Both the position numbers and the translations under genes were made by a program. The notes beneath the pieces are model-generated. The model was not told where the DNA came from, did no database searches, and saw nothing but the letters and a program-made list of their open reading frames with translations. A stretch of DNA of 64,000 nt, from NCBI GenBank assembly GCA_022571215.1, contig JACZYG010000001.1, positions 1 to 64,000 on the forward strand, given 5' to 3'. Below, one piece after another: positions 1 to 64,000 of this stretch. The DNA comes from Fidelibacterota bacterium. GTDB taxonomy: Bacteria; Fidelibacterota; SORT01. Every line of letters starts with the position of its first letter. Positions within the stretch are counted from its first letter, which is position 1.

Positions 1-364
1 ATCTATTACTATCCGATAGTAGTTAATTCAGCACTAATTGGCTATATTAGACGTCTTATGTATCCAATTAAAGATAAAAAGAGCCTTACGACCCTTTTTG
101 ATACACATCTACAGTGTAGCATGACTCATACGTTTATAGGGATTTAGTATTTATTGAGCATTTTTATAGTGAGCTTTATGTGAACGGACGAGGGGTTACG
201 CTATGTTAAAAAGCTACTAAAAAAGACATATTTTTTTAAACAATTGAGTTACGTCCGTAAATTTCTGTAATTTCGGTTTAGGAGGAAAATAGAAAGGGTC
301 ACAGTCCCTCAGGTTGTATAGATTTTATTAGTAGAATAAAAAATACAACTAATAGGAGGTAACC
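1..364. other. Left-edge intergenic region, upstream of IS256-type gene
   Basis: No gene is supported here. The only clear structure is a small perfect inverted repeat at 7-21 (TACTATC, one base, GATAGTA). The last part is the leader of the transposase gene and ends in a strong ribosome binding site (AGGAGGT) just before its ATG. TTTAGGAGG occurs near 275-284, and its reverse complement occurs near 1610-1619 just after the transposase gene, so part of the element's terminal inverted repeats may lie here. I could not define element ends or a target duplication. Confidence 0.5.
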
Positions 365-1585
365 ATGACCCGGAATAATGGTAATAATGCAGAAGAAAGT
401 AAACAAGAAAAATATATCGACGACCCCGATTTTTTAAGGAGTTTGGTGCAGACTTTTCTACAAGAGTATTTAGAAGCTGAGATATCCGAGCACTTAGGCG
501 CCGGTAAGCATGAACGTGTATCATCACGAGTAGGGCACAGGAACGGCTATAAACCAAGGAGACTCAATACCAGAGTCGGAAAACTCTTTCTCGATGTTCC
601 ACAGGACCGGGAGAGTACTTTCAGGACGGAACTCTTTGAGAGGTATCAGCGTTCGGAGAAGGCTCTAATTCTTTCACTGCAGGAGATGGTCATCCAGGGT
701 GTATCTACGAGGAAGGTTCAGAAGATAACGAAGGAGTTATGTGGCACTATATTTTCGAAGTCGTGCGTATCAGATTGGTGTAAGAGATTAGACGATGAGA
801 TAGGCGCGTGGCTGAACAGGCCGTTAGAAATGGCATATCCCTACTTGATCGTTGATGCCCGGTATGAGAAAGTTCGCCGGGATCATAAAGTCGAAAGTAA
901 TGGGGTGCTGATAGTTAAAGGCATCAACGAAGAGGGTTACAGGGATCTACTTGCAGTTGAGGTAGTTAATACGGAGAATGTCTCCAACTGGGGAGATCTC
1001 TTCAGCAGACTCCTTGACAGGGGTCTACATGGAGTCAGGCTTGTTATATCGGATAATCACAAGGGCTTGAAGCAGGCGATCGACAGATACTTTCAGGGTT
1101 GTTCGTGGCAGCGGTGTCAGACACACTTCATGAAGAACGTATTGGATAAGGTGCGTCCCAAGGATAAGGCTCGAGTTAAACAGATGCTCCGAGAGGTGTT
1201 TGACGCTTCTGACTCTAAGGCGGCATGGAAGCGTCTCCAGAATATGGTAGAGATGCTGAGAACAACATACCCAAACTTGTCTGAGTTCCTCGAAGAGGAA
1301 TGCGAGGATACACTTGCCAATTTTAACTTTCCTGTAGAGCATCGAAAGAGAATACGGACAACAAACAGTCTTGAGAGGCTGAATCAGGAGATAAAACGAC
1401 GAACGAGAGTTATCAGGATCTTCCCCAATGCCGAATCATGCCTACGGTTGATATCTGCTTTATGTATTGAACAATCAGAAGAATGGCTGACGGGAAAAAT
1501 CTATCTCGATATGAATTTATTCGAAAATGAGGAGGTTAAAGAGGAACAACCTGAGACGACTATGATGAAATTACAGAACTTTTAG
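365..1585 (+). CDS. IS256-family (mutator-type) transposase
   Basis: A complete 406-residue DDE transposase, the usual size for IS256 elements. The catalytic triad reads as Asp164 (LIVDARYEKV), Asp230 (VISDNHKGL) and Glu337 (TTNSLERLN). The conserved C-x2-H (RCQTHF, about residues 251-254) between the second Asp and the Glu is present. The N-terminal region has the typical basic segment (RVGHRNGYKPRR). The start is set by a strong AGGAGGT site eight or so bases before the ATG. The gene looks intact. An IS110-type transposase gene follows 77 bases downstream in the same direction, so two unrelated elements sit back to back. Confidence 0.95.
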   Translation: MTRNNGNNAEESKQEKYIDDPDFLRSLVQTFLQEYLEAEISEHLGAGKHERVSSRVGHRNGYKPRRLNTRVGKLFLDVPQDRESTFRTELFERYQRSEKALILSLQEMVIQGVSTRKVQKITKELCGTIFSKSCVSDWCKRLDDEIGAWLNRPLEMAYPYLIVDARYEKVRRDHKVESNGVLIVKGINEEGYRDLLAVEVVNTENVSNWGDLFSRLLDRGLHGVRLVISDNHKGLKQAIDRYFQGCSWQRCQTHFMKNVLDKVRPKDKARVKQMLREVFDASDSKAAWKRLQNMVEMLRTTYPNLSEFLEEECEDTLANFNFPVEHRKRIRTTNSLERLNQEIKRRTRVIRIFPNAESCLRLISALCIEQSEEWLTGKIYLDMNLFENEEVKEEQPETTMMKLQNF

Positions 1586-1600
1586 TAACTATGTTATAAA

Positions 1601-1662
1601 AGGAGTGAGCCTCCTAAATTACCACTGCTCACTATAACCACTAATAGTCAAAGGAGGCTCAA
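1601..1662 (+). promoter_or_regulatory. Hairpin that sequesters the RBS of the IS110-type transposase
   Basis: TGAGCCTCCT at 1606-1615 is an exact reverse complement of AGGAGGCTCA at 1652-1661, which contains the Shine-Dalgarno sequence of the transposase starting at 1663. A transcript entering from upstream, for example from the IS256-type gene, would fold and hide the ribosome binding site. Keeping impinging transcription from being translated is known in other insertion sequences; its use here is inferred from complementarity alone. Confidence 0.55.
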
Positions 1663-2721
1663 ATGGTAAAATACAAAGAAAGGTCAATTGAGGGCAAGGA
1701 AATTTATGTTGGGATTGATATTCACAAAAAGAGTTGGTATGTGACGGTGTTGACGAAGGAGGCGGAATTATTCAGTGGCAGTCTTCCCGGCAGGTGGGAG
1801 GCGCTGAGAAGTTTATTGGAGCGTTATGAAGGTAGTAACGTCAAGGCTGTTTACGAAGCGGGTTACTTTGGCTTTTGTCTTCATGACCACTTGGTGAACT
1901 GGGGAGCAGACTGCATAGTAACGCCGCCGAGTTTAATACCGCGGGAATACGGCAACCGTGTCAAGACCGATCGCAAAGACAGCAGGAAGTTGGCGCATCT
2001 TTTAGCAAAGGGAATGCTCAAGCGGGTCTGGGTGCCGAGTGAAGAGGAGCGTTTTCACAGGCAGGTTGCTAGACGTCGCCGTCGTTTGATAGGAGATAGA
2101 ATCAGAACACAGAACCGTATAACCTCAGAGCTTTCGTTTTACGGAATTGATATTACCAAGCCTAAGGGGAAATGGAGCAAGAGTTACATTGAGAACTTAC
2201 GTCGTTTCCGGTTTAACAATCAGTGGATGCAGCAGAGTTTTGCGCTGCTTTTGGAGCAGTATGATTTTATAAGCGAACTGATAGTAAGGCAGACAGGGCT
2301 TTTAAAGGATCTTTCCGAGACGGAGCGTTACAAGAAGCGTGTAGCGATTCTACGCAGCGCGCACGGTATCGGTATGATAATATCAATGGAGATATTGTTA
2401 GAATTGCAGGATATGTCTCGCTTCCGCCGTTCAGGACAATTAGCGGCTTATGTAGGTTTAACTCCGTCGCAATATTCGAGCGGAGATAGGGTAAGGATGG
2501 GAAGGATCACCCGTATAGGTAAGAGCGCGCTTCGAGGGGCGCTCATCCAGGCATCATGGATATTGATAAAAAAGGACGGAGCGATGCTAGCGAAATACGA
2601 GCGGATACAATTGCGCGCAGGATCAAAAAGAGCCATCGTAGCGGTTGCGCGCATCCTGCTTCTTCGCACAAGACGGATGCTTCTGGATAATACGGAGTAT
2701 GTATCAGGGTTGATAGCATAG
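1663..2721 (+). CDS. IS110-family transposase (DEDD recombinase)
   Basis: A complete 352-residue IS110-type recombinase. The N-terminal RuvC-like DEDD domain shows Asp19 (VGIDIHKKSW), Glu65 (AVYEAGYFG), Asp103 and Asp106 (KTDRKDSRK). The C-terminal Transposase_20 domain has the helix-hairpin-helix-like segment (SAHGIGMIISMEIL, about 232-245) and the GLTPSQYSSG motif (about 265-274), which carries the candidate catalytic serine. Members of this family are guided by a bridge RNA from a non-coding end of the element. The 5' gap here is only 77 bases, but the 3' side has a long structured stretch, which suggests IS1111-like organisation. No internal stop is seen. Confidence 0.93.
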   Translation: MVKYKERSIEGKEIYVGIDIHKKSWYVTVLTKEAELFSGSLPGRWEALRSLLERYEGSNVKAVYEAGYFGFCLHDHLVNWGADCIVTPPSLIPREYGNRVKTDRKDSRKLAHLLAKGMLKRVWVPSEEERFHRQVARRRRRLIGDRIRTQNRITSELSFYGIDITKPKGKWSKSYIENLRRFRFNNQWMQQSFALLLEQYDFISELIVRQTGLLKDLSETERYKKRVAILRSAHGIGMIISMEILLELQDMSRFRRSGQLAAYVGLTPSQYSSGDRVRMGRITRIGKSALRGALIQASWILIKKDGAMLAKYERIQLRAGSKRAIVAVARILLLRTRRMLLDNTEYVSGLIA

Positions 2722-3000
2722 CAAAGAAGGTGAGACAATCAATTTATGGGAAAAGAGTTTGAAACCGATAAGACTTAAGGTATTGTAGTATGGCGTACAA
2801 GTCCCTGTGCGCGCCGCCTCTCCTGAAGTTTCAATTTTCTTCAGGATACGGGAGGCGGCGACCACGTTATATTTAGTGTGCCAGCTTCATATTTGAATAC
2901 CTCGGATTGATTACATGTGGCTCCGTAAACGCGGCGACCACGAATAGCAGGGTGGTTTGGATTCATAAATGTAAGGACGTGAAAAAGTAACTATAAGAGG
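2722..3000 (+). ncRNA. Candidate IS110/IS1111 non-coding end (possible bridge RNA region)
   Basis: This gene-free stretch directly follows the IS110-type transposase. It holds a strong hairpin: CGCCGCCTC (2812-2820) pairs with GAGGCGGCG (2852-2860), and inside it TCCTGAAG (2821-2828) pairs with CTTCAGGA (2839-2846). The 12-mer GCGGCGACCACG occurs at 2855-2866 and again at 2931-2942. Structured RNA from the non-coding end is what guides this family, so a bridge RNA is plausible, but I cannot identify its target- and donor-binding loops. Confidence 0.35.
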
Positions 3001-3505
3001 CTTGACTTTATACATAGCAGGACTTGACCATCCATATTGTTTTAAAAATCCATAAACTATCATTCAACTATTGTACCAACTGCTTCATACTATCGTAATA
3101 ACAAGCTTATCTTCTTATTTATCAGCATGATAAGAAAGGGATCTATAGGGTATAATAGAGTGGTAAAACTAAGGCTGATTTCTTAAATTTGCTAAGAAAT
3201 TGATTTTGGATTCTTATGTCCGAGAATTATAAACGAAATCATTTTCGCGACCTGAATTTGTATCGGCTTATATTATCATACCAATGTGCAGAAAATTTAA
3301 CAGGTAATTAGCGAGTTCTTCTATTTTTCGACATTGTGGAAGATTTTATGATCAACCCCGTTAGCTTCCCATCTACTTTGTCACGACTTTCTTTTCTCCC
3401 GATCGAATCATATCTATTCATACTCCCTGATTTATGCCAGTAACTCATTAACATTGACATCAATACTATCAGTTCTTCGTAACCAGATCACTGTTTCTTT
3501 CTGAT
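3001..3505. other. Intergenic region between the IS110-type element and hemerythrin
   Basis: About 500 AT-rich bases with no supported gene. One perfect 8-bp stem is visible at 3178-3200 (ATTTCTTA, seven bases, TAAGAAAT). It is not followed by a convincing T-tract, so I do not call it a terminator. Confidence 0.5.
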
Positions 3506-4093
3506 TTATAAATGATCACAATGGCATTGACAATCATGATTATTCAAATAGACCACGCTTAATTCATCTAAAAGCTTGTGGTATTTTTCATGTACGCCCG
3601 GACCGATTTTCTCTTCTTCGGCTCTTTCGAAATCGATTAAAAGAGATCGCTGCCTCTCTTCCGGGATATGCTTATCTGCCATTACGAACAGAATATTATT
3701 TTCTTTATCGATGTGCTCCGTTAACAGCGCAATGTAATTCATCGCATATCGGATAAACTCTTCCGGGGCAGATTCTTTTCCCTTCTTATAATTGGCAATA
3801 GCATCGCTCATTCCTTTGACATTCTCTCGTCCTATGACATGCTCCGAAAGCATTACCCCTATCGGTCCGCCCTCATTGGGTATACCATACTCTTCCAGGG
3901 CGGGAAACAGTAGATCCTCTTCTTTACCATGATGGCATTTGTCAGCAAACTCTTTGAAGAATTCTATTATCTTTTCAAGATCAGTCTCTTTAACATGCTC
4001 TCCTTTATCGAGCCTGTGACATACCTTCTCCAATATATTCAGCATAATCAGTATTGCATCGTGTTCTTTTATCAGTATTTCTGTTGGTTTCAT
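3506..4093 (-). CDS. Hemerythrin HHE-domain protein (copy 1)
   Basis: A 195-residue four-helix hemerythrin-type protein that binds a di-iron site, probably cytoplasmic since no signal is seen. Likely ligands are His11 (KEHDA), His54/55 with Glu59 (CHHGKEED), His85 (SEHVIGR), and His127 with Glu131 (TEHIDKE). Hemerythrins bind O2 or NO, or act in iron storage and repair; which applies is not clear. The extreme C-terminus is an unusual Cys/His cluster (HDCQCHCDH) that could bind metal. A close paralogue with the same tail lies at 23758-24342, and the upstream regions also match. The ATG is preceded by a CAGGAGAA-type ribosome site. Confidence 0.9.
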   Translation of the reverse strand: MKPTEILIKEHDAILIMLNILEKVCHRLDKGEHVKETDLEKIIEFFKEFADKCHHGKEEDLLFPALEEYGIPNEGGPIGVMLSEHVIGRENVKGMSDAIANYKKGKESAPEEFIRYAMNYIALLTEHIDKENNILFVMADKHIPEERQRSLLIDFERAEEEKIGPGVHEKYHKLLDELSVVYLNNHDCQCHCDHL

Positions 4094-4340
4094 TTTTTCT
4101 CCTGTATATGTATTCCTATCGTAAATTGATATAACAATGTTACTATCGGATTTACTGGATACAATTATTATGCATTTCTATTTTTTAAAATATCTTTCGC
4201 GCTAAGCTTCTGAATAACAATGTGATAGATTTAGTAATATTTTATTTGATTAAAATATTGGGATTGATTATTTCCCAGTTATGCAAAATTTCGAGTTTAG
4301 ATTCTTAATGACGCTAATTAGGATTCTATAAGTCTACAAA
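4094..4340 (-). promoter_or_regulatory. Hemerythrin promoter region, conserved with copy 2
   Basis: Read on the minus strand, this leader shares several blocks with the region upstream of the second hemerythrin (24343-24580). A near-identical block contains TTTGCATAACTGGGAAATAA (about 4270-4300, equivalent to 24517-24545). An AATATTTTAATCA block and a CATAATAATTGTA block are also shared. The spacing is also similar. Conservation this far upstream suggests shared regulatory sites rather than only recent duplication, because the sequence between the blocks has diverged. Confidence 0.6.
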
Positions 4341-4592
4341 AATGTTTTCCATGGAAGATCTTCTACACATGACAGAGCAACCATCGTTGAGCGCAGTGCG
4401 ATTGTAAGTAGGGATAGAATTTGAGATTGACGAATTTCGTCATGTTCAGCATCGGTGTGAAGTATCTCCCGTGTATGAAAGTGAACCGTTCTCTTCATTG
4501 CGCGACATGTGATATAAGCGGATCTGTTCTTGCACGTGAAATATGAGTCTTACAAATAATGGTCTATTAGATAAAAAGTTTTGTCTTAATAG
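4341..4592. other. Intergenic region without recognisable gene
   Basis: About 250 bases between the conserved hemerythrin promoter and a decayed gene fragment. I see no open reading frame with a ribosome site and no clear structure. Confidence 0.4.
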
Positions 4593-4817
4593 CTAATCAT
4601 CAAAACCAGGACTATTGTTCGCTTCAGGGACGTTCCCGGTGGGTTCCCAGTCTGTAGAAGCGGTTCCACCTGGGAGGAATCGAGATTCCAGAATGAGTGT
4701 AAATTTATCAAACTGGAGATTGAATCCGAGACTCATCGGCAGCCCGAATATTCCTTCCGTCGAGCCGGGCAGGTTCCTTAAGTACCATCTGCCTGTATTG
4801 AGAAATCGCTCCCTTCT
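4593..4817 (-). pseudogene. Fragment of a probable outer-membrane/secreted protein
   Basis: On the minus strand an open frame of about 74 codons runs between two stops. It encodes protein-like sequence, including GIFGLPMSLGFNLQFDKFTL, an alternating hydrophobic pattern as in beta-strands, but it has no start codon or ribosome site at its 5' end. I read it as the C-terminal remnant of a beta-barrel-like or secreted protein. Family not recognised. It lies next to another damaged gene (4863-5087), which marks this as a region of decay. Confidence 0.35.
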
Positions 4818-4862
4818 TCAATTATACGATTCTCTTTTCAATCTTTGTATGAATAGTTGCAC

Positions 4863-5087
4863 TTACCCTTTTGTTGGAAGATACTTTTCTTCCATCTCGT
4901 CCAGCATCCCTCTGCAGAAACCAAGCATATTTCGACGGTCCTCATCGCTGAACGAAGACATGCAATGATCCATCATCTTGGGCATCATCTCATGCATGTT
5001 CTTCATCATCTCCTAAGGATCCATCTTTTCCATGCTTTTCATCTTCCGCTTCATCATACCTTCCATCATTTTGTCCATCATACCCAT
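4863..5087 (-). pseudogene. Met-rich small protein gene with in-frame TAG stop
   Basis: A minus-strand ATG at 5087 follows a textbook AGGAGG site six bases or so upstream. The frame encodes a Met-rich peptide (MGMMDKMMEGMMKRKMKS at the start). It is broken by a TAG at 5013-5015 after 24 codons and then continues in the same frame for 49 more codons with the same composition (EMMKNMHEMMPKMMDHC...), ending at a TAA. The continuity shows one ancestral gene of about 74 codons with a nonsense mutation at what was probably a Gln, Glu or Lys codon. Met/His/Cys-rich small proteins often bind soft metals such as copper; the function here is unknown. Confidence 0.6.
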
Positions 5088-5162
5088 TATTACCTCCTAA
5101 TTCTTTTTCCGTATCGACTATATTTCACTCGCTCAATGACGTAGCAATGTTGCGTTAGATTT

Positions 5163-6185
5163 TCACGGAACGATAATTGACCTCAAAGCCTTGCCGTTTC
5201 TCAGTTCATCCAAGGCATCATTTATCTTATCAAGAGGATACTCTCCCGTTATAAGCGGCTCTAACTTGATCTTGCCCCGTTCGATCATCTCTATCAAAGG
5301 CAAGTAATCTGCCGGACGGCAGCCAAGAGAGCCTATCATTTCAAGTTCATAATACATTAATCTTGCAGGCGAAAAGGTCATCTCCTCAGCTGTATAGCCA
5401 ATGACGACCAATCTGCCCCCTCTATTAATGAGAGAGTAGCCGTCTGAAATGGTCTTGGGATTTCCGATTGCCTCAAACGCAATCTCGAACCCGCCACCCG
5501 TTTCTTTCTTTAAGTTCCGGACGTACTCTACATCTTCAAGGGGATTTACCGTCTTATATGCGCCTAACGATTTTGCGAGTTCAAGTTTAGAATCACTCAG
5601 ATCAACGGCATAGACCGAAGCGCCCAATGCGGCGGCAATTTGCACAACATTGATACCAACCCCTCCACATCCTATCACGACAACTTTATCTCCTGATTTC
5701 ACCTGTCCGCGGTTCTTAACAGCATGATACGGAGTTGAAACGGCATCGGCGATAATTGAAGATTTTTTCAGATCAAGTCTGTCAGGTAAATGTATTAAAT
5801 CTTTTGCCGGCGCCGCTACATATTCAGCGTAAGCGCCGTTGACGTTATTGCCGAACATTATCTGGTTTGCGCAGATATTTTCTCTTTCGGACAGACAGAA
5901 CTCACAGTTACCGCAACTGATAACCGCGGGAATTAAGACTCTATCCCCTATCTCCCATCCCTTAACGCCCTCGCCGATTTCAGCTACTATTCCTGAAGCT
6001 TCGTGACCGAGGATCAGTGGAGGTTTTTTAAAAGTAGGCACCCCGTGGTCGATATAATGAAGGTCGGTATGACAGACTCCGCAGGCAGCTATCTTGATCA
6101 GTAGTTCCCCATCTGTCGGAACAGGGGTCGGCACTTCTTCTATAACGAGTTTTTGCCCCGCCCCGTAAAAAACCGCAGCCCTCAT
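5163..6185 (-). CDS. Zn-dependent alcohol dehydrogenase, Had-like (6-hydroxycyclohexenecarbonyl-CoA dehydrogenase)
   Basis: A 340-residue medium-chain dehydrogenase/reductase. Visible features are the catalytic zinc motifs (CGVCHTD near 37, GHEASG near 60), the structural zinc cysteines (CGNCEFC...C, about 90-105), and the Rossmann signature GCGGVG near 172. By context it probably oxidises 6-hydroxycyclohex-1-ene-1-carbonyl-CoA to the 6-oxo compound with NAD+, as Had/BzdX does after benzoyl-CoA reduction. Its ATG overlaps the stop of the upstream SDR gene (ATGA-type overlap), and it is the last gene of the operon. Generic MDR alcohol dehydrogenases look similar, so the substrate rests on the neighbours. 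Confidence 0.8.
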   Translation of the reverse strand: MRAAVFYGAGQKLVIEEVPTPVPTDGELLIKIAACGVCHTDLHYIDHGVPTFKKPPLILGHEASGIVAEIGEGVKGWEIGDRVLIPAVISCGNCEFCLSERENICANQIMFGNNVNGAYAEYVAAPAKDLIHLPDRLDLKKSSIIADAVSTPYHAVKNRGQVKSGDKVVVIGCGGVGINVVQIAAALGASVYAVDLSDSKLELAKSLGAYKTVNPLEDVEYVRNLKKETGGGFEIAFEAIGNPKTISDGYSLINRGGRLVVIGYTAEEMTFSPARLMYYELEMIGSLGCRPADYLPLIEMIERGKIKLEPLITGEYPLDKINDALDELRNGKALRSIIVP

Positions 6186-6928
6186 ATCAATTGTCCGCCA
6201 TCTACCTGTATCACCTGACCTGTTATATATTTCGCTTCATCGCTTGCAAGAAAGAGAACCAAATTCGCGACATCTTCGGGTTTACCGAGCCGTCCGAGCG
6301 CGCTCTCTTTTATTGCTCCTTCCCGAATTTCAGAGGACAATTTTGCGGTCATAGCTGTTTCTATAAATCCGGGAGCCACAGAATTTACATTCACATCGTA
6401 TCTGCCCATCTCTTTCGCTACTGATTTTGTAAGACCTATGATCCCCGCTTTTGACGCTGAATAGTTCGATAGTCCGAATTTACCTCTAAGACCGTTAATG
6501 GATGAAATAGTAATGATCTTACCGGATTTTTGATTCTTGAATATAGGCGATACAGCCCTGATATAATTAAAACAACCTTTGAGATTAACGTCTATGACAC
6601 TGTCCCATTCGTTTTCTTCCATCTTCCAAACAGCGCTGTCAATGTTTATACCAGCATTGCAAACGAGAATATCCAATCCCTTGAATCCTTCTACTACGCT
6701 GCTTACAACCTTTCCAGCAACGCTATAGTCAGTTACATCGGCTTCAATCGAAATAAATTCTCTTTCGAGAGATGATATTTGTGCAGATAGTTCGGCGGCA
6801 TCTTCTTTCTCTCCAACAAACGTTATTGCCACATCTGCTCCATGACGGGCAAATCCGATGGCTATCGCAGCGCCGATACCTGTGCTACCACCGGTTATGA
6901 GAGCTTTTTTATCTTTAAGAAGAACCAT
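6182..6928 (-). CDS. SDR-family 3-hydroxyacyl-CoA/acyl-carrier reductase (FabG/BadH-like)
   Basis: A 248-residue classical short-chain dehydrogenase. It has the TGGSTGIG cofactor loop near 13-20, NAG near 91, the catalytic Ser in SSING near 143, the YSASK active site near 156-160, and the usual C-terminal TGQVIQVDGG. It overlaps its neighbours on both sides in the benzoyl-CoA reductase operon. It could oxidise a hydroxyacyl-CoA made after ring opening, or act like BadH on a 2-hydroxycyclohexanecarboxyl-CoA. FabG-like housekeeping activity cannot be excluded from sequence, but tight coupling argues for a pathway role. Confidence 0.8.
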   Translation of the reverse strand: MVLLKDKKALITGGSTGIGAAIAIGFARHGADVAITFVGEKEDAAELSAQISSLEREFISIEADVTDYSVAGKVVSSVVEGFKGLDILVCNAGINIDSAVWKMEENEWDSVIDVNLKGCFNYIRAVSPIFKNQKSGKIITISSINGLRGKFGLSNYSASKAGIIGLTKSVAKEMGRYDVNVNSVAPGFIETAMTAKLSSEIREGAIKESALGRLGKPEDVANLVLFLASDEAKYITGQVIQVDGGQLI

Positions 6929-7976
6929 TCAGATCGAGTTTTGAGCCGCATTTACCGCAGTATTCAAATTCAGACGGGATGCCTTTCGCATTACATTTTG
7001 GACATTCGTGTTCGTAGGGACCCCATAGAAATTCAATAGAACCGCCATCTGCCATTTTATCCCTGAGCTCTTTGTAACGCGGTTGTCGTTTCTCAACGAA
7101 TGCCGTCATTCCTTCATATGGCTCCAAGGAGGTGAAGTGCAGGCTTAGCCAATCCCGCGCGTGTCCGATTGTGCTGTGCCAGGCGAAATCTTTGAAGAAA
7201 TTCATTTGCTGTTTCGTATATCGGGTACATTCATAGAACTTGTCTTTGAGTTTATCGGTCATCGTTTCAACCGCTTCATCAAGTTTGGTCAAGTCGATCG
7301 CATACCCGTTTTCTTCTTTCAGTGCCATTCTTATCTCTTCACTGCTTGCGCCTTCTATAAATTCTCCGTCTTTTGTTACCGAAGGAACGACCTGATTTAC
7401 CAGTCCCCAATCAAGCGCTTTGCTTGGGGAGATAGGTTCATTGAACATAAGGATCTCTCTTGCCCGTCTGTCACCGACAAATAGAGTAAGCCATTGGGTA
7501 GCTCCTCCACACGCTACAGAACCTACGCTTGTGCCTACCTGTTTTATGTAAGCATGCTCAGCAATGATAGACAGGTCACAAGCCAATTGCGATTCGTTAC
7601 CCCCGCCAACAACGATACCGTTCAGGCGCGCAATAGTGGGTTTACCGTTGTTCATGATACTTTCGATGTAACTTCGGAACAATCCCATATACTTCCAATA
7701 ATCGTGCGGTCTTTTGGTGTATAATTTTTCATATTCCTTCAGATCTCCACCCGTGCAAAATGCTTTGTTACCGGCTCCGGTCATCACGATAACCGCTATT
7801 GAATCGTCATAGGACGCATCGTTAAAAGCCTTTGCAAGCTCGATAAGAGACCCTGTGCTATATGCGTTGTAGCTATGCGGTCGGTTTAATGTAACTGTCG
7901 CCACACCGTTCGTTTTTTCATAACCGATTTCTTTCAATTCAAGTTCTTCTGCTGTCTTTGGAGTGAATTCTTCCAT
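6915..7976 (-). CDS. Oah/BamA-like ring-cleaving enoyl-CoA hydratase with C-terminal zinc ribbon
   Basis: A 353-residue crotonase-fold protein, longer than ordinary enoyl-CoA hydratases (about 260) and closer to 6-oxocyclohex-1-ene-1-carbonyl-CoA hydrolases (about 375). The oxyanion-hole regions are AFCTGGDLKEY (about 72-82) and NGIVVGGGNESQLACDL (about 119-135), followed by the VGSVACGGAT segment that corresponds to the HGSAAIGGAT region of Oah. At the C-terminus four cysteines form a rubredoxin-like zinc ribbon (C325, C328, C340, C343). The predicted role is hydration and hydrolytic opening of the ring after Had. It sits between the ATPase subunits and the SDR gene. The exact clade is uncertain. 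Confidence 0.72.
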   Translation of the reverse strand: MEEFTPKTAEELELKEIGYEKTNGVATVTLNRPHSYNAYSTGSLIELAKAFNDASYDDSIAVIVMTGAGNKAFCTGGDLKEYEKLYTKRPHDYWKYMGLFRSYIESIMNNGKPTIARLNGIVVGGGNESQLACDLSIIAEHAYIKQVGTSVGSVACGGATQWLTLFVGDRRAREILMFNEPISPSKALDWGLVNQVVPSVTKDGEFIEGASSEEIRMALKEENGYAIDLTKLDEAVETMTDKLKDKFYECTRYTKQQMNFFKDFAWHSTIGHARDWLSLHFTSLEPYEGMTAFVEKRQPRYKELRDKMADGGSIEFLWGPYEHECPKCNAKGIPSEFEYCGKCGSKLDLNGSS

Positions 7977-8002
7977 TATATTTCCTTTAATAAGTTTTCT
8001 TG

Positions 8003-8803
8003 CTAATTTTCAGCAAGGTTTTTCTTTTCAAGCCGCATTATGCCTAAAAGCGCTGCGCCTATCGCTCCGGCAAATTCCGAGTCTGCGCTTACGTTTAACG
8101 GCGCTTCAAGTTTTTCCTCCAGAGCTTTTATCATCCCTACGTTCTTCGTCACTCCGCCTGTAAGAGTGATCTCGTTTTCGATTCCTACCTGCCGTAGCAG
8201 CGCCACTATCCTATCGGTAATGGATTTGTGAGCGCCTTGAACAATATCTTCGACGTCAACACCTTTGGTCACGAGATTAATAACTTCGGATTCAGCCAGT
8301 ACAGCGCAGATGTTGCTGATAGTCTGCGGATTTTTCGAACCGAGAGAGATACTTCCTAATTCGTCTAACTCGAGTTCAAGAGCGAGCGCGACTCTTTCCA
8401 AAAATCGGCCTGCGCCCGATGCGCATTTATCGTTCATACGGAATTTAAGAACTCTTCCCTCTTCGTTGATTTTCATGGCGCGCGCGTTCATTGCGCCTAT
8501 ATCAATAATACAACGGGTTTTGGGAAAGATATACAATGCGCCGAACGCATTACTTGTGATGTCGGTAATCTGAATATGTCTGAACGGAACCTGATACCGC
8601 CCGAAACCTGTGCTTGCTATATATTCTATTTCATTAAATCTAATACCTTCAATTTGACACGCTTTATTCAATGCCGTTTCCGCTGATTGGGCTAAATATG
8701 CTCCCGTCATTGTGGTTCCTCTGCCGAGAATCTTTCCCTTTTTGTCAATCACGACTGCTTTCGTCACTCGCGAACCAACGTCTATGCCTCCGATGAATTC
8801 CAT
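8003..8803 (-). CDS. Benzoyl-CoA reductase ATPase subunit (ASKHA/BcrAD type), second copy
   Basis: A 266-residue ATPase of the BcrA/BcrD/HgdC family. The phosphate-binding start is GGIDVGSRVTK; a second motif is CIIDIGAMNAR. The cluster-ligating cysteines lie in NDKCASGAGRFLE and NICAVLAESEV, which in this family hold one [4Fe-4S] between two subunits. The 3' phosphate loop is TLTGGVTKNVG. It is immediately adjacent to a homologous ATPase gene (8804-9601). The pair should form the electron-activating module that couples ATP hydrolysis to low-potential electron transfer to the reductase core. The similar short lengths of both ATPases resemble the Azoarcus Bzd type rather than Thauera, where BcrA is longer. 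Confidence 0.87.
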   Translation of the reverse strand: MEFIGGIDVGSRVTKAVVIDKKGKILGRGTTMTGAYLAQSAETALNKACQIEGIRFNEIEYIASTGFGRYQVPFRHIQITDITSNAFGALYIFPKTRCIIDIGAMNARAMKINEEGRVLKFRMNDKCASGAGRFLERVALALELELDELGSISLGSKNPQTISNICAVLAESEVINLVTKGVDVEDIVQGAHKSITDRIVALLRQVGIENEITLTGGVTKNVGMIKALEEKLEAPLNVSADSEFAGAIGAALLGIMRLEKKNLAEN

Positions 8804-9601
8804 TTAGTTAGTTGTAACCGATTTTATTGATGCTCGTTCAAGAGCGAAGAGCGCTGCCCCAATTGCTCCGGTATATTGTGAGTCTTCAGTGGCATTAATT
8901 TTTAATTTTAATTTTTCTTTCAGCGCCGCCACCATCCCTATATTTTTTGACACTCCACCGGTGAACGTAAGCTCCGGTTCCAATCCGACCCGCCGCAACA
9001 GAGATGAACTCCTTCCCGAAATCGAATTGTGCACGCCTCTGAGAATATCTTCCGGTTTCTTACCCCAGGCGAGATGAGAGATTATTTCCGATTCAACAAA
9101 GACGGTGCAAACGTTGGTTATCCTCAATGGTTTTTTGGATTTTAGAGATATTACTCCCAAATCGTCTAAAGAGATGTCCATAACTTTTGCCGCAGCTTCG
9201 AGAAACTTTCCGGTTCCCGCAGCGCATTTATCATTCATACAGAAATCAATCACTTCACCTTTCGGGCCGACTTTAATTGCTTTTGTATCTTGACCGCCTA
9301 TATCAAGAATAGTGCGTGTTCCGGGATGAAGATAGTGAGCGCCTTTCGCATGACAGCTTATCTCTGTAATCTGCGTATCTCCGAACGGTACGCGGAATCG
9401 ACCGTAGCCAGTCCCCACAGTGTAGGCTATGTCCCACTCTTCCACATCAGCCATCTTCAACGCTTGATTGAATACCCTTTCAGCCGCCTTTACAACATTC
9501 GCGCCCGTATGTGTTAATCCACGCGCGATAATTTCACCGTTTTCATTCAACAGAATTGATTTTGTCGCGGTGGATCCTACGTCTACTCCTGCCACTATCA
9601 T
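8804..9601 (-). CDS. Benzoyl-CoA reductase ATPase subunit (ASKHA/BcrAD type), first copy
   Basis: A 265-residue ASKHA ATPase. It has [12 protein letters not shown] at the N-terminus, [12 protein letters not shown] as second phosphate motif, and the iron-sulfur cysteines [13 protein letters not shown] and [11 protein letters not shown]. The C-terminal glycine motif is [11 protein letters not shown]. It lies ten bases downstream of the BcrB-type gene and directly abuts the second ATPase gene. Two different ATPase subunits plus two HgdB-type subunits is the composition of class I benzoyl-CoA reductase. 2-hydroxyacyl-CoA dehydratases have a single homodimeric activator, which supports the reductase call. 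Which copy is alpha and which is delta cannot be decided by eye. Confidence 0.87.
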
Positions 9602-9611
9602 AAATTTATCC

Positions 9612-10868
9612 TCAAACTTCTACTAACCTTCTATGTTCGAGTGATTCAAAAAATGCGTCGATCCGATTTCGCATCTGCGCTTCTGAGAAGTATCTCGGGT
9701 CTGCGAGATCCGATTCGATGAAGAGCGTTGGAACATTATACTCCCTGATGAACCGCTCTCTCGCATCCGCTTGACCGACAGAAAATGCCCTGCAACTTTT
9801 TACCGAATGAATGACAAGAGCGTCTGCGTGGTAATCATCGATATAACTTTTTATCATTTCAGAACGCATTTTCCAGTTATAGTTGGTATAGCAATTCGTT
9901 GCGTATTCGGCTATGCTTTCGAGAGGTCGAGATGGATCATGCCTGAATCCGAAATCCCAAATGCCGCCGACCTTTGAATAAGTGGATGCAACGACACATA
10001 CATCCCACTTTTTAAATAACTCCCAAAAGCTTCTGAAATGGGGCCATGGGGGAGGTCCTTCCATTACGATACGAAATTTTTCCTCCGGAATCGGACCGGT
10101 TTTATGCTGTATTCGTTCTTCAATTTCTAATTTTGCCTTCTGGTAATATTCGACGCATTCTTCGGTTCCTCTAAGTACATAGATCGGCGCCATGAAAAAG
10201 ACTGCTTCAAAAAACGCATCAAAAGGAGACGGTTCATTTTTCGCTGACTGTAGTATGTCTACCCAAAGATCTTCGGCCTTTACGGAATTTCCGAGAATCT
10301 CTTTCAACTTGTCTTCATCATATTGTATACCGGTCTTCCGCTCGCATACCTCGATGAGTTCTTCAAGTTGCGAACATATATACTTCATATCACCTTTTGT
10401 GGGTTTTCCCTCTCTCAAATACGGCACATCCAATATGAATAATTCGGCTCCGTAAGTTTTTGCTAATGCTTCAAACCATTTCACATAGGTCATACATCCT
10501 GAATAGGTGCATACGAGCAGGTCAGGGGGAGAAAGTGTCCCGAACGGACCTTTGTTGCCGGACAATATAAGACCTACATCATTTTTTACATATCCGCATA
10601 CATCGGAAGAATATCCTACATCTTCCGCTTTCATGATAAAATCGCCGGCGACCTTTTTCACTCCGCATTGCAGAGCGTTCACTTCGGGATATACAAGGTG
10701 AAAATTGAATACCCTCAATAGTTCGGCTATGTTCCCGCTAATAAAGAGATAAGCGACTTTTTCGCCTTTCTCCTTCGCAGAAGATATTCCCGAATACCAG
10801 TTATCAAGCAACTCACGTTGATAAGTCCGGGCAACACCTTGATATTTAAATTTAATTTCGTCCATCAT
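9612..10868 (-). CDS. bcrB: Benzoyl-CoA reductase subunit B (BcrB/BzdO-like)
   Basis: A 418-residue protein of the 2-hydroxyglutaryl-CoA dehydratase D-component family. Conserved cysteines likely to hold a [4Fe-4S] cluster are in LVCTYSGC (near 120), CYTNYNW and [11 protein letters not shown]. The [13 protein letters not shown] segment is typical of BcrB/BzdO-type subunits. It pairs with the adjacent BcrC-like subunit to form the site where benzoyl-CoA is reduced to a cyclohexadiene-carbonyl-CoA. Its start codon overlaps the stop of the upstream gene (ATGA-type), so the two are translationally coupled. Confidence 0.87.
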
Positions 10869-12019
10869 GAAAAGAAAAGTATAGACTCTACAAAAGTCTC
10901 GACCTGAGTCTTAATAGATTCAAATACCCCCATTTTTTCTTCAAATTCAAATGACAGATACGGAATATCGTTCTTTTCGAGCGCATCCTTTAAGAGTACA
11001 TAATCGAACAGAGCCGGCTCGCAGAACTTTGCGGCGCAAAACAGCACTCCCGCGGCAGCGTTTTTTTCAACTTTTTCCAATAAGTGGTCGCTTCTCGAAC
11101 GATTACCGTCATGTCTTACTGAAGAGGGATAACTCAGATTGATATAAGCTTCAGCAAGATTCCTATAAGGAGACCCTTCAGTTGAAACATCCTCCATAAA
11201 CCAGCGGTATCCTACCAACAGATCATCGTCCACGATATAACAGCCGGCCTCTTCAAGAAGATGAAGCATATCCAAGGGGGGTTGTTCGCAGAATGAACCT
11301 TCTAATATGACTCTTACGCTGTCTCTTTCTCCCTTATCTCTCAACAATACAGATTCCAATAACTTGTCAAGAGTTTCCGAGAAAACGGACTGGGGAACGA
11401 GTGTGCCGTATCGAATTATTATGTACAATTCTAATGTTGACAAATTCCAAGGTTCTTTACTTCTAAACTCGTAAAGCTCCCGAAGCTTAGCCCTATTCTC
11501 ATTATATACAGATATGGATTCGAGAATTGAATCTTCCTTCGGTGTAGAACCGTTCATTGTGCACAGATTATCAGCAAGTCGTTTATATTCGTGAACCAGA
11601 TAATCTACTGCGCTTTCTGAATACATATTTTGTGGCAGATGAATGAATTCAACCTGGAGATTGGGAAAATTCCTTTCCCAAATTCCGCTCAAATTTTTTG
11701 AAACATCGCATATCGAAGGAAATACCATGGCATCCACATCCTTCAGTTTTCCCTTGAGTCCGACTTCAAGAGTGCTGCGTGCTATGGAACAGATGAAAGA
11801 CTGTATAAGCGAATCAGCATATTCTATTTCAATATCGGAACCTCCTCCGAATATTCCGATCGGGAACATACCGCAGCCGTCAATAATCTCCCAAGGTGTA
11901 TAAACAGGGAAGGTTCCTACAGCTAACCCTGTTCTACTCTTCTTCTTCCACTTGTTGATCTCTTGAAAAGGTGATTCGACTTTTCTTCTACATTCAGATA
12001 TTATTCGGTCAAAAGTCAT
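10865..12019 (-). CDS. bcrC: Benzoyl-CoA reductase subunit C (BcrC/BzdN-like)
   Basis: A HgdB-family subunit of about 384 residues, the first gene of the operon. Motifs include WEIIDGCGMFPIG, FPSICDVSKNLSG, the SFCEQPPLD segment and CAAKFCEPALFDY, whose cysteines are candidates for cluster ligation. I chose the ATG at 12019 with a GGA site six bases upstream. A TTG at 12052 with an AGGAA sequence very close to it would add 11 residues. It partners with the BcrB-like subunit. The order C-B-ATPase-ATPase matches the bcrCBAD and bzdNOPQ operons. No ferredoxin or benzoate-CoA ligase gene is linked here. Confidence 0.85.
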   Translation of the reverse strand: MTFDRIISECRRKVESPFQEINKWKKKSRTGLAVGTFPVYTPWEIIDGCGMFPIGIFGGGSDIEIEYADSLIQSFICSIARSTLEVGLKGKLKDVDAMVFPSICDVSKNLSGIWERNFPNLQVEFIHLPQNMYSESAVDYLVHEYKRLADNLCTMNGSTPKEDSILESISVYNENRAKLRELYEFRSKEPWNLSTLELYIIIRYGTLVPQSVFSETLDKLLESVLLRDKGERDSVRVILEGSFCEQPPLDMLHLLEEAGCYIVDDDLLVGYRWFMEDVSTEGSPYRNLAEAYINLSYPSSVRHDGNRSRSDHLLEKVEKNAAAGVLFCAAKFCEPALFDYVLLKDALEKNDIPYLSFEFEEKMGVFESIKTQVETFVESILFFS

Positions 12020-12135
12020 TGAATATCCATTACCATCCTGATGTGTTTGCAACAGTTCCTAAAACTATTAAACTTCTATTAGCCGACTTTATAGGTATTT
12101 TTTTATCCATTCATCACTATTAAAACAACGAGCGT

Positions 12136-12163
12136 ATTATATAAAGTCCAAATATTGTGCCAA
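12136..12163 (-). promoter_or_regulatory. Putative sigma70-type promoter of the benzoyl-CoA reductase operon
   Basis: On the minus strand TTGGCA (12158-12163) and TATAAT (12136-12141) are separated by 16 bases. They lie about 85-120 bases upstream of the first reductase gene, in the only sizeable gap before the operon. The match to the bacterial consensus is good, but promoter rules in this lineage are not known to me. Confidence 0.4.
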
Positions 12164-12242
12164 AAACGTGATAAGTTAGGTATTAGTATGTTTAAATCTT
12201 TTATTTTCAACATGATACATAACCTTTTTAATAGGAGAATTA

Positions 12243-12284
12243 TGGTTATGAATGATATGAATTCTTACTTTTGCAATACATGAA
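12243..12284 (+). other. 13-codon micro-ORF with a ribosome site
   Basis: A plus-strand ATG follows AGGAG with good spacing and encodes 13 residues before a TGA. It lies between the divergent-looking reductase promoter and the end of the radical SAM gene. It could be a chance match or the remnant of a decayed gene; no function is proposed. Confidence 0.15.
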
Positions 12285-12327
12285 TAACGACATTCTCACT
12301 GTTGGGAAATACTATGTGAAATTAAAG

Positions 12328-13212
12328 TTACGACATTGAATTAATGCGATTCGGAAATAGTGCATGCAATAATATATCACTCTCTTTATCTCCCCTCCTC
12401 TTAGCCTCTTGTATCATCACCAGCGGACATCCGCACGAACTGCAATCCGCATTCCCTTCAAAAGTGCAAGGTTCTTTTATCTTAAATCGGACATCAAAAG
12501 AAATGGCTGAACTTTTGTAAATGCAATTCATCTCTACAGCTCTTTGACGAGATGGTCTGAAAAGCTCAAGAGATTTTTCGGTGTTAAGTAATACTTCCGG
12601 GGTTTTTATCTTTAATTGAAGAAGCAGATTCACCGCCATTTCTCGTGATTCCGCCTTCAGTTGAGAAGAACCATTCGTCCCTGACACTTGAAATCCAACC
12701 AAAATTCCCTGCGCTTGGGTACGATCCATCAGATCGGGTAATGCTTCGATCTGTTTTATCGATTCAGAGGTGAGAACGGTGAAAATTGCGAATGATTTCG
12801 GAGGCATCTTTTTTATTTGTTTCATGGTCTTTGCGTACAATCCTTTGCCGCGTATAGAATCATGAATAGCTTTGGAACCGTCAATTGAAATTAAGATAGA
12901 GGCGTTTAGATCTTCGGGAATAGGTAAAATACCCGAAGTAGCAATAGCGTTTCTCGGAAAAAGTTTTATAGCCTCTCTTAGCAAGTTTAACTTTAGCAAC
13001 GGCTCACCGCCTACCCAGAAAGCGGATTGTATCTCGTACCGGTCTCTAACCAGTTTAAGCTTTTTCAAGTATATTGCATCGGGCAGTTCTGTAGGAATTT
13101 CCTGAATATTGGTATAATAATAACAATGATTACACCGAAGCGGACATCGACTGCTGATATCGAATATTCCTATTGATCGCTTGATAGGTTCCCCCCCTGT
13201 TTCTAAGATCAT
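12328..13212 (-). CDS. Radical SAM protein with C-terminal Cys cluster
   Basis: A 294-residue radical SAM enzyme. The CxxxCxxC cluster motif is CPLRCNHC (Cys23, 27, 30), the GGE motif is WVGGEPLLKL, and a beta-strand ISIDGS follows. Near the C-terminus a group of cysteines (CTFEG...CSSCGC, about 250-265) resembles a short SPASM-like auxiliary cluster region. The product is unknown; relatives act in peptide or cofactor maturation. It is transcribed in the same direction as the nxr-like operon but is separated from it by the tRNA-like repeat at 13304-13397. Co-function with either flanking operon is only suggested by position. Confidence 0.75.
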   Translation of the reverse strand: MILETGGEPIKRSIGIFDISSRCPLRCNHCYYYTNIQEIPTELPDAIYLKKLKLVRDRYEIQSAFWVGGEPLLKLNLLREAIKLFPRNAIATSGILPIPEDLNASILISIDGSKAIHDSIRGKGLYAKTMKQIKKMPPKSFAIFTVLTSESIKQIEALPDLMDRTQAQGILVGFQVSGTNGSSQLKAESREMAVNLLLQLKIKTPEVLLNTEKSLELFRPSRQRAVEMNCIYKSSAISFDVRFKIKEPCTFEGNADCSSCGCPLVMIQEAKRRGDKESDILLHALFPNRINSMS

Positions 13213-13303
13213 ATTAATGGTGCGCTCGAAAGTTACACTGAATATGAATAGATTTCAAATGAAGAATTGTAAATATTGGTTTTACTAACCCAACGTCACT
13301 TCT

Positions 13304-13397
13304 GAGTGACCTATCCCCGTAAGTGCCTGATACTCAGCATATGGCGCTGTCCTTTTAAGCCATTGGTCGGTGGTTCGAGTCCACCTGGGCGTACTAC
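13304..13397 (+). repeat. tRNA-Lys-like repeat, copy A (short form)
   Basis: The segment 13351-13393 reads like the 3' half of a tRNA-Lys gene. It has an anticodon loop CTTTTAA (anticodon TTT), a perfect T-arm GGTGG-TTCGAGT-CCACC (13369-13385), a 7-base TGGGCGT and a discriminator A. The 5' half does not pair: only three of five anticodon-stem pairs form and the acceptor 5' strand is wrong. A functional tRNA is therefore unlikely. The upstream 30 bases (GTCACTT..TGAGTG.CCTATC) are shared with copies B (24688) and C (26861). Those copies carry an extra block of about 45 bases inside the T-loop. Confidence 0.65.
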
Positions 13398-13424
13398 CTA
13401 AAAGGCTCATATAGCCGTTTTATC
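13398..13424. terminator. Weak terminator-like hairpin after the nxr-like operon
   Basis: AAAAGGCT, five bases, AGCC-G-TTTT forms a small hairpin flanked by A- and T-runs just beyond the end of the HExxH gene (13441). It could act in either direction. The stem is short and includes a bulge, so confidence is low. Confidence 0.25.
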
Positions 13425-13440
13425 TTCTTAGAATATTTTA

Positions 13441-14466
13441 TTAAAGCGACCTGGCTACCGTGTACCGTGATTCATAAATATCAATGCATTGACCGCATAT
13501 AGGATCTGATAATTTCCAATCAGGATTTTCTTTTTGAATCAATTCGATGATCTCCTCGGAAATTAGTTCCGTATCGCTTGTGAGGTCAGTTGAACTAAAA
13601 GTGCACAGCGAACAATTTCCCTTACTGGCATCTTTGGCGTTCTTACGGTCTTGGAGCCAATCAAAGGGATCGGCAGCAAAATCTTCTAATTTTTCATGCT
13701 TAGGGTTGGGATTATCGAAAAAATAGTCAAACAATCTTGAAGATTCACCAGGCGGCAACTGAAATGTTTGTTGGAATTTCTCAAAATGCGTATCTTTCGA
13801 TAATGAAGTTGGCAAATTTTTATTCGACAAGCGTCCGTCTACAGTTAAATCCCATAATATGCTGTACCTTTGCAGGAAGAGTGAGTCAATTAACGAGCTT
13901 ACATTAGGATTCGATGAATTGAGCTTGTATCCGAAGCAGGGGTTCAGCAAGTCTTCAATATGCTGAAGTTCGTGTTTAAGATAATCAAGAAGTCTGTCCG
14001 GTTTACAAAATTGTTCGGGCGTTAGCGTAATGAGGATTGAAGTGTTCTTTTCATCTTTGGAATATAGCTTGTAATTCTTCCGAAAAAGTTCGGCGCCTTT
14101 ATTTTTCTTAGACGGCGCCTGAATAATTGCTACACGGTCGACCTTTGAAATAATATGCGGATAAGAACATATAGACTCTACTAAAGGAGCATCCAACTCA
14201 AGTTTTAAAAACCATGAGAAATGAAAATTCTGAAATGCAGAATCTCTTTGTTCGCTATCCTTCATTTCGTATAGCGCATTTCTTTTATCCCGAAATTTCA
14301 TCTCTTCCTCCCTTTCGGAGATGAAACGCATTACTACTTCTTCAATCAGTGTGGGCGAGTATTCCAAAATGGATTTTACCTCAGCATACATCTTACGCCT
14401 ATCATCCTGTGAATCTGAAATATCGACAGCTGCTTCCTCGCTATGTTCTATTGCAGTTTCATGCAT
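13441..14466 (-). CDS. HExxH zincin-like protein of the nxr-like operon, function unknown
   Basis: A 341-residue soluble protein with an HExxH zinc-protease motif (LKHELQHIEDLLNP, about residues 186-199). Near the C-terminus are two Cys pairs (CSLC about 286-289 and CGQC about 320-323) that look like a zinc or iron-sulfur knuckle. There is no signal peptide or membrane segment. It starts five bases after the TorD-like chaperone gene, so it is almost surely co-transcribed with the molybdoenzyme. Possible roles are trimming of the enzyme or its signal peptide, or a metal-binding assembly factor. I do not recognise the family. Confidence 0.65.
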   Translation of the reverse strand: MHETAIEHSEEAAVDISDSQDDRRKMYAEVKSILEYSPTLIEEVVMRFISEREEEMKFRDKRNALYEMKDSEQRDSAFQNFHFSWFLKLELDAPLVESICSYPHIISKVDRVAIIQAPSKKNKGAELFRKNYKLYSKDEKNTSILITLTPEQFCKPDRLLDYLKHELQHIEDLLNPCFGYKLNSSNPNVSSLIDSLFLQRYSILWDLTVDGRLSNKNLPTSLSKDTHFEKFQQTFQLPPGESSRLFDYFFDNPNPKHEKLEDFAADPFDWLQDRKNAKDASKGNCSLCTFSSTDLTSDTELISEEIIELIQKENPDWKLSDPICGQCIDIYESRYTVARSL

Positions 14467-14471
14467 CAGCG

Positions 14472-15248
14472 TTAAAATTGCTCCATTGTGTTACCCTCTC
14501 CTGCCAATTCTTTAACATCGCCGCTAAATTCACAATCATAACATTCATCAACTTCAACGCTTGATCTGAGATGAAGCTTTTCCGAACCGGATTTTAAATT
14601 GAATTTATCGCACTCGAATTGAACGAAGTTCCGCAGCAACCTTCCGAGATTGCCGTAAAATCCGCCCGGGTCTTCCTTTATACAAAGGTGGCTAAACGTT
14701 GGAGTAAACCGCGCGAAGTGGTCTTTCAGAAAAGACCGTTCAGCCTTCAGGGTTTCTTTCAACATTGCCGATTTTTTATTTTGTATCGCATATGCTTCTT
14801 TTCTCGTGAGAAAGCACATGAATTCTAATTCACAGGCGACATGATCGATTCTCTCGTGCTTGGCGACGTTTAATTCCAGGCCAAAAGCAGTTAAGAATCC
14901 AGAAATATCAGCCAGCTGATGCGGTTGTTGGAAGAGATTCTTATCGCCATACTCCGTCTCGTACGGTGGAACGCTTGAACGTGCGCTGTGACCGAACAAA
15001 TTGTAATACTTGCTTTCCAATTTATCTACCAAATCAGCATCTACTTCCACTGCCAGATCCGAGACATCTTCCATAAGATTCTCGTCAATTATTGAAACCA
15101 GTTCGGCAAACATCGAGTTCTGTTCGTTCGATATGAGCCTTCTGACGGTCTCTTCAGTCGGAGGTCGAAATCCGAGAGTTAATGCTTCATATATCCCGCT
15201 TCTGCAAAGAGCAATTTCAGCGTCATTAGTTTTTCTTCCATCAGTCAT
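14472..15248 (-). CDS. TorD/NarJ-family molybdoenzyme chaperone
   Basis: An all-helical chaperone of about 258 residues. The TorD-family signature YNLFGHSARSSVPPYETEYG is clear at the centre, followed by a conserved helical region with HERIDHVACELEFM. Such proteins bind the catalytic-subunit precursor, guard its Tat signal and assist cofactor insertion. I chose the ATG at 15248 because an AGGAT site lies six bases upstream and it begins 13 bases after the NxrB stop. A longer frame to 15311 would overlap NxrB by 50 bases. The C-terminus has an acidic Cys pair (ECYDCEF). Confidence 0.88.
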   Translation of the reverse strand: MTDGRKTNDAEIALCRSGIYEALTLGFRPPTEETVRRLISNEQNSMFAELVSIIDENLMEDVSDLAVEVDADLVDKLESKYYNLFGHSARSSVPPYETEYGDKNLFQQPHQLADISGFLTAFGLELNVAKHERIDHVACELEFMCFLTRKEAYAIQNKKSAMLKETLKAERSFLKDHFARFTPTFSHLCIKEDPGGFYGNLGRLLRNFVQFECDKFNLKSGSEKLHLRSSVEVDECYDCEFSGDVKELAGEGNTMEQF

Positions 15249-15261
15249 ATCACTATCCTGT

Positions 15262-16512
15262 TTAAATTGAGTTTGCATACTTTCTTGATCTCTCATAAAT
15301 CGGCTCTTCAATGGTTGTACGGAAAAGTTCTGTACCGTCCTTACCGTACGCTATGACCGTATCGTTATAAATATTGACGGCTTTACCTCTGATAGTACCT
15401 TCATAGATTTTTGGTCCTTTCTCAAACTCGTAACTGAAAATTATCCGATTTGAACGCCTGAAGAGTTGTAACACTGCCAATAGCTCTCTGCTGGGATTCA
15501 TATAATTTTCTATAGCTTGATCGACTCCGGGACCGAACATTTGCTTAAGATATTTCCTCGGCACCCATCTGGGCGGAATATAAAAGCCGTTCGGTGAAGT
15601 TCCGAACTGCGGATAAAGCGGAAGCGCCACTTTCGCTTCATGAACCATATAATACAAAGGATTGGACCGATCTTTCATCCAAGTCCCATCGTTGTTCATC
15701 TTGACCAACCCCTGCATCCTCATCTGACCGATACAAGCCGCCATGCAGCGTGTTTCCATAGGAATTCCTTCGGACTCTGGATCGGTTCCCTCAACACGCG
15801 GATAACATCCAACACATTTTTCGGTGATTCGCGTATTGCCTCTGTACATCGCTTTTTTATATGGACATGCTTCCACACATTTTCTATAACCGCGGCATTT
15901 CTCCTGATCAATTAAAACTATGCCGTCTTCGGGTCTTTTATAGATCGCTTCACGGGGGCAAGCGGCGAGGCAGGCAGGATAACTGCAGTGATTACATATT
16001 CTCGCTAAATAGAAGAACCAGGTTTTGTGAGTTGGCAGTTCAACACCTTCTTTATCCAGCTCGTTGACCTTTCCGAGTTTTCCTTGAGGATTATCCTCAT
16101 AAATATTCGGAGAATTCCACTCGTGGTCTTCAGGAAGATAACCTAAAACACGTGAGCTGTTCGGCAGCAATCTTCTTTTGATAGCTTCGAAGATCGTCTT
16201 TCCTTCAAATCTGTATTTTCCGTTTCTCTTCCTCCAGTTCTGTTTACCCGGATTAGCTTCCTCAAGAAGTTTAAGGATCTTCGCATCCCAAAATTGAGGA
16301 TATCCTCCATACGGCTTGGTTTCCACGTTAGCCCACCACATCTGTTCCTGCCCTTTACTGAACGTCCAGGTGGATTTGCAAGCCATCGTACACGTTTGAC
16401 ATGCGATGCAGCGGTTTATGTTGAACACGAATGCGAACTGGCGATCGGGATACGCTCCTTCGTATGGATAATCCATTTCTCGATTCAGCTGCCAATTTTT
16501 AACTTTAGGCAC
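15262..16512 (-). CDS. nxrB: Nitrite oxidoreductase / nitrate reductase beta subunit (NxrB-like)
   Basis: A 416-residue iron-sulfur subunit with four cluster motifs: CIACQTCTMAC (Cys35-45), CNHCSYPACLAACP, CRGYRKCVEACPYKK, and CVGCYPR with CMAACIG. These fit three [4Fe-4S] and one [3Fe-4S] centre, as in type II DMSO-reductase-family beta subunits. From memory of the family, the N-terminal NWQL.R.M.YPYE, the QFAFVFNINRC and the YYIPPR-like blocks match Nitrospira/Nitrospina/anammox NxrB notably better than NarH. It passes electrons from the NxrA-type subunit toward the cytochrome subunit. No signal peptide is seen; export by hitch-hiking on the Tat signal of NxrA is usual. Confidence 0.88.
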   Translation of the reverse strand: MPKVKNWQLNREMDYPYEGAYPDRQFAFVFNINRCIACQTCTMACKSTWTFSKGQEQMWWANVETKPYGGYPQFWDAKILKLLEEANPGKQNWRKRNGKYRFEGKTIFEAIKRRLLPNSSRVLGYLPEDHEWNSPNIYEDNPQGKLGKVNELDKEGVELPTHKTWFFYLARICNHCSYPACLAACPREAIYKRPEDGIVLIDQEKCRGYRKCVEACPYKKAMYRGNTRITEKCVGCYPRVEGTDPESEGIPMETRCMAACIGQMRMQGLVKMNNDGTWMKDRSNPLYYMVHEAKVALPLYPQFGTSPNGFYIPPRWVPRKYLKQMFGPGVDQAIENYMNPSRELLAVLQLFRRSNRIIFSYEFEKGPKIYEGTIRGKAVNIYNDTVIAYGKDGTELFRTTIEEPIYERSRKYANSI

Positions 16513-16570
16513 GGTACTCCCCCTTTTGCTGATAATTCGTTAAATATTTGTGTTTGCTCAATTTCATTTC

Positions 16571-16870
16571 TTATTCTTGATTTAGATTGCTGTTGTTTAC
16601 ACGATCAATTATTCTGACGCTGCCCCATACTGAGATACATTCGTCTACTATAGTTTCGATCTCATTTTCTCCAAGCTGAAGATAAGCTCGGTGAGCTCCT
16701 GCATATTCGCTTTTGCTGAATATTCCCATCAGTTTCTTTTTACCCATCCCAAGTCGAGCGAACTCTTCTGCAAAGACGTAAGCCATATCTTTTGCAGCGT
16801 CTTCATCAATTTCGAGCTCGACACCGACTAATACGTTAGGATCACTTGGATCCGGATCATTGTAGGGCAT
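16571..16870 (-). CDS. Small conserved-looking protein between nxrA and nxrB
   Basis: A 99-residue acidic protein, no signal peptide, no Cys. It has an alpha/beta pattern (ELEIDEDAAKDMAYVFAEEF, then SEYAGAHRAYLQLG, then a helix ending in ISVWGSVR). It is tightly spaced, 11 bases after nxrA, and precedes nxrB by about 58 bases. Position between the catalytic and Fe-S subunit genes suggests an assembly factor or accessory subunit. I do not recognise the family. Confidence 0.7.
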   Translation of the reverse strand: MPYNDPDPSDPNVLVGVELEIDEDAAKDMAYVFAEEFARLGMGKKKLMGIFSKSEYAGAHRAYLQLGENEIETIVDECISVWGSVRIIDRVNNSNLNQE

Positions 16871-16881
16871 ATCTTCTCCTT

Positions 16882-19800
16882 CTATTCTTTCATGTCGATT
16901 AAACTGCCGGCGATATATCTTTTCATGAACTCGCTCTCATTGTCCGGAGTGAATCCTGTCGTAGCAGGTTGCCAAATTCCAAGCCCTCCCATCCCTCCGT
17001 CTTCAGCTTTTGTCACCTTCACAAGCGTTTCCTTCGGGACGGTATTTAAAGCGTGATTATCCGATTCACCACCAAATATGAACCCCATGTAAGCTTTCGT
17101 CTTATGGAATAAGGTATCAGTTTGGTGCATCGGCATATGCCAATTACGAGTGATTGACTGTTGTGACCCATAACGCAGGTTCGCCTGATATCCCGTATTG
17201 GCGGACAACGCTCGACCGTCTGGTCGTGACTCATGAGCTCTCACGCTTTTCTCGGTAGCGATGAATGGAGCGTGCTTCATCATCACAATATTATATGGAT
17301 AAGCATGATTGTACTTAGCCCTCAGCATACATCTTGAAACACGGTAGAAAAAATCTCCCGGTTTAGCGCCTATATAAGGTCTATCGGCAGGATTTGCGTC
17401 TATGTAAACATAATCCCCGTCTTCAATTCCAAGGTCACGCGCTGCTGCCGGATTTATGTGGAGCTGATGCTCACCTACGCTCGGTGACCGTTTGTCCAGC
17501 CTGTACGGATCGCCAAAATTTGAATCGTACAGCATATGCCAGTCAACGTTTGACCATCCACTGTGAACTCTATGACGAGTCTTGGGTGTTAAACAGTAAA
17601 ATGTAAATCCTTTCTCCCAGAGGAAGTTCTTTGTTCTTCTCGCCTTCTTCCAGCTCATTTTAATGTTGCGTATAGTCCGATCATCCCAATGCTCTGCCTT
17701 TATCGAAATACCGTAATCATCCGGGCGTACATATGGATTAGAACTAATTATAACGTTCGGCAGGTATGGAGTAGCTTCGGGACCTTCTCTGTGCACTATA
17801 AAATTCTCACCGTATTCTATCGCTTCCGGAATATCGGAATACGCGTTCAATCTCCCCGTATCGGTGTGGAATGGTTCACTGTCATTTATTTGTTCAAAGA
17901 ACGGAATACGCGGATAGGTTCTGAACATCATGAGCGCTCCGCCGGATGGTCCGTACTTGCCTGCCATTATATCATCTAAATTATATCCGGAAGTTGTAGT
18001 GCTCGTATCCAAAAGGCGCTGGATATAAATACTCCGTTTACCTTCATACTCAAACTTGAACATATCCGTAAATCGCGTATCGCCGGTCACCTTGGCGAGA
18101 CTTTTAGCGATACCGGCGATTATAGCCAGATCGTCCCTGCTATCGAATACCGGAGGGATCCCTCCTTTCCATATCTGTAAAAATGGATTAGAGCAACTCG
18201 CAGTGATCTCAAGATCATCGAATTCAAGCCATGAATTTGCGGGAAGCGCAATATCCGAATATTCAATCGAGGCAGTCATCTGAATATCGAATGAGACTAT
18301 CATTTCTATATTCGGATTTACGTTCTTGATCATCTCGTAAACCCATTTCGCATTATTTATTAGATTCACGTTATTGAAAAGAATCGCTTTAGTCGGAGTC
18401 GGCATGTGCGTATCACCTGTGAAATTCTTCCTTCCGTATTTCGGAGTATCAACGATTAAAGCTTTATCTCCATGATTCCAATACGCCGGTTCCTCGCCCT
18501 TTGCATAAGCGTGGACTTTTACATCCTTACCATGAGCGAGCGGATCAAGATTCGGCTCAAACGGATCCTCGGCGACCCATCCCTTAAACCCGGGTCCTGT
18601 CCATGGAGAACCCTGAAAAAGCCCGGCTTTATAATTTCCTGCCCAGGTATGGCAACCCGCGCCCGGTGCACCCAAATTCCCCGTGAGCATAATCGGTAGG
18701 TATGCCGCTCTGTTCATCTCCGTTGCATGGAACCAATGATTTATTCCCTCACCCTGATGAATGGCAACAGGTTTTATTTTAGCGATATCCTCCGCTAATT
18801 GCTTAATCAATTTCTTCGGAGCCTGAGTAATCTCCACAACAGTGTCGATGTCGTAATCCTTCAGATGGATCTTGTATAACGACCAGAGAGTCGCTACTTC
18901 TACCTCCGTGCCGTCCACAAGCTTCAACGTAAAATTTCCGTCTAAAACAGGATTTATCCCTTTTTGTTCCATTGTATCACCGACATCGTCTCGGGTCAGT
19001 GCCTTAAACTCTTTAGAATTTCTATCATAGACTACAAAATCACCTAACCTCTCATGCTGCTCATCGGTAAATCCCTGAATTCTTACTGAAGGACCCTCTT
19101 TTGACAGATCACTCTTATAATTGGGGAACAGTTCCGCTGCACGCAGTCTCTTCAAATTATCTTTCCTGACCAGAAGCGGGAAATCAGTGAATCTCTTCAC
19201 GAATGATTCGTCATGCCAGTTCTTATCAATGATGATCTTTGTGATTCCCAACCAAAAAGCCGCATCCGTAGCCGGGCGAATTGGAATCCAGTAGTCCGCT
19301 TTGGTTGACGGCGGTCCATATTCAGGAGCTATCACCACAATTTTTGCGCCCCTCTCCATGCATTCTATAAACCAATGAGAATCGGGCAGTTTATTCTCTA
19401 CCAAGTTTTTCCCATCCATGATAATGAGCTTCGAAAAGCGAAGATCATTGAAATCACAGTCAGATGCTTGGAGTCCATGAACAAACGGCTGTCCGGGCGC
19501 CTGGTCGCCATGCCAGGTATAATTGGAGAAATTCCGTCCGCCAAGAGCCTTGTCTTTCCCCACTCCCCGGTTCTTCGCATCAAGCAGAGCGAGCGTATTA
19601 TTCAGACGATACATTCCGTATTTACCGATAACTCCTAAGAGACCCATACCACCACGGATTTTTATAGTCCTTGTACCTGCCTCTTGCATCGCCTCTACCA
19701 TCTCAGGCTGATACCCTTGCTTCAAAAGTTTCTTTTTACCTTTCTCTCCGCTATAACGTTTTGAGATCGCCTCTAAAGCTTTCGCTATATTATCCAATGC

Positions 19801-20355
19801 GTCGTCCCATGATATCTGAACGAACTCATCATCACCACGACTATCGAATTTATATTTCTTTTTGAGTTTCGGAGTGAGCTCCGGGAAACCCGCATCTGCC
19901 CATCTTTTCCATCCCTTACGCACGATAGGATGTTTTAACCGGTAAGGACCGTATAGAACTCTGTGAAAAGTATAGCCTTTTGCGCACTGTCTCGGGTTCC
20001 AGTTATTCGTTGCGTGATTTCCTTGAAGATCTGAATAATTTTGGTAATCATAGGTCGAACCCATCCGAATGACGATTCCATTCCGGACGTATGCTCTCAC
20101 TCTACAGGCGTGAGTGTCGTTTGGCGAACAGACCCAATCAAACCAGCTGTCATACTTATACTGGTTTCTGTACACTTTCTCCCATCCCCTCTTAACTGAC
20201 CCCGCCAATGGATTTTCGCCCGGGTTCACGGACGAAAGAAGATGCATCGGAGTGCTTAGTGTATAGGCTAATGCTCCGGCGCCTATTTCCATCCACTTGA
20301 GAAATTCTCTCCGCTCCATCCCGTTACCATTTTTTCCTTCATTTTTTTTAGTCAT
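16882..20355 (-). CDS. nxrA: Nitrite oxidoreductase / nitrate reductase catalytic subunit (NxrA-like)
   Basis: An 1157-residue molybdopterin-bis(guanine dinucleotide) oxidoreductase of DMSO-reductase type II. Residues 14-20 (ERREFLK) form a Tat signal followed by a hydrophobic stretch, so it is exported. The FS0 cluster region reads Cys76-x3-Asp80-x3-Cys84-x39-Cys124, with Asp where NarG has a Cys. The molybdenum ligand is probably Asp284 (SNYTWHGDQAPG). Long blocks such as GTRTIKIRGGMGLLGV, HQGEGINHWFHATEMNRA and IHREG-like EGPEATPYLPNV fit the Nitrospira/Nitrospina NxrA lineage by my recollection. In the periplasm it interconverts nitrite and nitrate; direction is set by the redox partners and cannot be read from sequence. 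Confidence 0.88.
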   Translation of the reverse strand: MTKKNEGKNGNGMERREFLKWMEIGAGALAYTLSTPMHLLSSVNPGENPLAGSVKRGWEKVYRNQYKYDSWFDWVCSPNDTHACRVRAYVRNGIVIRMGSTYDYQNYSDLQGNHATNNWNPRQCAKGYTFHRVLYGPYRLKHPIVRKGWKRWADAGFPELTPKLKKKYKFDSRGDDEFVQISWDDALDNIAKALEAISKRYSGEKGKKKLLKQGYQPEMVEAMQEAGTRTIKIRGGMGLLGVIGKYGMYRLNNTLALLDAKNRGVGKDKALGGRNFSNYTWHGDQAPGQPFVHGLQASDCDFNDLRFSKLIIMDGKNLVENKLPDSHWFIECMERGAKIVVIAPEYGPPSTKADYWIPIRPATDAAFWLGITKIIIDKNWHDESFVKRFTDFPLLVRKDNLKRLRAAELFPNYKSDLSKEGPSVRIQGFTDEQHERLGDFVVYDRNSKEFKALTRDDVGDTMEQKGINPVLDGNFTLKLVDGTEVEVATLWSLYKIHLKDYDIDTVVEITQAPKKLIKQLAEDIAKIKPVAIHQGEGINHWFHATEMNRAAYLPIMLTGNLGAPGAGCHTWAGNYKAGLFQGSPWTGPGFKGWVAEDPFEPNLDPLAHGKDVKVHAYAKGEEPAYWNHGDKALIVDTPKYGRKNFTGDTHMPTPTKAILFNNVNLINNAKWVYEMIKNVNPNIEMIVSFDIQMTASIEYSDIALPANSWLEFDDLEITASCSNPFLQIWKGGIPPVFDSRDDLAIIAGIAKSLAKVTGDTRFTDMFKFEYEGKRSIYIQRLLDTSTTTSGYNLDDIMAGKYGPSGGALMMFRTYPRIPFFEQINDSEPFHTDTGRLNAYSDIPEAIEYGENFIVHREGPEATPYLPNVIISSNPYVRPDDYGISIKAEHWDDRTIRNIKMSWKKARRTKNFLWEKGFTFYCLTPKTRHRVHSGWSNVDWHMLYDSNFGDPYRLDKRSPSVGEHQLHINPAAARDLGIEDGDYVYIDANPADRPYIGAKPGDFFYRVSRCMLRAKYNHAYPYNIVMMKHAPFIATEKSVRAHESRPDGRALSANTGYQANLRYGSQQSITRNWHMPMHQTDTLFHKTKAYMGFIFGGESDNHALNTVPKETLVKVTKAEDGGMGGLGIWQPATTGFTPDNESEFMKRYIAGSLIDMKE

Positions 20356-20415
20356 TATAGCTTCCCCGTTATGCTTGAAATTCTTTTGCTATTACCGTTC
20401 CTTTTCATCTGATTA

Positions 20416-22047
20416 TTAAGGAGCAATTATCAAATCTTGCCAGATCGTCACTGATTTCTTCCCGTCTCTGTCGCCTGCGCTTCCGTTCCATACTGAAAAA
20501 GCAACGGAAAGATGTTGTCCCGGATTAAAATCTATACTGTTTTGACCATTAGCCTTCAGAGATCTCTTTAACACCACACTATATGTTCCCATATCGTATA
20601 CACCGAATGATTTTACGCTTTGTTCTATCTTGGGTCGTGCCGTTAGCGTACCAAAACCCGTCGCCGTAAGATTTTCAACAGCAGATTTTCTTGTCGGATC
20701 GGATACTATATTTCCTGCTCCCCATCCGGTTATAAAATCTGGATCAGACTCAAGGGTAAGCGCGTTACGCGCCGGTTGCTCTAATGCGGATTTCATTAGA
20801 TTGGGATACGAGTCGATTCCCAAGTTAGGATACATTTTGTCTATATCCTGGAATACGGGTTCAAGGTCGGCTTGTCGTTCAGATTTCCACATCCAGATAC
20901 TTACAGATTGATCTTTTTCACCCATTCCGAAAAACGGAGGGTCCTTTTCAGCCGAAAATTGGATGGCTGCTGCGTCCCGGAAATCCTGAACCCGAATCGC
21001 TGTATGATCATTTGTAGCATCTGTCCAGGTTAATCTAAGCGATAGCTCTTTCCCATCGTGAAGAGCCTGTACGGTCAATATTTCCGGTCTGTCAACTCTC
21101 CACCACAATGGCATCATATGGATGTTGATAGTTCCCGCTTCCCTCCAAATCCCCGCATCGGGATGCTCGGGGATCTTTTTCACTCTATTCGCTACGATCC
21201 TGAACTTCTTCATTTCGGCTATTTCACGCTGTTCCACGCTTGACATTCCAAGGATATAGTTAGTCAGATGCCATGCGTCATCTCCATAAGACCAATCGCT
21301 CATAGGCATTGGGGTTCCCGGCATCCCCAACACTATCCTGCGGTATACTTCCTTTGGATCGGGGTTACCTTTAAATACTCCCATAGTGAGGTCTCTCGGT
21401 CGGGTCGGTATTCCCTTCTCATCTGTCTGATCGGTGACTCCATCCCCCTCTCCCGTAGCTCCATGACATGAGGCGCAGGCATCCCGAAACCGTTCAGAGG
21501 CTAACTTTGCACCTGCTAACGTATACTCAGCTTCAGGAGGAATACGCAACATTCCCTCGCCACTATCTCCTACAACCGTGTTAGGCAGTATCGCTTCATT
21601 CGCGAATGTTTTGATGTAATGAACAAGACTCCATCTTTCTTTCTCAGATAGATGCGCCCACGAGGGCATCGAAGAACCCGGAATCCCCCGCGAAACGGTT
21701 CCATAGATATCGTCGTCAGTTGGTACTCTTTCCCATGTGGATACCATCCTATATCGAGCAGCTACAAAATCTCTCGGTTTCGGATATAATAAGTAGGCTG
21801 CTTTGCCTTCCCCAGCTCCATCCAATCCATGGCATGGGGCGCATTTATTTTCGTACAGAATCTTGCCGGCTGTCAACAATATCGGAGTAGACTTTACAAA
21901 ATTTAATGGACTCAGATTTCTTGGAATCTCACCCGTTTCGAATATTATCGTATCTTTGGGAGTTTTGGGTTGCGCGCACGTTAATAGAACGATTCCTATT
22001 ATTAGTATTAGTGGTACAGGATAATTTTTCATATGGCGATATATCAT
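20416..22047 (-). CDS. NxrC-like lipoprotein: diheme cytochrome c fused to EB_dh heme-b domain
   Basis: A 543-residue lipoprotein. The N-terminal hydrophobic stretch ends in a lipobox-like LLTC (Cys24). Two c-type heme sites follow: CAPCH at 69-73 and CASCH at 191-195. The region from about 290 to the end matches the ethylbenzene-dehydrogenase gamma / heme-b domain (GIWREAGTINIHMMPLWWR, LRLTWTDATNDHT, AAIQFS). It should receive electrons from NxrB and pass them to periplasmic cytochromes. In many relatives the heme-b subunit and the cytochrome c are separate, so this is a fusion. It lies upstream of nxrA, 60 bases away. A start at the internal Met (22032) is possible. Confidence 0.85.
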   Translation of the reverse strand: MIYRHMKNYPVPLILIIGIVLLTCAQPKTPKDTIIFETGEIPRNLSPLNFVKSTPILLTAGKILYENKCAPCHGLDGAGEGKAAYLLYPKPRDFVAARYRMVSTWERVPTDDDIYGTVSRGIPGSSMPSWAHLSEKERWSLVHYIKTFANEAILPNTVVGDSGEGMLRIPPEAEYTLAGAKLASERFRDACASCHGATGEGDGVTDQTDEKGIPTRPRDLTMGVFKGNPDPKEVYRRIVLGMPGTPMPMSDWSYGDDAWHLTNYILGMSSVEQREIAEMKKFRIVANRVKKIPEHPDAGIWREAGTINIHMMPLWWRVDRPEILTVQALHDGKELSLRLTWTDATNDHTAIRVQDFRDAAAIQFSAEKDPPFFGMGEKDQSVSIWMWKSERQADLEPVFQDIDKMYPNLGIDSYPNLMKSALEQPARNALTLESDPDFITGWGAGNIVSDPTRKSAVENLTATGFGTLTARPKIEQSVKSFGVYDMGTYSVVLKRSLKANGQNSIDFNPGQHLSVAFSVWNGSAGDRDGKKSVTIWQDLIIAP

Positions 22048-22080
22048 AATAACATTCCCTTATATTTGGATATTGACATT

Positions 22081-23070
22081 CTATCCTCCCATTTGACACA
22101 TGAATTGAGGATAAGACTTCCCCTCTGTGGCCGTTTCCATCATTAAATGTTTCTCCGGCTTACAGGATACTGTAAGTTTGATAGCATCCTTGATCTCTTT
22201 TTCATTCGCGCCGGCTCTCAACATTCTTAACAAGTACATACCCTGATCGTCTGCGAGGCATGAAATAAGAACTCCCTTTGCCGAAAGCCGCATCCGATTG
22301 CAATCAGAACAAAAATTCGAACTCAATGGACTTATAAATCCAACCGTACCTATGCCGTTAGGTCTACGAAAATATTTTGCCGGACCTGATCCCTTAGGCC
22401 AATTTTCTACAGGTATTGGATCCAAGGGTTGAGCTAATTTCATCATCTCGTCTAATGGTACTCTTTTGTCAAATGAGAAATATCCGGTCTCGCCCATTGG
22501 CATTAGCTCAATAAATCGAATATGGATAGGATAGATTTCGGTCAGTGCTGCAAAATCGTTTATCTCGTCCTCGTTCATACCACGCGATACAACTACATTC
22601 AGTTTTACCGGAGAGAATCCGTTTTCTAAGGCGCATTCGATCCCCTCTAATACATCAGTGATCTCGCCAAATGAAGTTATACTCTTATATTTATCAGCGT
22701 TAAGAGAATCAATACTGATGTTGATCCTATCTAAGCCGGCATCCGATAATTCAGGAGCGAATTTTTTTAAGAATATCCCGTTAGTGCTCAGAGAAATATC
22801 ATCTATTGATTTCAATTCTCTCAATTTCTTAATTAATGAGGGGAGTCCGGGACGTAGGAGTGGTTCTCCGCCTGTGATACGAAGTTTCGAGATTCCTAAT
22901 TCGGCAAAAGATCTGACAAGAGAAACTATCTCTTCGTCTGACATGATTTCGGAGGTAGAACTAAAATTTGAATACAATTTAGGAAGACAATACGAGCATC
23001 TGAGATTACACCTATCCGTTACGGACAAGCGTAGATAATTTATATTTCTTTTTAGAGAATCAATAAGCAT
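22081..23070 (-). CDS. moaA: GTP 3',8-cyclase MoaA (molybdopterin biosynthesis)
   Basis: A 329-residue radical SAM enzyme of normal MoaA length. The N-terminal cluster motif is CNLRCSYC (Cys21, 25, 28) with the preceding YLRLSVTDR typical of MoaA. The C-terminal cluster motif is FCSDCNRMRLSAKGVLISCL. The last residues are the conserved Gly-Gly needed for activity. It makes the first pterin intermediate of molybdenum cofactor. It is the first gene of the nxr-like operon, 33 bases before the NxrC-like gene, so cofactor supply and enzyme are co-expressed. Confidence 0.95.
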   Translation of the reverse strand: MLIDSLKRNINYLRLSVTDRCNLRCSYCLPKLYSNFSSTSEIMSDEEIVSLVRSFAELGISKLRITGGEPLLRPGLPSLIKKLRELKSIDDISLSTNGIFLKKFAPELSDAGLDRINISIDSLNADKYKSITSFGEITDVLEGIECALENGFSPVKLNVVVSRGMNEDEINDFAALTEIYPIHIRFIELMPMGETGYFSFDKRVPLDEMMKLAQPLDPIPVENWPKGSGPAKYFRRPNGIGTVGFISPLSSNFCSDCNRMRLSAKGVLISCLADDQGMYLLRMLRAGANEKEIKDAIKLTVSCKPEKHLMMETATEGKSYPQFMCQMGG

Positions 23071-23153
23071 TCTATTAACAACATCTCCGTGAGTTACGTT
23101 ATAGGGACTCCTTCCTTCCCCCGATTAATCTTTCTAAATGTGCCATTCGACAT

Positions 23154-23170
23154 ATAGATCATTGATCTAT
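23154..23170. promoter_or_regulatory. Perfect 17-bp palindrome upstream of moaA (operator candidate)
   Basis: ATAGATCA, one base, TGATCTAT is a perfect 8-1-8 inverted repeat. It lies about 85 bases upstream of moaA, the first gene of the nxr-like operon, and just after the stop of the Rrf2 gene. Palindromes of this form are typical of dimeric repressors or activators. The Rrf2 protein next door, or a CRP/FNR-type protein elsewhere, are the obvious candidates. Confidence 0.45.
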
Positions 23171-23182
23171 TTAAGCCACTTC

Positions 23183-23635
23183 TCACGAACTGGCATCAGC
23201 TTCCATCGTTTTTATATAGTTCAACTTCGAATTCAGATCCAAACTCAGATTAGTGATACCCCTGCCTTTGAGCAGTTTCATCAGTTTTGTTTTTACATCG
23301 CTCCACTCATCGTGAACCGGACATGGATTTTTATCGGAGCATCCCGGAAATCCCAAGATACATTGCTCCATATAATCGGGTCCCTCCATGATCTCAATTA
23401 TATCATTAAGCATAATATCTTTCAGGGAACGATTTAAAATAAACCCTCCCGATTTACCTTTTTGGGAACTTAATATATTATGTTTTACCAAGGTCTGGAG
23501 AATCTTACCTAAATAATGTGGTGGTATGTTTAACGCTCCTGAGATGTCTCTTGCAAGTACAGAAGAACTTTGGGACTGCGAAGCAAGGTATGTAACTGCT
23601 TGCAACGCATATTCACATGACCGACTAAAAATCAA
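23183..23635 (-). CDS. Rrf2-family Fe-S transcription regulator (IscR/NsrR-like)
   Basis: A winged-helix regulator of about 150 residues. It begins LIFSRSCEYALQAVTYLA, equivalent to the standard Rrf2 N-terminus. I chose a TTG start at 23635 because AGGGGA lies seven bases upstream. A longer frame to 23710 would add residues with no family match. The recognition region is IPPHYLGKILQTLVKHNILSS. Three cysteines (C-x6-C-x5-C, CILGFPGCSDKNPC) are positioned to bind a cluster as in NsrR, IscR and RsrR, so it probably senses NO, iron-sulfur status or redox. It lies between the nxr-like operon and a hemerythrin, both plausible targets. Confidence 0.87.
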   Translation of the reverse strand: MIFSRSCEYALQAVTYLASQSQSSSVLARDISGALNIPPHYLGKILQTLVKHNILSSQKGKSGGFILNRSLKDIMLNDIIEIMEGPDYMEQCILGFPGCSDKNPCPVHDEWSDVKTKLMKLLKGRGITNLSLDLNSKLNYIKTMEADASS

Positions 23636-23757
23636 AGTAGTTCCCCTTTTGATATAGAGGATAAAAAGACCTCTATGTCTTATGTTAGAGTATTTTCTCA
23701 ACATTGTCAATCTAATTTATACTACCCCTGATTTGAATTTTCAATTATTACTACCCA

Positions 23758-24342
23758 TCAATGATCACAATGGCATTGGCAATCATGATTATTCAAATAG
23801 ACCTCGCTTAATTCGTCTAATAGCCGATGGTATTTTTCATGTACACCCGGACCGATTTTCTCTTCCTCGGCTCTTTCAAATTCCAATAAAAGAGATTGCT
23901 GTCTTTCTTCCGGAATACGCGTGTCAGCCATTACGAAAAGAATGTTATTCTCTTTATCAATGTGCTCCGTTAACAACGCAATGTAATTCCTTGCGTAGCC
24001 CGCAAACTCTTTAGAACTGTATTCTTTTCCCTCTTTATAGTCATTTATAGAATTGCTCATTTCTTTGACATTATCTCGTCCTATGACATGCTCAGAAAGC
24101 ATTACCCCTATCGGTCCGCCCTCATTGGGTATACCATACTCCTCCAAGGCGGGAAACAGCAGATCCTCCTCTTTACGATGATGACATTTATCAGCAAACT
24201 CTTTGAAGAACTCTACAATATTCTCAAGATCAGTCTCTTCGACTCGCTCTCCTACATCAAGCCTGAGACAGACCTTTTCTAAGATTTTCAGCATAACAAG
24301 TATCGCATCGTGCTCTTTTATTAGTATATCTGTTGGTCTCAC
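23758..24342 (-). CDS. Hemerythrin HHE-domain protein (copy 2)
   Basis: A 194-residue paralogue of the protein at 3506-4093, similar along its whole length. The same iron ligands are visible (KEHDA, CHHRKEED, SEHVIGR, TEHIDKE), as is the same Cys/His tail (HDCQCHCDH). It begins with GTG, preceded by a GGAGAATA site, whereas copy 1 starts with ATG. Substitutions are scattered, so the duplication is not recent. It lies 122 bases upstream of the Rrf2 regulator in the same direction. A role in O2 or NO binding fits the respiratory context but is inferred. Confidence 0.9.
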   Translation of the reverse strand: MRPTDILIKEHDAILVMLKILEKVCLRLDVGERVEETDLENIVEFFKEFADKCHHRKEEDLLFPALEEYGIPNEGGPIGVMLSEHVIGRDNVKEMSNSINDYKEGKEYSSKEFAGYARNYIALLTEHIDKENNILFVMADTRIPEERQQSLLLEFERAEEEKIGPGVHEKYHRLLDELSEVYLNNHDCQCHCDH

Positions 24343-24590
24343 TCTATTCTCCTATATATGTAATCAATAGTTAAAACGGCATAACTATATTGCCATTGGA
24401 ATTACAGTTTACAATTATTATGCCATATCTAAACTTTCAGATTATTTCTCGGTCTAAGACGTTGATTAACAGTGTGATGGCTTTAATTATGCTTTAACTG
24501 ATTAAAATATTCGGACTGATTATTTCCCAGTTATGCAAATTTTCGAGTTTAGATTCTTAATGATGCAAATCTGGAATCTCTTCAGTCAAC
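24343..24590 (-). promoter_or_regulatory. Hemerythrin copy 2 promoter region, conserved with copy 1
   Basis: On the minus strand this leader carries the same blocks as the region upstream of copy 1: CATAATAATTGTA nearest the gene, CATCACACTGTTAATCA, AATATTTTAATCA, and farthest a block with TTTGCATAACTGGGAAATAA. The order and spacing are kept while intervening bases differ. The farthest block ends near 24560, and the rest to 24687 shows nothing recognisable. Confidence 0.6.
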
Positions 24591-24687
24591 AACGCAGTGT
24601 TTTCGATAGAATATATTCTCTAGTAACAAATCACTCTTGCTTGCAAGTTCTGTTTTTATTTTGCTTTGATTTGTATTACAAACTTAT

Positions 24688-24921
24688 GTCACTTTTGAGT
24701 GCCCTATCGCTGTAAGTAACTGATACTCCGTATATGGCGCTGTCCTTTTAAGCCATTGACCGGTGGTTCTTCCACAGGAACTCCTCAGGAGGAGTCCTCC
24801 TAAGGAGCCTCTTTGAGGCACCCGGGCGTACTACTCATAATTACTGCTATCAATGGTTTTAAAAGATTTTCTGCTACAATTTTCCGAAATTAAAAAAGTG
24901 TCCCAAAAGGCATTACGGGAC
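24688..24921 (+). repeat. tRNA-Lys-like repeat, copy B (long form, left of ars module)
   Basis: This is a 234-bp direct repeat of copy C. It contains the CCTTTTAAGCCATTG anticodon-loop-like segment and GGTGGTTC. A block of about 45 bases follows inside the T-loop position: an inverted repeat AGGAGGA-G-TCCTCCT and a hairpin GCCTC-TTT-GAGGC. Then come CACCCGGGCGTAC, about 57 diverged bases and a conserved tail (AATTAAAAAAGTGTCCCAAA...) with GTCCC/GGGAC complementarity. Copy A has the T-arm uninterrupted. Copies B and C flank the arsR-permease-peptide module in the same orientation. Confidence 0.75.
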
Positions 24922-25096
24922 ATTATGGGACAACTTTTTCACTTATTGAGTGCATATACGTGACACGTTTTTTCGGTAAAATTCAGATATTAATTAGATG
25001 CGTTTTTCTTAACCAACACTAAATTTGAATTGGTATCAGTTAGAATTGTATCAAGAATTCTTAATCAAATATTACTTGGATCAAGAATGCGATCAA
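24922..25096. other. Short intergenic stretch after the Cys-rich peptide gene
   Basis: AT-rich sequence between repeat copy B and the stop codon of the peptide gene. No gene or clear terminator is seen. Confidence 0.4.
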
Positions 25097-25243
25097 CTAG
25101 TATGCCCATCCGTAACATGTGAAATTATTTACCCAGAAACTAACTGTTTTACGTCTCCCGTTAAAAGTAAGATCATCAAGCTCTACCCAACCATCGCCGC
25201 AACATCCACTGCCATCACAGCATCCTTTATTCATGTTATTCAT
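25097..25243 (-). CDS. 48-residue Cys-rich peptide of the ars-type module
   Basis: A small protein beginning MNNMNKGCCDGSGCCGDG, followed by a short conserved-looking segment (WVELDDLTFNGRRK) and one further Cys near the C-terminus. An AGGAGA site lies five bases or so before the ATG at 25243, which decides this start; a longer frame to 25300 would overlap the permease and has no ribosome site. It follows the permease by 28 bases. Two CC pairs plus a lone Cys suggest metal or metalloid binding, perhaps handing the ion to the permease. No family recognised. Confidence 0.7.
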   Translation of the reverse strand: MNNMNKGCCDGSGCCGDGWVELDDLTFNGRRKTVSFWVNNFTCYGWAY

Positions 25244-25271
25244 ATTATTCTCCTTTTTTCTTGTTTTGGTA

Positions 25272-26360
25272 TTAATTTGCAATGTTGAATATCCATGCAA
25301 ATAGAATTGCTCCTAATAGGGTGAACCCTACATATAGCGCAAATATCTTGTTTTTTACGAGTGACCAGACCGCAACCATCGCAGGAATAGTTGTCGTCGG
25401 ACCGGCTATTAGAAATGCAAGCGCCGCTGCGGGACTCATCCCCTGAGTCAACAAACCACCTACCATCCCTAAAGCTGCTAATGTGTTCGTATAGACCGGT
25501 ATACCCAACAGGGCGGCGTTCAATATCGCAAAATCGTTCTCCGCTCCAAGAACACCTAAGATCCATTCTGAAGGTACATAAAGTTTTATCAAAACCTCCA
25601 AAAAGAGCGCCAGCAGCATGAACTTCGAGATCATCCATGTAGCCTTACCTGACTCGGTAAGTAAGCGACTCTGGAAACTATTTGAAACAATTTCAGCGGT
25701 AATCTCTTCCGATCTTTCTGTTCCTATGGATTGAGCTGGCACAACATCAGCTGCTGGTTCGTCCACCGAGCTGCCACATCCGCATTCGGCTGCGGCCACA
25801 GACGTGGATAGTAAGGGTTCCGGAGTTGGAAACATCCGGCGAAATAAATTCTTTGTAAGATTCAGAGGAGCTTTATATATACCACTCAGCGAGAAATCTG
25901 ATTGCAGAGGCTGATCGCGCACTATATTTTTACCTAACCATTCTCGCTTTACCATTAGATGAATGATAAATCCCGCTCCCAAACTGAGGAACATAGTCGC
26001 TAACAACCTCCAAACAGCGAGGTTCCAGCCGATCATAGAAGCACTCAGGAAAAACAGCTCCGGGTCCATGGACGGTGAGGCTAACCAGAATACCATAACT
26101 GGAGCCAGCGGCACACCTCCCACCAATAGAGACCAGACAACGGGAATAACTCCGCATGAACAGAGCGGACTGAATGCACCGATAACCATAGCCAATAATA
26201 TCGCCGTCAGCGGCTTCGCTTTCATCGCACTACTAATGTATTTCGAGGCGCCACTCATATTTACCGCCACGGCTATCGGGATTGTTATCAACATATACGG
26301 AAGGAGGTGTAAAAAACTTCCCTTCAACATTATAAGCACTTCAATCAGCTGCTCAATCAT
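25272..26360 (-). CDS. DUF318/ArsP-type permease (metal or organoarsenical efflux)
   Basis: A 362-residue polytopic membrane protein with about eight to ten hydrophobic segments in two bundles, split by a cytoplasmic-looking loop (about 165-240) that contains ECGCGSS. The signature SPLCSCGVIPV and SPSMDPELF belong to the permease family that includes ArsP and the SO_0444-type Cu/Zn efflux proteins. The Cys pair in CSCG is thought to be substrate-binding. It is preceded by an ArsR-type regulator and an operator of its own (26379-26398), and followed by a Cys-rich peptide gene. Substrate could be As(III), methylarsenite or a thiophilic metal. Confidence 0.85.
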   Translation of the reverse strand: MIEQLIEVLIMLKGSFLHLLPYMLITIPIAVAVNMSGASKYISSAMKAKPLTAILLAMVIGAFSPLCSCGVIPVVWSLLVGGVPLAPVMVFWLASPSMDPELFFLSASMIGWNLAVWRLLATMFLSLGAGFIIHLMVKREWLGKNIVRDQPLQSDFSLSGIYKAPLNLTKNLFRRMFPTPEPLLSTSVAAAECGCGSSVDEPAADVVPAQSIGTERSEEITAEIVSNSFQSRLLTESGKATWMISKFMLLALFLEVLIKLYVPSEWILGVLGAENDFAILNAALLGIPVYTNTLAALGMVGGLLTQGMSPAAALAFLIAGPTTTIPAMVAVWSLVKNKIFALYVGFTLLGAILFAWIFNIAN

Positions 26361-26378
26361 TTCATTTCTCCATAAATC

Positions 26379-26398
26379 GTATCGTATTATTACGATAC
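26379..26398. promoter_or_regulatory. ArsR-type operator upstream of the permease
   Basis: GTATCGTA-TTAT-TACGATAC is a perfect 8-4-8 palindrome, 18 bases before the permease start codon and after the regulator gene. It shares the core ATCGTA-N4-TACGAT with the palindrome upstream of the regulator gene itself, so both are likely bound by the same ArsR/SmtB-type repressor. Confidence 0.75.
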
Positions 26399-26417
26399 CT
26401 CAAGTCAAAAAAATATA

Positions 26418-26738
26418 CTAAAAAATCTTTTGTACAGTTTCTTTGAACCAGTTAACATTTTCATCATTCAGGCAATAACAGGTCGCGGGGCCTTCAAGCT
26501 CCCCGGAAACCAACCCAGATTCTTTCAATACTTTCAAGTGCTGCGAGACAGTTGCCTGTGCTATCGGTAGATGATCGACTATATTGGTTGTGTTGCATCC
26601 GGGAAACTTTAACATATATTCCATCATTTCATACCTGATAGGATTTCCCATCGCTTTGAACATTGCGATAAATCGTTCTCGTTCAACGCGGGAAAGAGTT
26701 TTGTTCTCTGCCAATTTTTCTTTTAATTCAGTCATCAT
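26418..26738 (-). CDS. ArsR/SmtB-family repressor
   Basis: A 106-residue winged-helix regulator. The family start FKAMGNPIRYEMMEYML and the recognition helix IAQATVSQHLKVLKESGLVSG are clear. The usual ArsR CVCDL motif is absent; single cysteines are at about 49 (FPGCNT) and 88 (ATCYCL has two), which may form a different metal site. It is the first gene of the module, and its own operator lies at 26756-26779. Release on metal or metalloid binding is the expected mechanism. Confidence 0.9.
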   Translation of the reverse strand: MMTELKEKLAENKTLSRVERERFIAMFKAMGNPIRYEMMEYMLKFPGCNTTNIVDHLPIAQATVSQHLKVLKESGLVSGELEGPATCYCLNDENVNWFKETVQKIF

Positions 26739-26755
26739 TTATATTCACCTATCTT

Positions 26756-26779
26756 ATATATCGTAAATATACGATATAT
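26756..26779. promoter_or_regulatory. ArsR-type operator upstream of the regulator gene
   Basis: ATATATCGTA-AATA-TACGATATAT is a perfect 10-4-10 palindrome, 18 bases upstream of the regulator start codon. The core is identical to the palindrome in front of the permease, which supports autoregulation and coordinated control. Confidence 0.75.
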
Positions 26780-26860
26780 GTTTCAATTGTCAAGGATTTA
26801 TTTTGGTTTCCGTGAAAATAAGTGTTAAACGGAAATTAAAATTACCGTTTTGAATCTATT

Positions 26861-27095
26861 GTCTCTTTTGAGTGCCCTATCGCTGTAAGTTGCTGATACT
26901 CTGCATAGGGCGATGTTCTTTTAAGCCATTGACCGGTGGTTCTTCCGGAGGAACTCCGCGGGAGGAGTCCTCCTAGGGAGCCTCTTTGAGGCACCCGGGC
27001 GTACCACTCAAAAGCACTGGTAACGCTTTGTTCTCAAGGCTTCGCTGGTTTTTATTACGAGAATTAAAAAAGTGTCCCAAAAGGCATTATGGGAC
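26861..27095 (+). repeat. tRNA-Lys-like repeat, copy C (long form, right of ars module)
   Basis: This is a 235-bp direct repeat of copy B, on the other side of the arsR-permease-peptide module. It has the same T-loop insertion with AGGAGGA-G-TCCTCCT and GCCTC-TTT-GAGGC hairpins, and the same tail (GTCCCA...TGGGAC stem). In this copy the 5' part can also fold: GCCCTAT near 26874 pairs with ATAGGGC near 26905. Differences from copy B are scattered, so the two copies are not fresh duplicates. Confidence 0.75.
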
Positions 27096-27660
27096 TTATA
27101 TTGACAAAAAAACGTCACTCTCAGGTCACAACTTGTATGGTGATTGACCTTGCCCCAAAAGTTGAAACAGTTTTGCCCTGCCCCCATTTTCTGCACCATG
27201 TATTCCGTGTGACTCTTAGTGTACCCGCATAAAACTCACTAAAAGACCAAAAACAATCATTGGGTAGGAGCTCCCACTTGCGAAAGTCAAATGCCGAATG
27301 GCAATAAGTTTAGGATTATTTGCTGTTGCATGCGTGTAGGATGTCGAGTATATTTCGCCAAGCGCAGCTGCGAAATGTTCAGTGGATGACGCGGATAGCC
27401 GGCGGCAAGTCTCAATTAGAGGTTTTGATCATGGATGAAACAGTAAGAATTACCATGGCTACAAGCTTTAATAAAGTGTCTCAATTCAGAGTGTGTAGAG
27501 CGGAATGGGGAGAGAAATCCTTATTCGAATATATCCCGCCTACGACAACTTGCTGATACAAATCGAATGCTAAGACATTTACCTCTTTCGTTCCTATCTT
27601 TTCAAGTTCCGTCGGATGATCTTAGTTACTTACCAAAGCATAGAGGCGTTATCAATATCC
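27096..27660. other. Intergenic region between ars module and the dehydrogenase pair
   Basis: About 560 bases. Short open frames exist on both strands, but none has a ribosome site or recognisable sequence. The compositional style around 27100-27560 looks like decayed coding sequence, without any family I can name. The end of the region carries the promoter of the following plus-strand operon, not resolved. Confidence 0.35.
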
Positions 27661-28668
27661 ATGGTCTCTAAACCCATCGTTGCCGGACTAATCGGCGCCG
27701 GACACATCGGTAAGATGCACGCGGAAAATATTATATTCCACTTTCCGGATGTTTTGCTCAAGGCTGTTGCCGGTCCCAATTTGGATGAGAACTGGGCAGA
27801 AACCATGGGTATTCCCGGACATTTCCTCGACGAGAATATTGTCATAAACGATTCGGAAATCGAGGCAGTGATTATTGCAGCTCCCTCTGCGGCTCATGTA
27901 GCCTTAATTAAAAGCTCCGCGCAGAACGGCAAACATATTTTTTGCGAAAAGCCTGTTGCCTTTGAACCTGAGGGCGTCGCAGAAGCCATTGAAGCGGTCG
28001 AAGCGGCAGGCGTGGTGCTCCAGATTGGATTTAACCGTCGGTTCGATCCAAGCTTTATGCGCGTCCGTGAAGTCGTCCAGTCCGGAAAAATCGGCAAAAC
28101 TCATGTCATCAGGATAACCAATCGCGACCCGAAAAGACCAACCGCTGCCTACGCAGGTAGATCCGGCGGTCTCTTTTTCGACTTCTGCATCCATGATTTC
28201 GACATGGCGCGCCACATCAGCGGCTGTGAGGTAGAAAAGGTTTATTCCGCTGGCGCAGCGCTGATCGATCCGGAAATCGAAAAGCTCGGCGATATTGATA
28301 CTGCTTTAATCACTCTTCAGATGACCGACAGCTCATTATGCGTCATAGACGTCAGCAGGGAAACGAATTATGGATATGACCAGCAGTTGGAGGTATTTGG
28401 CTCGAAAGGCACCATAAGGGCGTTCAATACTACGCCTACCACTGCGGCGCTGAGCACCGCTGAAGGCGTGTTTACCGACAAACCGCACTATTCCTTCGTT
28501 GAGCGTTATAAAGAAGCCTATGTCACGGAACTACGGGAATTTTTTGCCTCAATCAGAAATAAGTCGTCTCCTCCGGTCACGGGGCAAGATGCCCTGCAAG
28601 CCGTCAGGATCGCCCGGGCTGCTGAATTATCGTTTAAGAAAAACAGACCCGTTAAGGTAGAGCAATGA
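27661..28668 (+). CDS. Gfo/Idh/MocA-family dehydrogenase (inositol 2-dehydrogenase-like), first copy
   Basis: An NAD(P)-dependent oxidoreductase of about 335 residues. The Rossmann start is AGLIGAGHIGKMHAENI, the catalytic EKP motif is FCEKPVAFEP, and the second catalytic region is CIHDFDMARHISG. These are typical of inositol 2-dehydrogenase and related sugar dehydrogenases (IolG-like). I chose the ATG at 27661 because the domain begins three residues later; an upstream ATG at 27616 would add 15 residues without homology. It is translationally coupled to a homologous gene just downstream. Confidence 0.85.
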   Translation: MVSKPIVAGLIGAGHIGKMHAENIIFHFPDVLLKAVAGPNLDENWAETMGIPGHFLDENIVINDSEIEAVIIAAPSAAHVALIKSSAQNGKHIFCEKPVAFEPEGVAEAIEAVEAAGVVLQIGFNRRFDPSFMRVREVVQSGKIGKTHVIRITNRDPKRPTAAYAGRSGGLFFDFCIHDFDMARHISGCEVEKVYSAGAALIDPEIEKLGDIDTALITLQMTDSSLCVIDVSRETNYGYDQQLEVFGSKGTIRAFNTTPTTAALSTAEGVFTDKPHYSFVERYKEAYVTELREFFASIRNKSSPPVTGQDALQAVRIARAAELSFKKNRPVKVEQ

Positions 28669-29669
28669 GAAACGTCACACTCGGGATAATCGGCACAGGT
28701 AGAATAGGCAAATTGCACGCGGAGAATATCCTCCGAATTCCGGGCACACGTCTCAAAATCGCCGTAGACCCAAAGGTGGATAAAGCATGGGCGGAAAATA
28801 TCGGACTAAACTATGCTCACAACACGGATGCGATTTTCTCTGACAACGAAATCGACGCCGTAATTATCTGCTCCCCATCCGGATTCCACATTGACCAGAT
28901 CGTCAAAGCAGCAGAAGCAGGAAAGCACATCTTCTGCGAAAAGCCTTTAGGATTTGACCCGAGAACTATCGCCGAAGCTCTCAGGGTGGTCGAACAGCAA
29001 GGAGTCAAACTACAGATAGGGTTCAATCGCCGCTTTGATCCGGACTTGGTACGACTGAAGCAAGCCGTTGATTCCGGAACGATTGGCAGGAGCTACCTTA
29101 TAAGTATCACTAACCTTGATCCGGCGCCCCCGCCTGCGGAGTATCTTGCCGCATCAGGCGGTATATTCTTAGATACGACAGTCCACGATTTTGATATAGT
29201 ACGCTATTTGTCGGGAAGTGAAGTAGAAGAAGTTTATTCAGCCGGCGCGGTCTTGATAGACCCCTCCATAGGCAAGATTGGGGATGTCGATACTGCAATG
29301 ACCACTCTGAAACTAGAAAACGGAGCAATGGCTCTTATACATAACAGTCGACAGGCTGTCTATGGTTTTGATCAGCGGGTTGAGGTATTCGGGTCTAAGG
29401 GTAGTATCTCCACGGAGAACAGAACTCAATTTCAAACAGTTCTGAAAACCTCACAAGGCGTCGTCACGGATAAACCGATGGATTTCTTCCTTGAACGTTA
29501 CAAAGAGTCGTACAAGGCAGAAATCGAGGATTTTATCCGGGTCATACGAGAAGACCGGCAAGCAGCCGTAACCGGACGTGATGGCTTGATTCCGGTACTG
29601 ATTGCCCTCGCCGCGAAACAATCTCTCAAGGAAGAAAGACCGGTCCGTGTAGAGAATTATTCCGGGTGA
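28665..29669 (+). CDS. Gfo/Idh/MocA-family dehydrogenase (inositol 2-dehydrogenase-like), second copy
   Basis: A 334-residue paralogue of the upstream protein, overlapping it by four bases (ATGA). It has TLGIIGTGRIGKLHAENI at the N-terminus, the FCEKPLGFDP catalytic motif, and TVHDFDIVRYLSG in the second domain. The closely similar tandem pair suggests two steps on related substrates, for example dehydrogenation and reduction in inositol epimer interconversion, or a hetero-oligomer. The pair is convergent with the glycan locus and could feed from it. Confidence 0.85.
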   Translation: MRNVTLGIIGTGRIGKLHAENILRIPGTRLKIAVDPKVDKAWAENIGLNYAHNTDAIFSDNEIDAVIICSPSGFHIDQIVKAAEAGKHIFCEKPLGFDPRTIAEALRVVEQQGVKLQIGFNRRFDPDLVRLKQAVDSGTIGRSYLISITNLDPAPPPAEYLAASGGIFLDTTVHDFDIVRYLSGSEVEEVYSAGAVLIDPSIGKIGDVDTAMTTLKLENGAMALIHNSRQAVYGFDQRVEVFGSKGSISTENRTQFQTVLKTSQGVVTDKPMDFFLERYKESYKAEIEDFIRVIREDRQAAVTGRDGLIPVLIALAAKQSLKEERPVRVENYSG

Positions 29670-29697
29670 GCGACCAACAATGTAAATATTATTGATC

Positions 29698-30648
29698 CTA
29701 ATCAACTGGATTCAGCAATAACTGTTCTAAAACCTCATCAAACTTCGCCGTAGCCAGAGCTATTGAAGTGTCCGCGGCGCCGTAATATAACCGGAGTTCA
29801 TTATCCTTTTTTAGCCAGCCGCACGGGAATACCACATTACCGACATCACCCTGAAGTTCGTAAGATTCTTTAGGACCGAACACCCATTCTTCGCTTCTGT
29901 GCGTGACAATTTCAGGGTTTTCAGTGTCCAACAACGCCAATCCGAGTCTATAGATACATCCTGCGCAAGTTTGCCGTACACCGTGATAGGAGATCAGCCA
30001 CCCGTGTTCTGTCGGTAACGGCTGAGTATTTAATCCTATTTTCTTCGCGTCCCACCAGCCTCCGTCGCGCGCTTTGAGAATTATTTTCCGCCGATCCCAA
30101 TTCACGAGGTCTGATGAATATGATATATGCACATGAGCTCCATCGTCGGCATCTCCGGGATACGGTCTGTGCAGCATGACCCACTCTCCGTTGATTTTTT
30201 TGGGAAATAAAGCGGCATCTTTATCGTTAGGCGGTAGTACTGCCCCCTTCCGTTCAAATGACTTAAAATCCTTTGTAAGCGCAAGACTCACGAGGGGACC
30301 TTTCTCAGAATAAGAAACAAAAGTTATAGCGTATTTTCCTATTTCTTCAAGATAACTGATTCGCGGATCTTCCACCCCCCATTTATCTTCAGGGAAATTT
30401 GACGGATCAGGCGCAATGGAGGGTTTTTCCTCTATACGCCAATTTGAAATACCGTCTTTACTCCTCGCGACAGTCAGATGTGACTGACCCCGATAATCCT
30501 CCACCCTCAACAGTAACAAGGTTTCATTTTCAAACTCTGTTACTCCTGCGTTAAAAACCGAATTTGCCCTATATGGCAGATCTTTATATGTTATTATAGG
30601 ATTATTTTCATTTCGTGAAAATAATTCTCTATGTTCTGAATTTGGCAA
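29698..30648 (-). CDS. GH130-family glycoside phosphorylase (mannoside phosphorylase-like)
   Basis: A 316-residue five-bladed beta-propeller of family GH130. Visible motifs are NAGVTEFENETLLLLRVED, KWGVEDPRISYL with the probable proton-donor Asp, GGWWDAKKIGLNTQPLPTEHGWL and the LYYGAADTSIALATA end. Family members phosphorolyse beta-1,4- or beta-1,2-mannosides to mannose 1-phosphate, or hydrolyse them. No signal peptide, so it acts inside the cell on imported oligosaccharides. It is the last gene of the ABC transporter/glycan operon. Confidence 0.9.
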   Translation of the reverse strand: MPNSEHRELFSRNENNPIITYKDLPYRANSVFNAGVTEFENETLLLLRVEDYRGQSHLTVARSKDGISNWRIEEKPSIAPDPSNFPEDKWGVEDPRISYLEEIGKYAITFVSYSEKGPLVSLALTKDFKSFERKGAVLPPNDKDAALFPKKINGEWVMLHRPYPGDADDGAHVHISYSSDLVNWDRRKIILKARDGGWWDAKKIGLNTQPLPTEHGWLISYHGVRQTCAGCIYRLGLALLDTENPEIVTHRSEEWVFGPKESYELQGDVGNVVFPCGWLKKDNELRLYYGAADTSIALATAKFDEVLEQLLLNPVD

Positions 30649-30678
30649 TCAGCCCTCCTTTAATCACTTTTCATTTAA

Positions 30679-31914
30679 TCAGTAGAGAAACCCGTTTTCT
30701 CTCATTTCTAAAAACAATAATAGCGCTTCGATTGTTGATTCAGCGCCGGAATTCATATTTACTCCGTTCAGGTCTATACCGTCAAAGGTTCTTCCTGTAG
30801 AAGGGTCATACATCACCACTCCGGCTGAGTTGCCGCCGTTAAACCAATCAAGTCCTTTCATCATGCTTTCTCTATATTCTTCATTTTTTGTGACCAGATA
30901 CGCTTCCATCAGACCGGAGCTGACCGCATGAATTCCGTAGGCAATCTGAGGATACTTATTCACCGTTACGGAATCGGTTCCAATAAAAGTCAGTTCATTC
31001 AAATTATCCTCAGCGACCACTTTAGATAAAAAATCTGCTCCCCGGGTTAAAGACGTCAGCCATTTCTCTTCTTTAAAAAGAGTGTAAGCCTCTGAAACCG
31101 CCTGCACCTGATGAGCGCCCCAGGCATGCCAAAGATTCTGCCAGGAAAGGTGCGCGCCGGAATATTCTCCCGTAGAAATCTGAAATTTAACAAGACCATC
31201 CGTTAACTTCCGGATATATTCTTCTGCCCTGACATCTCCGGTAGCTATATAAAAATCTATCAATCCGAGAACTAACTCGGAGCTCTGGTCACCTGCGTTA
31301 TTGATCAGCCAAAGCGGAATATTCACCGGAAATCTTAAAATATATTGACCCTTCGAGGCCATCCATTTTTCTATATGCGGAAATGTCAGTTCGACAGCGC
31401 TCTTTAACTGTCCGGCAAATGCCTGATCATTAGAAATAAATACGGAATATCCGTAAGACATAGCGCGAATTGCTCTAATAGACCAATAATCAAAAGACTT
31501 TATACTCGTTCTGCCGTCTCTGTTGATAGTATGATCATCGAATATGAAATTATAGAATTGCCCGTCTTCCGCTTGCATATATAGAACAAATTTGAGAGCG
31601 TTTTTGGCTTTTTCAAGGTTTTCTTCACCGCCGAATTGCTCATAATATTTCAGATACACCAATGCGGCTCTGGCTACATCGTCAACTGCCGTAATACCCT
31701 CACCCGCTGCTTCGATCCTTTCATAATCGGGAGCATCGGCATATATATAAACGATAAGGACTTCAGTTGAATCTAACGAGATAGTTTCGGACAGATAATC
31801 GAGGTGCGCGAGATTGATATTGAAATTACTTTCGGTTGTATTATCGTTTTCATCCGAACAGGACAAGAAAAATAACAGCATAAGTAATAATCTCATAGCA
31901 AACCTTTTCTCCAT
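30679..31914 (-). CDS. Lipoprotein with alpha/alpha-toroid fold (glycosidase-like)
   Basis: A 411-residue protein starting with a lipoprotein signal that ends LFFLSC, so it is membrane-anchored. The rest is repeated helical pairs with aromatic-rich loops (YYEQFGG, FDYWSIRAIRAMSYG, LSWQNLWHAWGAHQVQAVSEAY, IAYGIHAVSSGLMEAYLV), the pattern of (alpha/alpha)6 glycan-active enzymes. Exact family and catalytic residues are not clear. It starts right after the permease gene, so it is part of the sugar uptake operon. An internal Met at 31896 could be the start. Confidence 0.65.
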   Translation of the reverse strand: MEKRFAMRLLLMLLFFLSCSDENDNTTESNFNINLAHLDYLSETISLDSTEVLIVYIYADAPDYERIEAAGEGITAVDDVARAALVYLKYYEQFGGEENLEKAKNALKFVLYMQAEDGQFYNFIFDDHTINRDGRTSIKSFDYWSIRAIRAMSYGYSVFISNDQAFAGQLKSAVELTFPHIEKWMASKGQYILRFPVNIPLWLINNAGDQSSELVLGLIDFYIATGDVRAEEYIRKLTDGLVKFQISTGEYSGAHLSWQNLWHAWGAHQVQAVSEAYTLFKEEKWLTSLTRGADFLSKVVAEDNLNELTFIGTDSVTVNKYPQIAYGIHAVSSGLMEAYLVTKNEEYRESMMKGLDWFNGGNSAGVVMYDPSTGRTFDGIDLNGVNMNSGAESTIEALLLFLEMRENGFLY

Positions 31915-31920
31915 ATAATC

Positions 31921-32742
31921 TTAGTTCTTAAGACCGCTTGTAGCCATACTACGGATAAAATATTTTTGGAAAAACAAATAAATCAACATTACAGGAACCG
32001 CTAACAGCGTTGCAGCCGCCAGGACAGCGCCAAGCTGAGCTTCTGCTCTTCCGCCGACAGAAAACAGCGTAACCATTTGCGGCATCGTCATCAGACTTTC
32101 CTTTTTAATAACTATCAGCGGCCAGAGAACATCATTCCAAATCCCCATAAAAGTTATAATTCCGACCGTAATAAGCGTTGGAATCGAGTTAGGCCAGATT
32201 ATCCTGTATAAAATTGTGAATTCGCCGGCGCCGTCTATTCTCGCAGCATCTATTATCTCCTGCGGAAATGATTTGAAATACTGCCGGAAAAGAAGTATTC
32301 CGAATGCGCTTATCGAAGCAGGAAATATCAAAGCCCTGTAGGTGTTGGTCAATTCAAGCTTAACCATAAGTATATACATAGGTATCAGGGTAATCTGGGC
32401 AGGAATCATCATGGTGAGAAGTATCACCCCGAATATCAATTCCCTTCCCCTGTACTCTAAACGTGATAACGAATAACCGACCATGCTGCTGAAAAACAAT
32501 ACTGATGCTGTCGCTGTCAGTGATACGAACAGGCTGTTTAAAAATGACCGGATTATAGGAATTTTATTGAAGACAAGCTCGTATGATCTGAGAGTAAACT
32601 CGCTTGGAAGCAGCGTTAGCTCCGTTATTTCGATTTCAGGTTTAAACGTTGCTAATATCATCCAGATGAAAGGATATAGAAACGTTATCGCCCCTATAAA
32701 TAAAACTGAATAGAAAAGTGTCTTTTTAAGAATACCCATCAA
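31921..32742 (-). CDS. Sugar ABC transporter permease (MalG type)
   Basis: A 273-residue inner-membrane protein with six predicted segments. The EAA-loop reads DAARIDGAGEFTILYRIIWP, the contact for the ATPase. N-terminal LYPFIWMILATFKP and C-terminal FQKYFIRSMATSGLKN are typical of carbohydrate uptake class 1 permeases. It overlaps the MalF-type gene by four bases. No ATPase gene is in the window; such systems often share one encoded elsewhere. Confidence 0.93.
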   Translation of the reverse strand: MMGILKKTLFYSVLFIGAITFLYPFIWMILATFKPEIEITELTLLPSEFTLRSYELVFNKIPIIRSFLNSLFVSLTATASVLFFSSMVGYSLSRLEYRGRELIFGVILLTMMIPAQITLIPMYILMVKLELTNTYRALIFPASISAFGILLFRQYFKSFPQEIIDAARIDGAGEFTILYRIIWPNSIPTLITVGIITFMGIWNDVLWPLIVIKKESLMTMPQMVTLFSVGGRAEAQLGAVLAAATLLAVPVMLIYLFFQKYFIRSMATSGLKN

Positions 32743-33599
32743 TCCATTCGCTCTATAAATTTTCGTTGAATTATCACTACCGTAAAAATGATTGCTGCCA
32801 ACGTGAATCCGAGAGTCGCGGCATATCCCATTTTATAAAAGCTGAATCCCTGCCTGTAAATGTATAATACCGTTGATAAAGTACTATTAAGCGGCCCTCC
32901 TCCTGTCATTACGTATGGCTCAATAAACAGAGAGAATCCATTGATAGTTGAAAGTATCAATACCATAACTATCACCGGGTTGATCGCGGGAATAGTTATA
33001 TACCGGAATTTCTGCAATGTGGTTGCGCCATCAATATCAGCTGCCTCGTACATATGAGCCGGCACACTTTGTAAACCTGCTAAAAAGAGTATCATATATA
33101 ACCCGACATTTTTCCATGTTGCCATTATCGCGATAGAAGGCATCGCCATCGCAGTTGACGTCAGCCACTCGACTTTACCGAAACCGATAGCCGATAATAA
33201 GGCATTCAGTAACCCGGTATCTGTCGAATATAGTTGCTTCCATAATATCGTCACAACTACTCCGGAAACGACGACAGGCAGAAAAAACGCTGCCCTGAAA
33301 AAAGCCCTGGCTCGGATCTTTTGATTCAATACTTCCGCTAAAACGAGCGCTACAACTACCTGAAGCGGGATGTGTATTAGTAAAAATATAACAGTATTAT
33401 ATATAGAGGTCCAGAATAACGGATCGGAAAACATCATATTGAAATTAGCTAAGCCGACCCATTTCATTGGTCCGACAATGTTCCACCTGTGAAAAATAAG
33501 AAAGAAAGAAAAGAATATCGGGAATGCCGAAAACACGGCAAAATAGATGAGGTACGGCGCTGACATCAGATAGCCCATCATAGCTAGTTTTCGATTCAC
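32739..33599 (-). CDS. Sugar ABC transporter permease (MalF type)
   Basis: A 286-residue membrane protein with six segments and the EAA-loop YEAADIDGATTLQKFRYITIP. It forms the channel with the MalG-type protein next to it. Its start overlaps the stop of the solute-binding protein gene by one base, indicating translational coupling in the order binding protein, MalF, MalG. Confidence 0.93.
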   Translation of the reverse strand: MNRKLAMMGYLMSAPYLIYFAVFSAFPIFFSFFLIFHRWNIVGPMKWVGLANFNMMFSDPLFWTSIYNTVIFLLIHIPLQVVVALVLAEVLNQKIRARAFFRAAFFLPVVVSGVVVTILWKQLYSTDTGLLNALLSAIGFGKVEWLTSTAMAMPSIAIMATWKNVGLYMILFLAGLQSVPAHMYEAADIDGATTLQKFRYITIPAINPVIVMVLILSTINGFSLFIEPYVMTGGGPLNSTLSTVLYIYRQGFSFYKMGYAATLGFTLAAIIFTVVIIQRKFIERMD

Positions 33600-34897
33600 T
33601 ACCGGTCCCTCTCCAATAGCAATCTGACCCTTTTAGCGGCATCTCTGATGCCTTCTTTAGGAGTCTTCACTCTGTACACGCTCGCTGCGTCAAATTCCTG
33701 ACTTATAATATCAAATATCTCTTGCAGGTAGATCGTTTTGTCCACGCCGACTGTATAAGGAATCTGATCGGCAAACAGTTTCAGTCCGGGATTAGCTTCG
33801 AAAAATTCACTAAATAATTTCTTCTCGAGCAATCCGCTCCTTATAGGAAGTTGAGCGGTCATGTCAAGCAGCATTCTGTCACTCTCTTCAGAAACCAAAA
33901 ATTTAACGAATTCCCACGCCATTTTCGGATAGGGTGTGGTGTTGAAGATCACGATAGACTTCGGATCGGCGTAAGAGAGTGCGGGACCTTCCGAACCGTC
34001 CGGTCTTGGAAGCGGACCGTATGTAAATTCCAAATCCGGAGCAAATTTAGCTAGATGTGATACTCTCCACGGACCGACAATATCGGCTAAAACTTTTTCC
34101 TTTATGAACAAGTCTTCCATTTGCAGGATAGATTTAGACACATATCCCTTTTCGTATCCCTCCGCAAAAAATTCGAATACTTTCACGGCAATTTCATTAT
34201 CGAAATCTACTTTTCCGTCTTTAAGAAGAGTTTTGCCGCCGGACGCCGCTATGTAGAATGGATAAAAATCAAATAGCCTCTGCCACCATATCGGTAAGAT
34301 ATTCCGGTAGTGTATCCACTGTAAAGGAAGTCCATCATTTACGGGCATATCTTTGATCTTTCGAGCGATTTCATAAAATTCAGAATAGCTTTGCGGCAGA
34401 GTATCTATCCCTAAAATATCAAAATAACGCTTATTGTAAATAAATAGTACCGGATTGGATTTCCATGGCATTTGATAATATTTTCCATCCGATGAACTAT
34501 ATCCTTCCATCAAAGATTCCGGAATTCGAGCTGTCATTAAACTGTCAAAACCGGGCATTGTGTCAAGATTTACAACCGCGCCCGCCTCCACATATTGTTC
34601 CATCACACCGGGCCATATATTTGAACAGATATCCGGAGTCGTTTTACCCGCTATTGCGGCAAGAAGAACTTCTTCGCTTGATTGTCCCGATGGTATCGGC
34701 TCCATACGCACGGGAAATTCAGGATGTAGGGTGTTCCATTTTTCTACTATCTTTTTGGCGAGATCAATTTCTTGTTGATTTGCCGCAGGCCAATACGTCA
34801 AATATTTTTCACCTAGCTCCCGCTCGTTACCGGAACATGAAACAAAAAGTATCAGCAGCGCTATGGGATAGAAAGAAGCTAGAGCTCTATAGATCAA
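33599..34897 (-). CDS. Sugar ABC transporter solute-binding lipoprotein
   Basis: An extracytoplasmic substrate-binding protein of family 1, about 432 residues. The hydrophobic signal ends LLILFVSC, a lipobox. The mature part shows the WPAANQQEIDLAKKIVEKWN start and the DICSNIWPGVMEQYVEAGAVV region typical of carbohydrate binders. The frame stays open to 34984, overlapping the preceding gene by 71 bases. A TTG at 34897 after a weak AGGCGG site gives a signal peptide of normal length, so I prefer it; the start is uncertain. Ligand probably an oligosaccharide released by the locus enzymes. Confidence 0.85.
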   Translation of the reverse strand: MIYRALASFYPIALLILFVSCSGNERELGEKYLTYWPAANQQEIDLAKKIVEKWNTLHPEFPVRMEPIPSGQSSEEVLLAAIAGKTTPDICSNIWPGVMEQYVEAGAVVNLDTMPGFDSLMTARIPESLMEGYSSSDGKYYQMPWKSNPVLFIYNKRYFDILGIDTLPQSYSEFYEIARKIKDMPVNDGLPLQWIHYRNILPIWWQRLFDFYPFYIAASGGKTLLKDGKVDFDNEIAVKVFEFFAEGYEKGYVSKSILQMEDLFIKEKVLADIVGPWRVSHLAKFAPDLEFTYGPLPRPDGSEGPALSYADPKSIVIFNTTPYPKMAWEFVKFLVSEESDRMLLDMTAQLPIRSGLLEKKLFSEFFEANPGLKLFADQIPYTVGVDKTIYLQEIFDIISQEFDAASVYRVKTPKEGIRDAAKRVRLLLERDR

Positions 34898-34913
34898 TTT
34901 GCTGCGAAGCCGC

Positions 34914-35942
34914 CTAAAAGTGTAACGATAATGCAAAGGAATTAATTGAAGTGAATCTACCAAAATCTTGATAGGAATAATCAATTATCAGGTTCGTTCC
35001 TTCCGCAGGCGAAATATTCAATCCTGCGCCCAATGAGATTCCCTCCTCACTATCCGTAAGGAACAGATCGCGATAGCCACCGCGTAAGAATATCATTCCG
35101 TTCAGCGCATATTCGGCGCCTAAGTTTATTGATTCAAAATTATCGCTCGGATGTAATGCATCAACTGATATGGTGAGTTTGGAATTCTCTTGATTTATGA
35201 TGTCCGTTGACAAACCAAATTGAAAGTTAAGAGGCAGGGGCCAGCCATCTGTTTCGATACGTGCAGGAATTTGATCGTTATTCCCTATAGCATTCGGGTC
35301 AGGGTCTAAGAAATAACGCAAATCTCTTCCATCTATTTTCATATCCTGTCCAAAATTTGTGATAACGGCACCAATTCTCATACCGTTGAAAAGATCGGTC
35401 TTGAACAGGGTACCGAAATCAAGAGCAAAACCGGTTGCTTGAGAGTGCCAGATTTTCTGGAAGATATATTTTCCGGTAAAGCCGATAGAAAACCGGTCGG
35501 TTAGATTCTTAGCATAAGTCGCTCCGATAGCCATATCGTTGGCGCTGAAAAATTCGCCTGTACCTTCCGGTTGCAGCTCCGTTCTTACCTCCATCTCGTC
35601 CATGGTAAGGGAAGTGATACTCAATCCTAAAGTTCCGCCTGAGCCTAATTGAATTACTAACCCTCCGAAATCATGATTTATACCGGCTATCCATTCACTA
35701 TGGACAGCTATAAACTCATTTCTGTTCAGCTTGGCGATGCCGGCTGGATTCCAGTAGAGAGCGGAGGCATCATCCGAGATGGCAACAAAAGCGCCGCCGA
35801 GAGAATTGGCTCTCGGACCGATAGGTACACTTAGAAACGGCGCAGAGGATGTACCTACTTTTGAAACATTACTCACGAAATTCTGTGAATAACTCACATT
35901 TACAAAAAGTATTATTAGGAGCGGCTGTAACCATTTCATCAT
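34914..35942 (-). CDS. PorV/PorQ-like outer-membrane beta-barrel protein
   Basis: A 342-residue protein with a signal peptide (ending VSYSQ) and the SVPIGPRANSLGGAFVAISDDASALYWNPAG-type start of the PorV/UPF0164 family, read as the shorter blocks PIGPRANSLGGAFVA and ALYWNPAGIA. The remainder alternates beta-strands and ends with an aromatic C-terminal residue (LSLHF), as barrels do. PorV-like proteins assist type IX secretion in the Bacteroidetes/FCB group. It sits directly after a large secreted protein with a C-terminal sorting domain. Confidence 0.82.
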   Translation of the reverse strand: MMKWLQPLLIILFVNVSYSQNFVSNVSKVGTSSAPFLSVPIGPRANSLGGAFVAISDDASALYWNPAGIAKLNRNEFIAVHSEWIAGINHDFGGLVIQLGSGGTLGLSITSLTMDEMEVRTELQPEGTGEFFSANDMAIGATYAKNLTDRFSIGFTGKYIFQKIWHSQATGFALDFGTLFKTDLFNGMRIGAVITNFGQDMKIDGRDLRYFLDPDPNAIGNNDQIPARIETDGWPLPLNFQFGLSTDIINQENSKLTISVDALHPSDNFESINLGAEYALNGMIFLRGGYRDLFLTDSEEGISLGAGLNISPAEGTNLIIDYSYQDFGRFTSINSFALSLHF

Positions 35943-35952
35943 AGCATTCTCA

Positions 35953-38900
35953 TCATTTAATTAGCGCAAGTTTACCGATTTTTTCACCTACCGAAGATTC
36001 AATATGATATATATAGATACCATAAGCCACATTCATACCGTCTTTAGAGGTCAAATCCCAATTCTCTTCACCGTTATTCGAAGTCCCGCTATGATGAAGA
36101 GTTTTGACAAGGAAACCCCTAACATTATAGATCCTAATCGTGCACTCAGCGGGTAAATGAATAAACCAAATCCTTCTTTCACCTCTTCCCGATTTATAAA
36201 TATTCGTCGGTTCAAAAATTGAGGCTCCGACATACGGGTTTGGTACCACTGCTATCCTATCCATATCAAATGTAGTTTGTTCATCAGTGAATTTACCCGA
36301 CCTTGCGCTAAATCGAAAAGTCTCTCCGGTTCTGAATGGTTTTGTAGTCCCTATGCGGTAAACATCTCCCGGCTGCGGGTAAATTGGGGTGATCAACGTA
36401 TCTTCAGGTTCGTGGAACCTTATCGCCCAATAAGCGTTTCCGCTCCATTTTTCCGGCGCTAAATGCGCGCTGTCACCTCCCATTATCAGTATTGTTTCGT
36501 CCCAATCAAACTCCTTGTTTATCGCGCCGTCTTTGATCGTTTCAATTATACCTATAACCTCGAATTTTTCTTCCGTACTGTTCCATATTCTGAAATTTAG
36601 AGGGATTAAGGGTCTTCCAAATGAAAATGAATGTGACACATCCACCGAGTCACTCTCGAAAATTATCTCGTAATCAGCCGGATAGGGTATGCTATTACCC
36701 GATGCAAGTTTGAATATCCCGTTAGAACGCTCTTCATTATGCGCTTCTTTTACGGTGACCAATACATTGGCTTTTGATCCCTCTGACCAATTAGTCGAGG
36801 AATCAATAACTGAAATTAAACTATCATTATCTATAGTACCGACAAGCCCATCAAATATTTGTATCTCCTCTCCTGCAAGCCGGATATCAATACCTGAAAA
36901 TATAACTGAACCGTCAGCTATATCTAAAAGTGAATAGGTTGGAATTTTACTGTTGAAATGCGAACCTGTATTATTAAATGATAATTCATACTCAGCGCCA
37001 TCTTTGACTTCCTCTTCAAATAGGATCTTTATATTTACCTTGCCTGTACCCGGACCGGAATGGATTATTTCTTCATTCAATGACGGAGCAACAAATCCCG
37101 CTGATGGAGAACGAGGTGTAACTATAGCCGTATTCTTGTCAGGAACGGTGTTACCGGAAATATCCGATTTAATTATAGCGGTCGATATGGAAGGTGAAAT
37201 TCCCCTTGCGTGTCCACCCGAATCGACGATAGGATTTCCGTCTATATCGACTATTACAAGTCCCCTATCATAGGAAACGACAGCATAATAATAAGTTCTC
37301 CCGTTGATAACATCCGTATCTATGAAAAAATGTCTTAATCCGCTGTCTCTTCCAAGATTGAATTTCAATCCGCCTACATCAACCGGATGAAGTCCGAAGA
37401 TACCGTTTGCAAGATCAAATTGCGCAATAGGTTTTTGAAATGTTAGCTCTCCAAAAGTGTTTGTTATGGTAAGATTCTCTAAAAAATTTGGTTCTGTGCT
37501 TTTATAGATAAAGTACCCTTCGAAATCTTTCTCGCCTATGAAAGGATCAAAAGAATCTTCAGCTTTTGTATCCCAGTACAACACTACTTTTTTATCACCT
37601 GCCACTGCTATTAGAGATGGTTTATCCGGCGGTTTGGCGAACTGGTAATCCGCATTATAAATTTGTTGTACCGTTTCTTTTTTCCGCGCCATCGAAGAAT
37701 TAAGTATTTGATTTTGGTCGAGTACATCAATAAAATCTTTTTCCGCGAAAAGCATCGCCATGGAAAACCGCTCTGTTTGTCCAGCTTTCAAAGGAAACTT
37801 GCCCGAGGAAAAGAACATTCCGAGATTCTGACCCCCTCTGTTTATAAGATCTCTCAATGGAGGAAGCGCCTGACTGAATATTCTCCAATTCTCCTCATCA
37901 TCTGTCAGCTCATATTCGTGAACTCCGAATATCTCAAATCCTGTCAGTCCTATCTGATCAGATTCATCTTTATCTGTTTGACCGAAGTTCGGTTCGCCTT
38001 GATCCGGCTTACCATTACCTTGTGTGCCGTTTATGTCCGGCTCTTCATACGCTTCATTTAAGGGTCCTATGCCGTCTGATCCGACATCATTATTTAGCGC
38101 TTCGTCTTCATCCCATACTCCGTTTCCGTTGAGGTCTTCAAACCCTATCCAGTCATCATCTTCATCCCCTTCCCAGTGTTCTGTCGGCGGACGTTTGTAA
38201 AATGCTTCAAATTTTATAGGGTCATCAACTCCATAGGGAGGAGTATCCAACCACTCACCGGCTTCGTTAGTTCTATTCTCATCAACTAATCCGTCATCAT
38301 CATTATCTATCAAATCTTGAGATTTACCCGGACTTTCAAGGAAAGCATAACCGCCTACGCCTACAGGACCCCATCCTCCCGGAGTACCTATAAGGTCGCG
38401 GTCCCATGCGAAAGACATATCGAGAAGCACGTTAAACGCTCCTTCATCATCACTTGAATCATCCGTGCCGCCTATTCCCCAGTCAATATATTGCGAGAAG
38501 ATGACCTTATCGTAGTCGGTTTTTCCCTCGTTAGTAATTTCATAGAACCAAAATATTACATCCTGAGCAAGAACATGTGACCATTGAAAACCCCTCACTG
38601 CAGTTTCCAATCCCAATCCTCCTCTTGTTGTATCATCAGGATCGGGATGAAAGAGGTGACTTTGAGGAGGTAATTCTACCTTCCACTCTTTATCCGGACT
38701 GTCATCCGTTATAAAATAAGTTTCGAGATCAGCGTTTTTTATCCCTTTCCCAAAAAAACCGTTCCACACTCCGGGCCATCCCGGATCAGTTGCATCGGAC
38801 ATTTTATCAGGCCAACTGTTCGGCCATGTACCGGGATCATCACTTCGGGCTGGAGAACTTTGTCTCGGGTTGGAATACCCCGGTACGGGAGCCCACCCCC

Positions 38901-39249
38901 ATGGAATTCCTGTTTCGGGGTCAGTGTCTATAAATTCTCTATAGTTGGTACTCATCGGATGTATGGTATGTCCAAATTCGTCTATTGTCTCAGCGCTCAC
39001 CATGACCGCGATTCCATCCACGTATGAGTGACCCGTCCCCTTCGGCCATTCAGCCGAGGGTTGGTCCGGCCATCTGGTTATTTCCGCATGGTTGGAATAC
39101 AAAGTCCGTACCCGATTACCATCCATGATCCCCCATTGAGTGAATCGTTCGTCCCCTTGATTCGGATCAGGTATACGTTGCGAATATACTTGATCATTGA
39201 GGATGAGAACGGTAAAGATCGGAACAAGTATTTTAAGATTCAATTTCAA
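35953..39249 (-). CDS. Large secreted protein with dockerin-like Ca loops and C-terminal sorting domain
   Basis: A 1098-residue exported protein (signal ending VYSQ). The first half has many acidic loops such as DNDDDGLVDEN and DLNGNGVWDEDE that resemble calcium-binding EF-hand/dockerin loops. The middle contains a fibronectin-like segment (KPSLIAVAGDKKVVLYWDT). The C-terminus (ERRIWFIHLPAECTIRIYNV and GIYIYHIES) is a FlgD-like/type IX sorting domain. No catalytic motif is recognised. Between the TonB receptor and the PorV-like gene it probably acts at the cell surface in glycan capture. Confidence 0.7.
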   Translation of the reverse strand: MKLNLKILVPIFTVLILNDQVYSQRIPDPNQGDERFTQWGIMDGNRVRTLYSNHAEITRWPDQPSAEWPKGTGHSYVDGIAVMVSAETIDEFGHTIHPMSTNYREFIDTDPETGIPWGWAPVPGYSNPRQSSPARSDDPGTWPNSWPDKMSDATDPGWPGVWNGFFGKGIKNADLETYFITDDSPDKEWKVELPPQSHLFHPDPDDTTRGGLGLETAVRGFQWSHVLAQDVIFWFYEITNEGKTDYDKVIFSQYIDWGIGGTDDSSDDEGAFNVLLDMSFAWDRDLIGTPGGWGPVGVGGYAFLESPGKSQDLIDNDDDGLVDENRTNEAGEWLDTPPYGVDDPIKFEAFYKRPPTEHWEGDEDDDWIGFEDLNGNGVWDEDEALNNDVGSDGIGPLNEAYEEPDINGTQGNGKPDQGEPNFGQTDKDESDQIGLTGFEIFGVHEYELTDDEENWRIFSQALPPLRDLINRGGQNLGMFFSSGKFPLKAGQTERFSMAMLFAEKDFIDVLDQNQILNSSMARKKETVQQIYNADYQFAKPPDKPSLIAVAGDKKVVLYWDTKAEDSFDPFIGEKDFEGYFIYKSTEPNFLENLTITNTFGELTFQKPIAQFDLANGIFGLHPVDVGGLKFNLGRDSGLRHFFIDTDVINGRTYYYAVVSYDRGLVIVDIDGNPIVDSGGHARGISPSISTAIIKSDISGNTVPDKNTAIVTPRSPSAGFVAPSLNEEIIHSGPGTGKVNIKILFEEEVKDGAEYELSFNNTGSHFNSKIPTYSLLDIADGSVIFSGIDIRLAGEEIQIFDGLVGTIDNDSLISVIDSSTNWSEGSKANVLVTVKEAHNEERSNGIFKLASGNSIPYPADYEIIFESDSVDVSHSFSFGRPLIPLNFRIWNSTEEKFEVIGIIETIKDGAINKEFDWDETILIMGGDSAHLAPEKWSGNAYWAIRFHEPEDTLITPIYPQPGDVYRIGTTKPFRTGETFRFSARSGKFTDEQTTFDMDRIAVVPNPYVGASIFEPTNIYKSGRGERRIWFIHLPAECTIRIYNVRGFLVKTLHHSGTSNNGEENWDLTSKDGMNVAYGIYIYHIESSVGEKIGKLALIK

Positions 39250-39264
39250 CTTTTTAAGGCCATC

Positions 39265-41946
39265 CTATTTGATATCGATTATAAAACCTATATTAATTTC
39301 GCGGGGAGAGCTGTACCATTCAGGGCGGTTAAAGAACTCTTCCTTGCTGTTAAGTCCTTGAACCAAACCGGGTCGATTTTGCTCAAGCGTATAGGTCGCT
39401 CTGCCCGTATCCTTATATACTTCCCTCTCATTTAACCGATCAAACAGATTAAATACTCTGACGAACAGGGTAAGCCTATATCCTTGAAATGAATACATTT
39501 TTCTTGCATTAAGATCAAACGTCATAGAAATCGGACGACGTTCACTATTCTCAAGACCTGTTCGTTGATCAAGAAAAGCCGGAGTGTAAGGAAGTCCCGT
39601 ACCCATTTTCCCAATTATACTTATCATTTGTGTTTTCGCTGAACCTAAAGCTATAGAAGAAGTCAGGCTATGTGTTCTATCCCAATCAAGAGGTACTAAT
39701 TGTTTCTCGCTCTGAACAGGAGGCACAGCGGCATTGTCTATTAGTACCGAACGAGGATCAGAGGCATTTCCCGTTGCAATTTGTAATGTATAATCAAGGG
39801 TGGCTGAAAAATTATTACTCTGTCTTTTTTCCATACTAAAAATTAACCCTCTTACATTCCCATAGTCTCTATTGATATACCTTCCATATTGTATCCCGCT
39901 ATGAGTTTCTCCTGTTGCAATTGTTTCAATCTTGGTACCTAAAAGGTTTCGTATATCTTTATAGTACCCTGTTATGTCAACGGCTATATTTTCTGATATT
40001 TGTTGCTGTAATCCAATTTCATAAGAAACCGTTTTCTGTGGTTTAAGATTCGCGTTACCAAATGGAGCGCTGAATACAGATGCTCTCCCCCCCTCCGTAT
40101 TAAGAGAGAAACTTGGATTAGTATATAAAAATTCAAAAAGTGGCGTCTGAAAAAAGTGCCCGTAAGATATATGTATTACTCCACGGTCAGTAATAGGATA
40201 TGCCAATCCAATTCTTGGGCTCAACTGATAACTATAATCAGCGGCTTCTCCGAATCGAGGAATACTCTTTGTCGGATTATTGGCATCAAATTCCTGTGGT
40301 CGCGAAAAATCCTGCAAGACGCTGTCAGCAGGATTAAAAACATCTAAGCGTATGCCGGCATTAACAATAAGAAAATCCAATTCTATCTTATCCTGAATAT
40401 AAGCGGAATATTCCTTCGGACGATGTATATACTCCTGATTAAATGCAGTTCCTTCAATCGGTATTTGCGATTGAAACGCCGTTCCCGCATTTTTCCTGAC
40501 ATTAATCTGATGAAGCCAAAGTCTGTGAAACTTTCCCTCTAATCCTCCCCTTATTTGATGCTCAGAATTTACCTGACTTGTAATATCAAATTTTACTAGA
40601 CTCGTTCTTGTTTCCCGCCGATTGTGCCGCATGTCGGTTCCACCGGTATAAAACGAAAAATTACCTCTCTGCCTCAATCGATCATCTGATCCATACCGGG
40701 AATCAAGAGGATCCTCAAAAGCAGAATCTCTGAACCTGTTTTGCAGATGATGCAAATTGGCGGTAAAAAACGTATTCTTACTAACTATACGGGACCATCT
40801 TATCCCGCCGGACCAGCTTGTTTTATTCCTCTTCAACATTCCATCGGGACTGTACCTGAATAGGTGGTTGAAATTAGCTCCGAGATCTTCTTCATCCTGC
40901 CAATTCGCATCGAAGTTAAATTTATCTCTTTTCGTTGCAGGATTGACAATATACGTAAGCTTCCCCTGGTATGAGTTTCTCTCGCTGCGATTCATTGATT
41001 GGAATTTCCATTCGGAAGTAGGCAATACATCTGTCACACTCGTTATCACAGAAGGATTGTAAACGGTTTTTCCATATATGTACCCTTCGTTTCGCAGTTG
41101 TCTGCCTGATGTGAAGAATGTAAGATTCTTTGAAAAAATAGGAAACGGTCCGCTCAAGCTTACTTTTACGTCGTTTATCGCGGTCGGAGACAGATCATCG
41201 ATGTTTATAAATATATCATCATGACCTGAATAATAATCCCCGATATAGGTCGAAAATTGTGCCGTGTAGTTCTGTCCCCCTTCCTTCGTTAATACATTAA
41301 TTACACCGGACTGTACCTGACCGTACTCGGCGTTGAAGGTGCCGCTAATTATTTCCATTTCCTGAATGGCATTATTTTCTACCTGGAAAGCGTAATTGCC
41401 GGAAAACACATCGTTTACCGGAATGCCGTCAACAAGATAAAGAACTTCACCGGCACGTCCTCCTCTGAAATGTCCTTCCACCACTCCCGCTTGTAACGCA
41501 ACAATATCAGTGAAATTATCGACAGGCAATGCCTCAATTTGTTCGGCGCTGATCGAAACACTGGATGAAGTCAGATCCATTCGAACCAACGGCGCCTTGC
41601 CTATTACAATCACAACTTCGCCTGTCAAAGTTTTAGTTGTTAATGAAAAATCAACTGAACTTGTTAGATCTATTGATACTCTAAGGTTCTTATACTCGAC
41701 TGTCCCGTACCCGATCATTCTAACAATCAGAGTATATGTGCCGGGAGTTACATTAAGGATCATGAAGTTACCGGAAATATCAGCTGCCGCGCCCATCCTC
41801 GTATCTTTTAAGATGATATTAGCCCCTATCAAAGGTTCGCCGGTTTCCTCGTCAATTACCCTACCCACAATTTTTCCGGTCGTCCCAGCGTATGTTATTC
41901 CACCCATGACGATGGACAATGCTATGATAGTTACAATAAACTTCAT
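39265..41946 (-). CDS. TonB-dependent outer-membrane receptor with CarboxypepD-reg-like N-terminus
   Basis: A receptor of about 893 residues starting MKFIVTIIALSIVMGG with a signal peptide. The frame extends 24 codons further to 42018 but without signal character. Residues about 25-110 are a carboxypeptidase-regulatory-like domain (GRVIDEETGEPLIGANIIL). A plug domain follows (IEALPVDNFTDIVALQAG, LYLVDGIPVNDVF), then a 22-strand barrel with typical repeats (YQLSPRIGLAYPITDRGVIH). It should import oligosaccharides, energised by TonB. No SusD-like gene is adjacent, so it is not a classic SusCD pair. Confidence 0.9.
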   Translation of the reverse strand: MKFIVTIIALSIVMGGITYAGTTGKIVGRVIDEETGEPLIGANIILKDTRMGAAADISGNFMILNVTPGTYTLIVRMIGYGTVEYKNLRVSIDLTSSVDFSLTTKTLTGEVVIVIGKAPLVRMDLTSSSVSISAEQIEALPVDNFTDIVALQAGVVEGHFRGGRAGEVLYLVDGIPVNDVFSGNYAFQVENNAIQEMEIISGTFNAEYGQVQSGVINVLTKEGGQNYTAQFSTYIGDYYSGHDDIFINIDDLSPTAINDVKVSLSGPFPIFSKNLTFFTSGRQLRNEGYIYGKTVYNPSVITSVTDVLPTSEWKFQSMNRSERNSYQGKLTYIVNPATKRDKFNFDANWQDEEDLGANFNHLFRYSPDGMLKRNKTSWSGGIRWSRIVSKNTFFTANLHHLQNRFRDSAFEDPLDSRYGSDDRLRQRGNFSFYTGGTDMRHNRRETRTSLVKFDITSQVNSEHQIRGGLEGKFHRLWLHQINVRKNAGTAFQSQIPIEGTAFNQEYIHRPKEYSAYIQDKIELDFLIVNAGIRLDVFNPADSVLQDFSRPQEFDANNPTKSIPRFGEAADYSYQLSPRIGLAYPITDRGVIHISYGHFFQTPLFEFLYTNPSFSLNTEGGRASVFSAPFGNANLKPQKTVSYEIGLQQQISENIAVDITGYYKDIRNLLGTKIETIATGETHSGIQYGRYINRDYGNVRGLIFSMEKRQSNNFSATLDYTLQIATGNASDPRSVLIDNAAVPPVQSEKQLVPLDWDRTHSLTSSIALGSAKTQMISIIGKMGTGLPYTPAFLDQRTGLENSERRPISMTFDLNARKMYSFQGYRLTLFVRVFNLFDRLNEREVYKDTGRATYTLEQNRPGLVQGLNSKEEFFNRPEWYSSPREINIGFIIDIK

Positions 41947-42039
41947 TATTTGATAAACGCCCCTAATTGCAGATGTAGAAAGCCTGTCATATTGAATATT
42001 AATACGACAGACTTCCACATCTGTATTATATTTCTTCTC

Positions 42040-43506
42040 CTATTTGAGGAATATCATCTTCTTGGTCACCGCCGTGTCGCCTATTCGGAGTCGATAAAAA
42101 TACATGCCGCCGGCTACGATATTACCGGACGCGCTGTTACCATTCCACGTCACCTCGTAAGTGCCTGCAATCTGATTTCTGTCAACCAAGGTAATAACCT
42201 TCTGACCGAGAAGGTTGAATATCTCCACCTTCACGTCGGAAGCCTTAGGCACGCCATACCTTATTATTGTCGATGGGTTGAACGGATTCGGATAATTTTG
42301 AAGCAGTTCCACACTCTTCGGAACAGTTGCTAAAAACTCCGGTTCCGGAACAACTCCAACAGGCGTTTGCACACCTGATAGAGTACTAACCGTCACGTCA
42401 TCCCAATATGTTGCACCCAGAAACTCCTTACCTACCCATAAACGAAGACTTAAACCTATTGCTCCCGCAGGCGGTGTCACAACCGTGGCAAACGGCATGA
42501 AGTCAAACGTATCACCGGGAACCGTAAAGAACCTGTTATCCTCGCCTATCTGTCCCCAAGCGTCTCTACCGTCATCAACATCGTGCCACAGTATCTTGAA
42601 TCCCGTTGCCCATGTATCAGGTCCATTATTGACCGAATCAGCGTTTATACCGACAGCTTTCATCCAGGCGCTGACAATTAACGGTTCGTTCGGAATAGGC
42701 ATGATGTCCGTTGATATGAAGAAATCATTCGAGCGACCAGCTTGCCCTTCTATGTAGGCTGAATATGTACCGCTGTGAGCAAACGCATCAGAAGCTGAGA
42801 CTACATAATCGACCGTTCTGTTCCACCCGGCCTTACCGGCAGAAAAATCAGCCCACCAGTAAAACCAACCCGTGGGAGCATCAACGTTCGAATTGAAGAG
42901 ATCACCGACCCAGTCTCCGCCCGATTCTGCCGGACGAATAAATATATCGTCTAACCAGGCAGTACCGGTAGCACCGCTGCCGAACACAAACTCGACTCTG
43001 ATGGAATCAGCTACCAGTGACGGAGCTAAAGCAAAATCGTTCTTCACTTCCATCCAGCCTGATGAGGTGCTGCTGGTTTGGTCTATGTCTAAAACAACGG
43101 GACCTTCAAGTATATCGGTACCCGCATTATAGAACGTAAACTTCAACTGGATCTTATCAGCATCTGTCGCAGGACTTGTATTCACACCGGAGGTTTTAAC
43201 CCAGCCGCCTATCTCCATACCGCGGTCCGGTTCAACGAATATATCCCAGTAACGATACAGATCAGCTGCAACCCACCTCGCGGCGGTTCCTGTTTCCGGT
43301 TTCAGTATCTTTAAGGAGTAGTTCGCGGTGCGGAACTCGTCCGTCGCCCATGTAAGCGTCGCTCCACCGGCATCCTTCACAAAGTAGTTCGCTACGCCTC
43401 CTTCAAAGCCAGCCCATTCCGTCGGCAGAAGATTCTGACCGAAAACGGAGCTGACCGCGAACAGCAAAAATGCTGTTAACGCAATTGTATTTGTAGTTTT
43501 TTGCAT
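42040..43506 (-). CDS. Secreted carbohydrate-binding-like protein with type IX sorting domain
   Basis: A 488-residue exported protein (signal ending SVFGQ). It has two jelly-roll domains of CBM-like appearance (about 25-200 and 215-395), each with AWLDDIFIRP or ATYWDDVTVS near its end, a motif often seen in CBM4/9-type modules. Residues about 408-488 form the sorting domain with LLQNYPNPFNPSTIIRYGVP. It lies between the GH5-like enzyme and the TonB receptor and probably binds polysaccharide at the surface. Confidence 0.8.
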   Translation of the reverse strand: MQKTTNTIALTAFLLFAVSSVFGQNLLPTEWAGFEGGVANYFVKDAGGATLTWATDEFRTANYSLKILKPETGTAARWVAADLYRYWDIFVEPDRGMEIGGWVKTSGVNTSPATDADKIQLKFTFYNAGTDILEGPVVLDIDQTSSTSSGWMEVKNDFALAPSLVADSIRVEFVFGSGATGTAWLDDIFIRPAESGGDWVGDLFNSNVDAPTGWFYWWADFSAGKAGWNRTVDYVVSASDAFAHSGTYSAYIEGQAGRSNDFFISTDIMPIPNEPLIVSAWMKAVGINADSVNNGPDTWATGFKILWHDVDDGRDAWGQIGEDNRFFTVPGDTFDFMPFATVVTPPAGAIGLSLRLWVGKEFLGATYWDDVTVSTLSGVQTPVGVVPEPEFLATVPKSVELLQNYPNPFNPSTIIRYGVPKASDVKVEIFNLLGQKVITLVDRNQIAGTYEVTWNGNSASGNIVAGGMYFYRLRIGDTAVTKKMIFLK

Positions 43507-43507
43507 A

Positions 43508-45550
43508 TCATTCCTCCATGTATGCTAGTGATTGTTTACTTCTTTTTTTTGGTAATTCAACATCAATCCATATCTCCAAGAGTTCTACACCTTTTGGAGC
43601 CATACTTAATTCAATAGAATTTTCTACCGGAGGTATATTCTCTCCGGATAGTACCATTTGAATATAATTTATTTTATTATTAGTTCTAATAGTTATTTTT
43701 TCTTCATTCCATGAGTGATTTATAAGAAAAGCATAGATCGACTTATTTTCGTTCTTTAAAATTCCCATCTCAACGTTGGTATTATTCATTTTTAGAGGTG
43801 GATCTATTCCTTTGGCGGCGCATATAGCGCCATACAAATTATGGAGCGGTTGAGTCTGTGAGCCATTCTTGCTGGTTGCTACGTAATATTCCAGGGGATA
43901 AGTAGAAAATATCACTCTGCCTTTGCCGATTTCATTCATCAATAATGCCGGTCTATTATCATTGTCTACCGCTATTACCTGAGCTTTGGTAGTTTCAACC
44001 GGGCAGTAAGCGCAGCTCCGGGTTAGATTATTGGTATTAAATTTTAAACTGTCTCCCTTTGTTAAGGTTCCGAAATCTTGCATAAATTTTATGTTCAATT
44101 CTCCATCCGGCAGATTTACAAAGCCAAATCTTAAATTATGCTTGGCGCCGAACAACTCCTCAAACAGATGTATCCATCCGTCTGATTTATATGAGACGTA
44201 GAGCCATCCCCCTTTTTCAACGAACTCAATCAGCGCCCGCCAATAAGGCGCGGTCAATCTAGCTGTAGCGGGAGAAAATATAATTTCGTGATCTTCACCA
44301 ATCCGAGGCTTAACATCCGTCTCTATTTTATTCCAATCGATAGACGGCTCGTACATGAAACCTGGATTTATTCCATTTTGTTTTAGTCCGATGAAACATT
44401 GCTTATAAATATTCTTCATCTCGGTGTGATCATCCGGAGTATGATCATAGTCATGGTGATAATAGGTAGGAATCAAGATTGAAACAGGATCATTATGAAT
44501 ATATGTACTTGAAAGATCTATTTTATCAAGTAGTTTCGCGTGTTGAATGAAAGCTTCCCCGCTTGGTTTTACCGTTCCGTCCGCTCGTGTAACACCGAAC
44601 TGTAATTCATACCCTCTATGTGAATATGGTCTTTGATACTCCAAGTTAAAATCAGAGTAACACCACCCTAACGCCCCTACTCCGCCATTTATAAATACGC
44701 TATTAAGTGTTGTCCTAAAGTATGCCCCTTGATTTTCTTCGGAAGCCATTGTATTGGAGGCTCCGAATTCTTCAAGAATAGCTGGTTTGCCTAATGCTGT
44801 GGCCATTTTAATGGCGAAAGCGGGGTTGTAAGAGTGTCTCAAGGTATCGTCATCAAATGGGTATATATGCGGACCGATAAAATCAATTTGATCCAAAATA
44901 TCATTTAAGTACCACTCGGTAGCGCTGCCCCAAATTTCGGGACTCCATGCGCCATCACCCGGACTAAGAGGCCTTTTGTCTCCGGTGGAACGGACGGCTT
45001 CCGTCATTTTTTTTACCCATTTTTTAACGCTTTCACGAGGACCATCACCACCATGATTAGGTATTTCATTAGAAAATAGCCATCCGATAACCGATTCATG
45101 ATCTTTCGCTGTGTTGACGACTTCCTTAATAAATAATACCTGTTGTTCAAGCATATATTCATCTTCATACAAACTCCGGCCATTTCTCCAGGGAAAATCC
45201 CATTCTTCTCCGGACATATGACCTACAAAAAATGTAGGGATGGTAAAAATATTTTCTTCGGAACACATATCAAGAAAAGACTTAAATTTTAATAGCATAT
45301 CTTGTTCGACTTTATCCGGTGTGGGCATAAAATCAGGTATGTATAAAAATGAGCGATTAAGATTCATGCCCAACTCTTTCATCTGAAGCAGTTCATTTCG
45401 AATCTCTTCGGGATTCCATTTCGACCACATCAGCGGGCCTGTACTGCGTGGCCAGTAGTTAACTCCTGATAAATAAATTTTCTCTCCCTCACTGTTCTTG
45501 AAAAGAAGATTTTCAGAAATAGTTGATTTCCGGTGTTCTTTCACCACCAC
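43508..45550 (-). CDS. GH5-like beta-mannanase/glycoside hydrolase with C-terminal extra domain
   Basis: A 680-residue protein. The (beta/alpha)8 domain (about 20-360) has the retaining-hydrolase glutamates: acid/base in WLFSNEIPNHGG and nucleophile in PAILEEFGAS. GVNYWPRSTG at the start and WCYSDFN near the end fit GH5-type mannanases. The C-terminal part (about 365-680) resembles the GATase-like/trimer domain of GH42 enzymes. No signal peptide is seen, so it may be cytoplasmic. It starts with GTG after an AAGGGG site and overlaps the LacI gene by 38 bases, so the two are coupled. Confidence 0.78.
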   Translation of the reverse strand: MVVKEHRKSTISENLLFKNSEGEKIYLSGVNYWPRSTGPLMWSKWNPEEIRNELLQMKELGMNLNRSFLYIPDFMPTPDKVEQDMLLKFKSFLDMCSEENIFTIPTFFVGHMSGEEWDFPWRNGRSLYEDEYMLEQQVLFIKEVVNTAKDHESVIGWLFSNEIPNHGGDGPRESVKKWVKKMTEAVRSTGDKRPLSPGDGAWSPEIWGSATEWYLNDILDQIDFIGPHIYPFDDDTLRHSYNPAFAIKMATALGKPAILEEFGASNTMASEENQGAYFRTTLNSVFINGGVGALGWCYSDFNLEYQRPYSHRGYELQFGVTRADGTVKPSGEAFIQHAKLLDKIDLSSTYIHNDPVSILIPTYYHHDYDHTPDDHTEMKNIYKQCFIGLKQNGINPGFMYEPSIDWNKIETDVKPRIGEDHEIIFSPATARLTAPYWRALIEFVEKGGWLYVSYKSDGWIHLFEELFGAKHNLRFGFVNLPDGELNIKFMQDFGTLTKGDSLKFNTNNLTRSCAYCPVETTKAQVIAVDNDNRPALLMNEIGKGRVIFSTYPLEYYVATSKNGSQTQPLHNLYGAICAAKGIDPPLKMNNTNVEMGILKNENKSIYAFLINHSWNEEKITIRTNNKINYIQMVLSGENIPPVENSIELSMAPKGVELLEIWIDVELPKKRSKQSLAYMEE

Positions 45551-46565
45551 AGGAGCCCCTTATAATAAGTTTTGTTGATATAATCTTTGTTTTTAAAGGT
45601 TGATCAGGATTTTCCAATCTATCTACTAATGACCTGACTGCCTCCTTCCCCAATTCAGCTTTATATATATGAACAGTGCTCAGATCAGGATCAAGATGCG
45701 TGCTCGCATCCACGTCATCAAAACCCATAATTGCAAGATCATCAGGTATAGAAAGACCGAGCTCTTTAGCCGCTTTATAGCAGCCGACAGCGGTCGCATC
45801 ATTACAAGCGAATATCGCCGTCGGTGGGTCAGGCAACCTTAATAATTCCAACGCCCCCTCTCTCCCGATTTGAGGCGATGCCTCCTCCTCGTTTAGGTAT
45901 GTCAATTTATCAATATCGTTAATTGAGTTACCGTAGTGTTCTTTCATAACCTGCCTGAATCCCTCATATCTTTCTAAAATACTTGGGTGAGTAGAAGATC
46001 CTGCCACAAATCCAATTCTCTGATGACCAAGAGATATAAGATGATTCATAGCTTCTTTGCTGCCGCTTAAATTATCAATAAGAACATGATTGGTGTTGTA
46101 AGATGGTAACTTAAAATCTACCAACACGCATGGAATTTTCTTTTCTTTTATAAATTTCAATAATCTTTTTGGCGCCCTACCCGCAACTATCAATCCGTCA
46201 ACACTCCGATCAAGTAAAAACCGAGGTATATCTTTCGGATATTCAAACGGTTCCTTAGCCCTGCTGAGTAGAGTATAGAAACCTTGCTTGGCTGCTTCAA
46301 ATTCAGCTCCCAACAATATCTTTGTGTAGAACGGCTCCGATACCCTGAAGAATTGCTCTGTCAACACAAACCCGATACTACCGCCTTTGGCAAGCGCAAG
46401 ATGACGGGCAGAATGACGGGGATAATACTCCATATCTTCAATCGCCACCAGAACCCTTCTCCGTGTATCCGGAGATACATTGGTCCTGTCATTTATTACT
46501 AATGAAACGGTAGATTGAGATACTCCTGCTCTTTGAGCAACATCTCTAATCGTATAACTCATCAT
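45513..46565 (-). CDS. LacI-family transcription regulator of the glycan locus
   Basis: A 350-residue repressor. The N-terminal helix-turn-helix (YTIRDVAQRAGVSQSTVSLV) with the hinge helix (ARHLALAKG) and the periplasmic-binding-like ligand domain (GIGFV..., AIMGFDDVDAST) are complete. It heads the operon with the GH5-like enzyme. A perfect palindrome with a central CpG-type core at 46625-46640 lies 60 bases upstream and is its likely operator. The inducer is probably a mannose-containing sugar. Confidence 0.92.
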   Translation of the reverse strand: MMSYTIRDVAQRAGVSQSTVSLVINDRTNVSPDTRRRVLVAIEDMEYYPRHSARHLALAKGGSIGFVLTEQFFRVSEPFYTKILLGAEFEAAKQGFYTLLSRAKEPFEYPKDIPRFLLDRSVDGLIVAGRAPKRLLKFIKEKKIPCVLVDFKLPSYNTNHVLIDNLSGSKEAMNHLISLGHQRIGFVAGSSTHPSILERYEGFRQVMKEHYGNSINDIDKLTYLNEEEASPQIGREGALELLRLPDPPTAIFACNDATAVGCYKAAKELGLSIPDDLAIMGFDDVDASTHLDPDLSTVHIYKAELGKEAVRSLVDRLENPDQPLKTKIISTKLIIRGSCGGERTPEINYF

Positions 46566-46624
46566 ATCGATTTTATATTTCTTTTTCGTTATATATATTA
46601 TATTATAGCTATAAAAGTTAAATT

Positions 46625-46640
46625 ATCGAACCGCTTCGAT
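46625..46640. promoter_or_regulatory. LacI-type operator candidate
   Basis: ATCGAA-CCGC-TTCGAT is a perfect 6-4-6 palindrome in the gap between the LacI gene and the oxidoreductase gene. LacI-family operators are typically short palindromes with a central CG, and its position 60 bases upstream of the regulator start suggests autoregulation. Confidence 0.55.
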
Positions 46641-46727
46641 GAATATATATTTAACCTTACATTCTTGTCAAGTAATAATATTTATGAATTGAAAATCCTA
46701 ATAAAGCCGCTTTATTGAATAATACTA

Positions 46728-47882
46728 TTAGCCGGTATGAGACGTAAATGGGGAGGATGCTAAAAATGCGGTCTCTAAACTTTTTAGTCCATCTTCAAGT
46801 GAGACGGTTTTGATTTTATTATTTCCTTCTATCACTGATATAAAACAGGTCATCAATTCCCGGAGAGAGTCTTTATATACTGCTGATTTGTTTTTATCTA
46901 ATTCAAATGCCGCTCTAACTAAAAATTCAACTCTGTATTCGCTGCCGCCTGATTGAACAACTCCCTTCTTTTTATCAATATGTATATCTCCCCATCCTTC
47001 CGGTCTCGAATCATCCTTGATATTCTCTATCGGCTGCTTCTCCTTGATATTTATTCCGGGAAGTTTTTTCATATCTTCAAACGTATTATCATTAAGTAAA
47101 GCAGTTATTTCCCCTCTTAGCGGTATCCAGCCGTTTATCTCGATTTGAGCAAGATCGTAAGATAATCGTATTGAAGTCTCCTCGAATATTCCGGGTCGCG
47201 AGAATGAATGGTAAAAAGAGGCTAACAATCCGTTTTCATATTCTACATTCGCAAATACTCTATCGACCCTATTTTCGTTTCGTTTTGATTGCCAACCCTG
47301 AACGTTTCTTACTTTTCCGCCGGAAATAAAATTAATCAAATCGAAAAAGTGAACGCCATGCTCGACCAATATTCCTCCGGAGAGACTCTTATCCCAAAAC
47401 CAATGGTCTCGAGGTAATGCCTCATCTTGAGCGTAATTTTCCACTACTACTCTATTTAGATTTCCGAATGGTCTGTTTTCTTTCCAACCTGCCAAGACTT
47501 CAAAGATAGGATTGAATCTCATCATATAATCAACTGTGGCATTAGCTTTAGTTTCATCACGGACTGAGATAATTTTGCGCGCATCTTCTACTGAAATAGC
47601 AAGCGGTTTTTCTATTACCACATCTTTTCCGCTTTTCATAGCCGCGCATGCGATCTCAGCATGCGTGGACGGCGGGGTGGCTATTGAGACTATATCTACT
47701 TCATCGTTAGCAAGCAGCTCTTCCCAGTTCTCATAAAATTTGATCACAGGATTATTTAATTCTTGATGAATTAAATCCGCGACGGCTACAACCTCAATGC
47801 TGTCAAGAGTAGACCATGCTTGATACAGAAATTTGCCGAATCCCCCGAAACCTATAATACCTAATTTATATTTCTTTTTCAT
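46728..47882 (-). CDS. Gfo/Idh/MocA-family oxidoreductase (glycan locus)
   Basis: A 384-residue NAD(P)-dependent oxidoreductase. The Rossmann motif is LGIIGFGGFGKFLYQAW, the catalytic EKP motif is VVIEKPLAIS, and the second-domain motif is LVEHGVHFFDLINF. It is more distant from the tandem pair at 27.7-29.7 kb than those are from each other. Substrate unknown; sugar or sugar-acid oxidation or epimerisation is likely by family. It lies between the GHMP kinase and the LacI gene, all on the minus strand. Confidence 0.82.
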   Translation of the reverse strand: MKKKYKLGIIGFGGFGKFLYQAWSTLDSIEVVAVADLIHQELNNPVIKFYENWEELLANDEVDIVSIATPPSTHAEIACAAMKSGKDVVIEKPLAISVEDARKIISVRDETKANATVDYMMRFNPIFEVLAGWKENRPFGNLNRVVVENYAQDEALPRDHWFWDKSLSGGILVEHGVHFFDLINFISGGKVRNVQGWQSKRNENRVDRVFANVEYENGLLASFYHSFSRPGIFEETSIRLSYDLAQIEINGWIPLRGEITALLNDNTFEDMKKLPGINIKEKQPIENIKDDSRPEGWGDIHIDKKKGVVQSGGSEYRVEFLVRAAFELDKNKSAVYKDSLRELMTCFISVIEGNNKIKTVSLEDGLKSLETAFLASSPFTSHTG

Positions 47883-48039
47883 TAGCTAAAAGTGAGATAA
47901 CCACAACTCGAACCAAAAATTTTCTATGTTAAATCCATCTTTTTCTTTCGCCTGCCTGTTTTCGTTTCCGGTCAATTCACGGGATGTTTCTGAAGCTTTC
48001 ATCCTTGAGGAAAATCTGCCCTAAAGAATAATTGAAGTT

Positions 48040-49131
48040 TCAAGAATCGGAAATTCCTCCGCTGACTTTCGCCCCGCTGTCCACGTTGACCTTGTATGCT
48101 TTACCTCCGACTTGCTCGATTGATTCGATGACTTCTACTTCTCGTCCCGGAGCAAGTACTACGATAGTGCCCCCTCCTCCGGAGCCGTTTATCTTCGCGC
48201 CGAGCGCGCCCGCCTCGAGCGCCGCGTCTATCATCAAATCAATCTTTTCGGTCGTAAGCCTTAGATTATTCTTGAGCACCGAATGATGCTTGTTCATGAG
48301 AGAACCGATCCTCTCGAAATCGGGTGATTCGTTCTTGAATTCAGCCAGAGCCTCAATAGTATACGAGTGATTCAGCACAGCGCCATCGAGATACGGCCGT
48401 TTCTCGTCGTCTACGAGCGGAAGCAGGTCGGGCAGATCACCGATCTTTATTTCGTTTATAGCCTTATCGGGAAGGAATTCATGTATCTGATCTATCGCGC
48501 CATTTACTGACTTCCTGCCGAGGTCGAGCACCGAGAGAGTATCCTTTGGCGCGTTGGAATCTCCGAGAATCAACCCCTCCATCTCTTTTGCGAGCTCAGT
48601 GACCCGATATTCACCTGTCGTTTCAATATGTATGACGTTTCCCATTGCAATACTGAACTGATCCATCATGCCGCCGGGTTCATCATGCTCCAAAACCTCC
48701 GCTTCGTACGCCAGTTTAGCCAGATTTCCGGGAGTCAATTCCAGTTCCGACGGATATATATTCAAGAGTAGATTAATCCAAGCGGTAACGAGAGCGCTCG
48801 AACTTGATGCTCCCGAACTGATCGGTATTGCGCCGCTGATTTTCAAATCGAGTCCGAAAGCGGGTTTACATCCATATCTCCTCAGCACCTTGAGGCTCGA
48901 ACCGAAGTAGTCCCTTTGTTCGAGGGTGTCAAATCTTTCGTCCACAGAAATCTTTCTCGACTTACCGATATCGGGCATGTCGATCCGAAAATATCCTGAA
49001 TAGTTCCTTTCAGCCGATATTTCAATGTAAATATTTATGGCTGCAACTATCGCCGGAAGCCCAAGATAATCCTGATGGTCTCCGAGCAGACATACTCTTG
49101 CAGGTGCTCGTGAAATCATGCTATTTACCAC
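48040..49131 (-). CDS. GHMP-family sugar kinase (galactokinase-like)
   Basis: A 363-residue small-molecule kinase. It has the GHMP signature (PISSGASSSSALVTAW, ATP-binding) at about 105-120, the N-terminal APARVCLLGDHQDYLG that resembles the galactokinase signature, and the third motif GAKINGSGGGGTIVVL. It probably phosphorylates a sugar at the anomeric position. A second Met four residues in is an alternative start. Gene order with the oxidoreductase suggests catabolism of a sugar produced by the locus. Confidence 0.85.
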   Translation of the reverse strand: MVNSMISRAPARVCLLGDHQDYLGLPAIVAAINIYIEISAERNYSGYFRIDMPDIGKSRKISVDERFDTLEQRDYFGSSLKVLRRYGCKPAFGLDLKISGAIPISSGASSSSALVTAWINLLLNIYPSELELTPGNLAKLAYEAEVLEHDEPGGMMDQFSIAMGNVIHIETTGEYRVTELAKEMEGLILGDSNAPKDTLSVLDLGRKSVNGAIDQIHEFLPDKAINEIKIGDLPDLLPLVDDEKRPYLDGAVLNHSYTIEALAEFKNESPDFERIGSLMNKHHSVLKNNLRLTTEKIDLMIDAALEAGALGAKINGSGGGGTIVVLAPGREVEVIESIEQVGGKAYKVNVDSGAKVSGGISDS

Positions 49132-49327
49132 CCAGAAAACAGTGACCAGCCCTCATTTAGCCCCCCTGCTAAGTTACAGGTTAAGTCCTCAATATGCATT
49201 ATATTTTTGCCGAAACTCCCTTAATCTTGTAGGTATAACATATTTCGTAAGATGCTGTACAGAGAAATTAGTGGGATGCCCCGGGAGCGCGCCCCTTGTG
49301 TGAAACACTTTCCCGGAGATATTTTAT

Positions 49328-50608
49328 CTACCGAATTAAGAATTCATCAAGAATTATTCTATTCTCTATTTCACCGTCATCAACCCTGATGACTTCTATA
49401 TTTATTCCGTTTTCCGTTACGGAAATGATACAATAATGATATTCCTCCGCTCTATTGACCATTTCGACTTCATACCCTTCCTGCATATCTTCATCCAGCC
49501 ATTTATTTACCTTGCTCAAAGACACCAGCGGTCTTATCGGAGTCCCGCCTCCCCCCGTCACTAAGACATGCATATTATAATTTTTACCTTCCGATACGTA
49601 TTTCAGCACATTGTGTTCGTAATAATGCTCATGACCCGCTATAATTAGCTGCACCTTGTGCTTTTGGAATAATTGAGTGATCTCTTTTCTTTTTTGTATA
49701 AGATTTAGACCCCAAGTTTTGTCCCAGTTTCTCGAATGTTTTCCATAACTGAAAAGCGGATGATGGATCAGTATTATCTTCTGTTTTTCCTGAGCGGATG
49801 TCAGCTGTTCTTCGAGCCATGAAGCTTTTTTGCTATCGGGTTCCGATACTAAATACTTCCTATAGAGAGAGTCCTGAACGGTAAACGAAGGGAAATCTCT
49901 GTTCTGGTCGAAGAGTATTCCCGAATCAAGGAATATCAAGACTACATCCTTGAATTTCTTCGTGTAAAACCGTGAGTTCGGGAATACAGTGTCATAATTA
50001 TATTTACCGTAAACCGCTTCATTTGGTCTTTCATGGTTACCTGGAGCAGGATAATATGGAACAAGCTTCATCACCGGTTTCTCCACTCCAGCTTCAATGA
50101 GAAAGTCTTCCCATTGAGTATGATAAGTACCGTTTTCAACTATATCACCGGTGTGAGCTATGAAATCTATCCCGCCATTACTGACTTCTTGATAGATCTG
50201 ATTGAGAACTCTTTTTCTCATCTTTGATCCCACATCCGGTAAACGTCTTAAATAAGCCGTACCCCCAAAAGTCGTATTGAATAGAAGACCCGGAAGATAA
50301 AAGGGGAACAGCAACAATCTTATTTTCGACCAATTACGCTTGTCAAGGAATCCTTCCGCCACGCTCCAGCTGGGTCTATGATCTCCGTAAACAAGGAAAA
50401 CCGGATTTCGTTTATGAGTCAAAGCAGGCAACTCGCGCTTGAAGTCATAAAGATGTGGAGGAACAGATTCGGAAACAAAACCTTTCCTTGCGCAGCCATT
50501 CTGAAGAATTAGAAAAACAAGAACATATATTATAGAAAAAACTCTGATTTTCTTTAAGAAATCTATCGTGAACTTCATGTGAAATTGATTCGTTAACCTG
50601 CCGGACAA
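49328..50608 (-). CDS. Calcineurin-like metallophosphoesterase
   Basis: A 426-residue exported protein; the N-terminal hydrophobic stretch ends near FLILQNGC, so it may be a lipoprotein. The two-metal phosphoesterase motifs are VYGDHRPSW, HTGDIVEN, APGNHERP, HHPLF and IAGHEHYYEHN. It should cleave phosphoesters at the cell envelope. It is immediately adjacent to the kinase-like lipoprotein gene (one base apart), so the two probably act on related substrates. Confidence 0.9.
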   Translation of the reverse strand: MSGRLTNQFHMKFTIDFLKKIRVFSIIYVLVFLILQNGCARKGFVSESVPPHLYDFKRELPALTHKRNPVFLVYGDHRPSWSVAEGFLDKRNWSKIRLLLFPFYLPGLLFNTTFGGTAYLRRLPDVGSKMRKRVLNQIYQEVSNGGIDFIAHTGDIVENGTYHTQWEDFLIEAGVEKPVMKLVPYYPAPGNHERPNEAVYGKYNYDTVFPNSRFYTKKFKDVVLIFLDSGILFDQNRDFPSFTVQDSLYRKYLVSEPDSKKASWLEEQLTSAQEKQKIILIHHPLFSYGKHSRNWDKTWGLNLIQKRKEITQLFQKHKVQLIIAGHEHYYEHNVLKYVSEGKNYNMHVLVTGGGGTPIRPLVSLSKVNKWLDEDMQEGYEVEMVNRAEEYHYCIISVTENGINIEVIRVDDGEIENRIILDEFLIR

Positions 50609-52321
50609 TTAAGATTCCCGCCTGATGGAAATCACTTCATATTCCTTTCTTTTCTCTCTATAAACGATATTGATACCGACCGCCTTACTGAAAAGATCTT
50701 GTGTCCCACGCTGAGTTCGGATCTCAATTTCGAAATCAGGCAGCGTCCCATTGGATTTGCGCGTTGAAGGCAACAAAAAACTGTTATCATCGGCGAGCTT
50801 TATTTTTGAAACCGTATTATCTCTTAAATTTGTCACGCGAACTGTATATTTGTTTCCATCAGGTTCGACCACTCCAGCTCTTAACGCCATATCGGTAAAT
50901 CTGAAGATATACCCATCAGACCCGGAATTTTCCACATGAAACTCATCAAGCGGATTGACTTTCGAAAACCAGTAAGAGACTATCTTGTTTCGTCTTTTAA
51001 TTAAGGTCTCAATTAAATATCTCTCTGCTATCGGATCTGATAAATTACCTGTTTTCACAATGGCTTCGATGTCCTCATCGGTAAAAGCCATAACGATTTT
51101 AGATCCCCAGTAAGCATCTCTGTACGTCATGTTCTCACTTGCCGGATTAGGATAGACCGCTACCCACTTCTCCGGGTCGAACACCTCTGATTCAAACCAA
51201 CCTATCGATTCATAATGCATTGAATCCGTGTAATCCCAGGGATCCTCATAGTATCCCGCCATTAAAAACGCTTTGCTTATATTGACCAAATCCAACGCAT
51301 ATTCATTGCCGTATTTCGGTGGGTGAGGTCTTCCCCAGTTGCTCCCTAAAGTCGAGCCCATATCAATCAGATAATGCTTGATATAGCTCTTATCATTTTC
51401 ATCCGTCACGTACATATCGAGCGTGTTCGCCATCCGCCTGTCCGTATCCCCGAGCCACGAGCTCAGCACTCTTAACCCTCTCAACTCTCTCCTGTCGTCA
51501 TGTTCTACCCGGTCATTCGGATCATCTTTCCTTCTTCCGTGAAAGTGAAACGGTCCAACAGAAACACCGCTCAACCATTTACTTGCGACGGATCTGATCT
51601 TGCCGTCCTTTCTCTTAGGTTGCGAATTGAGCATTTCAGCAAGATCCTCTCTTGTCATTTTTCTTTTTCTTCCATCTGGAGTGGGTACCATTACTTTAGG
51701 TCCGATAATTAACTGAGAAGCATGAAAATAAAATATATGATTTTCCGGAACATTATATCCCGCCGCATAAAAAAATTTGGTTGTTATTACTTCCGCAGCC
51801 GATGCCATTTCATACCAGCCCGGACCGTCGAATTTTAATACGTACTTATCTCCACGGGAATCAATGATAATGAAGCCAAGGGATCCGCCCTCGAATTTAC
51901 CTTTTATTATGGTAATAGCGCCGGATGCTTCCGGACCATCTGTCATATCCGGACCGCGAATCAGTTCATCGGTGGTCAATCTCTTCGTACCGTGCCTGTG
52001 AGTGAACCAGGATGAATTTGGAGTATCATCAACCGAATTTAAGTTAACAGCTTCCTTTTTTCCGACAATCCCCAGCTCATACCCGATCTTTCTCATCGTC
52101 CAGCCTATATCAAGAGCTTTCCCGATTTCATAAAAGAAATAATGGTCTATGATGTCCCAGATTTGGTCTTCCGAATTACCTTCCGGTTTTGGAATATGAT
52201 TTCTGTCATCCTCGTTCCATGCTGGGCTTCTTCTATTATTTAAAGTCGTTGATGCGCAACCCGATATTTCGAGGATCAGCAATAATGTAATTATGCTTCT
52301 AATAAACTGTATCCTATGCAC
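50609..52321 (-). CDS. Lipoprotein with atypical kinase-like (HipA/CotH/FAM20-like) domain
   Basis: A 570-residue lipoprotein (signal ending LEISGC). The central part carries what looks like an atypical protein-kinase fold. KYVLKFDGPGWYEM resembles the ATP-binding lysine strand, LGDTDRRMANTLDMY the catalytic Asp-x4-Asn, and YLIDMGSTLGSN the DxG metal-binding motif. The family is not certain. A phosphoesterase gene follows directly and an Omp85-like barrel gene precedes it, suggesting a kinase/phosphatase pair with a surface or membrane substrate. Confidence 0.6.
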   Translation of the reverse strand: MHRIQFIRSIITLLLILEISGCASTTLNNRRSPAWNEDDRNHIPKPEGNSEDQIWDIIDHYFFYEIGKALDIGWTMRKIGYELGIVGKKEAVNLNSVDDTPNSSWFTHRHGTKRLTTDELIRGPDMTDGPEASGAITIIKGKFEGGSLGFIIIDSRGDKYVLKFDGPGWYEMASAAEVITTKFFYAAGYNVPENHIFYFHASQLIIGPKVMVPTPDGRKRKMTREDLAEMLNSQPKRKDGKIRSVASKWLSGVSVGPFHFHGRRKDDPNDRVEHDDRRELRGLRVLSSWLGDTDRRMANTLDMYVTDENDKSYIKHYLIDMGSTLGSNWGRPHPPKYGNEYALDLVNISKAFLMAGYYEDPWDYTDSMHYESIGWFESEVFDPEKWVAVYPNPASENMTYRDAYWGSKIVMAFTDEDIEAIVKTGNLSDPIAERYLIETLIKRRNKIVSYWFSKVNPLDEFHVENSGSDGYIFRFTDMALRAGVVEPDGNKYTVRVTNLRDNTVSKIKLADDNSFLLPSTRKSNGTLPDFEIEIRTQRGTQDLFSKAVGINIVYREKRKEYEVISIRRES

Positions 52322-52338
52322 GCATTTCCCTAAACCTA

Positions 52339-53748
52339 TCAGTTAAAAATTTGTGTAAATTGAAGTAATACTCTGCTGCCTTCTTTACTAAAACCCGCTT
52401 GAAACCTTGCGAGAAATCCTGTCGGAGTTCTGAACCGCGTTCCTACTCCGTAACCGGTATGAAAGGAAGAGAGACTCATGTCCCCGAAATTACGAAACAC
52501 CTGACCTGTATCGATAAATATTACACCTTCGAATGTATCCCATATGGGATATCTGTAATCGAAGTTTAGCAAAATAGAACCAAAATCCCTGAATCTGCCT
52601 TCTCTATAGCCTCTCAGAGTTTCGTGTGAACCGAGTATGCTCATGCGGTAAAAAGGTATGGATTTATTATCCGGTGTATGAGTTTCATCAAGTATCAGCC
52701 GAAAACCTAAAACTCTGTGCCTCTTGAAAAGTTCCACATACCGTTGAAATTCGATCGTATAACGATAAAATTGAAAAAAATCTCCGTCTGTCTGATCCGA
52801 AAACATGCCGGTAAGACGCAACAGACCTCCCGTTCGGGGATTAAACTCGTGGTTTCGGGTGTCGATAGATAAAACAAGACCGGTCTCAAAAAGATTCGTT
52901 TTACCAAACCCTAAAATCGAATCCGGTACCGTTTTATAGTCTGCTTCACCTACGTCAATAGTTACTTCACTGAACTTTACGAATAAGATCGTCGAAAAGT
53001 GATTTTCCCTACCGCGCTTTCTTTCTCTCTGGTAGTTCGTGAGTAAGAATCGCCCTGACGGTTTTTTCCAATTTATAAACAATTCGGCATTAACATAACT
53101 ATCCCTGATACCGTAAGCGAGACTGTCATCGACCAATGAAGAATTTCCGTTTTCCCCGCCGTAAATAAATTCCTCATTATCTTTCCACACCTTAGATGAG
53201 AAACTCAATTTATTACCCTCTCCTAAAACGGGAACTATAATACTCGAAGCCATGGTGAAGTTGGCTCTGCTACCGAAAATACCGTATCCCGACAGTGAAA
53301 TGTCTTTCGATAAAATATCATTGTCAAACAGCACTGCTCCTATAGAAATTCCCGTGTTCCCGCCGACTGTAGCCAACGGAAGGACCCCTGCGGTTCTGTC
53401 TTCAGTCAGGAGAAAATTCAAAACACGTTGATCTATCCTCACCCTTTCACCCCAGATTACAAACTTACCCAAGGGGTAGTAGGCGAGTGTCCAAACATCC
53501 CGCGGCAGCGCCAGCACTCTCTGAATAGGATTTTTCTTTGATTCAAACCTGACCACTTTCACACTGTCCAGTCGGAGAGTATCCTCAACAACGCCTTCGG
53601 TTGCGGATATTAATTGTGGAGAATTAAATAAGAAAACGCAGAAGATAATGAACCCAGACGTAAAATTCTTTATAGCAGTTGAACCTGCTATTTTTACCAT
53701 CTTTTTTTTGAACATTAACTTTATCATCCTATTCAAAATCTGTAACAT
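52339..53748 (-). CDS. Omp85/D15-like outer-membrane beta-barrel protein
   Basis: A 469-residue outer-membrane protein with an N-terminal signal and the C-terminal Bac_surface_Ag (D15) barrel: TGGLLRLTGMFSDQ, SHETLRGYREGRFRD, the L6-loop VRGYRxxR-type motif, and a final aromatic strand (LQFTQIFN). No POTRA repeats are obvious, unlike BamA. Such short Omp85 proteins transport or anchor partners; the likely partner is the kinase-like lipoprotein encoded 17 bases downstream. Confidence 0.82.
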   Translation of the reverse strand: MLQILNRMIKLMFKKKMVKIAGSTAIKNFTSGFIIFCVFLFNSPQLISATEGVVEDTLRLDSVKVVRFESKKNPIQRVLALPRDVWTLAYYPLGKFVIWGERVRIDQRVLNFLLTEDRTAGVLPLATVGGNTGISIGAVLFDNDILSKDISLSGYGIFGSRANFTMASSIIVPVLGEGNKLSFSSKVWKDNEEFIYGGENGNSSLVDDSLAYGIRDSYVNAELFINWKKPSGRFLLTNYQRERKRGRENHFSTILFVKFSEVTIDVGEADYKTVPDSILGFGKTNLFETGLVLSIDTRNHEFNPRTGGLLRLTGMFSDQTDGDFFQFYRYTIEFQRYVELFKRHRVLGFRLILDETHTPDNKSIPFYRMSILGSHETLRGYREGRFRDFGSILLNFDYRYPIWDTFEGVIFIDTGQVFRNFGDMSLSSFHTGYGVGTRFRTPTGFLARFQAGFSKEGSRVLLQFTQIFN

Positions 53749-53995
53749 CTTCAGAATTTCAGTGATCCTGCTTCTTTGCCTGAAACACCCTTAATGTTAC
53801 ACATTTAGTTTTTAGATTGCATTAAACATCTTGTTTTAAGTTGAGTAATTTCCAATTTCATCGTCCAGTATTTGAGTCTAATTCGATATTTCTATGCTGC
53901 ACAACGCTTACGGGAAGATAGGACTTTAAATATTATTAATATTCTTTTACTATTCAACCGGGACTCTGAAGTGCTCTTCCTGCTTGAATTAAATG

Positions 53996-54142
53996 CTATG
54001 CCTCCCATTGTTTTTCGATTTCACCAGCAGAATAAAAATTTAATGAACCTGCCACAAGCAGAAATCCAATCTGAATTGCTTTTAGGTGCGTCATCCATTT
54101 CCCCTTCAGCAATAGATCAATCCCGTTCTTCTTATACTTCAT
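53996..54142 (-). CDS. Small ORF candidate (48 aa) with a signal-like segment
   Basis: A minus-strand ATG at 54142 follows AGGAG with eight bases of spacing and encodes 48 residues. A basic N-terminus is followed by a hydrophobic stretch (AIQIGFLLVAGSLNFYSAG) like a signal peptide. No family recognised. It may be a true small exported peptide or the 5' remnant of a larger secreted protein gene. Confidence 0.35.
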   Translation of the reverse strand: MKYKKNGIDLLLKGKWMTHLKAIQIGFLLVAGSLNFYSAGEIEKQWEA

Positions 54143-54196
54143 CTTATCTGCTCCTGCCCTATTGGTCACTTTTTATGTTACAGATTAAGTATATAT

Positions 54197-54398
54197 AGAT
54201 TTATGATAGTATATTGTGGTACTCATTACAATATTCATAATTTTTCCAGTACGATTCGATATGAGTGGAAAAGAGAAGAAATAAAAACCTCTCAAGATAT
54301 TGAATAGATTGGAAATAGTTTGTTGTGTTGCTTATTACAGTATTTATAATCTTTAACCGGTATAATAAAAATGCATGAAAAAGAGAAAAAATAAAAAT
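54197..54398 (+). repeat. Imperfect 90-bp tandem duplication upstream of the translocase gene
   Basis: 54197-54287 and 54306-54398 are related along their length at a period of 109 bases. Both begin AGATT, share TTGTG..GC/ACT.ATTACA.TATT.ATAAT and end in AAAAGAGAA.AAATAAAAA. The two copies have diverged by about a third. The repeats end about 80 bases before the ATP/ADP-translocase start, so they may hold duplicated promoter or regulator sites. Confidence 0.5.
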
Positions 54399-54480
54399 GG
54401 ATAAACCTTCATAGAATGAGTCCTCGATACTTGCTTTTATAGGTTCTCGTAAATATTAATCTTTACCTAAAATATATCTA

Positions 54481-55845
54481 ATGGCTAATCCGTTTAAAGT
54501 TTTCGTGAATATCAAAAAAGAGGAGTTACCTCTCTCTCTTTTAATGTTTAGCTATTTTTTCTTAGTCATCACATCATTTTGGATTCTTAAGCCGCTCAAG
54601 AAAACTCTTTTCATAACATATTATGACCAAACAGGAGTTGATATTCTGTTTTGGCACCTAAGAGGATCTCAAGCGGAGCTTGTAGCGAAGGTATTAAATA
54701 TGTTTGTGGCGTTTGCCGCTGTGGTGATATTTACTTGGCTTACCCGTAAGTATCATCGTCAGCAACTGACCTTTATATTTTCCGGATTTATAATTTTAGC
54801 ATACGTGATTTACGGTTTTTTACTTGAAAGCCCCGGTGATTTGACTATCTGGACTTTCTATCTGTTTGGAGATCTCTTCAGCACATTGATGGTGGCGACG
54901 TTTTTTGCCTTTATGAACGATAGCGTAACACCCGAGGCGGCAAAACGACTTTATGGTCTTGTAGGATTGGGCGGTGTGCTTGGGGGTGTCATAGGAACCA
55001 CTTTTGTAAGAGTTTGGGTCGATAGCGTGGCACCAAGAACATGGTTGATGATCACTCTTGTAATAGCTTTGGTAATAATGATAATAGCCAAATACGCCGG
55101 TAAACTGGTTGATAAAAATCCTCCACAACGCTTGGAGGAAAAACCGCAATCCGCTGAAATTGAGGAAAAAACGGTGAACCCTGCTTTCGAGGGAGCAAAG
55201 CTTGTTTTCAATTCAAAGTATTTACTGGCGATAGCAGGCATCGTTGGTCTCTATGAAATCGTTTCCACAATAATGGACTTTCAGTTTACGTCAACAATCG
55301 AACATTATCTCGACGGTCCCGCAATAGGCAGGCAATTTTCAATTATATTCAATATTACCAACATTGTAGGAATGTTTGTTCAACTCTTTCTTACGAGTTT
55401 TATCATGACCCGATTCGGTCTTAAAACTGCGTTGATGTTTCTTCCGCTTGCTATTATAATAGGTTCGGCGGGATTTATTATGTTTCCGGTTCTCTGGATC
55501 GGGAGTCTTCTCAATACGGCGGACAATGGGTTCAGCTATTCCATAAATCAATCGGCGAAGGAAACGTTATATGTTCCCACTACAAGAGATGAAAAGTACA
55601 AAGCAAAGGCATTTATTGATATGTTTGTTCAGCGCTTCGCTAAAGCAATAGCGGTCTTGTTGAGCCTTAGTATTACCATGATATTCACCGATTATTCGAG
55701 CGTCAAATGGTTATCCGTAGCAACGTTAATAGTTGTAATAATCTGGATATTTATTGTGCGATTTGTAGGCAAAGAATTTAATAAGCTATCTGATACCAAT
55801 CTAAATGCAAGTACAGCTCAATTACAGCAGGATCATAAACGATAA
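54481..55845 (+). CDS. ATP/ADP-translocase (Tlc) family nucleotide exchanger
   Basis: A 454-residue inner-membrane protein with about 12 predicted segments. It begins with FKVFVNIKKEELPLSLLMFSYFF, followed by FWILKPLKKTLFI, and has the GLVGLGGVLGGVIGTTFVR and NQSAKETLYVPTTRDEKYKAKAFID segments characteristic of the Tlc/NTT-type transporter family. Classic Tlc proteins let obligate intracellular bacteria exchange host ATP for ADP; homologues of unknown substrate occur in free-living bacteria. No adjacent gene helps define the role. It is the only plus-strand gene between 30 and 64 kb. Confidence 0.85.
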   Translation: MANPFKVFVNIKKEELPLSLLMFSYFFLVITSFWILKPLKKTLFITYYDQTGVDILFWHLRGSQAELVAKVLNMFVAFAAVVIFTWLTRKYHRQQLTFIFSGFIILAYVIYGFLLESPGDLTIWTFYLFGDLFSTLMVATFFAFMNDSVTPEAAKRLYGLVGLGGVLGGVIGTTFVRVWVDSVAPRTWLMITLVIALVIMIIAKYAGKLVDKNPPQRLEEKPQSAEIEEKTVNPAFEGAKLVFNSKYLLAIAGIVGLYEIVSTIMDFQFTSTIEHYLDGPAIGRQFSIIFNITNIVGMFVQLFLTSFIMTRFGLKTALMFLPLAIIIGSAGFIMFPVLWIGSLLNTADNGFSYSINQSAKETLYVPTTRDEKYKAKAFIDMFVQRFAKAIAVLLSLSITMIFTDYSSVKWLSVATLIVVIIWIFIVRFVGKEFNKLSDTNLNASTAQLQQDHKR

Positions 55846-56187
55846 AGTTTGGCAAATAAGTCTGCTCTCTCTCAGACCGTTTCAACGATCAAAGATTCTT
55901 CGGATTTGGAGCAAATCCGCAAACCGATAGCCGAAATAAATTTAATACGGATGCTTTAGATTTTGGAAGGTATTTCCAGAAAAGAATAAAATTTCAAGCT
56001 GTTCTTGGATTCAGACCGTCTGAAGAAATAGAATTATTTTTGGTAAAGTCCCATATTAACCGCCTGAGATTTTATATCTAACAAACGAAAAAGAAAGATT
56101 GTCCAAGCATCGGCGCGAAGATAAACTCATTGAGATGCCGCCTGAATTTGAATAGCGGGAACAGTTGCTCGACAGTGAATTACATGC
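55846..56187. other. Gap with coding-like remnants
   Basis: About 340 bases between convergent genes. Two plus-strand stretches read like protein but in different frames and without a ribosome site: 55849-55959 (including LEQIRKPIAEINLIRML) and the frame ending at 56081 (including FGRYFQKRIKFQAVLGF). They may be remains of one frameshifted gene. No family is recognised and no terminator is clear. Confidence 0.25.
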
Positions 56188-57060
56188 TTATCCCGCCACC
56201 GCATTTTTTGGAATCAAGACCTGATTGACCGAGCACTGCTCAACATACTCCACTTTACGGAAATCAAAATCTTTCGAGCCACAGACAAGGCAATCCGGAT
56301 TACGATAGAGCTTTACTTCTCTGAATGATGATTCACTGCCGTCATAGATCTGTAAACGGTTTTCTAACAGCTTCCCTACTTCAAAACCGTTACGGTTAAG
56401 GAGCAATGTCAGAGCTTGGGCAGCTTGGAGTGAACCGATGATTCCCGTGGTTACTCCGAAAATGCCTGCCTCGACACAGGTCGGCGCATTCTCCGGGTCG
56501 GGCGCGACGGGAAAGAGGCAACGGTAACAGCCGCATTCATCGGACTGGGTAAAGGTGGTCACTTGTCCGAAAAACTGGAGGACGGCGCCGAATACGAGAG
56601 GTTTACCAGCCTGTACACAAACATCATTGACAAGGTAGCGTGTAGGGAAATTATCGCTGCCGTCAACGATGACGTCATAATCCTCCATCATTTTCCAGAT
56701 GTTATCGGAGTTGACTTTCTCCGTATACGTACGCAAGTTGACGTCCGGGTTGATCTCATGGAGGGTATCCACCGCAGAATCTACTTTGAGACGACCAATA
56801 TCGGAGGTGCCGTGGAGAATCTGACGTTGGAGATTGTTTAGAGAGACAGTATCAAAATCAGCCAGCCCCAGTCTGCCGACTCCGGCGGCAGTTAGATAAA
56901 GGGCTGCGGGCGATCCAAGACCGCCTGCGCCTATCAAAAGAACGGATGACGCCTCGAGGGCGAGCTGCCCTTCCTCACCAACCCCATCTAAAGTGATATG
57001 TCTGGCATATCTGTTATACCACTCAATCGGTTTATCTACGTTAAAGGGCGAATTAGACAT
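56188..57060 (-). CDS. E1-like ThiF/MoeB-family sulfur-carrier adenylyltransferase
   Basis: A 290-residue E1-like enzyme. It has the nucleotide motif LLIGAGGLGSPAALYLTAAG, the metal/adenylation region SLNNLQRQILHG, DGSDNFPTRYLVND, the catalytic-cysteine region NAPTCVEAGIFGV, and two zinc Cys pairs (CGCYRC and CLVC). It adenylates the C-terminal glycine of a ubiquitin-like sulfur carrier. It lies four bases downstream of such a carrier gene, so it most likely activates that one (MoeZ-like), although molybdopterin MoaD elsewhere could also be a client. It lacks a rhodanese domain. Confidence 0.92.
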   Translation of the reverse strand: MSNSPFNVDKPIEWYNRYARHITLDGVGEEGQLALEASSVLLIGAGGLGSPAALYLTAAGVGRLGLADFDTVSLNNLQRQILHGTSDIGRLKVDSAVDTLHEINPDVNLRTYTEKVNSDNIWKMMEDYDVIVDGSDNFPTRYLVNDVCVQAGKPLVFGAVLQFFGQVTTFTQSDECGCYRCLFPVAPDPENAPTCVEAGIFGVTTGIIGSLQAAQALTLLLNRNGFEVGKLLENRLQIYDGSESSFREVKLYRNPDCLVCGSKDFDFRKVEYVEQCSVNQVLIPKNAVAG

Positions 57061-57063
57061 ATT

Positions 57064-57339
57064 TCATCCTCCCGCAATGGCTGAGATCAGTGTCACCTTA
57101 TCGCCGGGTGAAAGAGCGGTTTGAAGATTATCCTTGAGCTGGATGTCTTCCTCATTGAGAAAAATGTTGATATGACGATGTACGGTGCCTGAATCGCTAA
57201 GGAGTCTGCTCAACAGTCCGTCATAACTCTCCTGTAACTTCTCCAATGCCTCCCTTATATTAGTGGCATCCACTTCTATAATTTCATCCCCATTGACTAA
57301 GGCTTTTAACGGCCCCAAAAATTCAAACTGTGTTGACAT
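57064..57339 (-). CDS. CysO/MoaD-like ubiquitin-fold sulfur carrier
   Basis: A 91-residue carrier ending in the required Gly-Gly (ISAIAGG). The segment HRHINIFLNEEDIQLKDN followed by L.TAL.PGDKVTLISAIAGG is closer to mycobacterial CysO (from memory of that sequence) than to typical MoaD. I chose the ATG at 57339, where the domain starts; the frame is open to 57396 and overlaps the upstream gene either way. The thiocarboxylate form would donate sulfur to the PLP enzyme encoded upstream. Confidence 0.82.
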   Translation of the reverse strand: MSTQFEFLGPLKALVNGDEIIEVDATNIREALEKLQESYDGLLSRLLSDSGTVHRHINIFLNEEDIQLKDNLQTALSPGDKVTLISAIAGG

Positions 57340-58573
57340 AGTCAGCCTCTGCTTTATTAGTTGTGATTTCTTTATAAGACGAATATTTTGCTTCAATAAC
57401 TGACAGGTTATCCGTGCGGTAACTCACGAGGTCGGCTGTTTTAAGACCGTTACCCGTGATGCAAATGACAGTGACCCCCGATTTGTCCAGCTTGCCCTGC
57501 TCTGCTAATTTTTTCGTAACGGACAGCGTAACACCTCCGGCGGCTTCCGTAAAAATACCTTCGGTCTCCGCTAAGAGCGTAATTCCAGCAACCGCCTCGG
57601 AATCGGTTACGTCCTCCGCCCATCCATCGCTATTTCGTATAATGTTTGCCGCGCGATTGCCGTCGGCAGGCGACCCGATAGCCAACGATTTGACTATCGT
57701 ATCAGGCTTGACAGGGGTTATCTCCTCCGAACGGTTTTTAACCATGGCGGAAATCGGCGAGCAGCCTTTGGGCTGGGCGCCGAAAATATGCGCACTCTTC
57801 TCCTCCACCAGTCCCACCTTCACCAATTCTTTGAAAGCTTTATCTATTTTAGAGATGAGAGAGCCTCCCGCCATCGGAACGATTACTTGATCAGGCAGCC
57901 GCCAACCGAGCTGCTCGGCGATCTCGAAACCGACCGTCTTTGATCCCTCGGAGTAAAATGGTCTGAGATTCACGTTTACGACAGCTATCTTTTCCCTGTA
58001 GGACAATTCGGTACACAGCCGATTTACGTCGTCGTAGTTACCCAACACCTTGATCACAGTGGTATCGTAACATGCTGATGCTACCACTTTCTGCTGTTCG
58101 AGATCGTTTGGAATGAGGATGACGCTCTCCAGACCCAGCTGGGTAGCCTGAGCGGCAACAGAATTCGCTAAGTTCCCCGTGGAGGCGCAACCCACTTTAT
58201 TGAATCCGAAATCAATCGCCTTTGCCAATGCCACCGATACGACTCGGTCCTTGAAGGATAGCGTCGGGAAATTGACCGAGTCGTTCTTGATGTATAGCCT
58301 TGGTATACCCAGAACTTTGCCTAACCTTTTGGCATGCACCAGCGGAGTGAAGCCCACGGGAGTATCGGGTGTGCCACTCAGGACCTCGGGAAGTAGTTCA
58401 GCATAACGCCACATGGTCTTGGGCCGCGCCTCGATTGCCTTCCGCGAAATTGAACGTTTGAGCGCATCGTAATCATAGAGGACATTCAGAGGACCAAAGC
58501 AGATATGGCATACTGTTTCCGGTTTGAATTCGGTACGATTGCCACAGCTGGAGCATTCTAAAAATTGATTCAT
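57323..58573 (-). CDS. PLP-dependent threonine-synthase-like enzyme, possibly a CysO-dependent cysteine synthase
   Basis: A 416-residue fold-type II PLP enzyme. An N-terminal zinc-ribbon-like segment (CSSCGN...CHIC) is typical of one threonine synthase clade. The Schiff-base lysine is in FPTLSFKDRVVSVALAKA. GCASTGNLANSVAAQ and CITGNGLKTAD are the phosphate-loop regions. By annotation rules it would be threonine synthase. Because it overlaps a CysO-like carrier gene, sits before its activating enzyme and follows a Cys/Met-rich leader peptide, a sulfhydrylase role using carrier thiocarboxylate is at least as likely. Confidence 0.8.
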   Translation of the reverse strand: MNQFLECSSCGNRTEFKPETVCHICFGPLNVLYDYDALKRSISRKAIEARPKTMWRYAELLPEVLSGTPDTPVGFTPLVHAKRLGKVLGIPRLYIKNDSVNFPTLSFKDRVVSVALAKAIDFGFNKVGCASTGNLANSVAAQATQLGLESVILIPNDLEQQKVVASACYDTTVIKVLGNYDDVNRLCTELSYREKIAVVNVNLRPFYSEGSKTVGFEIAEQLGWRLPDQVIVPMAGGSLISKIDKAFKELVKVGLVEEKSAHIFGAQPKGCSPISAMVKNRSEEITPVKPDTIVKSLAIGSPADGNRAANIIRNSDGWAEDVTDSEAVAGITLLAETEGIFTEAAGGVTLSVTKKLAEQGKLDKSGVTVICITGNGLKTADLVSYRTDNLSVIEAKYSSYKEITTNKAEADYVNTV

Positions 58574-58600
58574 GTTTTTCCTTTTTTTGTTATAATAAAA

Positions 58601-58629
58601 AACCCCTCTACCTGTGGGGTAGAGGGGTT
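58601..58629 (-). terminator. Intrinsic terminator/attenuator just upstream of the PLP-enzyme gene
   Basis: A perfect 12-bp stem (AACCCCTCTACC and GGTAGAGGGGTT around five bases), followed on the minus strand by TTTTTTATTATA. It lies about 28 bases before the start codon of the gene at 58573, where a terminator only makes sense as an attenuator. GTAGAG at the end of the leader ORF (minus strand, 58666-58671) is complementary to CTCTAC in the terminator's 5' arm and could form a competing antiterminator. Confidence 0.75.
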
Positions 58630-58653
58630 TATTATTGAATTTTTTATTTTAGG

Positions 58654-58761
58654 TTACAACAACCACTCTACTCCCACTGTATCGGAGCTATACATACACA
58701 TCAAACACATCATAATACCCATGTCAACGCAGCGGGTATTATTTTGGTTGTTATATGCCAT
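58654..58761 (-). CDS. Leader peptide ORF rich in Met and Cys codons
   Basis: A 35-codon minus-strand ORF ending 25 bases before the terminator stem. Residues 14-23 read MGIMMCLMCM: six Met and two Cys codons in ten. An in-frame ATG five codons further upstream (58776) is an alternative start. Ribosome sites before either start are weak. The arrangement (short ORF, amino-acid-codon cluster, alternative pairings, terminator, biosynthetic gene) is that of amino-acid attenuation. The controlling amino acid would be Met or Cys. Confidence 0.5.
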   Translation of the reverse strand: MAYNNQNNTRCVDMGIMMCLMCMYSSDTVGVEWLL

Positions 58762-58885
58762 TTTTTTTATATTCATTTTTTACTTAACACGAATATATCC
58801 AAACGAATTTGTGATGCAAGCGAAATAATTTGATTTACATATTAACATCAAGTTCGATTCTCTTCTTGGTCTACAAGTTAATTCA

Positions 58886-59686
58886 CTAATTGCTGAGTGA
58901 ATATATGTAATTTACTAAATCCCATAACTCTTCATCCATATCCTCGAAAGCGTCCTGATATGACGGCATAGGCGTTCCATCCAATCCGCTCAAGAGTGTA
59001 AGATAGATGGCACGCTGAGATGATCCCCTACCATAGTTTCTCGCTATTGTCAGATCTCTTGGTATTGATATCTCACCTTTATTGTTCTTAAGTTCGTCGG
59101 CTGAGGGACCGTCACCTCGCCCAGAAAGCCCATGGCATTTCCAGCACTCTGCATCAATATAGAACTCTCTGCCACGTGATAGGCTTTCAATAGTAGGTTC
59201 AGGTGGAACTCCAACATTGATTACGCTCCGATCAGGCTCATCTTTGAATTTATCTGAAAACGTCTTTATATAGTATACTAATTGCCAACGTTTCTCCTCC
59301 GGCAAATCTGCCCAGTTGATCATCGATGTCCCATGAACTCCTTTTGTTATTCTATCGAAGAGATCCCAATCAGTTGGCAATTCTCCACTGGGTGTTCTGC
59401 GATATTTGTATTCGCCAGAGGTAAAATCCCTTGGAGCAGGAATAAGAAAATCAGCCGCCGGTCCATCCCCTTTGCCGCTAAGTCCATGACAATAAGAGCA
59501 AGAGGTGTTGTAAACGCCTCTTCCCTTGGCGATGTTTTCCTTTGATTGTTCATTTGACATACCGTTCCCGGCGAATTCCTGCGAAAATGCTGAGATACTT
59601 AATATAAACGTTATTGAGGTTACAGAAATGGTACGGATAAATACCGCTGTGCTTCGTCGAGAAAATATTTCGATCTGTGTTTTCAT
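58886..59686 (-). CDS. Periplasmic diheme cytochrome c
   Basis: A protein of about 266 residues with a signal peptide (SVTSITFILSISAFSQ) and two cytochrome c domains. Heme sites are CSYCHGLSG and CWKCHGLSG, each followed by the GDGP stretch and a distal Met region (GTSMINWADLP, GTPMPSYQDAF). The domain architecture resembles the cytochrome part of the NxrC-like protein at 20.4 kb. I chose the ATG at 59686 (MKTQIEIF); a longer frame overlaps the upstream gene. A likely electron shuttle to or from a terminal oxidase or the nxr-like enzyme. Confidence 0.87.
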   Translation of the reverse strand: MKTQIEIFSRRSTAVFIRTISVTSITFILSISAFSQEFAGNGMSNEQSKENIAKGRGVYNTSCSYCHGLSGKGDGPAADFLIPAPRDFTSGEYKYRRTPSGELPTDWDLFDRITKGVHGTSMINWADLPEEKRWQLVYYIKTFSDKFKDEPDRSVINVGVPPEPTIESLSRGREFYIDAECWKCHGLSGRGDGPSADELKNNKGEISIPRDLTIARNYGRGSSQRAIYLTLLSGLDGTPMPSYQDAFEDMDEELWDLVNYIYSLSN

Positions 59687-59706
59687 TTTAAAATCCTCCG
59701 TGCTTT

Positions 59707-61143
59707 TCAAAATGCGAGAACAAACATTAACATGAACCAATCAGCGTCAACATCCAGCACCCTACCGGCTGCCCCGCTCGCTGCTCCATCTGTCATATCA
59801 TCGAGTGGCGGATAACCGATCAGGTTATCCTGGAAACCCTTCTCGACAATTAGAAATACGTTTGGCTGAAAATAGTAGCGCAATGTGGCAGTATACATTT
59901 TAATTTCATTCTGATTACCGGTATTAGTCGCTAACATGTTATCTACCATCATATCACCAGTAACTATCTGCTTACTGACATTCATGAAATCATATTTACC
60001 CGCCAACCAGATCTTCCTTAATAAACGATTTTGAGGTGAGAATACCGATAGTGGGAACTCTGTTCCTATGAAGCCTCCTGTATACTCAAACGGTTGATCA
60101 CCAGAAATTACCCAATCGATGTCGTCATCCTTTCCTTCGAGCCATTGTCCAAATACAGATGCACCTCTTGGCAGATTATATGTGACGTCATACCCGAATC
60201 TTGTGAAACTATCTATTGTAACGCTCAAATTAGAGCCGCCACCTATATTTTGATTACCCTTATAATAAAGCATACCGACTCTCAAACGGTCATTCCGGTT
60301 AATAGCTGCACGGATGAATAAGTCTTTGTCCTCATTTGTGTCAAGCAGGTTATTGGTTCCATTTACAATGGCGACCTCATAGTCGAGTCTCAACTTCATT
60401 GAACCCAACCCACCAAATGCCGAAACTCCCAATTGCCTTCGGTCCAGATTAAATCCTCCATTGACAGGCATGACATTATAGACTAGATTAGGAGACATCT
60501 CAGTGGTAAGTTTCCTCAACCGCATAAAAGGTATATCAAGATGGAAAAATCCGAGTCTAACGTTCATTTTTCCCGTATTAGAGTTTGAGAACAGGTTGTT
60601 ATATACTATAAAGAATTGATGAAATTCGGTGCCTAAATGTGTTCCTATCGAAGCGACATTACTTCCACTACTACCTGAGTCCCCGTGATCATCCCCTCCT
60701 TCTTCACCCCCAGCCTCGATTTCCGGATCAACATGGATCGTTAAAAACGCAAGGTATGAAAGATGATCCCCAGCGGTTCCTCCCGAATAGAGCTCGAAAG
60801 CGCTGTTGAATGTATCCACATGAAGGGTTTTTCCACTTGGAATCCCGTTAGTGGTCGATGTGAGCATATTATTCGTAATGTTTCTCCTCATATACATCGG
60901 ATGCGGCATTCCAGACAGAGGTAAGACATCTTGTTGCCAAACTGGTGTCGGGTCAGATGTACCTGGAAGCATGAACCCATTACGCCTAAATGCGTTACCG
61001 AATGCGTTAAGTTTCGGAACCGTCGCGTGACAGGTAAAACAGGTCACTCCATATTTCCTCGCAAACTGCGGTATCGAATATCCGATTTCCACAAATGACA
61101 GAATGAAGGTTGATACCAATAGATATTTAATTGCTTTTCTCAC
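59707..61143 (-). CDS. Outer-membrane barrel protein with one N-terminal c-heme
   Basis: A protein of about 478 residues with a signal peptide and, right after it, YGVTCFTCHATVPKLNAFG, a single CxxCH heme site. The rest is a beta-barrel-like protein (LRLDYEVAIVNGTN, YYFQPNVFLIVEKGF). Such heme-barrel proteins occur near respiratory gene clusters and may carry electrons across the outer membrane. I chose the GTG at 61143 because AGGAG lies nine bases upstream; the frame to 61182 adds 13 residues without a ribosome site. It is followed by the diheme cytochrome gene. Confidence 0.78.
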   Translation of the reverse strand: MRKAIKYLLVSTFILSFVEIGYSIPQFARKYGVTCFTCHATVPKLNAFGNAFRRNGFMLPGTSDPTPVWQQDVLPLSGMPHPMYMRRNITNNMLTSTTNGIPSGKTLHVDTFNSAFELYSGGTAGDHLSYLAFLTIHVDPEIEAGGEEGGDDHGDSGSSGSNVASIGTHLGTEFHQFFIVYNNLFSNSNTGKMNVRLGFFHLDIPFMRLRKLTTEMSPNLVYNVMPVNGGFNLDRRQLGVSAFGGLGSMKLRLDYEVAIVNGTNNLLDTNEDKDLFIRAAINRNDRLRVGMLYYKGNQNIGGGSNLSVTIDSFTRFGYDVTYNLPRGASVFGQWLEGKDDDIDWVISGDQPFEYTGGFIGTEFPLSVFSPQNRLLRKIWLAGKYDFMNVSKQIVTGDMMVDNMLATNTGNQNEIKMYTATLRYYFQPNVFLIVEKGFQDNLIGYPPLDDMTDGAASGAAGRVLDVDADWFMLMFVLAF

Positions 61144-61219
61144 AACAATACACTCCTTTTCTATTATTTTCGATAACCACAAACAATGTCTGATGTGGTT
61201 ATCGCGCCTTATTTATCAA

Positions 61220-61612
61220 TTACATAACATCGATTGTAAATATTTCTTCTACGTTTTCACCGTCGTGCATAAAGCTGCTGTGCAGTTCATAGGTGCCTGC
61301 TACAGCAAAAACGTAATCGGCGTGGTAATGACCTGCATGATCTGTAGATTCATGAAAGTCCAATTCTACTTCGCCCGCATCGTCCGGCAAATGCAGCTCA
61401 CCATGCAGAGTCAAACCGCTCATCCCATCCATATCATGTTCTACTACCGAAATTTCAATCTCTACACTGTCGCCTGCGGTTATCATTGTCGGTTCGGTAG
61501 ATAGACTAATAGTCGGTTCCTCATGCATTTCGGGCGCTTCACTGCTTGAGCAGCCGAAAATAATTAATCCGACTGAAAGAATTATCGCTATATATATAGT
61601 TTTTGTTTGCAA
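61220..61612 (-). CDS. YtkA/FixH-like lipoprotein
   Basis: A 130-residue lipoprotein (signal ending LIIFGC). The mature part is a single Ig-like beta domain rich in His, Asp and Met (EHDMDGMSGLTLHGELHLPD, GHYHADYVFAVAGTYELH), matching the YtkA-like family. These often bind copper and occur near cytochromes and oxidase assembly genes. It precedes the heme-barrel protein gene by about 80 bases on the same strand. Confidence 0.82.
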   Translation of the reverse strand: MQTKTIYIAIILSVGLIIFGCSSSEAPEMHEEPTISLSTEPTMITAGDSVEIEISVVEHDMDGMSGLTLHGELHLPDDAGEVELDFHESTDHAGHYHADYVFAVAGTYELHSSFMHDGENVEEIFTIDVM

Positions 61613-61648
61613 CTTATCACCTCCTAAATCTTTGTTATTTTACCATGC

Positions 61649-62011
61649 TTATTCTTTTTTTGATAATTGCTCAATTAGTGTTATCATTTCATCCAAATCA
61701 GATTTATCGAAAAAATAATTCGCCCCTGCCTCTAAACTTCTTTCCTTATAGTCACCAATTGAATAATTTGTCATAATTATTATCTTTGTTGACGGGTATT
61801 TCTTCTTAGTATACTTCATAAGATCAATCCCACTTCCGTTCGGCATATTAATGTCATAGATAGCAAGACCATATTCAATTTCATCGAGCAAATGCTTTGC
61901 GGTAGCAACATCTTTAGCCTCGCCAACTATATTGACATTCGGCAGCTTGGATAATTTAGCAACCAACATTTTTCTTAATATCTCCGAATCGTCCACTATA
62001 AATACTCTCAA
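61649..62011 (-). CDS. Stand-alone CheY-like receiver protein
   Basis: A 120-residue response-regulator receiver without an output domain. It begins MRVFIVDDSEILRKML (acidic pair), the phosphorylated Asp lies in LAIYDINMPNGSG, and Lys in FDKSDLDE. It follows the NarL-type regulator and sensor kinase genes after a 197-base gap, so it may be a second output of that kinase. Confidence 0.92.
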   Translation of the reverse strand: MRVFIVDDSEILRKMLVAKLSKLPNVNIVGEAKDVATAKHLLDEIEYGLAIYDINMPNGSGIDLMKYTKKKYPSTKIIIMTNYSIGDYKERSLEAGANYFFDKSDLDEMITLIEQLSKKE

Positions 62012-62136
62012 AACTTAGCTCCTAAATACATCTATTTGTCATTATCGCTCATTTACTGATATGAAAATACAATAATTAGAATGGCTATACTATAGGGCAG
62101 CACCTGTTTATTTTGTAGTATTTTGTGAAATTCCTC

Positions 62137-62153
62137 GTAGGGCTACGCCCTAC
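62137..62153. other. Short hairpin between the two regulator genes
   Basis: GTAGGGC-TAC-GCCCTAC is a perfect 7-3-7 hairpin in the 197-base gap downstream of the NarL-type regulator. Neither strand has a strong T-tract, so a terminator is uncertain. Similar GTAGGGCGTAGCCCTAC hairpins are common dispersed repeats in some FCB genomes, as far as I recall. Confidence 0.35.
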
Positions 62154-62208
62154 AAAAATAGATTTGATTAAGATTATCTAATCGGTAAAGTAGAGAAAAA
62201 GGAGTCAC

Positions 62209-62847
62209 TCATAGTGAATCTGTCAGATTATGTTCCATTAAGTAACTTATTATGTCGGCATTACTTTTCATGTTCATTTTCTCAAAAATTCGAGATTTGT
62301 ACGTACTTATAGTATTTGAACTTAAAAAGAACCTTTCTGCTATTTCTTTGATAGTATGACCTTTAGCGATCATTTGCATTACCTCAAATTCACGGTCTGA
62401 AAGCTGCTCGTGAAGAGGTTTATCGCGGTCAACTTCCAACTCAGTTGCAAGTTTTTCCGCCAATGAGAGAGTAACATACTTCAACCCCATCGATACCCGC
62501 CTGATGGCATCTATTAATTCATCAGGGGCACTTTCTTTTGTCAAGTAACCCGATGCACCTGCTTTTAATGCCCTCACGGCATATAGTTCTTCCGGGTGCA
62601 TACTTAACATCAATACATTGAAGTCATGTTTTGCACTCTTGATCTCCTTTAGAATATCTATACCACTTCGACCGGGCATTGAGATATCAAGCAGAACAAC
62701 ATCGAATTCCTCATTCCATACCTTCTCCAATGCTTCTTGGCCGTTGCTTGCCTCACCTGATACTTCTATATCCGAATGCCGACCAATTATCATTTTGAGT
62801 CCTTCACGAAAAAGTGCATGATCATCTGCTATTAAAACTTTTATCAT
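62209..62847 (-). CDS. NarL/FixJ-family response regulator
   Basis: A 212-residue regulator: receiver domain (IKVLIADDHALFREGL, phospho-Asp in VVLLDISMPGRSG, Lys in LTKESAPDEL) and a C-terminal LuxR-type helix-turn-helix (LSDREFEVMQMIAKGHTIKEIAERFFLSSNTISTYKSRI, given in part as HTIKEIAERFFLSSN). It overlaps the histidine kinase gene by four bases, so they are a pair. A nitrate/nitrite or electron-acceptor response would fit the region. Confidence 0.94.
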   Translation of the reverse strand: MIKVLIADDHALFREGLKMIIGRHSDIEVSGEASNGQEALEKVWNEEFDVVLLDISMPGRSGIDILKEIKSAKHDFNVLMLSMHPEELYAVRALKAGASGYLTKESAPDELIDAIRRVSMGLKYVTLSLAEKLATELEVDRDKPLHEQLSDREFEVMQMIAKGHTIKEIAERFFLSSNTISTYKSRIFEKMNMKSNADIISYLMEHNLTDSL

Positions 62848-64000
62848 TTAAAATTCTCTATGCTTAGAGGTAAAATCACAGTCGCTTTAGTCCCTTCATC
62901 TTTTTTACTTCTGATCTCGAATTTACCGTTCCAGGGAATTAAACGTTCACTTATTCCCATTATTCCATATGATTTGGAATCTTTTTTATCCTTCTCACTA
63001 ATGCCAATTCCGTTGTCGCTGAGTTCAAGAGTTAAAATATCATCATTAACACCTAAGTGAACTTTTACAGCAGAAGCGTTGGCATGTCTAATTATATTTG
63101 TCAGTAATTCCTGAAAAATACGGAACAGAGTAGTTGAACGCTCAACATCATTCGTCATGTCTATATCATCATACTTGAATTTATACTTAATCTCTGTGCT
63201 GGACTGAAATTCTTCCAATTGCCATTCCATCGCAGCTATGAGACCCCAATCATCTAATATTCCGGGTCTCAGTCTAGCTACAACTCTTTGAATGGTTTTT
63301 AAAGTTGAGTCGACTAACGCTGACATCGAAACGGTCTTACTGATCAGATCTTTATCTTTCGTACTTTCGGCAAGAATAGAGATATATATTTTCAAAGTGG
63401 TTAAAGATTGACCAAGATCATCATGAATATCTCTTGCTATTTCAGCTCTTTCTTCCTCTCTAACTTCCTGGAGACGTGAAGCAAGAGCCCTCAGGCTATC
63501 TCGTGAATTCCTTAGTTCTTGCTCTGTTTGACTTAACTCATTTAGAGTAAACTGCATTCTCTGCACAGCCGGTTTGAAAATGAAAAATCCTTCAATTAGC
63601 AAAACAGAAAGAATCAAGAACATGAATAAATCTTCAATATTCTCATGCCGTTCAACTTTCTCCTTTGCCTCTTTGTCATATTGAAATACTATACTTTCCA
63701 TTCCATGTAGAAAATTTTGTTCGTTCATCAAAATTCTTTTAACCAAAGAGTCTGGAGATACGAGCAGATTTTCACTTAATTGATTTTCGTTGATTGCTAA
63801 CAAACTTTGAGCAGCATTCAATATGGTATTAAAAATTGGTTCAATCTCAGAAAACAATTCCTTTATTTTACTACTGTTTTCACCAGACACTCCCAAGGCC
63901 ACATTTCCGAATTTAAGACCATTATGAGCTTTTTCCCATTCTGAAAGTATTCTCTTTATTTCATCAATCAGCATCTCTCTATTATTGGTACTCTCTGATT
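62844..64000 (-). CDS. NarX-like histidine kinase with PilJ-type sensor domain (5' end cut)
   Basis: At least 376 residues lie in the window; the frame stays open to the window edge without a stop, so the N-terminus (probably a first membrane segment) is missing. The visible N-terminal part is a helical PilJ/type-IV-pili-like sensor region ending in a membrane segment (FMFLILSVLLIEGFFIF), then a coiled coil, a HisKA_3 dimerisation domain with the phospho-His in ARDIHDDLGQ, and a HATPase domain (NIIRHANAS, DNGIGI). NarX/NarQ sensors of nitrate and nitrite use the same domain order. The partner regulator overlaps the 3' end. Confidence 0.9.
   Translation of the reverse strand, partial: SESTNNREMLIDEIKRILSEWEKAHNGLKFGNVALGVSGENSSKIKELFSEIEPIFNTILNAAQSLLAINENQLSENLLVSPDSLVKRILMNEQNFLHGMESIVFQYDKEAKEKVERHENIEDLFMFLILSVLLIEGFFIFKPAVQRMQFTLNELSQTEQELRNSRDSLRALASRLQEVREEERAEIARDIHDDLGQSLTTLKIYISILAESTKDKDLISKTVSMSALVDSTLKTIQRVVARLRPGILDDWGLIAAMEWQLEEFQSSTEIKYKFKYDDIDMTNDVERSTTLFRIFQELLTNIIRHANASAVKVHLGVNDDILTLELSDNGIGISEKDKKDSKSYGIMGISERLIPWNGKFEIRSKKDEGTKATVILPLSIENFK

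Follow-up and report, generated by a model that had tools for sequence, protein, structure and literature searches.

Introduction

A sulfur-carrier system for homocysteine synthesis reportedly operates in Wolinella succinogenes, where HcyS, HcyD and MetY, attributed to work by Krishnamoorthy and Begley in 2011 (cited in PMC5764234), are said to start from O-acetylhomoserine and to rely on an enzyme of the MetY type (PF01053) together with a JAMM protease. A closer system comes from Streptomyces: as summarized in a later paper, MetM is a homocysteine synthase that converts O-phosphohomoserine and has a SAM riboswitch upstream, and MetO is a protein of the sulfur-carrier family (Hasebe et al. 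2024, doi 10.1128/aem.01247-24, via PMC12172450). A cyanobacterial MetM-like ThrC made threonine in vitro, and a Microcystis homologue has no SAM riboswitch (PMC12172450). According to Price et al. 2018 (PMC5764234), at least one route to homocysteine still awaited discovery. No conserved RNA structures were reported upstream of the methionine operons of actinobacteria in a survey of that group (PMC1262725).

Here we describe an operon from a 64-kb stretch of the genome of an uncultured Neomarinimicrobiota bacterium (the window, whose first letter is position 1). Its pathway, an enzyme served by a sulfur carrier, is already known in kind from MetM/MetO, and the methionine leader attenuator that precedes it appears to be undescribed. 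Judging from sequence, we consider it probable (roughly 85%) that the operon makes homocysteine by means of a MetM-like enzyme and its carrier, under attenuation by a methionine-rich leader peptide.

Results

The operon, which lies on the minus strand, consists of three genes. They encode a PLP enzyme that resembles MetM and belongs to the threonine synthase family (57323..58573; 416 aa), which we propose to be an O-phosphohomoserine-dependent homocysteine synthase; a MetO-like ThiS/MoaD sulfur carrier with the C-terminal sequence AIAGG (57064..57339; 91 aa), whose closest solved structure is CysO of M. tuberculosis (3dwg); and a ThiF/MoeB-type E1 activating enzyme that has no rhodanese domain (56188..57060; 290 aa). 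The original prediction was right to group these genes as one operon, but it had them fused and contained within 57064-58776; they are separate and adjacent, and the E1 gene, which reads from 57060 to 56188, falls outside that span. A homologue of TLC-type ATP/ADP transporters (PF03219) lies beside the operon at 54481-55845 on the plus strand.

Against the thrC model TIGR00260, the enzyme scores 247.7 bits (cut-off, 167.1), and since it lies above the cut-off, the model alone cannot tell the two functions apart; the enzyme also matches the NCBIfam model of cysteate synthase. In a quick tree, the window enzyme, its relatives and a gene of Nonomuraea gerenzanensis form a clade with a support of 100 (SH-aLRT), set apart from canonical ThrC and from other paralogues. 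Members of this clade have in common motifs such as NVNLRP[FY]Y.EGSKT and TEGIF.E.AGGVT, and the active-site motifs of the window enzyme are changed relative to those of ThrC. The Nonomuraea gene, which was reached by a protein search (51% identity), adjoins a carrier gene and has a SAM riboswitch directly on its 5' side (RF00162, E = 6.6e-16); no gene is annotated in the record of this locus, which holds the riboswitch, the MetM-like gene and the carrier (L121:7816-7957 and downstream).

The enzyme occurs in nine genomes, i.e., that of the window and eight further Neomarinimicrobiota, with identities of 68-72% in seven genomes of one other family and 56% in one distant genome; the MetM-like operon is present in 9 of the 245 genomes surveyed in the phylum. 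No close match to the enzyme was seen in the two genomes of the window's family that are 96% complete, or in two incomplete genomes from its genus. Its presence in this family is therefore patchy, and transfer may account for it. Enzyme and carrier genes adjoin in all nine genomes, and several relatives carry homoserine kinase (ThrB), aspartokinase and aspartate-semialdehyde dehydrogenase (ASD) on the 3' side of E1. In genome G185, a more distant operon (L034:3-3257) combines a CysK/CysM-like enzyme with a MetM-like gene, a carrier and an E1. A search of that genome for a JAMM protease found none, and a single carrier may act for both amino acids there.

The leader could be read at seven loci, the window's included, which represent five genera. 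The scan of genome contigs gave two loci, one of which (L018, the same place as L021) was left uncounted because a block of about 100 N hides precisely the attenuator of that relative; the leader of the distant genome is cut by a contig edge. In two relatives, a canonical thrC is situated directly upstream of the Met leader. Near metH, no convincing further Met leaders were seen in six genomes.

In the window, the leader peptide is encoded by an ORF of 40 codons (58654..58776, minus strand; MNIKKMAYNNQNNTRCVDMGIMMCLMCMYSSDTVGVEWLL), and this ORF and the terminator that follows it are both real, as originally predicted. Codons 19-28 (58693..58722, minus strand), which we presume to be the stall site, read MGIMMCLMCM from 58722 to 58693 and thus hold five Met and two Cys; the two Cys codons had been counted correctly and the six Met codons had been overcounted by one, because TTG encodes Leu. 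At least five Met per ten codons are found in only 3 of the 1125 short ORFs of the window, the leader among them. The remaining two form a neighbouring pair on the minus strand at 4863-5087; these small ORFs overlap and are very Met-rich, the first is preceded by a good ribosome-binding site (GGAGGT), and the second had no match in a Pfam search. A scan for promoters upstream of the leader supported none, and a weak candidate, TTGCAT-N16-TATATT, was noted there by eye.

Each of the seven readable leaders specifies a peptide of 30-40 codons that is rich in Met, and the Met run persists while the flanking sequence diverges. Dinucleotide shuffling of the seven leader regions gave such a run in 0 of 2000 trials for each region. 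Among 230 non-start codons there are 44 for Met and 9 for Cys; six leaders contain Cys, and one has none. A comparison of leaders among relatives, which had been suggested as a check of the prediction, therefore found the ORF and its Met codons kept in every case, along with alternative pairings, whereas Cys is not conserved.

The intrinsic terminator (58597..58627, minus strand) has a 10-bp core stem, a 5-nt loop and a T run: from 58627 to 58597 it reads CCCCTCTACC-CCACA-GGTAGAGGGG, then TTTTTT. It is the sole terminator-like site in the stretch scanned, for which shuffled sequences average 0.2. The end of its stem is 29 nt from the ATG at 58573. Leader and terminator together fold far better than shuffles (z = -6.05), and the window leader without its terminator still does so (z = -2.39). 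The terminator is conserved among the relatives' leaders, and no compensatory changes were seen in its pairs there.

The 5' arm of the terminator can also pair with a candidate antiterminator strand, GTGGGAGTAGAGTGGTT, located within the last codons of the leader (58661..58677, minus strand). The computed duplex has an energy of -23.0 kcal/mol, which none of 500 shuffles equalled. Corresponding pairing between the 5' arm and the last leader codons was computed for all seven readable leaders, with energies from -17.6 to -27.6 kcal/mol, matched by 0, 0, 0, 12, 2, 2 and 23 of 500 shuffles, respectively. In four of the seven, a gap of 14 nt separates the final Met codon of the run from the start of the pairing strand, which thus begins just past the position of a stalled ribosome and extends to or near the stop codon; in two leaders, the strand is placed in different codons. 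When six leaders were aligned, 85.7% of antiterminator cells were paired, compared with 51-62% after the partner was slid, and covariation amounted to one compensated pair. By computed pairing and spacing, then, the seven leaders each have an alternative structure that would exclude the terminator and be exposed by a stalled ribosome. Together with the Met-rich leaders and the terminator, this pairing supports the amino-acid attenuation proposed in the original prediction.

No riboswitch or T-box matched the window leader at the gathering score in a scan against Rfam, and a permissive scan returned only sub-threshold matches at chance level, mostly on the terminator hairpin.

The gene content of these genomes bears on the label of the enzyme. 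A complete thrA-asd-thrB-thrC operon is present elsewhere in the window's genome, so that the MetM-like enzyme is not needed as a threonine synthase; the doubt that the original prediction had cast on this label is thereby supported, since there is a canonical thrC beside thrB and the window gene is not the only one of threonine-synthase type. Relatives likewise have ThrC genes separate from the MetM-like gene. All nine genomes with the operon encode MetH. Profile searches of these nine detected no MetA or HcyS, and for MetX only negligible fragments; across the 245 genomes of the phylum, MetX was detected in just 3, and these lack the MetM-like operon. The window's genome contains one full-length PF01053 enzyme (of the cystathionine lyase/synthase type), and a transsulfuration route to homocysteine is therefore possible in it.

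Past the window's end on the same contig (C1, about 89.4-92.2 kb; L035:9367-12226) is a separate CysO-type cluster, comprising a CysM-like enzyme, a JAMM protease and a protein in which carrier, E1 and rhodanese are fused. The JAMM protease of this genome belongs to that cluster and not to the MetM-like operon, and a search of the nine genomes with the operon detected none in four. Some other route of release is therefore possible, and homocysteine might be freed by thioester hydrolysis or by another protease.

Discussion

In the pathway that we propose, E1 would activate the GG end of the carrier to a thiocarboxylate, and the PLP enzyme, as a homologue of MetM, would exchange the phosphate of O-phosphohomoserine for the sulfur of the carrier; homocysteine would then be released and methylated by MetH. 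In relatives, ThrB, aspartokinase and ASD would supply the O-phosphohomoserine. The threonine made in vitro by the cyanobacterial MetM-like ThrC calls for caution about the reaction assigned to the enzyme. The attenuator is very probably of the classical trp-type design, with methionine rather than cysteine sensed, because Cys codons are few and are missing from one leader. When Met-tRNA is short, the ribosome would stall in the Met run, the last leader codons would be exposed and could capture the 5' arm of the terminator, and RNA polymerase would read on; when methionine is plentiful, a ribosome at the stop codon would cover the antiterminator strand, and the terminator would form. Such stalling is conceptually odd, because a shortage of methionine limits translation initiation as well. 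The assigned function gains independent support from the fact that two unrelated methionine-sensing RNAs precede homologous genes, i.e., the leader in Neomarinimicrobiota and the SAM riboswitch in Nonomuraea.

A possible alternative is that the enzyme synthesizes cysteine from O-phosphoserine and the thiocarboxylate of the carrier, with a leader that responds to cysteine or to both sulfur amino acids. CysO being the nearest solved structure to the carrier would fit such a function, as would the pair of Cys codons in the run of the window leader, the occurrence of Cys in six of seven leaders (above what is usual for random codons) and the match to cysteate synthase, a relative of threonine synthase known to use O-phosphoserine. 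Yet Met codons outnumber Cys codons by 44 to 9, a complete cluster of CysM, JAMM and carrier/E1/rhodanese is located elsewhere, the operon partners in relatives are ThrB, aspartokinase and ASD, and the Nonomuraea homologue sits behind a riboswitch for SAM, all of which make this explanation improbable. Cysteine as the main signal of the leader was itself rejected, in that its codons are few and number zero in one leader. Of the carrier-dependent cysteine (or methionine) pathway in the original prediction, the dependence on a sulfur carrier and the methionine option are thus retained, and the cysteine option, for which the genome has its separate CysO-type cluster, is not.

The family models, which label the enzyme a threonine synthase, could alternatively be taken at their word: it would then be one more threonine synthase, placed by chance next to a carrier and E1 with another purpose (e.g., molybdopterin or tRNA thiolation), with a leader unrelated to its reaction. 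This is highly improbable given that enzyme and carrier adjoin in nine Neomarinimicrobiota genomes and in Nonomuraea, that the same genomes have a separate ThrC, and that the enzyme falls in its own clade with changed active-site motifs. There is only the faintest chance that the leader RNA acts as a riboswitch for a ligand and that its Met-rich ORF simply reflects conservation of the RNA. The SAM riboswitch of the homologous Nonomuraea locus and the folding of the terminator-less window leader above shuffles would suit such an RNA, but Rfam offers no match at the gathering score and only chance-level ones below it, the Met run is kept in seven leaders despite diverging flanks, and the antiterminator of two leaders lies in different codons. 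Homocysteine synthesis under a methionine leader attenuator accordingly remains our preferred reading.

If that reading is true, the pathway would be self-contained, with enzyme, carrier, E1 and, in relatives, the supply of O-phosphohomoserine, and the lack of a detectable JAMM protease in several genomes would imply another route for the release of homocysteine. It would also extend the recently reported synthesis of homocysteine from phosphohomoserine to a phylum nearly devoid of MetX, correct a probably recurring annotation error, in which a ThiS/MoaD gene has a second 'threonine synthase' as its neighbour, and provide a testable case for methionine sensing through leader-peptide stalling. 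A search of open-access literature returned no comparable leader peptide for methionine, although absence there is not proof of novelty. We see an even chance that this is the first described methionine-sensing, ribosome-mediated leader attenuator to replace the actinobacterial SAM riboswitch, joined to a self-contained carrier pathway that releases homocysteine without JAMM in several genomes.

Among known systems, MetM/MetO of S. albulus, as far as it is summarized, likewise has a threonine-synthase-like PLP enzyme beside a carrier with a methionine-responsive RNA upstream. The window enzyme is tied to MetM through its clade with a SAM-riboswitch-linked actinobacterial gene, and S. albulus MetM itself is matched by its summarized description only. 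Compared with that description, the window has a Met leader attenuator instead of a SAM riboswitch and a dedicated E1 in the operon, to which relatives add aspartate-pathway genes; because the Microcystis homologue lacks a SAM riboswitch too, its absence is a regulatory difference and not a defining one. The CysO/CysM/Mec system of M. tuberculosis also pairs a GG-ended ThiS/MoaD carrier and an E1 with a fold type II PLP enzyme, whereas the PLP enzyme of the window belongs to the threonine synthase family rather than to CysM and its operon has no JAMM protease. As proposed here for the window, HcyS/HcyD/MetY of Wolinella uses a carrier thiocarboxylate as the sulfur donor for homocysteine, but the window operon contains neither a PF01053 enzyme nor a JAMM protease, and MetX was not detected. 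With ThrC, the enzyme shares its fold family, the catalytic lysine, the STGN motif and, presumably, O-phosphohomoserine as substrate; it differs in its separate clade and changed active-site motifs, and a canonical thrC is encoded elsewhere in the genome. Like the attenuators of trp, his, thr, ilv and leu, the leader combines a run of regulatory codons, an intrinsic terminator and a mutually exclusive antiterminator with spacing on the scale of a ribosome; unlike them, it would sense methionine, and its antiterminator strand lies inside the last codons of the leader itself.
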